Part shown: positions 1 through 64,000 of the stretch, piece by piece | Numbering within the stretch: the first letter of the stretch is position 1 | How the letters are laid out: every line of letters begins with the position of its first letter | Assembly: GCA_964023275.1 (NCBI GenBank) | Contig: OZ029913.1 | Coordinates: 53,655,644-53,719,643, forward strand | DNA from: Norana najaformis | Lineage: Eukaryota > Annelida > Clitellata > Crassiclitellata > Hormogastridae | Reading direction: 5' to 3' | Length of the DNA stretch: 64,000 nucleotides | Notes under the pieces: generated by a model | Told to the model about the DNA's origin: nothing | What the model saw: only the letters and a program-made list of their open reading frames with translations | Database searches by the model: none | Made by a program: the position numbers and the translations under genes

Positions 1-41
1 AGCCGAGTGCTCTATCCAATATGCTACCGTGCCCCACCTAT
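1..41 (-). repeat. tRNA-like SINE head, cut by window edge
   Basis: Read on the minus strand, the first bases contain a tRNA-like 5' region (GGGGCACGGTAGC followed by an A-box-like TATTGGATAGAGCACT). It resembles the tRNA-derived heads of the SINEs at 17.5 and 47.7 kb. The B box would lie outside the window, so a tRNA gene and a SINE head cannot be told apart. Confidence 0.35.
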
Positions 42-445
42 ATGCCTATATATCAGGATGATGTGTATGCCACAAGAGGCTAACATGTATTAATAGAGTT
101 GAATATAGAGATATCGTTTATTTAAGTGTGTATAAATGTATATGTAGGATCTGCATGCATATACAACTGCTTGCACATAGGCAAAATGTTTCATTTGTTT
201 ACTTCAGCTTTTGAACTCCATGTCAACCATAGTTTCGCTTTAGGAAAAGGGAGAAGCCAGCCTAAAGCCCGTTTCTTTTTCACGAGACTTCAATATTTAT
301 TAATTTACATACGTGGAAGCATATTTCTAATGAAAACTTAATTCTGGGCCGTCACTTCAAATAATATTGCAATTAGGAGGAGCAGATCGAAGATTTGAAA
401 TTGGAACGAAATAATAGTAGATTCTTGAGATTAATGATGAAACAG

Positions 446-700
446 TTAGAAGCCTTGGATCAGGATGGGGTCAGAAGTCTCTGGGGTGAACCTGGAGTAA
501 GTCTGAGGTGAGGTTGGAGAGTCTGTGTGAAAATGGGGTGAGGATGGAGTCAGTATAGGATTAGTCTTGGATGAGGACGGGGTCAAGATGTGTCTATGGT
601 CTGGGGTGAGCCTGAAGTGAGTCTGGATTGAGTTGGGGTCAGGATGGGGTGAAGCACGGTAGGACAAGGAGTGAGTCTGTGGCAGCATGCGGCGAGTCTG
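446..700. repeat. G-rich minisatellite
   Basis: Degenerate tandem units built on GGGGTGAGGATGGGGT and GGTGAGTCTG run for about 250 bp with strong G-over-C skew. The Pro/Thr/Ser-rich frame on the minus strand is a by-product of the repeat and is not called as a gene. Confidence 0.75.
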
Positions 701-716
701 ATGTGAGGATAATTAG

Positions 717-763
717 TAACTTCTAATGTGCCGGTGTCTAATGCACAAGGCATCAACCGATGG
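717..763 (-). mobile_element. LINE family A, 3'-end remnant
   Basis: About 47 bp matching the 3' terminus of the LINE at 1.4-3.9 kb (core GCATCAACCGATGG as read on plus). It sits between two G-rich minisatellite blocks. Only the last bases of the element remain. Confidence 0.8.
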
Positions 764-770
764 GGTGCAT

Positions 771-872
771 GAAGCTGGGGTGATTATTGGGTGCATGAGG
801 AAGGGGTGAATATGGGGTGAGGATGGGGTGGATGAGGCTGAAGATGGGGTAAGGATGAGGTGAGGATGGTAG
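771..872. repeat. G-rich minisatellite, second block
   Basis: A second run of GGGGTGAGGATGGGGT-like units, separated from the first by a LINE 3' remnant. It is the same sequence type, so the LINE piece may have inserted into one array. Confidence 0.65.
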
Positions 873-1417
873 AAAACCAGAAGAGAAATTCGTCAGACAC
901 GAAAGTGACGGGTACAACCTATAGATGATAGAATGGGTTCTGGAGCTAAGCGTTTCACCCTTCATTCGTGAGAAGTAATATTCCGTCGTAAGATATGCTT
1001 TAATGTTTCTTCGCTAAGGATGCCTCTGCATAATAATATATAGGTTCTGCAGATGCACGCATGCGCGTGTAAGCATACTCTGCTGTTTCGTTCTGTTTAA
1101 AGCATAAGCTGCGTTCCTTTAGTGCAGACAGAGTTGGCGATGTACATGTAAGACGTCAATCACTGTTGGCGTTCTACAGTTACACGCGCATATCGCAGAT
1201 GCGTAGCCGAAGGATGGATGGAGCGAGCGAGAAAGCAGATGGAGGAGAAGGATGAAAAGATAACGGATTGGCGCAGCTGCTGCATGATACTGGAGAATGT
1301 AGACCTGAACATCCCTTGTTAACCTATATACACATAATCATACAAAACTGTAAAGTGTATATATGTGTATATACATATAGGTCTAGACTATAATATTAAT
1401 ATGTTTATGCTATATAT
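873..1417. other. Intergenic, nothing recognised
   Basis: No gene, RNA or repeat that I can support. Short AT-rich patches lie near 1340-1417. Confidence 0.5.
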
Positions 1418-3858
1418 TTATATTATTATTATTAATTAGCAACTTCTAATGCGCCAGTGTCTAATGCACAAGGCATCAACCGATGGCACACCAAAACCAA
1501 GCCACAATCAGGTCGATATCCAGGAGGTCAGTCCGCACGACAGAGAGGCAGCCTATGGTGGATAAGCAATTTGAAACAGGTAAGTTTTAAGTTGAGAACG
1601 AAATGACAGGAGCGACTGAGCAGAACGAACAGACACAGGGAGGGAATTCCAAAATTTTGGTCCAGCAACCGAAAATGCTCGTTTACCAAAAACAGTTCTA
1701 GCCCAAGGTATGACAAGAGAAAGACAATCAGATGACCTTGCAGAATAATGGTAAGTCTGGGGAATAAGGATTGATTTCAGGTATTGTGGTTGGCCATAGT
1801 TCAATGTTTTATAAACCGTAAGTCCTAATTTGAAACAAATCCTTTGCTGAACAGGAAGCCAATGTACAGATTTAAGCACAGGCGTTATATGCTCATATTT
1901 AGAAGTATTTGTTATGGCTCTAGCCAAGGAGTTCTGAACTCTTTGGAGTTTCTGCATGTTTGATTTAGTGATACCAACAAGAATGGAGTTACAATAGTCA
2001 AGACGACTGGAGACCAATGCGTTAGCTAAGGATATTCTGGAAGACATGGGGACATAATGCCTAATTCTGCGTATGTCTCGAATATACATATATGATGACT
2101 TACAAATACCATTTACATAGTTTGTGAGGGACATGGTTGAATCAAAAACAACACCCAAGTCACGAGCAGTATCAGTCATCTCAATCAGTGAATCACCCAG
2201 TTTTACAGATTTAAGCCATTCGAATTTCTTAAGTTGCTGAGGAGTGCCAAGCAGTAGAAATTCAGTCTTCGAGGGGTTAAGGAGAAGTTTATTTGCTGCC
2301 ATCCAAGACTGCAGCTCTTCAAAGGCATCAGACAACAGCTGCACAGACGAGTGACAAGTCAAACTGTCAAATGAGATGTAGATTTGGGTATCATCAGCAT
2401 AGAAATGATATCCCAGTGAATGATTGTCTAGCAGAGTACCTAGAGGTGTGGTGTATAATGTAAACAAAAGAGGACCAAGTACAGAACCCTGCGGAACGCC
2501 ACAAGTCAACGAGGCACTAGCTGAATAATGTCCATTTAAATATACAGATTGAGTGCGAGGGCTGAGGTAAGTAGCAAACCAGTGTAGGGCAGGACCAGAA
2601 ACTCCAAACCAATGTTGAAGACGATGCAAAAGGAGAGAGTGGTCGACAGTATCAAAGGCAGCAGACAAATCAAGGAGAACAAGTGCAGTCACCTTACCCT
2701 TATCCATGGAACACATGATGTCATTATGGACAGCAAGCAGGGCAGATTCTGTTGAATGAAATTTACGGTAAGCAGACTGAAATGGAGAAATTAGTGGGTT
2801 GGAAGAAAGGTGAGCTTGCATACGATTCAAGACTACCCGTTCAAGAATTTTAGATATAAAATTCAAAGTTGAGATGGGTCTGTAATTAGACAGGTCACTT
2901 GGATCGAGAGAAGGTTTCTTTAGCAGAGGATGAACTATGGCATGAGCAAAACCAGAAGGAAAGGATCCCTCAAGCAACGAGAAATTGATTATTGACGTAA
3001 TGGTTGGACCAAGGACATCAAAACATTCTTTTAGGTAAGAAGTGGGAATGGTGTCTAGGAGAGAGGTTTTGTCAGGTGAAGAAAATATGAGTCTGCGGAC
3101 CTCCGCAAGAGTTGTTGGCAGAAAGTAATCCAAGACTGGAGGAGAAGAACTAGGAAGAAGAAATTTATCACATAACAAATAACCACTAAATTTCAGCCTT
3201 ATACCAGAAATCTTATCAGCAATAAAGGTCAAAAATTTACTGGCTAGCTCTTGGGTAGAACAGAACACGCCAAAAGATGAATTTAATTTCTCCCTGTGTA
3301 GTAATTTATTCAAAGCCATCCACAGAGTTTTTGGAGATGTAGAACTTTCGGCAATTAAGTTAGTTAAATATTCTGATTTTGCTGAAGAAACAAGTTTACG
3401 CACAAGTTTACACTGTTGCTTAAACCTACTGAGATCTGAGGGAAGTCGAGAGTGGCGCCACCAACGCTCTAACCGACTTCTGTGACGCCTAGCATCGGAA
3501 ATGGCAGAGTTGAACCAAGGCTGTGGTGTGCGCTCTACTACTCTTTTAGATCTAAAAGGAATTTGTCTGTCAAGGAGCTCAGATAAAGTAGACTGGAACT
3601 GCATAGCCAGTTCACTAGCAGTTTGTGCAGGAGATAACCACAATGGAGATGTTAAGACATCATGCTTCAACTTGTTTAAATCAATTTTATGCCAAGGACG
3701 AAATTTAATTGTTTTATAATTTGAGGGTGGTTTAAAAGGGAAGTCAAATTTTGAGGAAATTGCAATATGATCTGATAAATACGACTCAAGTGGCGAGACA
3801 GAATGAAGTGATTTTGAGTCAGAACGAGTTATCAAAACATCTAAGGTGTGGCCTTTAT
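1418..3858 (-). mobile_element. 5'-truncated L2/CR1-like LINE (family A)
   Basis: Read on minus, the element begins inside the apurinic-like endonuclease domain. The bases just upstream of 3835 encode NKGHTLDVLITRSDS, and SDHIAISSKF follows. It continues through a complete reverse transcriptase and ends at about 1441 with a short untranslated tail and the core CCATCGGTTGATGCC, then a TAAT-rich tail at 1418-1440. Four other pieces of this family lie at 0.72, 13.3, 21.0 and 60.1 kb. The long open frame suggests a fairly recent insertion. Most of the endonuclease and any ORF1 are missing, so it is not autonomous. Confidence 0.92.
1553..3835 (-). CDS. LINE ORF2, endonuclease end plus reverse transcriptase (760 codons)
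   Basis: This is the ORF2 polyprotein fragment of the LINE, which would carry out target-primed reverse transcription. Visible in order are the C-terminal end of the endonuclease domain (SDHIAI), the reverse-transcriptase palm motifs NYRPISTLNFISKILE, DLSAAFDTVDHSLL, GVPQGSVLGPLLFTLY and the catalytic box FYADDTQIYISF, then the CR1/L2-type C-terminus (VHWLPVQQRI, KFWNSLP). The frame stays open for 760 codons with the catalytic Asp pair intact. The first Met is arbitrary because the true frame continues upstream to the truncation point. It is an element gene, not a host gene. Confidence 0.92.
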   Translation of the reverse strand: MITRSDSKSLHSVSPLESYLSDHIAISSKFDFPFKPPSNYKTIKFRPWHKIDLNKLKHDVLTSPLWLSPAQTASELAMQFQSTLSELLDRQIPFRSKRVVERTPQPWFNSAISDARRHRSRLERWWRHSRLPSDLSRFKQQCKLVRKLVSSAKSEYLTNLIAESSTSPKTLWMALNKLLHREKLNSSFGVFCSTQELASKFLTFIADKISGIRLKFSGYLLCDKFLLPSSSPPVLDYFLPTTLAEVRRLIFSSPDKTSLLDTIPTSYLKECFDVLGPTITSIINFSLLEGSFPSGFAHAIVHPLLKKPSLDPSDLSNYRPISTLNFISKILERVVLNRMQAHLSSNPLISPFQSAYRKFHSTESALLAVHNDIMCSMDKGKVTALVLLDLSAAFDTVDHSLLLHRLQHWFGVSGPALHWFATYLSPRTQSVYLNGHYSASASLTCGVPQGSVLGPLLFTLYTTPLGTLLDNHSLGYHFYADDTQIYISFDSLTCHSSVQLLSDAFEELQSWMAANKLLLNPSKTEFLLLGTPQQLKKFEWLKSVKLGDSLIEMTDTARDLGVVFDSTMSLTNYVNGICKSSYMYIRDIRRIRHYVPMSSRISLANALVSSRLDYCNSILVGITKSNMQKLQRVQNSLARAITNTSKYEHITPVLKSVHWLPVQQRICFKLGLTVYKTLNYGQPQYLKSILIPQTYHYSARSSDCLSLVIPWARTVFGKRAFSVAGPKFWNSLPVSVRSAQSLLSFRSQLKTYLFQIAYPP

Positions 3859-4224
3859 TATATGTACATCTACATGCAAATTATGTATATGTGTACATAT
3901 AAAAGCCATGATGGAAACTAAACGATCAGCCGATATGTGATAGTTTAACGGTCCGGTCGGATTAAAACCCACGTTTGGACGGATTGAGGGAAAGGAGGAT
4001 TGTGCGTGGCGAAACAGTATGCCATATCAACTATATATAACTATATAAAATTATATGATATATATAACTTGACACAGCAGTCGTGAATTTGGTTTCTACC
4101 GTTTAGCTTTAAGTAGCGCTTTCGCTATTCTCAAGTTTACGATTACCATTAATTTGTTAGAACCATTGCTCAACCACCACATTTGGCTCAACCCTACGAC
4201 GACCTATAGATGGCTCAATCGTTA
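3859..4224. other. AT-rich intergenic with LINE family B tail
   Basis: Mostly AT-rich spacer. Bases 4098-4150 match the 3' end of LINE family B (GTAGCGCTTT, then a CGATTACC tail), which is also present at 12.4, 48.2, 58.6 and 59.2 kb. Nothing else recognised. Confidence 0.55.
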
Positions 4225-4230
4225 TATGTA

Positions 4231-4272
4231 AGACGTCATTAATCTCAATATACTTAAAAGGCGATGACGTCA
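4231..4272 (+). promoter_or_regulatory. ZNF-1 promoter with CRE-type sites
   Basis: A palindromic TGACGTCA (4265-4272), the consensus CREB/ATF site, lies about 40 bp after a second ACGTCATTAA motif. The same pair in the same order and spacing precedes ZNF-2 on the opposite strand (55959-55997). Conservation between paralogues supports a regulatory role; the start site is not visible directly. Confidence 0.6.
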
Positions 4273-4653
4273 GATCGTGTCGCTTCGACCTGTCGATAGC
4301 TATTTTATGTTGTTTAGATTTAAAAGTACAAAATTTGTGTATTGCTCGAAAATTTTCAAGTGTTCAACCTGTGAGTCAGAATTCAAGGGACTTTCTTATC
4401 ATCGGCGACCGTGATACCGATACGCTGACATGTTGTGTCTGTGAGCGTCCAAGTGTGCTACACGTATGCTATGTAGTCAACCCTTGGAGACGACTGTACG
4501 GAGAGGAGAGGTTCTTGTCGTCCGGCTTTCTACGAATTCGTCACAACACAATACTGAATCCTGGGACTTGCTGGAAGCGTTGTGCTCAAATGCTAACTTT
4601 AACATGATCCGTCAGTGATCGTCGGCTCGTGCAACGGTCGTTCACTCACCTAG
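4273..4653 (+). other. ZNF-1 transcribed leader (probable 5' UTR)
   Basis: This stretch aligns with the leader of ZNF-2 at 55.6-55.95 kb, including GAGGAGAGGTTCT and TGGAAGCGTTG. The ORF-like stretches in the two copies are in different frames and end differently, so I treat it as untranslated or spliced leader. Confidence 0.5.
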
Positions 4654-5058
4654 TTGTCATTCTTCAATTTCGACACAGTCCGAACCAGAGACCGTGGATA
4701 TCCATCAACTGTTAACCGTGGCGATATAACGATTATAGAAGACCTAGAGATCACAGAATACTTGAAGATCCATTCAAGAAACTATAACCCAAAAAAACAA
4801 CATGAAAGTGAAATTTGCAACAACAGATTAGCACAGAATAGGCATCTCAAACTTCATACAAGAACCCAAACTGCAGAAAAAGCATTTGCACGGAAGCAAA
4901 CGCTGGAATACCATACAAAAACTCACACTTTAGAAAAGCCATACAACTGCAAACTCTGCGACAAAGCATATCCACAGAAGAATACGCTGACATACCATGT
5001 AAGAATCCACACTGATGAAAAACAAAATATGTATCAGTTTTGCAACAAATTGTTTTAA
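4654..5058 (+). pseudogene. Decayed N-terminal fingers of ZNF-1, ended by a nonsense codon
   Basis: The frame matches the N-terminus of ZNF-2 (IHSRNYNPKKQHES here against MHSKNCNQEKQYEQ there) and is in frame with the main ZNF-1 array downstream. Several things are broken. The paralogue's start Met is Ile here. One finger has lost its first Cys pair (TAEKAFARKQ). A TAA at 5056-5058 interrupts CNKLF, where ZNF-2 reads CNKLFSTLGN, consistent with TCA changing to TAA. There is no early in-frame ATG. It probably serves as leader for the ORF starting at 5077. Confidence 0.75.
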
Positions 5059-5076
5059 AGACTTAGTAATCTCAAT

Positions 5077-7044
5077 ATGCATGCAAGAATCCACACTGGT
5101 GAAAAGCCATATAACTGCAATTTATGTCACAAGGCAATTGCACCGAAAAGCACTCTGTCATACCATGTAAGAACCCACACTGGAGAAACGCCATACAAGG
5201 GTATTTTATGTCACAAATCATTTGCATATAAGAGTAACCTGGAAAACCATACAAGAACTCACACTGGAGAAAAGCCATACAGGTGCAATTTATGTCAGAA
5301 GCCATTTGCAACAGAGAGTCAACTGAATTTCCATACAAGAACCCACACTGGAGAAAAGCCATACAACTGCAATTTATGTCACAAATCATTTTCAGAGAAG
5401 GGTCCGCTGGATTACCATACAAGAGCTCACAGTGGAGAAAAGCCATGCAAGTGCAATTTATGTGACAAAGCATTTGCACAGAGGATTCATCTAGAATTCC
5501 ACACTAGAACCCACACTGGAGAAAAGCCATACAACTGCAATTTATGTCACAAAACATTTTCACAGAAGCATACTCTAGAAGACCATACAAGAACCCACAC
5601 TGGAGAAAAGCCATATATGTGCATTTTATGTCACAAATTATTTACATTTAAGAGTAACCTGGAAAACCATACAAGAATCCACACTGGAGAAAAGTCATAC
5701 AAGTGCAACTTATGTGACAAAGCATTTGCACGGAAGCATACTCTAGAAGACCATACAAGAACCCACACTGGAGAAAAGCCATATGTGTGCATTTTATGTC
5801 ACAAATCATTTACATTTAAGAGTAACCTGGAAAACCATACAAGAATCCACACTGGAGAAAAGCCATACAAGTGCAACTTATGTGACAAAGCATTTGCACA
5901 GAAGCCTACTCTAGAAGACCATACAAGAACCCACACTGGAGAAAAGCCATATATGTGCATTTTATGTCACAAATCATTTACATGTAAGAGTAACCTGGAA
6001 AACCATACAAGAATCCACACTGGAGAAAAGCCATACAAGTGCAACTTATGTGACAAAGCATTTGCACGGAAGCATACTCTAGAATACCATGCACGTACTC
6101 ACACTGGAGAAAAGCCATACAAGTGCAATTTATGTGACACAGCATTTGCACAGAAGTATACACTGGAATACCATAGAAGAATTCACACTGGAGAAAAGCG
6201 ATACATATGCATTTTATGTAACATAGCATTTGCACAAAAGATTCATCTAGAATACCATACTAGAACCCACACTGGAGAAAAGCCATACAACTGCAATTTA
6301 TGTCACAAAACATTTGCACGGAAGCATACTCTAGAAGACCATACAAGAACCCACACTGGAGAAAAGCCACATATGTGCATTTTATGTCACAAATCATTTA
6401 CATTTAAGAGTAACCTGGAAAACCATGCAAGAATCCACACTGGAGAAAAGCCGTACAAGTGCAACTTATGTGACAAAGCATTTGCACAGAGGATTCATCT
6501 AGAATACCACACTAGAACCCACACTGGAGAAAAGCCATACAACTGCAATTTATGTCACAAAACATTTTCACAGAAGCATACTCTAGAAGACCATACAAGA
6601 ACCCACACTGGAGAAAAGCCATATATGTGCATTTTATGTCACAAATTATTTACATTTAAGAGTAACCTGGAAAACCATACAAGAATCCACACTGGAGAAA
6701 AGCCATACAAGTGCAACTTATGTGACAAAGCATTTGCACGGAAGCATACTCTAGAAGACCATACAAGAACCCACACTGGAGAAAAACCATACAAGTGCAA
6801 TTTATGTGACAGAGCATTTGCACAGAAGTATACACTGGAATACCATACAAGAACGCACACTGGAGAAAAACTGTACAAGTGCAATTTATGTGATAAAGCG
6901 TTTGCACATAAGCATAGTCTGGAATGCCACACAAGAACCCACACTGGAGAAAAGCCATACAAGTGCAATTTATGTCACAAAGCATTTGCACGGAAGTATA
7001 CTCTCGCATGCCATGTTAGAACTCACACTGGGCGGAAACAGTAA
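5077..7044 (+). CDS. ZNF-1, C2H2 zinc-finger protein with 23 fingers
   Basis: A 655-aa intronless frame made of an 11-residue start followed by exactly 23 C2H2 units of 28 residues joined by TGEKPY linkers, with a short TGRKQ end. This is the classical sequence-specific DNA-binding architecture, so a nuclear transcription regulator is expected; no KRAB, BTB or SCAN effector domain is present. Finger 2 has lost a zinc ligand (YKGILC). Fingers 5-8 (5446-5781) are almost identical to fingers 17-20 (6454-6789), and fingers 7-12 alternate as a two-finger repeat, which points to internal duplication. The ATG at 5077 has A at -3 and follows the nonsense codon at 5056, so I take it as the present start. 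Target sequence unknown. Confidence 0.88.
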   Translation: MHARIHTGEKPYNCNLCHKAIAPKSTLSYHVRTHTGETPYKGILCHKSFAYKSNLENHTRTHTGEKPYRCNLCQKPFATESQLNFHTRTHTGEKPYNCNLCHKSFSEKGPLDYHTRAHSGEKPCKCNLCDKAFAQRIHLEFHTRTHTGEKPYNCNLCHKTFSQKHTLEDHTRTHTGEKPYMCILCHKLFTFKSNLENHTRIHTGEKSYKCNLCDKAFARKHTLEDHTRTHTGEKPYVCILCHKSFTFKSNLENHTRIHTGEKPYKCNLCDKAFAQKPTLEDHTRTHTGEKPYMCILCHKSFTCKSNLENHTRIHTGEKPYKCNLCDKAFARKHTLEYHARTHTGEKPYKCNLCDTAFAQKYTLEYHRRIHTGEKRYICILCNIAFAQKIHLEYHTRTHTGEKPYNCNLCHKTFARKHTLEDHTRTHTGEKPHMCILCHKSFTFKSNLENHARIHTGEKPYKCNLCDKAFAQRIHLEYHTRTHTGEKPYNCNLCHKTFSQKHTLEDHTRTHTGEKPYMCILCHKLFTFKSNLENHTRIHTGEKPYKCNLCDKAFARKHTLEDHTRTHTGEKPYKCNLCDRAFAQKYTLEYHTRTHTGEKLYKCNLCDKAFAHKHSLECHTRTHTGEKPYKCNLCHKAFARKYTLACHVRTHTGRKQ

Positions 7045-8159
7045 GTATGACACAGGTGCCATGGAAGTAATTGACAGAAGTGATTCAGCATATTTACTGG
7101 AGATGACAAATGTTTTGACAGAAAACAATTTTTAACTGCATAAACTATGCAAGACCTCATCTAAGCAAAAGTAAACAGCCAAATTACGATAAAAAACATC
7201 CTTCTAGAGATAAGTCGAGGATTAGTTCTGATTTTAATTATTTCATTTTGAGACCTTATGGTTATGGAATGTGTGATGAAGTGTTAAGTTGAAAAGGAAT
7301 TCATGGAACATCGTTATCATCACTTCTGTGCTGCTCCAGTGAATGGATACATTTCTTGAACTAATTTGAAATGCACCTTTTGAGTTAAATTCTTTGCACA
7401 CAGGATACAGATAAACTGACAAGTTTTTGGTTAATTTTACACCAGTTAATTTATCAACATTTGCTAGATGATTACTATCATGTGTAGAAACAATTACAAC
7501 TCTTGTTCAGTATGGGTTTTTAGTTAACTTTTATGGCCCTTGTTTATGTGTCAGGGCTTCATAGCTATTCCTCATATGTCTGTCATTGGTTTTGAGCGGG
7601 TTTTGAATTTTTCTTGGAATACTTCTTTGACAAGCCGGCCACCGTTGGCTTTAATATTGCTTCTATACAACTAGGTCATTGCCTATATTCTTCATTTTCG
7701 ATTTGTTACAGTAATCAGTTGGAAATTGTTGGGTCTGGAGTAGTCTAAAACTAGGAAATGATGGAGCCTGTCAATGGTATTTTCTGGTCTTCTAGGCATC
7801 AGCTACGTATGAATACACTCGTTCTGTAAGTACAGTAGTCTAACTACGAAGTCATTTAGGTCATCGCAAGGAGGTTTTTATTGTGGTTTTTAGAAGGCAG
7901 TATACAAATATTCATATGCAAACAAGGAAAAATTTGATGACTTAACTTTAGTTGATAAGGGAAAATTGATAAGGGAAAATTATTATCATCAACTTCATTA
8001 TTCAGGATACATGATATATCTTTCTGTTTGTTTGTAGTATGATATATCTTTCTGTTTGTTTGTAGTTTGTTTCTGTTTAGTTCAGTTGTTATGTGTACAT
8101 GATATCCTAAACCCTAAGGGCATTATTGCAATCACAGCATTTCAGTAGCAAAATCAACT
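7045..8159. other. ZNF-1 3' region
   Basis: Probable 3' UTR and downstream DNA. Bases about 7600-7765 are homologous to the downstream side of ZNF-2 (54150-54310 on minus), including TTGGAAATTGTTGGG, so the duplicated block extends at least 700 bp past the stop codon. A roughly 30-bp direct tandem duplication (GATATATCTTTCTGTTTG twice) lies at 8010-8066. Confidence 0.55.
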
Positions 8160-8345
8160 AAGTCATGAGAATCAGGTTATTAACAGGCGTATACCTTATA
8201 CATACATATGTGCATGCATGCACACACACATCCATGCATACATGCTTACATACATGTATATATACTTATATACAGAGACAGACACATGCATGCATACATG
8301 CTTACATACATATATATATATATATACATAAATACAGAGCAACAG
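8160..8345. repeat. CA/CATA-rich microsatellite
   Basis: Imperfect ACAT, CATG and TATA units with a partial duplication (CATGCATGCATACATGCTTA occurs in related form twice). The overlapping open frame is repeat-derived. Confidence 0.7.
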
Positions 8346-9699
8346 ACACCCACATACGTATTATAAACTTCAGTAGATTTTAAAGTGCATCATTTTACTA
8401 TGCAAAACAACTAAGCCAGCTTATTAATAGGTACTCAATCCCAAACAAACTTAAAATCGGTGAGGTAGGTGTGGTTAGGTTCATTTTCAAGCTTGCGCCA
8501 AAGGTCATTAACATAAACAGACAGAAAGAGGGCATTGAATTGTTCTCTGCGTACTGGGTTTGACGAGTGTTGTCCATAGAAACAGTAATGTGAGAATGTC
8601 TACAATAATACTGGTAATGGAAATGAAGTCAGAATATTGGAAGGCATAAGTGAGAAAGTAAAAATATAGTTAAATGCGTACAGTAATGGTAAATTAATAT
8701 GCAAGAATGCATTATTCATATTCAGGAGATCTGCTTTTATGTTTTGTTTGTACTTACTTTTTGTGCTGCAGACACAGAATACAATTAACAATGCAAGGAT
8801 AACAAACTGAAATTCGTATACCTTTGAGGCTTTGAAGACATCACCTTAATGGCATCTTTCTACTATATACTCCATTTTAATAGAAGACAGTATTAATAAT
8901 GAAGTTTCATTCTTACAGTGCTGTTTCTTGTTTTTTTTTGTTTTTGCTGATATTTCTGTGCCTGCTTTCACATTCCAACTTTTTTCTGATCCACCTCTAT
9001 TTTTTGTGGTTTTGGGTGGTGTGTGGACAATGGAAGTCCATTGTTGTCGAAGTCCAACCGCTATTTCGGATCAGTGGGCCTGTAAACTGGTCGACCTGTT
9101 TAAACCGTTCGGAGAGTATTAAGACTGGGTGCACTTGCCGTCTGCGGCAGAGACGTAACTTTGGTCTAGAAAGTAAAAGAGTGCAACTTTCTTTCCATCT
9201 TTACTCCTTTCGAGTGATTTATTATTTGACAAATAGTATGAAGAGTCAGCTCAGGATGCAAAACTCAGTAAACATAATGGGCATTGTTCATTCATGGTGT
9301 GAAAAGAGTGATGGTACGGTACTCCATTGCAAAAAGTGGGAACGGGCACCCCGTACTCCATAAATATAACGCCAAATGATCTGCGATTAGGTAAAGCAGA
9401 AAGATCAGGGTCTTGAGAGTGGCATCGACCGTCTACTACGGATCGAGAGTTCATCATGCAGCGACCGAAGGGAACGGCTACTGACGAAAGCCCGTCTTGC
9501 ATCGACCTGGTGACGTGAGCGATTTTCGGACGCGGTTCTCGGATGCGGCGCATTCTACCATCAGTGAGTGCCAGTCGGCGAGTGTATACGTGGGCTGCAA
9601 ACGCTTTATTCGGCTGTCGTTCTTCATAATCCACAAGGTAATACGTTCCAGGCAGTCTGAATACAATAACAACTGCTAGAATCTGCTAGCTGAGGCTCT
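8346..9699. other. Intergenic, nothing recognised
   Basis: Open frames around 8899-9363 (plus) and 9251-9634 (minus) show no domain, no repeat homology inside the window and no convincing splice context. I do not call a gene here. Confidence 0.45.
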
Positions 9700-10043
9700 T
9701 CCAGCTGTTCGAGCTAGCACGGTCATTGCACGGGGACCTTAAATGGCTTGGTACCAGTGTCATAGCTAGCCTTCCGAGGGCCCTTGTGCAAACTGAACTT
9801 CGGCTATTTTGCTCTAAGTAATTGAGCAACCTGGCCTTGGCCCCTTGGGGCCCAGGCGGCCCCTGGCCTCGCGGGCCCTTATGCTTTGCACAACCTGCAC
9901 AATCTATTGCTACGCCCCTGCTTGGTGCCCACTCTCATGGGCAGCGGTGGCGAAGGATCTCACCCGATTAATTCATTGGGTCGGTACTCAGTCGAGGCCA
10001 TACGGTCACTAGAGAAAAATGAGTACATTTACACTTACACTTA
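9700..10043 (+). mobile_element. SINE1 copy, interrupted by a MITE
   Basis: The body reads GGGGACCTTAAATGGC, then after the inserted MITE GGGCAGCGGTGG, CCGATTAATTCATT and CGAGGCCATACGGTC, ending in an ACATTTACACTTA-type tail. This order is shared by about nine copies in the window. The tRNA-derived head is weak in this copy. Confidence 0.8.
9755..9920. mobile_element. 166-bp hAT-type MITE
   Basis: Imperfect terminal inverted repeats (CAGTGTCATAGC at the left, CAGGGGCGTAGC read inward from the right) bracket a GC-rich centre with no ORF. Flanking 8-bp direct repeats CTTGGTAC (9747-9754) and CTTGGTGC (9921-9928) differ at one base. An 8-bp duplication with CAGNG-type termini is characteristic of hAT elements. 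It sits inside a SINE1 body, which reads through when the insert is ignored. Confidence 0.78.
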
Positions 10044-10862
10044 ATTGATTTCGCAAAAGACATTACACGAAGCCCATGGTCTTGACCTTAGTGGTCTCCG
10101 GACCCCAGGACCTTTGGCCAGGTACGCCATTGTGCATGAATATAATTAGAAAATAATGATTGCATCCGAACATGATATGGCTGATTGTCAGATGTGATGG
10201 TCAACTGATGGAGCATCGTTTTAGATACTGGACTCTGGCAAATATTATATCCGGGTATTTATAACAAAGACACATAGGCCTGGCCTATAGATATTTACCT
10301 GGGGATGGGGACCATGCTCTCATCTTAGCTGACGATCGTTTCAGATAATTTATATGTACCAATCGCTTTCATCCACACGTATGTCTATAGCTTACATCGC
10401 TTTTAAGAGGCTCTAAAGGCGCTACATAAATTCTCTGTTACACAGAACCCAATACATGGAGAACTGCATACGTTATATTGTGCATAGGTGTGAAGTTCCA
10501 AAAGACCACATCCACGATTTCTACCATGCTTGGTTTATCACTGTTTGGGCAGCCCCGCTGTTTTCGCCAGTTAACTTAGTAAATGAGAGGGTGTTTGATA
10601 GAATACCCGAACCCATTAGTTGGAGAAGAAGAATTTATGTAAACTGGGCAGTACTTAAGGGAAAGAGGATTACAGGTTCAAACACCAAATCTTTACTAAT
10701 TATAGGCCCACCTCAAAACATGGTCATAATTTTTTGTCTAGCAATAAACAGTAAGTTACAAAACCCCTCCGAAATTTGTTCTGCATACGGCCTTGGATGG
10801 GGCCAACAAAGGCCGCTGGATGAAAGTCTACCTTCCCCAAGACTGACAGTCCGCGCCAGTTG
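10044..10862. other. Intergenic, nothing recognised
   Basis: An open frame at 10456-10932 runs into the SINE1 that follows and has no recognisable domain. No gene called. Confidence 0.45.
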
Positions 10863-11075
10863 TCGTGTAAATGTGAATGTACTTTTTCCTGTAGCGACCG
10901 TATGGCCTCGACCATGTTCATTTTTCAATTAATTAATCGGGATCCTTCACCGCCGCTGCCAGTTTGAACGTGCGCACGCCTTTTAAGGTGCCCGTGTAGG
11001 GACCCTGCTAGCCCGAGATTCAAATCTCTGAAATAAGCGACTACCGCGACGCGAACCGGCATCCTCACTCGCACT
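10863..11075 (-). mobile_element. SINE1 copy
   Basis: Reverse-orientation SINE1. On plus it starts with an AAATGTGAATGT tail, then AGCGACCGTATGGCCTCGA, TTCACCGCCGCTGCC, and the head region CTAGCCCGAGATTCAAATCTC. The end nearest 11075 carries the tRNA-like part with a B-box-like CGCGAACCGG. Confidence 0.82.
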
Positions 11076-11653
11076 CACGCTCAGAGGCTCTTGATATAGG
11101 CCTACGCGTTAATCAATGTAGATAACCAGCCCAGTTTAGGAAGGCAGAAGTCGAGAGCATACAGGCATCCGGAATTGTGCCTTGAAAAAACTAACGAGTT
11201 TTTTTGACATAACTCACAAAACAAACGAGGAAGTAACGAGGGTTGGTACGAGATGATATAGTACATTGATATAGTACGCCATGTATGGAGAAAAGACAAC
11301 TGCTTGGGAAATGCACTTTGTGACATCTCGCCCTCAGCTGAACAGTAGGCTACTGGAAGAATCGAAGGAAGCGTTAGCGAGCAAGATCGGGAACTAGGCA
11401 CACGTTGTTTGCTGGGTTGTTTGATAAACGAAGGATTGTCTTATAGAGAAGTAACAGACTATGTATAGTAGAAGGAGGAATGACATCGCAGAATTCCTGA
11501 ACCTGGTTTTCTTTCTCCGCCTGTTCTATTTCCTTCTCCCTCTTTGGTGTTTCCGACCACGCAGTAATGCGAAGGTAGGCCTAATAATAATCAACTTGTT
11601 AAATTTCCTCTCGTTTGAAGTTAATAAAATGTTTACTTTTTTTCGTTTTTCAG
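11076..11653. other. Intergenic or leader region of the Kelch gene
   Basis: No domain found in the minus frame at 11102-11401. A possible small leader intron runs from a donor near 11575 (AAG/GTAGGC) to a pyrimidine-rich acceptor ending at 11653 (CGTTTTTCAG). Confidence 0.4.
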
Positions 11654-11806
11654 GGGAAAGCGCGAACGCAGTCCCCCACTAACAAAAATTACGCACCCGA
11701 GTAACCCACATTTGGGGTTATCGCAAGAGTCAACCCAACCGAAGTGCAATGGCTGAGCCTCGTCCTGGGAGCACCGCCTACTTGATCACGGTCGCTCCTG
11801 TGCCAG
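11654..11806 (+). other. Candidate 5' leader exon of the Kelch gene, containing a uORF start
   Basis: The stretch is bounded by a pyrimidine-rich acceptor (TTTTTCAG at 11646-11653) and a consensus donor CAG/GTAAGT at 11807. An ATG at 11749 in good context (GCAATGG) opens 19 codons and leaves phase 1. Joined to the acceptor at 12950 (TTATTTGCAG), the frame closes after seven more codons at 12971-12973, upstream of the Kelch start at 13013. It therefore looks like a 26-codon upstream ORF in the spliced leader. It could instead belong to another transcript. Confidence 0.5.
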
Positions 11807-12159
11807 GTAAGTATGCTAAAATTAAGCCTACCCGTGTTAATGAACTAATGTACTCAATATAAATAAAGGTGTGAATAACACTTCGCTTTATAACTTTTAG
11901 CAGCGTTAATATAGCACTTCCATGTAAGAGCACACAATTTTATAGTATATTTTAGTTTAAAATTACTATAAATATAATTAATATTTACGGGTTGTATAAA
12001 AGTTAAAAACTAAAGAGCCAATTTTATTTTGTGCGAGACGCCATCTAGCGACTGCAATAATACGACATTAAGGTATCAAATAAAAAATGGGACAGCGACC
12101 AATTGGCAGTCAGAAGTTTTGCTTAACGCCGTTGACTTCACCTTGCTGGAGTTTAGTAA

Positions 12160-12435
12160 ACGGAAAAATTTGGTATTCTTTGATTTTAAGTCCTTCAGTT
12201 AGGCCAGGTCTTTCACTCAAGACTAAAATCACGCTTCTTCCACAGATCCTATCGTGATTCCTCTTCTTCCCATTATCTATATTGTCGCTCAATTCCAAAC
12301 ATCATCCACCGTAACCGTCTGACTGCTGTCTGACCCTTGAATATTGATCTGGAACTGAATCTGATTCTTCCTATCTATCAATTTTGCTATGACTTAGCTT
12401 TCTGTGGGCTTTGTAGAAATCTCGAGTTTACAATG
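12160..12435 (+). mobile_element. LINE family B, 3' fragment
   Basis: It matches the 58.3-58.6 kb copy: GTCTTTCACTCAA, TCTTCCACA, CATCCACC, a TGATCTGGAACTGAATC block and an end with GTAGAAATCTCGAGTTTAC. The frame encodes the usual end of an L2-like ORF2 (SFTQ-KLK-LF style). It lies in the leader intron of the Kelch gene. Confidence 0.7.
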
Positions 12436-12950
12436 GTACGTCATCTATTGAATGCTATAGTCAATGTATTTTAACTTCTGAGGCCATAGAATTTTATCAT
12501 ACAGTAATAGTATTATTTGAATCTAACATGCAGAGTAAACCAACTTTCTTTATAAGAGCCCAAAATAAAATAACTAAAGTGAGGAGTTGGTCGTTTTCGT
12601 TCTCAGGCTCCCAAGTGACAGTCTGGATCGGTATGTCTTTGACTATGGTGCACTCCTTGTGGGCAGGCGTACATCGACGAATATTATCGATTGCTTTACC
12701 GATTCCTTGTGGCTTTAACTTATTAAAAATTAAAATTATATTGTTCTTTTCAAATAAACAGGAATATAACTAACAACTCATCAATACTATTACTTTAGTA
12801 TTATTACTCTTATTCTTACTGTTTTCTAAGAAACGTACGCAACTATAAGAGCGCCAAATAAACAGATGCATAGCGTGACATCTACGAACAATTTTCTTTG
12901 AATGGTTGTAAATAAAAATTTTAAATACCCACTAGTGTTATTATTTGCAG

Positions 12951-13220
12951 CTGAACCAACCAGCGTAGTGTAATTTATATGGCGCCTAGTTGGGATTGAT
13001 GCTGATGCATAAATGGCGTCAAAAGAGGTTGAGTCCGTGGACTTCATGGACTTCAACGAATTGACGGACGTTGGGCGTCTAATGGCAGCTTTTCATAGAC
13101 CGTTTTTGTCCACAGAGAAAAATGTCATCTACGAAGACAATAACAGAAACACTCAGGTGCTCAACGAAATGCACAAGTTCTATCGCAACGGAAATCTTTG
13201 CGATGTGGTTCTCGATGCAG
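12951..13220 (+). other. First coding exon of the Kelch gene with leader uORFs
   Basis: The acceptor ends at 12950 (ATTTGCAG) and the donor begins at 13221. Before the ATG at 13013 are the end of the spliced 26-codon uORF (TAA 12971-12973), a 6-codon ORF (ATG near 12980) and an out-of-frame ATG (near 12999) whose frame runs past the main start. The main ATG has G at +4 but T at -3. The layout suggests translational repression or reinitiation, which is inference. Confidence 0.55.
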
Positions 13221-16200
13221 GTAAATGTTGTTCATGTTTCTTAATACGACTTGTCTTCCCGTGTATTCCGTTTCTTTTTGTAATTTTAATTAGTAACTTC
13301 TGTCGCGGCGGTGTCTACTGCACAAGGCATCAACTGATGGCGCACTAAAGCCAAGCCGCAATCAGGATCATAGTGGGCCAGAGATCAGTCCAGAGGATCA
13401 GCCAACTAAGACAGAGAGGCAGCCTATGGTGGGTAAGCCAAATGAAAAACGGTGTAAGTTGAGATTGAAATGACACAAGCGACTGAGCAGAACAAACAGT
13501 CACAGGGAGAGAGTTCTAAAATCTAGGTCCAGCAACTGAAAGAACATGTTCACCAAGAACAGTTCTTCACGATATGTATGACCAGATTAAGGCAATCTGA
13601 AGACCGGGTTGAATAATAAGTCTGAAGAATGAGGACTGATTTTAAGTATTTTAGTTGGCAAAAGTGCAATGTTTTAAACACTATAAGCCGCAATTTAAAA
13701 CAATTCTTTTGCTGAACAGGAAACCAGTGCAAAGATTTAGGTACATATTTTGAATGCTAGTTATGGCTCTAGCCAAGGAGTTCTGAATTCTTAGAGGTTT
13801 CTGCATGTTTGACCTTGTGATACCAACAAGAATTGAGTCACAGTAGTCAAGACAACTGGAGACTAATGCATTTGCCAAAGCTATTATGCATATGTCACAA
13901 ACATACATGTATGGCGACTTACAGATATCATTTACATAACCGGTGAGAGACAGTAGAATCGAAAAAGGAGACAGTCTACCAGATGTGCTGTTTTTAAATT
14001 TATCATTGCATTTTACATTAATTTTGTCATTTCAGATGGCTAAATTATCATTTCTGATCTTAAGTTTTTATTTTCCGACAAATTTATCCTTTTCTTTTTC
14101 GCTGTCTGATAAGTTTTGTTTCTGTCTTTCTTCTTTCTGTCTATTGTTGTGTTGCTGTGTGTGCGGTGGTCAGCTGACCTGTGTTTTCTATGGTTTCTTT
14201 TATGCAATTGGAAGAAATACGTTTATGTAGACTGGTCCAAAATTATGTCCTAAGGGTGTCCAGGTTTTTGCCATGATAGTTATGTCAATAATGTCAATCC
14301 AGAGTCCGGGATTACAGTAATATAAGGCAGACCAACCAAACAGTAAAGTACCTTCATGTTGTGGGCAACCCTATGGATTATTCAAATAGATTTTGTTGTA
14401 CTTTGTAAGGATTTGAGTGGGCCCTCTCTTTTGCTGGTTTGTGCTTCCACTGCCTGGCTTGCATTCTGGATCTCAGCCTGAAATTAAACAGGTCCAAATC
14501 GTGCCTCTAACCATTTTGCCTTAACTCAAACCTAAGTCTTGTAAGCATGAACAATATTTTAAATTTTATGTTGTATAATTTATATTATGTCTAAATTACA
14601 TTTTATTACTGTGTGTCATGTTGCATGGCATTAATTTATTTTACATTAGTCAAGTCTTAACTTGAATTCATACTTGTGTATGGATGAAGAATTTTAAACA
14701 GTTATATGCACTGCACTAATCTGCATTCCTTTAGTGGACGGAACATTACCATAATGTCATACTGGTTGACATCATGCTGTGTTGTAGGTGAGACTTCAAA
14801 GTATTCCTGTCACCGTTTGGTCCTGGCAGCCAGTTCTATGTACTTTGAAAGAATGTTCTCAAACGACATGTCCGAGGCACGAGCAGCCGAAATCCGCCTG
14901 AACAGTGTGTCAGCAGTTGCCCTTCAAAACCTCATTGAATATGCTTATACATCTAAGCTGACCCTTTGCAAGGACTCGGTCCTTGAGACATTTGAGGCAG
15001 CGGACATGCTGCAGTTTCCTAAGGCAAGGGAGTTCTGTCAGGAGTATCTGCTGGACCAAATCGATGCACAGAACTGCCTAAGTTTTCTGATGTATGCTGA
15101 CGCTTTCTCTTGTGTACCAATCTATGAAAAAGCCATGCTGTTTGCAGCCAAGAATTTCCAGACTGTGTGTCACCTGTCAGACTTTCTTGAGCTTCCTATG
15201 AACCATCTGACCAATCTGCTGATGGAAGACAACATAGAGGTCGAGTATGAGGAATATATCTACGAAGCACTGAAACGCTGGATCCTTCATGACCAGGAGA
15301 CGCGGTTTGTCCACCTTCCAGGGCTGTTCCGCAGTGTTCGACTCAACTTTGTCTCACGATGGTATCTGATTGAGGTCATCAGCAAAGATCCTCTGCTCAG
15401 CCAATCGCAGGAATGTAACAAACTGGTTCAAAGTGCCAAAGACCAGCTCTTGGCTCTCGGCCACACATATGAAATTCCCTGGCAGTTACCACCTTCACGC
15501 AAATGCACTGGACTAACGTGGAAGATCGTCTACGTGAACACATATGACCCAGATCCTGGTGAGTCAGAAATCTACTTATTTGACGTCGTGAATAAGTCGT
15601 GGAGTAACACCAGCAAACCGTGCCCTCTGGCTTCAGAGTTCTCGACATGCTGCTCTGTTGGCGATTCTCTGTTGGTCATGGGTGGCTGGACCAACAAGGC
15701 AGGCACAAAATCGCTGAATCAGCGTGGCGCTGTGAACATGATTCACGAGTTCAAGGTTATGCAGATATTTCCCACACTGTGGTACATTGGAAGTCATAAG
15801 ATGAGCATCTTCAGGTACCTCCATGCTACTGTTACCGCAGGCAACCAGATTTATCTTCTGGGTGGCTATGACGAGACCCAGAGCCTCCAGGCTTCGGTTT
15901 TTGTGACCGATGCTGACAGAGGGTACAAATTCAAGGTTTGTCCTCGGATGCCGTACCCGGTCAGTTCGCCAGCAGCTGCTGTCTTTGAGAACAAACTCTA
16001 TGTTTTTGGCGGTTTCGGCGATGGTGGTTGTCCACGTCAATTTGTCCAGTGCTTTGATATTCCCTCTCAGAAATGGTCTGAGTCAAAGCCAGGGTTCGAC
16101 GGTGTTTACACCTCGTGTCACTATGCGATCTGCATCAACAGACTGTTTTATGTCATCTGTGGTGATGTGCCAGCTCTGTTTGGCACCAATCATGTGATGG

Positions 16201-16499
16201 TCGGGCATCGAGTTGCCGTAAAATGCATTGATTCGATCTACACCTTCTGCCCATTGTTAAAGCTGTGGACTAAAGTGTACCAGTTTGTGGAACCGAGGAC
16301 AGGAAGCTTTTGTATTACAACTCTGGATGGCAAGATCTATATTACTGGTGGACTGAAGAACAATTTCCCTTGTTATACAATCGAATGTTTCGATCCTCGG
16401 ACAAACACGATGGAAACAGTTGGAAGCGCTCGTGAGGGATCAGGCAAACTTAGTCTATGTACAACCATGAAAGTGATGCATGAAAATTTTGGACTCTGA
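13013..16499 (+). CDS. BTB-BACK-Kelch (KLHL-type) protein, two coding exons
   Basis: Exon 13013-13220 (donor GCAG/GTAAAT) joins exon 14788-16499 (acceptor GTTGTAG) in phase 1, giving 639 aa. Exon 1 ends in the BTB start (EMHKFYRNGNLCDVVLDA). Exon 2 continues it (GETSKYSCHRLVLAASSMYF) through about residue 160, followed by BACK (CLSFLMYADAF to about residue 265) and a C-terminal Kelch propeller with visible blades (VMGGWTN, YLLGGYDE, YVFGGFGDGG, YITGGLK). KLHL proteins usually act as substrate adaptors of cullin-3 ubiquitin ligases, with Kelch binding the substrate; that role is inferred from the family. One or two blades lack the usual Gly-Gly pair. The subfamily is not resolved. The leader appears to hold several upstream ATGs, and the intron carries an antisense LINE. 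Confidence 0.93.
13290..13960 (-). mobile_element. LINE family A fragment in Kelch intron
   Basis: 3' end of family A on minus (GCATCAACTGATGG at 13328-13341 on plus), with the ORF2 C-terminal region broken by frameshifts (ALVSSCLDYCDSILVGITRS). Inserted antisense in the intron between the two coding exons, 5'-truncated near 13960. Confidence 0.88.
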
Positions 16500-17394
16500 A
16501 TTGTGTTGTTGTGTTTTTAGCTATCACTGCCTGAAAATTTATCATGACTTCTTGACGAAAGTTCGCTACTCGCTGTTGTTTGGACCCTACATTTGAAATG
16601 CCGTTATCACACGCGGAAATAGGATTAAAGTACAGTTAGAAAGAATAGTTTGCTTCTATGGTGTGAAGTGAGGCTTAATTCATGGAGAGAAAGCATGACG
16701 ACAAGAATAATGCATCCAAGTGCAGGATGGTCTCAGCCAATGAAGGGGAAGTTTACTAGATGCCTTAAAAGCTGCTTCGTGCTTGTGTAACTGCCCAAGT
16801 GTTATGTAACTGACGATTAACTTCACTGCATTGAGTTAGAATCCGAGTGCTTGGGGAATTTATTGATGAAGCAATGAATTTTTGTGGATTTATTTATATT
16901 ATTAATGTGCATGTCTGCATTTCATTCAAACAATCTCTTAAACTAAGATTTCTATTCATGAACCCTGCCTTTGCATTAGCAGATCACTAATTATCTTACT
17001 GCTCTACCTCATTTCCAACCTTGCATTTGCAAAAGTCATCAGATTATTATCGCAACTGAATTAGTTCATATTTTTTTACTGATGCTGACTGTGTATCCAG
17101 TGTTAAAGAGCTCAAGCTGATGTGACAGACAGCAGTTATGTATCATTAACATAAGAATGTATATTTGTATATGTTTATATGTTAATACAATATTATATAT
17201 CATTAATATATTACTTTATCAATATATTACTTTATTAATTTATTTGTAAATATCGTGTTTATCATAAGGTGGAAATAACTGATGTTAAAGAAATATTCTG
17301 ATAAAACGTTGTTCTCACAAATTCTAACTGAACACAGAATCATTTCTTGCTGGGCTACAACTTTCTTTGTTTCACGATTATTATTATTATTTAT
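16500..17394. other. Kelch gene 3' region
   Basis: Probable 3' UTR followed by AT-rich DNA. I could not choose one polyadenylation signal with confidence. No further gene seen. Confidence 0.45.
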
Positions 17395-17590
17395 TAAGTG
17401 CTGCTATGTAATGACTAAGCATCAATTGATGGTGCTGAGAAACTGTGCATTAAGGACTTGCTGAAGGTCCCTACACAGTTCCCATCTAAGGGAACCCTAC
17501 ACAGTAACTGTCTAAGAGGAGGCTCGGACCCGTATTATCCGTGTTACAAGCCAAGCACTCTAACCAATCAGCTACCATGCCAATTGTTAG
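17395..17590 (-). mobile_element. SINE2, tRNA-derived head with LINE-like tail
   Basis: Read on minus: tRNA-like head with A-box-like TAGCTGATTGGTTAGAGTG and B-box-like GGGTCCGAGCC, a short body that contains an ACTGT-rich direct duplication, and a 3' tail with the core CACCATCAATTGATGC ending in AATAATAAT. The tail core matches the LINE 3' ends in this window, as in SINEs mobilised by L2-type LINEs. Confidence 0.8.
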
Positions 17591-18136
17591 TTTTTGTGAT
17601 TTTTTTTTAAGTGTTTTCCTTTGTTATTTTCTCAGTGCTGCAGCATGATGTAATAAAAAATCCTCAGGGTTTTTAATCGGCTTTTTTCGGCAATGGGGAG
17701 CGATTCATAGTTGGTGGCAGTATGGGAAAGACGTAAGGGAGCAAAATATATGGGGAATAAGTAAGTAAATAAGTAAGTAAGTAAGTAATGCATTTGTTAA
17801 TGAAATGTGTCATCAGTAGGAGATAGATTGAATTACATAGTGGGAGGAAGTTTCCCACTTCCCACAGTAGGTGGTGTCACAGGTGACAACTATAAAATTG
17901 TCTCTGATGCAATCCGTTTGAACGTCAAGGGACATAGGAAGGTTCTGTCCCGTTGAACTTGGGGAGTTTTGTGATATTGCTGCTTGATCACAACTATTAC
18001 TTGGCCAAATAGTGTCACATGTGATAATATTAGTAATATGGTGATGTTAAAATGGTTGTGGGTTGTGTTAAGATGATGTCAGATGATGGTCAAAGTAGTA
18101 ATTTGTTCACATTCTGTTAATATCTGGTGCAATGTG

Positions 18137-18240
18137 TAATAATAATAATGATAATAATAATGATAATAATAATAATAAATATAATAATAATAATAACAAC
18201 AATATTATTATTATTAATTATAATAATAATAATAATCTGA
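18137..18240. repeat. TAA/AAT microsatellite
   Basis: About 100 bp of AAT-type repeats next to the 3' end of a minus-strand LINE. It may have grown from the LINE tail. Confidence 0.85.
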
Positions 18241-18254
18241 GATCTTCTATAACA

Positions 18255-18790
18255 CCACTAATAATGCTCAAGGCGTCAGTTGATGGTCGCTACTAAGCAG
18301 AATTGTTGTGTAAGCCATACTCCAAGGTGAGTCCAATCAAAAGCCAAGAGGGGATTCTGGGAATAAATGAACCAGCCTTTGGAGGAAGTGAGTCCAGGAA
18401 GAGTTGATTGTTTAGTTGAGATCTGAAGGCCAAAACATTCTTTGCAGAGCGAACGTTTGCCAGAGTTTCATGAGTTCTAGAATCTAAGGCCAGCAACAGA
18501 AAAGGGACGTCTAACAAGAGCTGTCTTTGTCCATGGAATACAAGACATACAAAAGTCCTGGTTGAGTACAAACAAGTCTTGGGAGTCGGCATAGGATGAA
18601 GATAGTAAAGTTGGCAGAAATGTAGAGTCTTGTATATGATTTGCCTGGTATTGAAACTTATTTGCTTTTCTATGGGCAGCCAGTGCAATGCAGCATGGCA
18701 ACTGCATATTTCAAACCTAGCAAGACGTGGAACAGCATTCCGCAGATGTTGGATTTGTTCCTTTCCAGCAAATGCTAATCCCATTTAATA
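18255..18790 (-). mobile_element. LINE family E, 3' fragment
   Basis: The minus frame encodes the C-terminus of an L2-like ORF2 (AALHWLPIEKQISFN and AFRSQLNNQLF). The 3' end reads GGCGTCAGTTGATGGTCGC on plus at 18270-18288. A shorter copy of the same end lies at 30364-30540. Confidence 0.82.
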
Positions 18791-20689
18791 TGCTACATTC
18801 AGTTTTTTCTGTGATTGGAGTTGATGTTTCAATGACTTCTGGAATTGCTGCGTCCTGTCTTGGCAATTTTTTCATGAATTGTGTAAGAGGGAATTACTCA
18901 GAGCCCGACAGTTTACAGAAGGGGGCCATTTGGGTATTCCTGCAGCAGAACCTGAAATGTGAATGCACTGCTGATCACCTGGCATCATGTAAGGTACCTA
19001 TTTCATCACTTTGCAGTTATTTTGTAACACATCCTTGGAAAATGGATCTTGTAATTTGTTTTTCTGCTGCCATTTACTGAAACATCAGCACCTCTATTTT
19101 TAAATTTAGATTTTACAATGATCACAGATTTTTTAAAACCTTATGTACTGTTTGAGGTTTTATTCTCACTGCTAACTGCAGCTATTTGTGACTTGTTGAT
19201 ATTTTTGTGTTTTGTGTTCATGACAGCTGTTTCCTAATGTGCTTATGAATCGAAGAGCCAGCTAACAGCAAAACTTGTAACCTCTTTTTTTCAATTTGTG
19301 TTGTTCATGTGAGGAAGTTGGTTCTCTTGTGTTTGAAACAGTTTTCTGCTTGCACTGATTTTTATTTGGTATTGTCCACATTTCAGCCATGCCCACTTAC
19401 ATTATGGTATTTATTTTTTTAAAAGCTTAAGAACTTTTTACATGTGAAAAGACTGTAAATATAAATCAGAGGGGTAATGAATGTTCTCTAAAGGCAAAAT
19501 GGAGTCATGCAAGGCCTTAGTAAAATAGTGGCAAGCGGATTCATTTCTGTTAGAGAATTGCAAAATATTGGGCCTAATAGGTCTCTATTTGCAAGACGAA
19601 ATCCCAGTGGATGTCACTAGAAAACTGGGATTGGCAGGTAATGGCTGTGGCCACTCAAGTATGATAAATTGACCCTCAGGTCAGTAGGCAAAAGGCTGGC
19701 TGCTAAAGACACACAGAACAGTCTCAGAGCCACACTAGAGTCAGGAATTCCAGCATTTGGATGAACCGAAACAAGACAACAGAAATGAGAACACGGAGTG
19801 CCCAAAAGATGGTTGTTTTGTCAGAAATTGGCTTGTAGTGTCATATGAAAATATTTGCTTTTGCATATGTATGGCTCCTGATATTACATGTATATAGCAC
19901 CAATTAAGAACCTGTAAAATATAGTTTCCTTCAGTGGCTCAGTAATGTATTAAACCAGAGTTTAGATGTAACCTCTTTAATGGCAAAAATACTTGGTAAC
20001 TTGGTCAAAATAGCGTTTAATTTTGTACATTACAATGTATAATGTAAAAGTACGTGTGAATTTTAAATAGTAATAAAAATCTCAATAAGGTATGTCAGTA
20101 TGTTCTTTTAATTGCACCTGTCTGATAAAATTAGACCAAACTTTGAAAAAATATGTCAAAATTTGAGCATAACTTAAGGATTTAAGAAATTTTTGCTTTG
20201 GTTGTTATATATGTTTTCTGGCTGAAAACAAAATTTCTTAAATTTTCTTAAACAGGACACCACGCTAAAATAGAATTATTGTATTAAGTGTTTTCATGTA
20301 GTTTTTGTCTGCAGAGTGCGCTGTTTGACGTTTTATCAAATTCATATCTAGCTGTTGTAAACAAGTAGTCATCAGGCATATGCTTTATTTTATAAAGTCT
20401 ATATTTTTAAACTTGATTTTAAAATATTCAAGAAATAAATATTTTAAGCCAGTTGCCTGTATATTTATTTTAGTAATAGGACATGCTTGTTGTTTTGCAA
20501 AAATATACTTCTGTGTAAATTCTAGTGTTATTGTAGTTCCAACTTTGTTCTTCAAAGCTTGAAGTACGTACACATAAATCTTTGTCACAAATCTCTGGTC
20601 TGATGATGTTAGCCCTGATCTTTGGTACTTAAACATGCGATTTAACCTCAACATATCTTGAGGATATTTGAAAGGTTCCAAAGAATCTC
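18791..20689. other. Intergenic, nothing recognised
   Basis: AT-rich DNA with several short frames but no domain, tRNA or repeat that I can support. Confidence 0.45.
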
Positions 20690-20935
20690 GAGGTACGTGA
20701 TAGCCTAGTTGTTAGCATGCTGGATTGTCAAACCAGAGGTTGGGGATTCATATCCTTGCCAGGGTAGAAAGCTGCAGAAATTTATGCTCCGCTTGTGCCC
20801 TCTAGCGAAATTGGCTGCAAAATGAGGATATTTACCGTACGTCGTTGGTGGGAAGATCACAAGGCAAGGGAGAAGATTGGCAAATATGAGAATGCTACAA
20901 AAGTGAAGTCGCTATTAATTAATACCCATGGCTAC
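20690..20935 (+). mobile_element. SINE3 copy, tRNA-derived
   Basis: Head with A-box-like TAGCCTAGTTGTTAGCATGC, an anticodon-stem-like stretch and a B-box-like GGGGATTCATATCC. The body (GCTTGTGCCCTCTAGCGAAAT) and the end AAGTGAAGTCGCTA also occur, diverged, at 30.9-31.07 and 38.97-39.08 kb. Confidence 0.65.
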
Positions 20936-21027
20936 CTCTCAGGGTTACCTTAAGGGACTGCTCTTTTAAGAATCTCTCCAAAAATACAATATATTGCATT
21001 GTGTAAAACTTGAAAAACTGAATTTTT

Positions 21028-21720
21028 AATACTGGGCACTCCACAGCAATTTTATAAATTTGAATGGCTTAAATCCTTAAGACTAGGCGACTCACTTGTT
21101 GAGTTGGCTGATGCTGCTCGTAACATGAGCGTTGCTTTTGATTCTACTCTCTCACTGACTACATAAATGATGTTTGTAAGTCGTCATACATCTATATTCA
21201 TGACATATGCAGAATTAAGTTTATGTCCCATGTCTTGTAGAATATTTTTGGCAAACACAGGCCTCCAGTTGCCTAACTTGACTAAATTGCTTCTTGTTGG
21301 CATCACAAAGTCAAACAAGCAGAAACTCCAAAAAATTCAGAATACTTTGTCTAAAGCCACAACAAATATGTCAAAATATGAGCATATAACCCTGTGCTTA
21401 AATCTTTGCATTGGCTTCCTGTTCAGCAAAGCATTTATTTCATATTAAAGCTTGTAGTTGACAAAACACTGAACTCTGGCCAACCACAATACTTGAAATC
21501 CCCAGACATTCAATCAGGCCATTTGACTGTCTTTCTCTGATTATACATTTCATTATCAATTTAAGACCCTTTCTCAAATGGCTATCCACCACAGGCTGCC
21601 TCTCTGTCTTATTGGACTGACCTTCTGGATATCGACCAATTGCGGCTTGGCTTTGATGTGCCATCGGTTGATGCCTTGTGCATTAGACACTGGCATGATA
21701 GAAGTTACTAATTAATTAAT
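21028..21720 (+). mobile_element. LINE family A, 3' fragment
   Basis: Plus-strand relic of ORF2 (FEWLKSLRLGDSLVELADAA, then LLVGITKSNKQKLQKIQN) ending in CCATCGGTTGATGCCTTG and an ATTAATTAATAATAATAA tail. Stops and frameshifts throughout. Confidence 0.88.
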
Positions 21721-22604
21721 AATAATAAAACATGAAACATCCAGTTCTGTTTTCTTTACCTCTACTCTTAATCAAATGTCCACTGAATGACCATACACCA
21801 TGCACGTGGAATTGACAATTCTTTCAATTTATCTGTGAAGCTAAATACCTCGTATTTGGAAAGTTTGCCAGCGTCTGGTTGTTGTTGTATAGCATATACC
21901 CTTCAGCCAAAATATCTTTCAACCCCTAGGACCATGCGCTTGCATAGGACTAATCAGCGATTACCTTACTTTATATATATATATACTTTATATATATACT
22001 TTATATATATATACAATATATGTACAATTACAGTTACAATTGCTTTACCGCTTATTATTAGAGCATTAACATGGAGAGTCTTACTTTACCAATATTTTTG
22101 GAAATATTTTATATCACGTCTGCTGTTCAAGATATATGTTGCATATTATATACAGAGTTTAACACGAGTCCTTAATATAAAAAATTTAAAATGCAGCAGA
22201 AATGCAAAGACAAAAGCATTATTGTATAAAATACTCCTAGATATATAAAAACTGAAAGCTTCTATACAATGCTAATGCACTGAATGTGGACACTGTATGG
22301 ACACATGTCTGCAATGTAGATACCAGAGCCCATATGGTCTATTTGTGTTAAAGGCATACTTAGGCTGTCATAGCCGTACAAAGATCTAAACATAAGTTAA
22401 CACATGGCACAGTTACTTCATACATTAGTTGTTATTTTAAAAAACATATTTGTGTAAAAGTTTTCTTCAGCATTAAAGAAGTTGAAAGATTCAAGCTAAT
22501 CTAATGAAGTAAATTATTGTATTATGCAATGAGCTTAATTTGGAGTTGAGTGGTGCTGTGTAGGTCGTGGCTCTTTTTGTCCACCATAGCCATCCAAATC
22601 TTGT
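21721..22604. other. Intergenic, downstream of the Ena/VASP gene
   Basis: AT-rich, with a TATA-type microsatellite near 21965-22022. The 3' UTR of the minus-strand Ena/VASP gene must begin at 22604 and run leftwards. No clear poly(A) signal chosen. Confidence 0.5.
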
Positions 22605-45497
<22,893 letters not shown>

Positions 45498-46150
45498 TGT
45501 AGAAAAGGACTATGTCGAAAGTCTCGAAACAGCCGACAAACAATGAACGTTCAGTTGGCAGCAGAAACTGTTTATTGTTCTCCTCTTCGGTTAATCAACA
45601 AGATGGCTTGCCGAGTCTCATTTAAATGTATTTCTTTATGTCTATCTGCCTGTATGTCTGTCTAAGTCAGTCTGTCTGTATATATGTATGTGTGTATATG
45701 TATGTCTGCATGAAGACACTTACACTTAATATAGCGCCTTTTAAGTACGTCACAAAAGCGTTGCGAACATGGTTGACTGACCAAAACAATTATGTCTTAA
45801 GATATGCAGAAAATGTAAGCTGAACCGAACGAATATAGCACTCCTTTATTCCGCTGAGTTGCGAAGCGAGTACCGACCGACCGCCGAACCTACTCACGGA
45901 TCCCTCTTTTATACACACAATGACTCTGCGACAGGCCTGAACGTATACAGAAATGCATAATATCACATGGACCATGTATTGCTATATTTTCTGACTGCCA
46001 CCGGATGCACGTCATTAATTTTATGATTATGGGCCTTCATTTTGCCCAGCGCCAGTCCCTAATTGGGTGCATGTGTGCTGCCTTAGAAATGTATAAGCCA
46101 GGGTATAATGAAAGTCGTGGTGTTATTCATAGTCTTGGCCATCAGATCCG
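45498..46150. other. Upstream of Ena/VASP
   Basis: Should contain the minus-strand 5' UTR and promoter of the Ena/VASP gene. No TATA or other decisive element seen; further leader exons may exist. Confidence 0.4.
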
Positions 46151-46159
46151 GTTATTAAG

Positions 46160-46258
46160 ACACACACGCACACGCACACGTACTCACATGCACACGCACA
46201 CACACACACGCACACAAATGAAGACCTATAGTCACACGCACACGCACACGCACACGCA
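46160..46258. repeat. CACACG microsatellite
   Basis: CACA and CACG units in two blocks. Confidence 0.85.
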
Positions 46259-46377
46259 TTTTTATGGGTTAATAGTCCAGCACCCTAACGAACAAGTTAT
46301 CGCGCACTCCTGACCGCATAATTCATATTAATTTATGCGTACAATGAAAGCCTAGACCCAGTTCATTATTTCGCGTT

Positions 46378-46555
46378 ACTTACTAACTAACTCAATCACT
46401 TACTTGCTCAGTCATTCACTCACTCCCTCACTCCTTCACTTATCCAACCCACCAACCAGCCCAAACCTACCCCATTCTCACTCACGCTGGCTTGTTCGCT
46501 TACTAACTCATTTATCCACCCACCTACTCTCACTCACTCACCAACTCATTCAGTT
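46378..46555. repeat. ACTCACTC-type cryptic repeat
   Basis: Imperfect CACTCA, TTACT and CCACC units. Confidence 0.65.
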
Positions 46556-47022
46556 TGACAAATGACCGAAAAGAATGGAGATAATTGACTCGCACACATC
46601 GCCGCCAAATACCTGGCATAGAAACTGATCATGAAGATGACGATCAACTGCACGTGATAGGATGCTCATCAGTCGTCATGAATTGACGCAATGTACTAGT
46701 ATTGCTGATGTTGTTGTTGCTGCTGCTGTTTCTGATGCTGTAGTGTTATCTCATTACTTACTAATTTGCTTACTTCATCACTTAATTGTTAACCTACCTA
46801 ATTAGGCTTACCTACCTATCTACCTACCTACTTACTTACTTACATATTGTGTATTAACAAGTTGCACGGCTTGTACAGTATAAAAGGTCGTTGATATATA
46901 AATAGTGTTAAAGTTCAAGGCTGTTCTGGCGACATGTCTTCTTAATTTAATGGAAGTGGCGGTGCCCATCGTTAAGCAATACCCGATTAGCTCAAAACAA
47001 CATGTATGTACGTACGTATGTA

Positions 47023-47220
<198 letters not shown>

Positions 47221-47294
47221 TATAGCGCCTATCGAATAACTCAAAGCGCTTCTCGCTAGCCTAACTAATGTTATATTTGTAAAAGAACAATTTT

Positions 47295-47295
47295 G

Positions 47296-47328
<33 letters not shown>

Positions 47329-47342
47329 TATATATATATATA
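47295..47342. repeat. CA/TA microsatellite
   Basis: CACA then TATA units. Confidence 0.9.
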
Positions 47343-47489
47343 AATGATGCTCGTGCAGCTGGTCTCTGCTGGTGGTCCCTCGCAGACATTTATAGACCGA
47401 CCAACGATGTCTCGTCTACAGTTGACTTCGACGCGCCTTCTGAGTGCCTGGTCCCGATTGTGCTGAAGACGAAGACTGACACCGAGTGG

Positions 47490-47575
47490 AGTGATTTCAG
47501 GATAGGAGTGGTATTGTGATCCTTTGGTGTCCTGGTGACAGCTTATGCAAGAGAATTTTGGATTATTATTTCTGC
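47490..47575 (-). mobile_element. LINE family C scrap
   Basis: On minus encodes HSYPEITPL in one frame and the TPILKSLHWL-type region in another. Near-identical to 49728-49833, including the junction with the SINE2 that follows. Confidence 0.7.
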
Positions 47576-47765
47576 ATTTATTAAGCGCCACAATCTAATG
47601 ATTTAGCCAGAGTCGATGGCGCTGAGCAATTTTTTGTGACTGAAGGACTTGCTCAAGGTCTGTAAACACAAACCGTCTCGAGGAGGAGGTTCGAACCCGT
47701 ACACTTTGTTTTACAAGCCACGGCAAAGTCATCTATCGAGTGCAACGCATCCAGGCGTCTCCCAT
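47576..47765 (-). mobile_element. SINE2 copy
   Basis: Head with B-box ACGGGTTCGAACCTCC, tail GCTCAGCGCCATCGACTC and the end TGGCGCTTAATAAATGC. The head is the stronger of the two complete copies. Confidence 0.8.
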
Positions 47766-47904
47766 ATTCCAGGAATAGATGAATTACCCGATGAATTCGT
47801 AGAAAGCCGGTTGACGAGAAACTCTCCGAAAAGGAGACATGTTGTTCGAAAGCACATGACACGTACTGTATAGCTATAATATTTAAGAGATTTGAAACTC
47901 GCTT

Positions 47905-48282
47905 AGCACGGTCCGTACACAGGAACCTTAAATGGCGTGGAACCCATTCAAACGGGCCCCGGTGGTCATAGATCTCACACGATCTATTCATTTCTCAGTC
48001 TTTCCATTAAACTATCGGCTTAAACACAACCCACCCTACTGTAGCCTCCTCTCCCCTCCTCTCTGTGGTTCCCTGGCAACCGGACTTGGTTCCTGACATG
48101 GCATCGCTGGACAATCCCACGGACTTGTCGTAGCGCTCGCGAATAAGCTGGTGCCCTGCGCTTATCTTGTAAGTAGCGCTTTAGAAATTTCGAGTTTACG
48201 ATACGATACGATTACCATTGGAAACTGAACATGGTCGAGGCGAAAGGGTATAGAAAAACATGTAGGCCTACGTTTTACATTT
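47905..48282 (+). mobile_element. SINE1 copy split by LINE B
   Basis: 5' part 47905-47990 (GGAACCTTAAATGGCGTGG, CATTCAAACGGGC), 3' part 48222-48282 (CATGGTCGAGGC, TATAGAAAAACATGTAGG). The two parts rejoin at CATT when the insert is removed. Confidence 0.8.
47991..48222 (+). mobile_element. LINE family B 3' fragment nested in SINE1
   Basis: Encodes the tail region with CTGGCAACCGGACTTGG, GAATAAGCTGGTGCC, GTAGCGCTTTAGAAATTTCG and a CGATACGATTAC end. CATT flanks both sides. Confidence 0.75.
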
Positions 48283-48775
48283 TGCTGCTATGGTTAGCTA
48301 CATTGGTCAAAGCGCAGGCCTGCGTCAACGACTAGGTTTCGGTTACTTACAAACTTAGTGCTATACGTATACAACAGCTTGATACCATGAAACCAATTCA
48401 TGTGCTTCTTCCATTTTTGTTTAAAGTTTATCACAAAGCGCTTAGGCCTATCAGATTCAATTTTGTCCAATGAATTAATGGCACTAACATGGGCCTATAA
48501 GAAAGAAAACATCGTAATATTGTAATATATTTACAGTAATATTCTTCTGTTCTCGGTCATGTTGTCACAATAAACTACAAATTGTATAAATGGACCTCTA
48601 ACAAGAATAGACGCTCTGTACTAGAAATAGAGCGTTGCTTAATTAATTATTGGCCATGCCATTTCGCTCATTAAGGTTACCTTGCCTTCCTTTGATATTA
48701 GATGTAGTATAAATCAAATTGTTTACATATTATCTTTGTTCTTGAATCTGAAAAGTCATTTATAAAACTACGCAA
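48283..48775. other. Intergenic, nothing recognised
   Basis: AT-rich spacer between two SINE1 copies. Confidence 0.45.
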
Positions 48776-48777
48776 AT

Positions 48778-48965
48778 GTAAATTTATAGGTTTTTCTATA
48801 GCGACCGTATGACCTCGACCCCGCTCATTTTTCGTTGAGTTGATCGGGTGAGATTCTTTAACACCGCTGCCCGTTTGAATGGGTGCCACGCCATTTAAGG
48901 TCCTCGTGTACGGACCATGATATCCCGGTCTAATACTTTAACCAATGGAGCTAATCAGGCCGGCA
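48778..48965 (-). mobile_element. SINE1 copy
   Basis: TCTATAGCGACCGTATGACC, CACCGCTGCCCGTTTGAATG, GGTGCCACGCCATTTAAGG, and a tRNA-like head on minus (TTAGCTCCATTGGTTAAAG). Confidence 0.88.
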
Positions 48966-49833
48966 GCGTGTAGTTTCACAGATTACCCCTTAAGAGAGAT
49001 ACACTCGTTTAGGATAGTTCTTGTTATATTAGTTACGTGGACGAACAACTTTACTGATGTTTGACCAGTACGTGTTTTTTAGTGTTACTCGGCAATAACA
49101 CACATTCGACAGGTGCATTAACTGCAGTTAGGGCCTACACTCGATGCTCTAAGCGCTGGTTTGTACATTTAGTTTAAGAGCTTATTCATGAGCGCTGTGT
49201 CAAGTCAGATAAGTTGTCCAATGATACCATGTGAAGAACAAAATCCAACTAACAGAAGAGCAGAGAGAGTCGAGAGGAGCGGTCGCAGTGGGTTGTGATT
49301 AGGTTGAGAGAAATGGAAAGGCGGCGGATTGGATGGATCATGGTAATTTTTTTGAAAAGGTGGACCTTTAATTTTGAATGGAAAGTATGAGGACTCATAT
49401 ATAGAGGGGCTCGAGACAGATGATGATGGATGAACGACAGAAGGGGTTGAGGAATGGAGAATTTGATAAATTTACCAGAGATGTCTTTCTAGAGTTAAGG
49501 TGCCGTGTGGTAGATCGATCGGTTAGAGAACGTAGGACGAGTAGTTACAGGAGGATGGGCCAGAGTGAGGTAAGAGAATGAACGGGTAGAGCGGGGTGAT
49601 TGAATGCCGGGGTGATTGGATGGAGGGAAGGGTTTGCGAAGATAAGTAGGCTGAGAGGAGGACCTATTGCAAAGTTATAGGTTAGAGGAAGAACTTTGAA
49701 ATGCATGCGTTTGGGAACTTTCAACCAGTGGAGTGATTTCAGGATAGGAGTGTTACGGTGATCCTTGGGTATGGTTATCCTTGGGTGTCCCGGTAACAGT
49801 TTAGGCAAGACAATTTTGGATTATTACTTCTGC

Positions 49834-49910
49834 ATTTATTAAGCGCCACAATCAAATGACTTAGCCTCAATCGATGGCGCTGAGCAATTTTTGTGAACGA
49901 AGGATTTCCC
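49834..49910 (-). mobile_element. SINE2 tail embedded in LINE C
   Basis: CATTTATTAAGCGCCACAAT, CAATCGATGGCGCTGAGC. The same SINE-LINE junction occurs at 47.57 kb. Confidence 0.7.
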
Positions 49911-50263
49911 TTTACGGGCCAAGCGCTTTAAAAATCAGCTATCTTGTCCCCCACGATGAGTTGAAGATACTTAATTTGAGTGGATTCAAGATTAAGGAAA
50001 AGGAAATTACAGTGGTCAAGCTTGGAGTGGACAACAGAGGTAGCGATGGTAGAGAGTTTTATAATCGAGCATAGATCGGATACGGCGAAGGTCTCAAATA
50101 TGAATGAAACAGGTGCGCGAGAGGTTTGAGATTTAATTTGAAAACGAGAGATTTAGGTCAAAGGTGATGCCAAGGTTGTGTAGAGGCGAAGTAGAAGTGA
50201 AAGTGAGAGTTGAGGCATTTGTTGATAGGTGGATGGAAAAGTAAGGAATTTTCCTGATCTGAT

Positions 50264-50593
50264 CTATGGTAGACCTAAAACAATAAATTCAATTTTGGCA
50301 GGATTGCGGCAAAACAGGTTAGAGAAAATCCATTCTGAGATTTGGCTAACAACATCAACCAACTGAGTGATTGCGGAGGAAAAGGAACTTGGAGAAAAGG
50401 ATATGAAGAGTTGAGTGTCATCAGCATAAAGATGGTGGTCGATTGAAGAGGATTTTGTGAGACGACTCAGCGGCTTAGTGTACAAAATGAAGAGAAGTGG
50501 CCCTAGGACGGCACCTTGAGGGGCACCATGTGAAAATGGGAGAGGTTGCAAACAATTACTTGAAGCTTTGACAGAAAAGGAGCAGGAAGACAA
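50264..50593 (-). pseudogene. LINE family C reverse transcriptase fragment
   Basis: 110-codon open piece carrying the GAPQGAVLGPLLF turn and the YADD catalytic box with both Asp residues. Neighbouring RT blocks are in other frames, so the gene is dead. Confidence 0.88.
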
Positions 50594-51444
50594 GAAAGAC
50601 CGGAACCAAGGAAGGGCAGTATCGGAGATGCCAAAAGAAGATAGTCGTTGAAGAAGAAAGTCATGATCGATGGTGTCAAAAGCTGCAGAGATATCGAGAA
50701 GACAGAGACAAGAGACTTGCTGATGACTAATGGCAGAGACTAGTTTATTGTAAGAAAGACAAGCAGAGTATCAGTGGAGTGATGTTTAGTGAATCCAGAT
50801 TGGTAGGGATTGAGAAGTGGTTAGAAGAAAGGTATTCATTCAGCCGGGAAGGGACAATGCGTTCAGTTAGCTTAGACAATAAAGAAAGATTGGGGATAGG
50901 ACGGTAATTACAGATTATTTGTTAAGATTTGGTTTTTGGAAAGGGAGTGACAAGAAAATATTTGAAATCCAGAGGATAGTAACCAGTAGAGAGAGAAAGG
51001 TTGATTATTTCTGTGATAACAGGAACTAGGACAGAGGTCCAGTCTTTTAGAAGAGAAGAAGGAATAAAATCTAGTTCGTACTGTTTGTTGGGGAGAGAAT
51101 TTAGAAGGCATTTAATATTGAGTGCCTGTTAATAACACTGGTCAACATAGAAATCGTTACTGACTGGAAAAGGCCCTAATGTGTAGCATCTTGGTGTGCT
51201 GAACACGAATATAACCATAAAAATTTTTATTGGCTCTCGTTTTGAAAATATTTCATATAGTTCATTTTTTATGTTTCACCATGTAAATTTATGCAGTAGG
51301 ACTGCGACAATATCCTAAATAAGTCTAGAATGATGTAATATTCCACCTCATTGCATAATCCCATCATGGACACATCATGCACAGTTGATTACGTCATTTT
51401 CTGATGCAATGTAAAACTACAGCCAGTCGGCTGCTGACGTAAGA

Positions 51445-51469
51445 TGACGTCAGCAGTGTACTATATAAA
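51445..51469 (+). promoter_or_regulatory. Transposon promoter: CRE and TATA box
   Basis: TGACGTCA at 51445-51452 and TATATAAA at 51462-51469, about 120 bp before the ATG at 51585. A further GACGTAAG lies just upstream. The spacing fits a TATA-driven RNA polymerase II start near 51495. Confidence 0.6.
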
Positions 51470-51584
51470 GCGAGTCGGAACGGTTGAGCATTTACAATAT
51501 TACAGACTTTGTGCGAGACAGTTTAAGTTACTGTTTTATAAAACTATTATTACTTTATCCATTTAGATACAATACAGAACAGTA

Positions 51585-53276
51585 ATGCCTCGGAAGTGCG
51601 TAAATACTGTGGACAACTTTTGTTACATTTGTGGGGAAGTGACATTTGCCAACCAGAAGAAAAGTATCACTTATCAAGTCAAGAAGGCATATCATGCTTA
51701 CTTCGAATGCAAGGTTGGTGACCAAGACAAGCCATGGGCCCCGCATATATGCTGTGCTACATGTACAACACAGCTTTCACAGTGGTTGAATGGCAAAAGA
51801 CCATCAATGCCGTTTGCAGTTCCCATGGTGTGGAGAGAGCAAAGCAACCACGTAGATGACTGTTACTTCTGCTTGGTTCCTCCTCTTTCCGGTGGAATAA
51901 CGAAGCAAAAGAAGTCGACAATAGTCTACCCAAACATTCCGTCAGCATTGAGACCAGTTCCACATGGTGATGGACTTCCTATTCCAGAACCTCCAGCAGA
52001 ATATATTTTCCTTGATTCATCTGATGAGGACAAGGGTGAGCCGACATGTTCTTCTCCTGGTCCGTCAGCGTGCAGTGATCCCGATTTTCACTGTGGTGCA
52101 TCATCAACCCCACACAGAATAACACAGGAAGAACTAAATGACCTTGTTCGTGATTTGGACTTATCCAAAAACAAGGCAGAATTGCTAGGATCAAGACTCC
52201 AACAATGGAATCTTCTAGAAGAAGATGTCACAATTACTTCATATAGAAAGCGCCATCAGCAGTTGGAACCTTTCTTTATGAAGGAAGATAATCTGGTATT
52301 CTGTTCCAATATTGACGACCTCATGAATGCCTTACAGATCACTCATGACCCACAAGAATGGAGACTCTTTGTAGACTCTTCAACACTGAGTCTTAAGGCT
52401 GTGCTTTTGCACAATGGAAACCGTCTTCCATCTATTCCATTAGCGCATGCTGTCCACATGAAAGAGACATACGATAACCTAAAACAGCTACTGCATTTCA
52501 TTGACTATAACAGGTACAAATGGCACCTGTGTGGTGATTTGAAGGTAGTTGCCATTTTAATGGGACTGCAGCAAGGATATACAAAATATATGTGTTTCTT
52601 GTGTGAGTGGGATAGCCGAGCAAGAGAGTTGCACTACGTGCGGAAGGAATGGACTCCCAGACAAAACATGGCAGTTGGACAGAAGAATATCCAGCACCCA
52701 GCTCTGGTCGAGGCTCACAAAATCCTACTACCACCCCTTCACATCAAACTAGGTTTGGTGAAGAACTTCGTGAAAGCCATGGACCGCACTTCGCCAGCTT
52801 TCCGATACCTGCATGAAAAATTCCCTCGACTCAGCGAAGCAAAGATTAAAGAGGGAGTTTTTGTGGGTCCTCAGATTAGAGAACTCTTCAAAGATGACCG
52901 CTTCAACAACTTGCTGGAGGGTGATGCGAAACAAGCATGGAATGCTTTTCGTCTAGTGTCTACAGACTTTCTGGGGAATGTTAGGGCAGAAAACTACAAG
53001 GAACTAGTAGAAGACATGCTCAAGCAGTACCAGAAATTTCGCTGCAATATGTCTCTGAAGATGCATTTCCTTCATTTTTATCTGGATTTCTTCCCTGACA
53101 ACTGTGGTATGGTTAGTGACGAACATGGCGAACGTTTTCATCAAGATATCGCAACAATGGAGCAAAGGTACCAGGGAAAATGGTCCACTACAATGTTGGC
53201 TGACTACTGCTGGACACTCCGCAGAGATGCTCCCGAACAGCTGTACAAGAGACAGGCAAAAAAATCTAAGAACTAG
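51585..53276 (+). CDS. 563-aa orphan protein of the TIR transposon, probable DDE-type transposase
   Basis: The family is one I recognise as multi-copy, intronless proteins of unknown function in arthropod and other invertebrate genomes; no named domain. The N-terminus is Cys-rich (CYIC 13-16, ICCATC 55-60, CYFC 93-96), plausibly a DNA-binding zinc module. An acidic Ser/Pro linker (about 140-175) precedes the conserved core. LFVDSSTLSLKAVLLHNG holds Asp264. LCGDLKV holds Asp318 and is followed 19 residues later by CFLC (337-340). Then come LPPLHIKLGLVKNF, HFLH (494-497) and SDEHGERFHQD with Glu513. A D-D-(CxxC...HxxH)-E order is what RNase H-like transposases with a zinc insertion show, for example RAG1/Transib; assigning catalysis is inference. 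The frame is intact with no stop, and the protein ends in a basic KRQAKKSKN. Confidence 0.85.
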   Translation: MPRKCVNTVDNFCYICGEVTFANQKKSITYQVKKAYHAYFECKVGDQDKPWAPHICCATCTTQLSQWLNGKRPSMPFAVPMVWREQSNHVDDCYFCLVPPLSGGITKQKKSTIVYPNIPSALRPVPHGDGLPIPEPPAEYIFLDSSDEDKGEPTCSSPGPSACSDPDFHCGASSTPHRITQEELNDLVRDLDLSKNKAELLGSRLQQWNLLEEDVTITSYRKRHQQLEPFFMKEDNLVFCSNIDDLMNALQITHDPQEWRLFVDSSTLSLKAVLLHNGNRLPSIPLAHAVHMKETYDNLKQLLHFIDYNRYKWHLCGDLKVVAILMGLQQGYTKYMCFLCEWDSRARELHYVRKEWTPRQNMAVGQKNIQHPALVEAHKILLPPLHIKLGLVKNFVKAMDRTSPAFRYLHEKFPRLSEAKIKEGVFVGPQIRELFKDDRFNNLLEGDAKQAWNAFRLVSTDFLGNVRAENYKELVEDMLKQYQKFRCNMSLKMHFLHFYLDFFPDNCGMVSDEHGERFHQDIATMEQRYQGKWSTTMLADYCWTLRRDAPEQLYKRQAKKSKN

Positions 53277-53589
53277 TCTATGACCTGGTTTTTACAAATA
53301 TTAACTGTAAGTGTATCACTATTGGCATGCATTGTGCGATATAAAATTACTTCATTTCAGATTACAAAAAAACTAGAGCCAATTCGGCATTTTCACTGTC
53401 ATATTCGTGTTCAGCACATACAAATTGATAAGAACTGACTAATTTCATTTCAGTAACATGACTTTTGTAAAAATTTGTTGTCCAGTGTAATTTGGTTCCT
53501 ATGACTTAGATCTTTTGAGCAGTGCAATGCTGAAAGTGTGATGATGCACTTTAAAATATACTTAAGTTCATAATATTTATGTTTGTAGC

Positions 53590-53642
53590 TGTCTCTCTGT
53601 ATGTCTGTCTGTATGTAAGAATGTATGTATGTATGTATGTAT
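53590..53642. repeat. GTAT microsatellite
   Basis: TGTCTGTATG and TATG units. Confidence 0.85.
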
Positions 53643-53644
53643 GG

Positions 53645-54415
53645 GGTATGCAACATTCATAAAAAAGAAAAAAAACGTATAGTGGTTAACATCCACAGGC
53701 AATAATTATGATCAACTGCAGTTTCAACAGCAGAGATGGTCATCTTATATGTTAGGGATAGAAGGAGGACAATTACAAATGGGGATGTCATGGTAGGATT
53801 GTCAGTGCATATGCATGTAATATGTACATATAACAACTGAACAAAACAGAAACAAACTGTGTACAAATGGAAAGATATGTGGTGAATGTTGCAATATGAA
53901 GTTTGCTGATATCCAATTTCTCTGCTCAACTATTATTAGAGTTAAGTCACCAAAGTTTCCTTGAATGCATAAGGATATTTGTACACTGCCTGACTGAAGC
54001 CATTTGAAAAACCTGCCTGCCATGTCCTAAATTACTTTAGACTAGTTATGTTATCCTGAGTTATGAGTTCTAATGAGTTAGACTATTTGAAGAACAGCAC
54101 GTGTAGTCATAAGTGGATGATGCCTAGGAAGTCAGAAAAAATCCACTTGCAAACTCCGTTATTACCTAGTTTCTGACTACTCCAGGCCCAACAATTTCCA
54201 AATAATTGCTATAACAAAACGAAACTGAAGAGTATGTGCACTGACCAATTTGTATAGCAACCTGATTAATACCAAATGGTGGCCGGTCAAAGGAGAATTC
54301 CAAAAAATTGAAAACCGCCCGAAACCTTTGACAGACAAATGAGGAATAACTCTGCTGCCCAGAAAGATGCACAAGCACCACAAGAAGTAACTGACAAATC
54401 CATATTTTAAAAGAG
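53645..54415. other. ZNF-2 downstream region
   Basis: 54150-54310 is homologous, in inverse orientation, to the DNA 600-700 bp past ZNF-1. The rest shows no gene. Confidence 0.5.
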
Positions 54416-54608
54416 ATGCTGTGCCACATAAATTGCATTTGCATGGCTTTATTCCAGTATGGGTTCTTGTGTCTTAGTCCAGAGTATGCTTCTGTGCAAT
54501 TGGTTTGTGACATAAAATGCACTTGTATGGCTTATCTCTTGCAAGGGTTGTTGCATACACATGAAGATTACTACGTGTTGAAAACAATTCGAAACAAAAG
54601 TTACATAT
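54416..54608 (-). pseudogene. Decayed extra fingers downstream of the ZNF-2 stop
   Basis: Read in frame past the ZNF-2 stop, the minus strand continues as ICNFCFELFSTRSNLHV, then KPYKCILCHKPIAQKHTLD, a second TAA, and THTGIKPCKCNLCGTAS. These are former fingers. The ZNF-2 stop (TAA after EKQ) stands where the paralogous linker reads EKQYIC, suggesting that a TAC codon became TAA. Confidence 0.78.
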
Positions 54609-55568
54609 TTATTGTTTTTCTCCAGTGTGGGTTCTTGTATGGTACGCCAAAGTGCTCTTCTGTGCAAATGCTTTGTGACATAAATTGCACTTGTATGGCT
54701 TTTCTCCAGTGTGGGTTCTTGTATGGTATGCCAGAGTGCTCTTCTGTGCAAATGCTTTGTGACATAAATTGCACTTGTATGGCTTTTCTCCGGTGTGGGT
54801 TCTTGTATGGTTTTCCAGATGACTCTTCCGTGCAAATGCTTTGTCACATAAATTGCACTTGTATGGCTTATGTCTATTGTGGGTTTTCATATGGTGTTCT
54901 AGCTGAATCTTCCACGCAAATCCTCTGTTACATAAAACGCATACATATGGCTTATGTCTAGTGTGGGTTCTTGCATGCACATCTAGATTACCAAGTGTTG
55001 AAAACAATTTGTTGCAAAACAGACAAATGTATTGTTTTTCTCCAGTGTGGCTTCTTACATGGTTTGCCAGAATGCTCTTATGCGTAAATGATTTGTGACA
55101 TAAATTGCACTTGTACGGTTTTTCTCCAGTATGAGTTCTTGTATGCCATTTTAGAGTAGGCTTATGGGCAAATGCTTTGTCACATAAATTGCATTTGTAT
55201 GGTTTTTCTCCAGTGTGAGTTCTTCTATGGTAAACCAGATGACTCTTCTGTGAAAATGATTTGTGACAATAAGTGCACTGATATGGCTTTTCTCCAGTGT
55301 GTATTCTTGCATGGATTTCCAGGTAACTCTTATTTGCAAATGCTTTGTGACAGAGTTTGCACTTGTATGGTTTTTCTCCAGTGTGGGTTCTTCTATGGTT
55401 CTCTAGACGAATCTTCCGTGCAAATGCGTTGTCACATAAATTGCACTTGTATGGTTTTTTTACAGTTTGGGTTCTTGAATCGAGTTCGATATGCCTATTC
55501 TGTGCAAATGTTTTGTAAAACAATTCTTGTTCATATTGTTTTTCCTGGTTACAGTTTTTCGAATGCAT
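54609..55568 (-). CDS. ZNF-2, C2H2 zinc-finger protein with 10 fingers
   Basis: A 319-aa intronless frame with a 41-residue N-terminus (MHSKNCNQEKQYEQ, with a vestigial finger), then ten C2H2 units joined by TGEKPY-type linkers. Expected to be a nuclear DNA-binding protein. Fingers 9 and 10 are identical (KAFAQKSTLAYH twice), indicating a very recent 84-bp duplication. Linkers after fingers 6 and 7 are unusual (TRHKPY, NRHKPY). It is the inverted paralogue of ZNF-1 about 48 kb away: leader, CRE-bearing promoter and downstream DNA all match. A nonsense codon has shortened it, since fingers continue in frame past the stop. Confidence 0.88.
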   Translation of the reverse strand: MHSKNCNQEKQYEQELFYKTFAQNRHIELDSRTQTVKKPYKCNLCDNAFARKIRLENHRRTHTGEKPYKCKLCHKAFANKSYLEIHARIHTGEKPYQCTYCHKSFSQKSHLVYHRRTHTGEKPYKCNLCDKAFAHKPTLKWHTRTHTGEKPYKCNLCHKSFTHKSILANHVRSHTGEKQYICLFCNKLFSTLGNLDVHARTHTRHKPYVCVLCNRGFAWKIQLEHHMKTHNRHKPYKCNLCDKAFARKSHLENHTRTHTGEKPYKCNLCHKAFAQKSTLAYHTRTHTGEKPYKCNLCHKAFAQKSTLAYHTRTHTGEKQ

Positions 55569-55950
55569 CTTCAGACAATCTTTAATCTTCGGGTATTCTA
55601 AAATCTTCAGATTTTAACGGTTGACAGTTGATGCATATCCACAGTCCCTCTTCTGGACTGCGCCTAAGTTGACGGATGAAATCTACGTGGGTGAACGCCC
55701 GCAGCACGAACTGACTCTTACTGACGGATAAAGTAAAAGTTAGCACCTGAACGCAACGCTTCCAGAAATTCCCACGCTGCAGTTGCAACGTATTCCTAGA
55801 AAGCCGACCGACGAGAACCTCTCCTCTCCGAACAGTCGTCCGAACGGGCTTAACTACAGAACAGGTGAAAATATTCAAAAAACACTGAAAACAAAAACTT
55901 GTTCCTGGAAATCTAACCGGCAACAAACTATTTATCGCTAGGTCGAACCG
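55569..55950 (-). other. ZNF-2 transcribed leader
   Basis: Aligned with the ZNF-1 leader (GAGGAGAGGTTCTCGTCGG, TGGAAGCGTTGCG, GTGGATATGCATCAACTGT). Reading frames differ between the two copies, so it is probably untranslated. Confidence 0.5.
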
Positions 55951-55958
55951 CCACGATC

Positions 55959-55997
55959 TGACGTCATCGACTTTTAGATGTTGAGGTTAATGACGTG
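55959..55997 (-). promoter_or_regulatory. ZNF-2 promoter with CRE-type sites
   Basis: TGACGTCA (55959-55966) and ACGTCATTAA (reading inward from 55997) in the same order as at ZNF-1. Confidence 0.6.
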
Positions 55998-56223
55998 TTA
56001 CATGTAATGTGTGTAGTTTCTTTTTAACCCCCTTGGGCCATGCCAAAACAATTTGGTTAGCGTCGCCCCTTCTGTCTCAAGGCTTGGGATTGACACCATC
56101 TGAACACGGGATTGGCGGAATTCACATATAATGGTCGAGCCAAAGATTTCAGGGCACCAGCTTATTAGCGAGCCAGAAGGATGTACATATAATTATGCCA
56201 TGGGAAGAACTAAGTCCGATTGC

Positions 56224-56700
56224 CAGAAGACCTTAGATAAGAGGACATCGAAGATGTTACGTTGGCTTGTGTTTAGGTTGAGAGAAATTGGAAGACGGCG
56301 GATGTGATGGATCAACGAAAGATTTTTTTTAAATTGTGTGACTTCAATTGTGAAAGGATTGCCTGAGGAGTAATAATTAAAGTGGCTTGAAACAGATGAT
56401 GGGTGGATGAACGACAGAAGGAATGGAGGAACGAAGAATTTGCGGAATTCAGTATGGAGATCTTTCCAGAATCCAGGTGCGGTGTGGTAGGCCTATATGG
56501 ATCGGTTCAGAACTTACGTAGTTCCAAGGAACGGGCAAGATTGAAGTAAGAGGATGATCGGATAGGGCGGGGTGATTGAATGGTGAAAAGTTTTCCAGGA
56601 TAAGCATGTTGAGGGTTTAATAGGTTAACGAAAGAACTTTGAAATGAATAGCTTTTGGGGAATCTTGGCCAGTGGAGTGAATTTAGGATAGGAATGGTAT
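56224..56700 (-). mobile_element. LINE family C, 3' fragment
   Basis: Collinear with 49270-49745: GGTTGAGAGAAAT, GATGGATGAACGACAGAAGG, GCGGGGTGATTGAATG, CAGTGGAGTGA. Fully degenerate. Confidence 0.8.
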
Positions 56701-56872
56701 GAATTTGGCTGTGCCTGCCTCAACTTGTTTTACTAAGCACCTCTGTAAGCTTGTTACCACGACGTAGATTTTAGAGACTAAAGAAATACAGAGATGATGA
56801 TTACAATAACATCTGGGTAGGTTTGGGTATATAGGCCTACCATGCTTTACCAAGCAAGCCCCTGACAAAATA

Positions 56873-56990
56873 TAGACATAGGCCATAGCAAACACATTTA
56901 GTATAATAGATTGTATTAAGTACTTAGATGTTGAGCTTACTTCATACAATCTATTATAGTTATTGCGTAATTTTTATGTCTATATTTTGT
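56873..56990. repeat. 45-bp inverted repeat (hairpin)
   Basis: CAAAATATAGACATA ... AATAGATTGTAT at 56873-56915 is mirrored by ATACAATCTATT ... TATGTCTATATTTTG at 56944-56990, with a loop of about 28 bp. Possibly a foldback or MITE remnant. Confidence 0.75.
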
Positions 56991-57884
56991 TTGCTCCTTG
57001 CACAACAGAGCAAGTATCAGAAGAGGGAGAAGGGAAGGAAAAATGCACGAGTAAAAGAACAAATACTTGAGTTGCAGTTACTAGTAGAAGTACTTGAAAA
57101 TGGTCAAGGTCTACTTAAAAAAAAGTACATGTACCAAGTACTACATCCCTGCAGAACACACCCCATAAAACGAACGATCCATGCAGCTCACTGTATTCGT
57201 TCACATTGAGAAAGTATAGGAGATATGATATGAAGGACTCAGAAGGAGCTTGAGGACCCTGAGAGCAGGATAAGTATAGCAGACAGAAAATGACCAGTTT
57301 ACGTCTATGAACGCGCCCGTTGATTGCCATTCAATCCAGACTGTAAACCCATATTTTCCATATGCTTCTATATTGTAAGCCTCTTGTAATGAATTAAATT
57401 GAATACAATGGATGATGTGAACGTAGGCCTAATTGAACATAACATTGCGCTGCTTAGTCAGCAAGTTTTAGGCGAACGTTTGTATAGAAAATTTCCATGA
57501 GTCATCTGGTGATTGATTTGTCTTTGCACGTGGTGACGCGGTGTGATTGGCTGGCAGCGGGCTGGTGAGCTGACATCAGCAATAATTATCGTTGACGCGT
57601 ATCTCATCACGTGAGCGTTCGCTCGGCCTACGTTGTAAGTCAGCGAGTTTTCGGGAAAGCCCACGATTGCTCAATAGAGAGAAGCCTGTTTAAGCCAGTT
57701 TTTACTGGTCTGCTGTCTTGAAAGGAAAGGGCCTATATAAGCAAGTGCGAAGATTTTGTAGCGGAGTGCGCGAAGATTTATAGCAGAGAGAGCAAGGATT
57801 TGTAACAGAGATCAGTTGTGTTAAGTTGAAAGTTTGAATTATAAATGTGGTTGATAGGTTCGTGCATTTAGAAACTGCGACGAC
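56991..57884. other. Intergenic with a TATA-like site
   Basis: CTATATAAGC near 57732 could be a TATA box for a plus transcript, followed by two GCGAAGATTT-type direct repeats (57740-57800). No gene body confirmed. Confidence 0.4.
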
Positions 57885-58155
57885 TCAAGTAAATGTAAAT
57901 GTAAACGTAGACATACGGGTTTTCTATAGCGATTGTAAGGCCTCGACCCTGCTCATTTTACAATGAATTGATCGGGAGAGATCCTTCACCACGGCTGCCC
58001 GTTTGAATGGGCGCCACGCCGTTTAAGGTCCCCGGCACGGACCATGCTAGCCCGAGATTTGAATCTCTGAAATGTAGCCACGATCGGGTTTCGAACCGGC
58101 ATCGTAACGCACAGGGGCGACTTGACATACGCTTGTACCAATGCAGCTAACTAAA
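57885..58155 (-). mobile_element. SINE1 copy with full tRNA head
   Basis: The most complete copy. Head on minus with A box TTAGTTAGCTGCATTGG and B box CGGTTCGAAACCCG; then CTAGCATGGTCCGTGCC, GACCTTAAACGGCGTGG, body, TCGCTATAGAAAACCCG and an ACATTTACATTTAC tail. Confidence 0.9.
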
Positions 58156-58252
58156 CCACCGCTGTTGTGACTGAACTGTTCGTTTTAATTATAGTTTAGA
58201 AAATCAAAGACAGTGTGTCTTTACTCGAGTGAAGCTACGTTACGTATAGGAG

Positions 58253-58330
58253 ATGTCGGCTGTTCAAAATCCGATCATTGACAACTACGAAAACTCGTCG
58301 ATAGATGATTATGCATGGCATGGACAGCAG
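58253..58330 (+). other. Possible short coding exon
   Basis: An ATG at 58253 opens MSAVQNPIIDNYENSSIDDY, which does not look like repeat-derived sequence, before running into LINE B at about 58335. No donor site or homology that I recognise. Weak candidate. Confidence 0.25.
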
Positions 58331-58334
58331 TTGG

Positions 58335-58596
58335 ACTTTTCACCTCTTGCAATTTCTGCGCGGGTCTTTCACTCAAAACTGAAAGCACTCCTCTTCCACA
58401 AATGCTATCCTGATTCTTCCTCTTCCTCTTATCTCACTTTCAGGTTGAATTCCAAACACCATCCACCATAGCCTTCTGACTGTCTGACTGCCTGACTCTT
58501 GACTCTTGACCTGGAACCGAATCCTTCCTGCCTATCGATTTTATATTTGACTGTAAATTCTCGATTTTACGATTAGGATTACGATTAGGATTTCAC
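58335..58596 (+). mobile_element. LINE family B, 3' fragment
   Basis: FHSKLKALLFHKCYPDSSSS is the ORF2 end; then CATCCACCATAGCC, CTGGAACCGAATC and an ATTACGATTAGG tail. Confidence 0.8.
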
Positions 58597-58678
58597 TTCA
58601 AAACAAATTATGCATTCAGAGCTTTATTCCTATAGGCCTATAGGCCTAGATGGTCACTGTAACTGCTATGAAAGCTTA

Positions 58679-59212
58679 GATAATCTTCTGTTTACGAGAC
58701 AGATCTATGCCTTGCTACATGTAAATGTATTGGAAATGTAGGCCTATATCCCCAAAGTTTCTCAGCGCCACACAAAGCCACGTCAAGGAGATCAGCCTAA
58801 TTACCTGCGCTATATCAACTCTAACGTGCAAGAGCCAGGGTGTTTGATCAGTCTCGGTGTCAGGTCAGAATACGGTGGGGGGGTCAAGCCTGGAAGACAA
58901 CACGGTGCTACGGTTAAAATCGTTGGTGATGCTGGTCGTAAGCTGGTGCAGGAGCGGAAGCGGGATAGGATAGTTTGAATAGTTTAATTTTTAGAGGGCA
59001 GGCTGAGAAGTGCTCCTATTTACAGGCAAGAAAGGGAGAACAGGCGGAGATCCATAGGGAGTTTGAATCTTGACCTGGAACCGAACCCGTTTGCCTATCG
59101 ATTTTGTTTTGACTGAGCGCCTGTGAATAAGCTGGTCCACGTGACGTGGCCTTCGTTGGGCGCTATAGAAATCTCGGAATTACGATTACGATTCGTTCCA
59201 CTTGGCCACCGA
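58679..59212 (-). pseudogene. tRNA-Thr-like pseudogene split by an insert
   Basis: 58682-58710 matches the anticodon arm of the tRNA-Thr at 59.4 kb (TCTTCTGTTTACGAGACAGA), and 59194-59212 matches its 5' part (CCACTTGGCCACCGAGCC). Between them are about 480 bp ending with LINE B tail sequence (ATTACGATTACG) that abuts the tRNA part directly. Confidence 0.6.
59064..59193 (+). mobile_element. LINE family B, 3' tip
   Basis: CTTGACCTGGAACCGAACCC, GAATAAGCTGGTCC, GGCGCTATAGAAATCTCGG, ATTACGATTACG. Confidence 0.8.
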
Positions 59213-59436
59213 GCCACATCAGCTACAATTCATAAAACTATAAGTTAGAATCTGATGCTCATATAATCGGGAATGTTGCCTTTGGAACGTCAAAACTACA
59301 TATTGTTACACGAGAAACATTTTAAATTTTGAGAAAGTAAAATCGAATCCACGAAACAGCAAAACGTAGATAGATAGTCTTCATTTAATATGGCTAGTCA
59401 TTAATAGTATTCTGATCATGGAAAAGTATGTGATGC

Positions 59437-59508
59437 AGGCCCGACGGGGGTTTGAACCCCGGATCTTCTGTTTACGAGACAGACGCCTTACCACTTGGCC
59501 ACCGAGCC
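59437..59508 (-). tRNA. trnT-CGU: tRNA-Thr (CGU)
   Basis: A 72-nt cloverleaf. The acceptor GGCTCGG pairs with TCGGGCC (one G-T at the base). The D-arm GCCAAGTGGTAAGGC, anticodon stem TCTGT/ACAGA with loop CTCGTAA (anticodon CGT), and T-arm CGGGG-TTCAAAC-CCCCG are all well paired. A TTTT run follows about 12 bp past the 3' end. It matches the metazoan tRNA-Thr pattern and no SINE body follows. Confidence 0.88.
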
Positions 59509-59787
59509 GCACGTAAAATTTATTGCATATTCAGCTATATGATCGCTAGATTTAATGTTGATATCTTTATATAATCTATTATCAATTTTTAACTGTAATA
59601 TACTTGTAATATACATAGACCTACATATAGTTATATAATATTGTATATAATTTAATGTAAAATTACATAAATTCATTATTTGATTAGTTACGTACAAATT
59701 CAAATCATGGTTGACTGCACAGACTTAGGCTAAAGCAGCTTGCTTTAAATTTCGGCAGAGCATAGCCTACCATAACGAGAATGAACA

Positions 59788-59828
59788 CGTTTTTCTTTAG
59801 CGACCATATGACCTCAACGCTGCTCATT
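59788..59828 (-). mobile_element. SINE1 fragment
   Basis: TTTTTCTTTAGCGACCATAT then GACCTCAACGCTGCTCATTT; 3' piece only. Confidence 0.7.
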
Positions 59829-60011
59829 TATGCCAGTTTGCGTTAATATCAAAATACTAAACAAAATAAAACAGATAATGGATGTGTGAGTATCGTTTAT
59901 GTTAGAGCATGAGCAAATCATAGCTGTAATAATAATAATCCAGTTATGCGGTAATGGGAGTTAGGCGAGTAGTAGGATATTGTATTTGTTACATGCATGT
60001 TTCCTCGATGA

Positions 60012-60093
60012 GGTAGCGTGGCCGAGTGGTCTAAGGCGCTGGTTTTAGGCACCAGTCTCTTCGGGGGCGTGGGTTCGAATCCCACCGCTGCCA
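60012..60093 (+). tRNA. trnL-UAG: tRNA-Leu (UAG)
   Basis: An 82-nt class II tRNA. Acceptor GGTAGCG/CGCTGCC, A box TGGCCGAGTGG, anticodon stem CTGGT/ACCAG with loop TTTAGGC, long variable arm TCTCTTCGGGGGCG, T-arm GTGGG-TTCGAAT-CCCAC (consensus B box). A TTTT terminator sits 2 nt past the discriminator A. All arms are intact, so it is likely functional. Confidence 0.96.
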
Positions 60094-61422
60094 GTTTTAT
60101 TATTAACTATTATTAATAAATAACTTCTGTCGCGCCGGTGTCTAATGGACGAAGCATTAAGCGATTGTACAAAAAACCAAGCTGCTATCAAGTCAGTTCC
60201 AGAATATCAGTCCACAGAGAGGCAGCCTATGGTGGATAAGCAGTTTGCAACAGTTTACTGAGAACGAAATGACAGAAACGACTGAGCGGAATGAACAAAT
60301 ACAGGTAGAGAGTTTCAAAATCTAGGTTCAGCAACCGAGAAAGCTCGTTCACCAAGAACAATTCTAGTCTTAAGTAGACCTATCACAAGAGAAAGACATT
60401 CAGATGACCTGGTTGAATAATGATAAGCCCGGGGAAAGAGGACTGATTTTAAATATTGTGACAGCCAGAGTTCACTGTTTTATAAGCTATTGGCTCCAAT
60501 TTGAAACAAATTCTTTGTTGAAGAGTTAGTCAGTGCAGAGACTTAAGTAAAGGGGTAATGTGTTAATGTGTTTACGTGTTAGATCTAGCCAAAAGTTCTG
60601 AACTCTTTGGAGTTTCTGCATGTTTGACTTTGTGATACCAACAAGAAGCGAGTTACAGTAGTCAAGGCGACGGAAGACCAAACATATCCTTAAAGACAGG
60701 GGACGTAACGCCTCAACCTGCTTATGTCACGAATAGGCTATACACGTATGACGACTCAAACATCGTTTAGGCCTAGACAGTCGGTGAGAGGCCGTAGAAT
60801 CAAAAGCAACGCTCAAGTCACGAACAGCATCAATAAGCTCAACAAGCGAGTCAACCAATCTTAAAATTGTCAGCCGTTCAAACATCTTAAGCTGCTGTGG
60901 AGTGCCCTTTAGTAGAAATTCAGTTTTCGATGGGCTAAGGAGAAGTTTATTAGTAGCCATCCAAAACTGCTCCTCCTCAAAGGCATCGGACAATGGCTGC
61001 ACAGACAAGTGACAAGACAAACTGTGATAAATGTAAATATGAGTATCATCAGCACAGAAATGATATCCTAGAGAGTGACTGTCAAGCAGTGTACCTAGTG
61101 GTGTGCTGTATAATATAAACAAAAGAGGACCAGGCATTGAACTTTGTGTGGGATGCCAAATGTCAATAAATCGCTAGAGGAACAAATACCATTTCTCCCC
61201 TTGTATACTGCACGGACTAAGATAAGTATCAAACCAATGTAGATCGGGTCCAGAAGTCCCAAACCAGTGCTTGAGACAATGCAAAAGAAAAGAAAAGTCC
61301 CCGGTATCAAAAAACAGTAGACAGTCGAGAACAACAAGTGTTATCACTCTACCCTTATTCACAGAACGCAGTGTAATTATGAACAGCAAGAAAGGCGGAC
61401 TCTGTCGAATGAAAGTTATGGT

Positions 61423-61993
61423 CGTGTCATGACATGTCAATTCGTCATCGTCGCGTCGCATCGCGACGGTTGACTACATGATAGGGCCATCTTCGACCAA
61501 AGCCATCTATTGCGCGCAGCATCCAACAACCTGGTTCCTGACAAGCCAGTCCATGCCGAGATGTTGTCAATCCAACTTATCTTTGGCCTTCCGCGGCCTC
61601 GGTTCCCCTCAACAAGACCGATCATAACACTACTCTCGATGGTGTCCTGAGGATGTCTCATCACGTGCCCGAAATAACGCAACTTGCGGGCCTTAATGTG
61701 ACCCAGCAGTTCGTTTTGCACCCCGGCCAGTTGGTACACCTGTTCATTGGTCATCTTCTTTGTCCAAGCAATCCGCAGTAACTTTCTGACGCACTTGTTT
61801 TCAAAAGCCTGAATGCGTCTCTCCTCTTCCTTCTTTAATGTCCAGGTCTCACACCCATATGTCGCCACCGGCCATGCCAAGGCCCTCATCAGGCGTAATT
61901 TGGTCTTGATGCTAATTGACTTGTTTTTCCACATCTTTGTGAGCTTAATCATGACTGCCATTCCCATGGCTAGTCTCGATTTCACCTCAACCC
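61423..61993 (-). mobile_element. RTE-like LINE 3' part nested in LINE A
   Basis: It is flanked by a perfect 11-bp duplication AAAGTTATGGT (61412-61422 and 61994-62004). The insert, 5'-truncated, encodes the ORF2 C-terminus and ends with a TGACATGTCATGACA tail. Confidence 0.92.
61437..61985 (-). CDS. RTE-type ORF2 C-terminus (182 codons)
   Basis: The open frame carries the signature end of RTE-clade reverse transcriptases: LMRALAWPVATYGCETWTL, RRIQAFENKCVRKLLRI, KARKLRYFGHVMRH, GNRGRGRPKISWIDNI and a terminal RNRWLWSKMA. The catalytic palm is missing owing to 5' truncation, so it has no activity of its own. Confidence 0.9.
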   Translation of the reverse strand: MKSRLAMGMAVMIKLTKMWKNKSISIKTKLRLMRALAWPVATYGCETWTLKKEEERRIQAFENKCVRKLLRIAWTKKMTNEQVYQLAGVQNELLGHIKARKLRYFGHVMRHPQDTIESSVMIGLVEGNRGRGRPKISWIDNISAWTGLSGTRLLDAARNRWLWSKMALSCSQPSRCDATMTN

Positions 61994-62369
61994 AAAGTTA
62001 TGGTAGGCAGCCTGAATAGGAGATTAATGAGTTGGAAGATAGGCGAGTTTGAATACGATTCGCAACTACAAGAATTTTAAATTCAAAGTTCAAAGTTAAG
62101 ATGGATCTCTAACTAGAGGGGTCGCCGGAGTCCAGGGAAGGTTTCTTTAGCACAGGATGAGTAAAGGTAGGTGGGAAGAATCCATCATGCAATATGAAAT
62201 TGATTAATTTTTGATGTAATAGTTTGACCCAGGATATCGATGGTGGCAGCACTCACTGGGTCGCTTACCACAAGGACGGCCGTACGGCCTACTACTTTGA
62301 CAGCTACGGCCTTGACCCCACATGAACTGACGGATTATTTGTTCACAGTCAAAGCAATACGAACTAAGA

Positions 62370-63580
62370 CCTTCCAGCTACAGGGAGAGGGTGGTGTCGC
62401 ATGGGGTCACCTTTGCCAAGAGAACTTGCCGCTGGTCATAAGTTCGAGCCTCGTTTAGATTAGCACCCCTTTCTGCATCACCCTAAGAAAAAATGCCGGC
62501 TGACAAATTTGGTGGAAGCGGTGGCGGGACGACTGGGGAACAGCACGGTTCAGCACAAGACTGGGAACACTATGCTGGGAGTTCTGTCAGTGGGCGGATA
62601 CAGGATGACAAACGCGGGGGCGCCCACGGCCAACACAGACGCTTTGACGAAGGAGTTTGCGAACATGATTGATCAGGACAACCTGCTACTGAGTGGCGGG
62701 ACGGTGACTGGCAATTTGAGGGCTGAGTGTGGGCTCAGCCGTGACAAATTTCCCCCGGTGTACCGACCTCACAGCAGGCAATGGCTTCACCCTCCCGCTG
62801 GGAAAATATGCAAAACCAACTGCAGTTCGCGGTTTCAGCAGATCCATCACCTCAGACACCAATCATGATCCTGACATCTCGCGGCTTCCAGGTCCTAGCC
62901 GACGGTTACGCTGCCTGGCGACAGTCTTGAGGTTGCTGTACCAGCCAGCAAAATGCCGTCAGTCAGTACTGATACGGGTGGCTCGGAGGCTGACATCTTA
63001 CAGAATGATATATCGTCGGCAGGTGCGCTCGGATATGATGAGCCTATACGGCCGCCGGGTAATGAGTTGTACTGCCAGTCGGCCTGGTATGCGAGCAACT
63101 TTACCATATACCTGGCTGCTGGAAATGGCTCCTCTGCGGACTGCACCAATACAAACCATTTGAAGCTGACTGCCAGGCGGGAAACTGGTGGATAAAGACG
63201 AGGCTGCGAAGGGTTATGTTGACAACCAGCTGCAGGAGAGTATGAGCTATGACGGCCACGTTCCTCCCTTGTCCAGCAACTTGTCAAAACCGGGTTTACT
63301 GTGTCGGCTAGCTCGTTCTCCAGCTCCAACTACCTACGTTACATGGCTTTCAACGCGTCGCTTTTCCTATCATCAGCTGCCAATGGGCAACGGCTGGCCA
63401 TGAGGCTGGAACCTGGATGAAGATCGATTGTCCAGCACCCTTGGACAGATGGAAGGTAAGACTGGTTGCTCCCTACCATGCTAGGTCCAATGCTGAACAC
63501 ACCATGTACTGGCAATCAATTGGAGCACTGGAAATCCAACGTGTGTCCTCAAGCCACACTTTAACATCTTCTATATTTTA
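62370..63580 (+). pseudogene. Frameshifted tail-fibre-like gene relic
   Basis: Pieces in several plus frames look like fibre modules. 62509-62760 gives GGYRMTNAGAPTANTDALTK, then LLLSGGTVTGNL. 62770-62850 gives TDLTAGNGFTLPLGKYAKPT. 63188 on gives DKDEAAKGYVDNQLQES. 63440-63590 gives MYWQSIGALEIQRVSS. N-GxPTxNTDAxxK and LSGGTVTGNL repeats are typical of phage-type tail fibres and are also met in large integrated elements of invertebrates. The frame is broken at several points. Source element unknown. Confidence 0.55.
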
Positions 63581-63792
63581 TGTCGATTATTAGCGTTAGA
63601 CCAAAGAAGAGAAGAAGCACCAGACCGAAGAGAATGGAGATATTTATTCCCACCCATCTTCCCAAAAGCGGCTGGCGCCAGGATCCAACGACGATGATGA
63701 TTATCAGCGTATGCGTTGCGATCAATTCCGAGGTATCGGTCCAAAGTGTTTCGTCTTCTATTGCATTAAGGAGGCCTAGTCCAATGTTATAA
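63580..63792 (+). CDS. Small basic ORF, 70 codons, unknown
   Basis: It starts MSIISVRPKKRRSTRPKRME and directly follows the fibre-like relic. The minus strand over the same bases encodes two hydrophobic segments (63561-63827), so the coding strand is uncertain. Could be the next gene of the same element or chance. Confidence 0.25.
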   Translation: MSIISVRPKKRRSTRPKRMEIFIPTHLPKSGWRQDPTTMMIISVCVAINSEVSVQSVSSSIALRRPSPML

Positions 63793-63941
63793 ATAGGCTT
63801 CTTTAGAAGCGAACGCCAGTTAAGCATGTCGGACTAGGTGCTGTTCGCACATGGGAAGGTTAGTGGGTAAATTCGCATTTCATCGTAAGGAAGTTTCAGT
63901 ATAATCTCATGCAGGCCCTTTGAAAGGTAAGCCTACTGTTG

Positions 63942-64000
63942 GTCTTGTTAGCTCATTGGTTAAAGCGTTCGTCAAGGCGACTCTATATGCGCGTGGATGC
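63942..64000 (+). repeat. tRNA-like head, cut by window edge
   Basis: TTGTTAGCTCATTGGTTAAAG then CGTTCGTCAAGGCGACTC look like a tRNA D-arm and anticodon region. The B box would be outside. Either a SINE head (compare 48.95 kb) or a tRNA gene. Confidence 0.45.

Follow-up and report, generated by a model that had tools for sequence, protein, structure and literature searches.

The stretch of DNA analysed here, 64 kb long and referred to as the window, contains at 51136-53487 a DNA transposon of 2.35 kb, recognised by its ends, its open reading frame (ORF) and its copies in the genome. With a probability of about 0.9 it is complete and belongs to a young cut-and-paste family, present in high copy, within the Chapaev3 group (CMC class), the named Chapaev3 elements having been compared by description only. 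An unnamed protein is in this way assigned to a known transposase group through the anatomy of its DNA, and about 1,000 young copies, many of them with an open transposase frame, offer a system in which Chapaev3 excision and insertion could be followed.

Ends and inverted repeats of the element

The window copy (L048) is flanked by two TAA repeats, at 51133-51135 and 53488-53490, which are the left and right copies of its 3-bp target-site duplication. Its left terminus, CACTGGTCAACA (51136-51147), opens an inverted repeat on the plus strand (51136-51243), and the matching repeat on the minus strand (53369-53487) ends in CCAGTG, its terminal bases reading CACTGGACAACA when inverted (53476-53487). 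Inside these repeats lies a perfect 18-bp inverted block (51195-51212 and 53401-53418). The inverted similarity extends to 51243 and 53369, which makes the terminal inverted repeat (TIR) roughly 110 bp long and, with its mismatches and gaps, imperfect. When the 140-base ends were aligned, the score was 105, against a mean of 50 for shuffled ends (s.d. 8, maximum 82 in 300 shuffles). Neither terminal 12-mer recurs elsewhere in the 64 kb at 0-1 mismatch. The sequence-only reading of this DNA had listed the inverted ends, the 18-bp block, the flanking TAA and a 563-codon ORF, and each of these is present, the inverted similarity being longer than first noted. That reading had also described an internal CRE/TATA promoter. 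The words are there, on the plus strand at 51435-51468 (TGACGTAAG at 51435, TGACGTCA at 51445 and TATATAA at 51462); however, the window holds 4 occurrences of the TGACGTCA word and 19 of TATATAA, and a promoter role for such common words is therefore a guess.

Copy number and age of the family

A search of the genome (608 Mb in 17 contigs) for other copies, suggested with the sequence-only reading, gave 1,158 candidates at the DNA level, of which the best 40, the window copy included, were scored and all retrieved with 500 bp per side. These 40 have the same ends and no common flanking DNA. The query is covered from 1 to 2352 in 38 of them, to 2351 in one and to 2349 in one; the first 14 bases are the same in 40/40, and CCAGTG stands at the expected base in 37/40 right ends, the deviating ones being L021 (CCATTG), L038 (CCAGT followed by A) and L031 (without the last three bases). 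Taken with the approximately 1,000 copies in the genome, the common ends and different flanks of the 40 examined copies place the element beyond chance. Mean pairwise divergence of the 40 is 0.37%, and of their 151 substitution variants, 137 are confined to a single copy, 11 are found in two and 3 in three or more; the ORF has 563 codons in 33, 565 in three and is shorter in four, all these values coming from a sample biased to young copies because it consists of the best matches. L018 and L019, and likewise L029 and L030, are pairs that sit at different sites and have amino-acid changes in common, as traces left by sub-lineages of the burst.

Counting of short patterns over the whole genome gave 952 places for the 29-nt left end and 1,055 for the 36-nt start of the ORF (at most two mismatches each), 1,047 for a 24-nt mid-segment (at most one mismatch) and 930 for the 31-nt right end (at most two), with 0 matches for reversed control patterns. 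An excess of miniature derivatives (MITEs) carrying these 29-31-nt ends, the range that the check covers, was rejected, since neither the left ends (952) nor the right ends (930) outnumber the ORF starts (1,055). Positions were taken from the first 100 places listed per pattern, all of them exact matches. For the 89 exact left ends thus listed on contig C1, the exact mid-segment lies 1,128-1,175 bp off in 74, at another distance within 9 kb in 4 and nowhere in that range in 11. The exact right end lies 2,280-2,420 bp off in 61 and at another distance in 5, with none exact within 9 kb in 23, the pairing having used lists of exact matches from which inexact ends are absent.

Eight copies hand-picked by the left end alone all extend to the right end (2,316-2,359 bp) and carry 4-14 substitutions relative to the consensus, with a mean of 9.5 of 2,353 (0.40%). 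Their ORFs measure 339, 70, 560, 312, 563, 565, 444 and 565 codons, i.e., at least 560 codons in 4/8. An exact 30-mer of the ORF (the CCC form discussed below) is retained at 926 genome places, which with about 1,050 copies corresponds to a divergence of roughly 0.4% per base. In 7/20 further copies probed at both ends, the right end was unrecognised in the 61 bp retrieved; these, together with the gaps in right ends on C1, indicate that a sizeable minority is altered or cut on the 3' side. The family is therefore the product of a recent burst of a mostly long, coding element, of which a sizeable minority is altered at the 3' side.

Target-site duplications and empty sites

An exact 3-bp repeat abuts the element in 24 of the first 40 copies and a longer one in none, whereas 7.3 would be expected from swapped flanks (left flanks paired with the right flanks of other copies). 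With 8 full copies and 20 end pairs added, 60/68 sites could be scored, L031 and the 7 pairs with an unrecognised right end in the 61 bp retrieved being dropped; among the end pairs, this criterion would miss any copy that falls short of the expected length by more than about 25 bp. An exact 3-bp target-site duplication (TSD) was found at 36/60 sites, a longer abutting repeat at 2/60 and neither at 22/60. The 36 exact duplications are TTA (16), TAA (12), ATA (3), CTA (2), CAA (1), TAT (1) and TAG (1), and 22/36 are surrounded by an A..T context. The 3-bp TAA duplication proposed from the window copy is thus supported for the family, as mostly TTA or TAA.

Empty sites, which it had also been suggested to look for, were found for one insertion. 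Copy L019 is inserted in a high-copy repeat, and when its flanks were joined with one TAA kept, the 40 scored places comprised its own two halves and 38 that cross the junction at 78-83% identity. Six of the 38 were aligned together with a stretch of the window itself, an element-free relative (paralogous empty site) at 2395-2660 on the plus strand, and 7/7 continue across the site and lack exactly 3 bases when compared with the filled site, the aligner having put the 3-base gap two bases right of the L019 junction. The window also holds an element-free relative of the L027 site; it lacks 14 bases at 73% identity, and so it is not clean as an empty site.

The probable transposase and the mutation of the window copy

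The ORF (51585-53276, plus strand) is a single exon of 563 codons. Its N-terminal Cys/His region (C13xxC16, C57xxC60 and C93xxC96; 51621-51872) is a putative Chapa-type zinc finger. In an alignment of five proteins from three families, the invariant residues include D264, D318, E516, C337, C340, L385, H386 and H494. D264 (52374-52376), D318 (52536-52538) and E516 (53130-53132) are candidates for the first, second and third catalytic residues. They are accompanied by a C(2)C motif (C337-C340, 52593-52604) 19 residues past D318, an LH motif (L385-H386, 52737-52742) and an H(4)H motif (53064-53081), all on the plus strand; read from the N-terminal side, D, D, C(2)C, LH, H(4)H and E succeed one another as described for Chapaev. 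The family consensus has C337-C340, L385-H386 and H494-H499. The ORF very probably encodes the transposase, as the sequence-only reading had it. A Pfam scan of the window protein gave nothing above the cut-off (best E 0.053, retrotransposon gag), and sequence searches of the PDB returned no relevant match and none to RAG1 or Transib chains. In scans of viral contigs, one pattern had 0 matches and another 70 pattern matches, none of which was confirmed.

The window copy differs from the 40-copy consensus by CCC to TTT at 53077-53079, which changes two residues (S498F and H499Y), so that the H(4)H motif keeps H494 and, uniquely in this copy, has Tyr in place of its second His. The 30-mer with TTT has one genome match, the window copy itself, against the 926 of the CCC form. 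The three adjacent C-to-T changes are private to the window copy and, as a block change, look like a single event. If H499 is a zinc ligand, like H942 of RAG1, then H499Y would impair the enzyme; the ORF of the window copy is open and probably encodes such an impaired enzyme, which may be inactive. The intact ORF had been taken as a sign of recent activity. As such a sign it is favourable for the family, but not for the window copy, which alone has H499Y at a predicted zinc ligand.

Related families in the same genome

The GERFHQD motif, searched as a pattern whose spelling leaves out the element itself, matched 495 genome places (247 + 248; control 0), and all 30 of the loci retrieved from these 495 encode relatives. 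They belong mainly to three families, named A (best identity about 52%), B (about 48%) and the decayed C (about 42%), with L071 and L075 as further single loci; the alignment of five proteins puts the identity to the element at 53% for A and 51% for B. The usual right end is ..CCAGTG in family A and ..CCTGTG in family B. It is less clear in family C, of which one copy was examined for its left end and this was not found. TWAT follows the right end in 7/11 family A and 4/7 family B copies shown. For two copies of A (TTA, TAA) and one of B (TAA), a left end with matching 3-bp repeats was located; in another B copy the repeats read TTA against TCA. At least three related families occur in the genome, and in A and B both the type of end and the target are those of the element. 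Between the element and A or B, codon positions 1, 2 and 3 differ by about 0.40, 0.29 and 0.62-0.69; the difference at the third position is about double that at the second, which points to protein-coding selection.

Classification and alternative explanations

Chapaev elements are described as having CAC/GTG termini and 3-4-bp duplications, and the Chapaev3 group as having a TWA duplication between A and T, reported for every Chapaev3 examined, and transposases mostly encoded by a single exon; Garfield_BM, of 2,289 bp and 556 aa, has C(2)C, LH and H(4)H (PMC4079192). Chapaev3 is placed as a sublineage of Chapaev inside the wider CMCT clade (PMC12730594), and its transposases have an N-terminal Chapa zinc-finger domain (PMC4411706). 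The family described here resembles Garfield, Merrow and Conan in its CAC..GTG ends, its TWA duplication inside A..T, its length of about 2.3 kb, its transposase of about 560 aa, and the C(2)C, LH and H(4)H of its consensus (PMC4079192). As in Chapaev3, C(2)C and LH stand between the second D and the last E; H(4)H is present in the family (926 exact 30-mers) and absent from the window copy. Two features are unlike Chapaev3: at 22/60 sites no repeat of 3 bp or more abuts the element, most of these sites fitting 1-4 extra bases at one end, and the H(4)H of the window copy has lost its second His. Counted strictly, 24/60 sites without an exact 3-bp TSD speak against an exact fit. The family has about 1,000 young copies. 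Because each of these features from PMC4079192 that could be tested is present, it is filed within the Chapaev3 group as a new family; in the portions of the Chapaev literature covered, no description was recognised as this family.

Likeness extends to RAG1 and Transib, and is there partial. The target duplication of RAG1/Transib is 5 bp, unlike the 3 bp found here, and their PDB chains showed no sequence match. In the spacing D-(19)-C(2)C and in an H(4)H ahead of the last acidic residue, the element is like RAG1/Transib, RAG1 having 19 residues from D708 to C727, 5 from H937 to the zinc ligand H942 and 108 from D600 to D708 (excerpt of PMC4914335). The distance from D264 to D318 is 54, half of the 108 in RAG1, and D264 is therefore the least certain of the candidate catalytic residues.

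Other origins of such a structure have to be weighed against the Chapaev3 reading. The possibility that a host multigene family or a segmental duplication mimics a transposon, to which one intact ORF with a possible promoter might lend itself, is negligible: it is already refuted by similarity that ends at the same points in the 40 best copies, by their different flanks, and by the 3-bp duplications and empty sites. It is improbable that the element belongs to another superfamily with 3-bp TSDs, either CACTA/EnSpm, with its CAC termini, or PIF/Harbinger, with its TWA target. Harbinger elements insert at TWA; they are not known to have CAC..GTG ends. The window protein matches no Pfam transposase family, those of EnSpm/CACTA and PIF/Harbinger included. 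The likeness to EnSpm is wider, as EnSpm too has CAC..GTG termini, 3-bp TSDs, C(2)C and H(3-4)H (excerpt of PMC12730594), but the TWA-biased target of the element sets it apart, and Chapaev3 is the group described as combining TWA between A and T with LH and H(4)H (PMC4079192). The sequence-only reading had favoured a new or poorly described superfamily. Placed within the wider CMC group, such a superfamily would agree with a protein that matches no named Pfam model and no transposase in the PDB. It is nevertheless very improbable and is rejected, since the Chapaev3 hallmarks that could be tested are found in the family consensus, the element comes very close to Garfield_BM (2,289 bp, 556 aa) in size and ORF length, and structure, target and motifs match the published Chapaev3, as far as the excerpt goes (PMC4079192).

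Proposed mechanism and deviating insertion sites

For the Chapaev3 family described here, a cut-and-paste cycle can be proposed by analogy. The single ORF would encode the transposase, its N-terminal Cys/His region may bind the terminal repeats, and a DDE RNase H-like centre (D264, D318, E516) is predicted to cut at CAC..GTG; insertion would occur at ATWAT, with TWA duplicated. Copies may still be mobile, and the ends of the window copy could be mobilised by the enzyme of other copies.

The flanks of 19/22 deviating sites agree with a repeat of at least 3 bp and 1-4 nt of filler on one side, compared with a mean of 8.8 and a maximum of 15 for swapped flanks (1,000 swaps); with a repeat of at least 4 bp, 11 sites fit, compared with a mean of 3.9 and a maximum of 9. 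As the offset was picked for best fit, these counts have to be judged against the swapped flanks, and chance could account for as many as half of the filler fits. The filler bases are A-rich, and L038, with its altered last base, belongs to the filler-fitting sites. The deviating sites include L012, L020, L023, L027, L030, L032, L035 and L036, and also L044, L084, L085, L087, L100, L114 and L128. Palindromic (hairpin-type) filler was rejected, the fillers not being complements of the element ends, and carry-over of donor flanks fits five left-side single A fillers and only part of the right-side ones. It is tentatively proposed, as a possibility on the doubtful side, that this is a currently mobile Chapaev3 family with loose end processing, in which up to a third of insertions carry 1-4 extra A-rich bases at one end and the duplication is often 4 bp. 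If this is true, loose ends would point to a step of cleavage or end-joining absent from the Chapaev3 description in the excerpt of PMC4079192. The deviating sites could serve as a test of end cutting by enzymes that resemble RAG1 in motif layout.

Other features of the window

Units of 84 bp that encode C2H2 zinc fingers form two arrays on opposite strands, at 4879-7031 (25.6 copies) and 54426-55516 (13 copies). A 774-codon open frame on the minus strand (1556-3877) has a reverse transcriptase domain (PF00078, E 8e-36); sequence related to it is high-copy, hosts the L019 insertion and recurs at 60689-61417. A further open frame, of 603 codons at 14688-16496 on the plus strand, is of the BTB-BACK-Kelch type.
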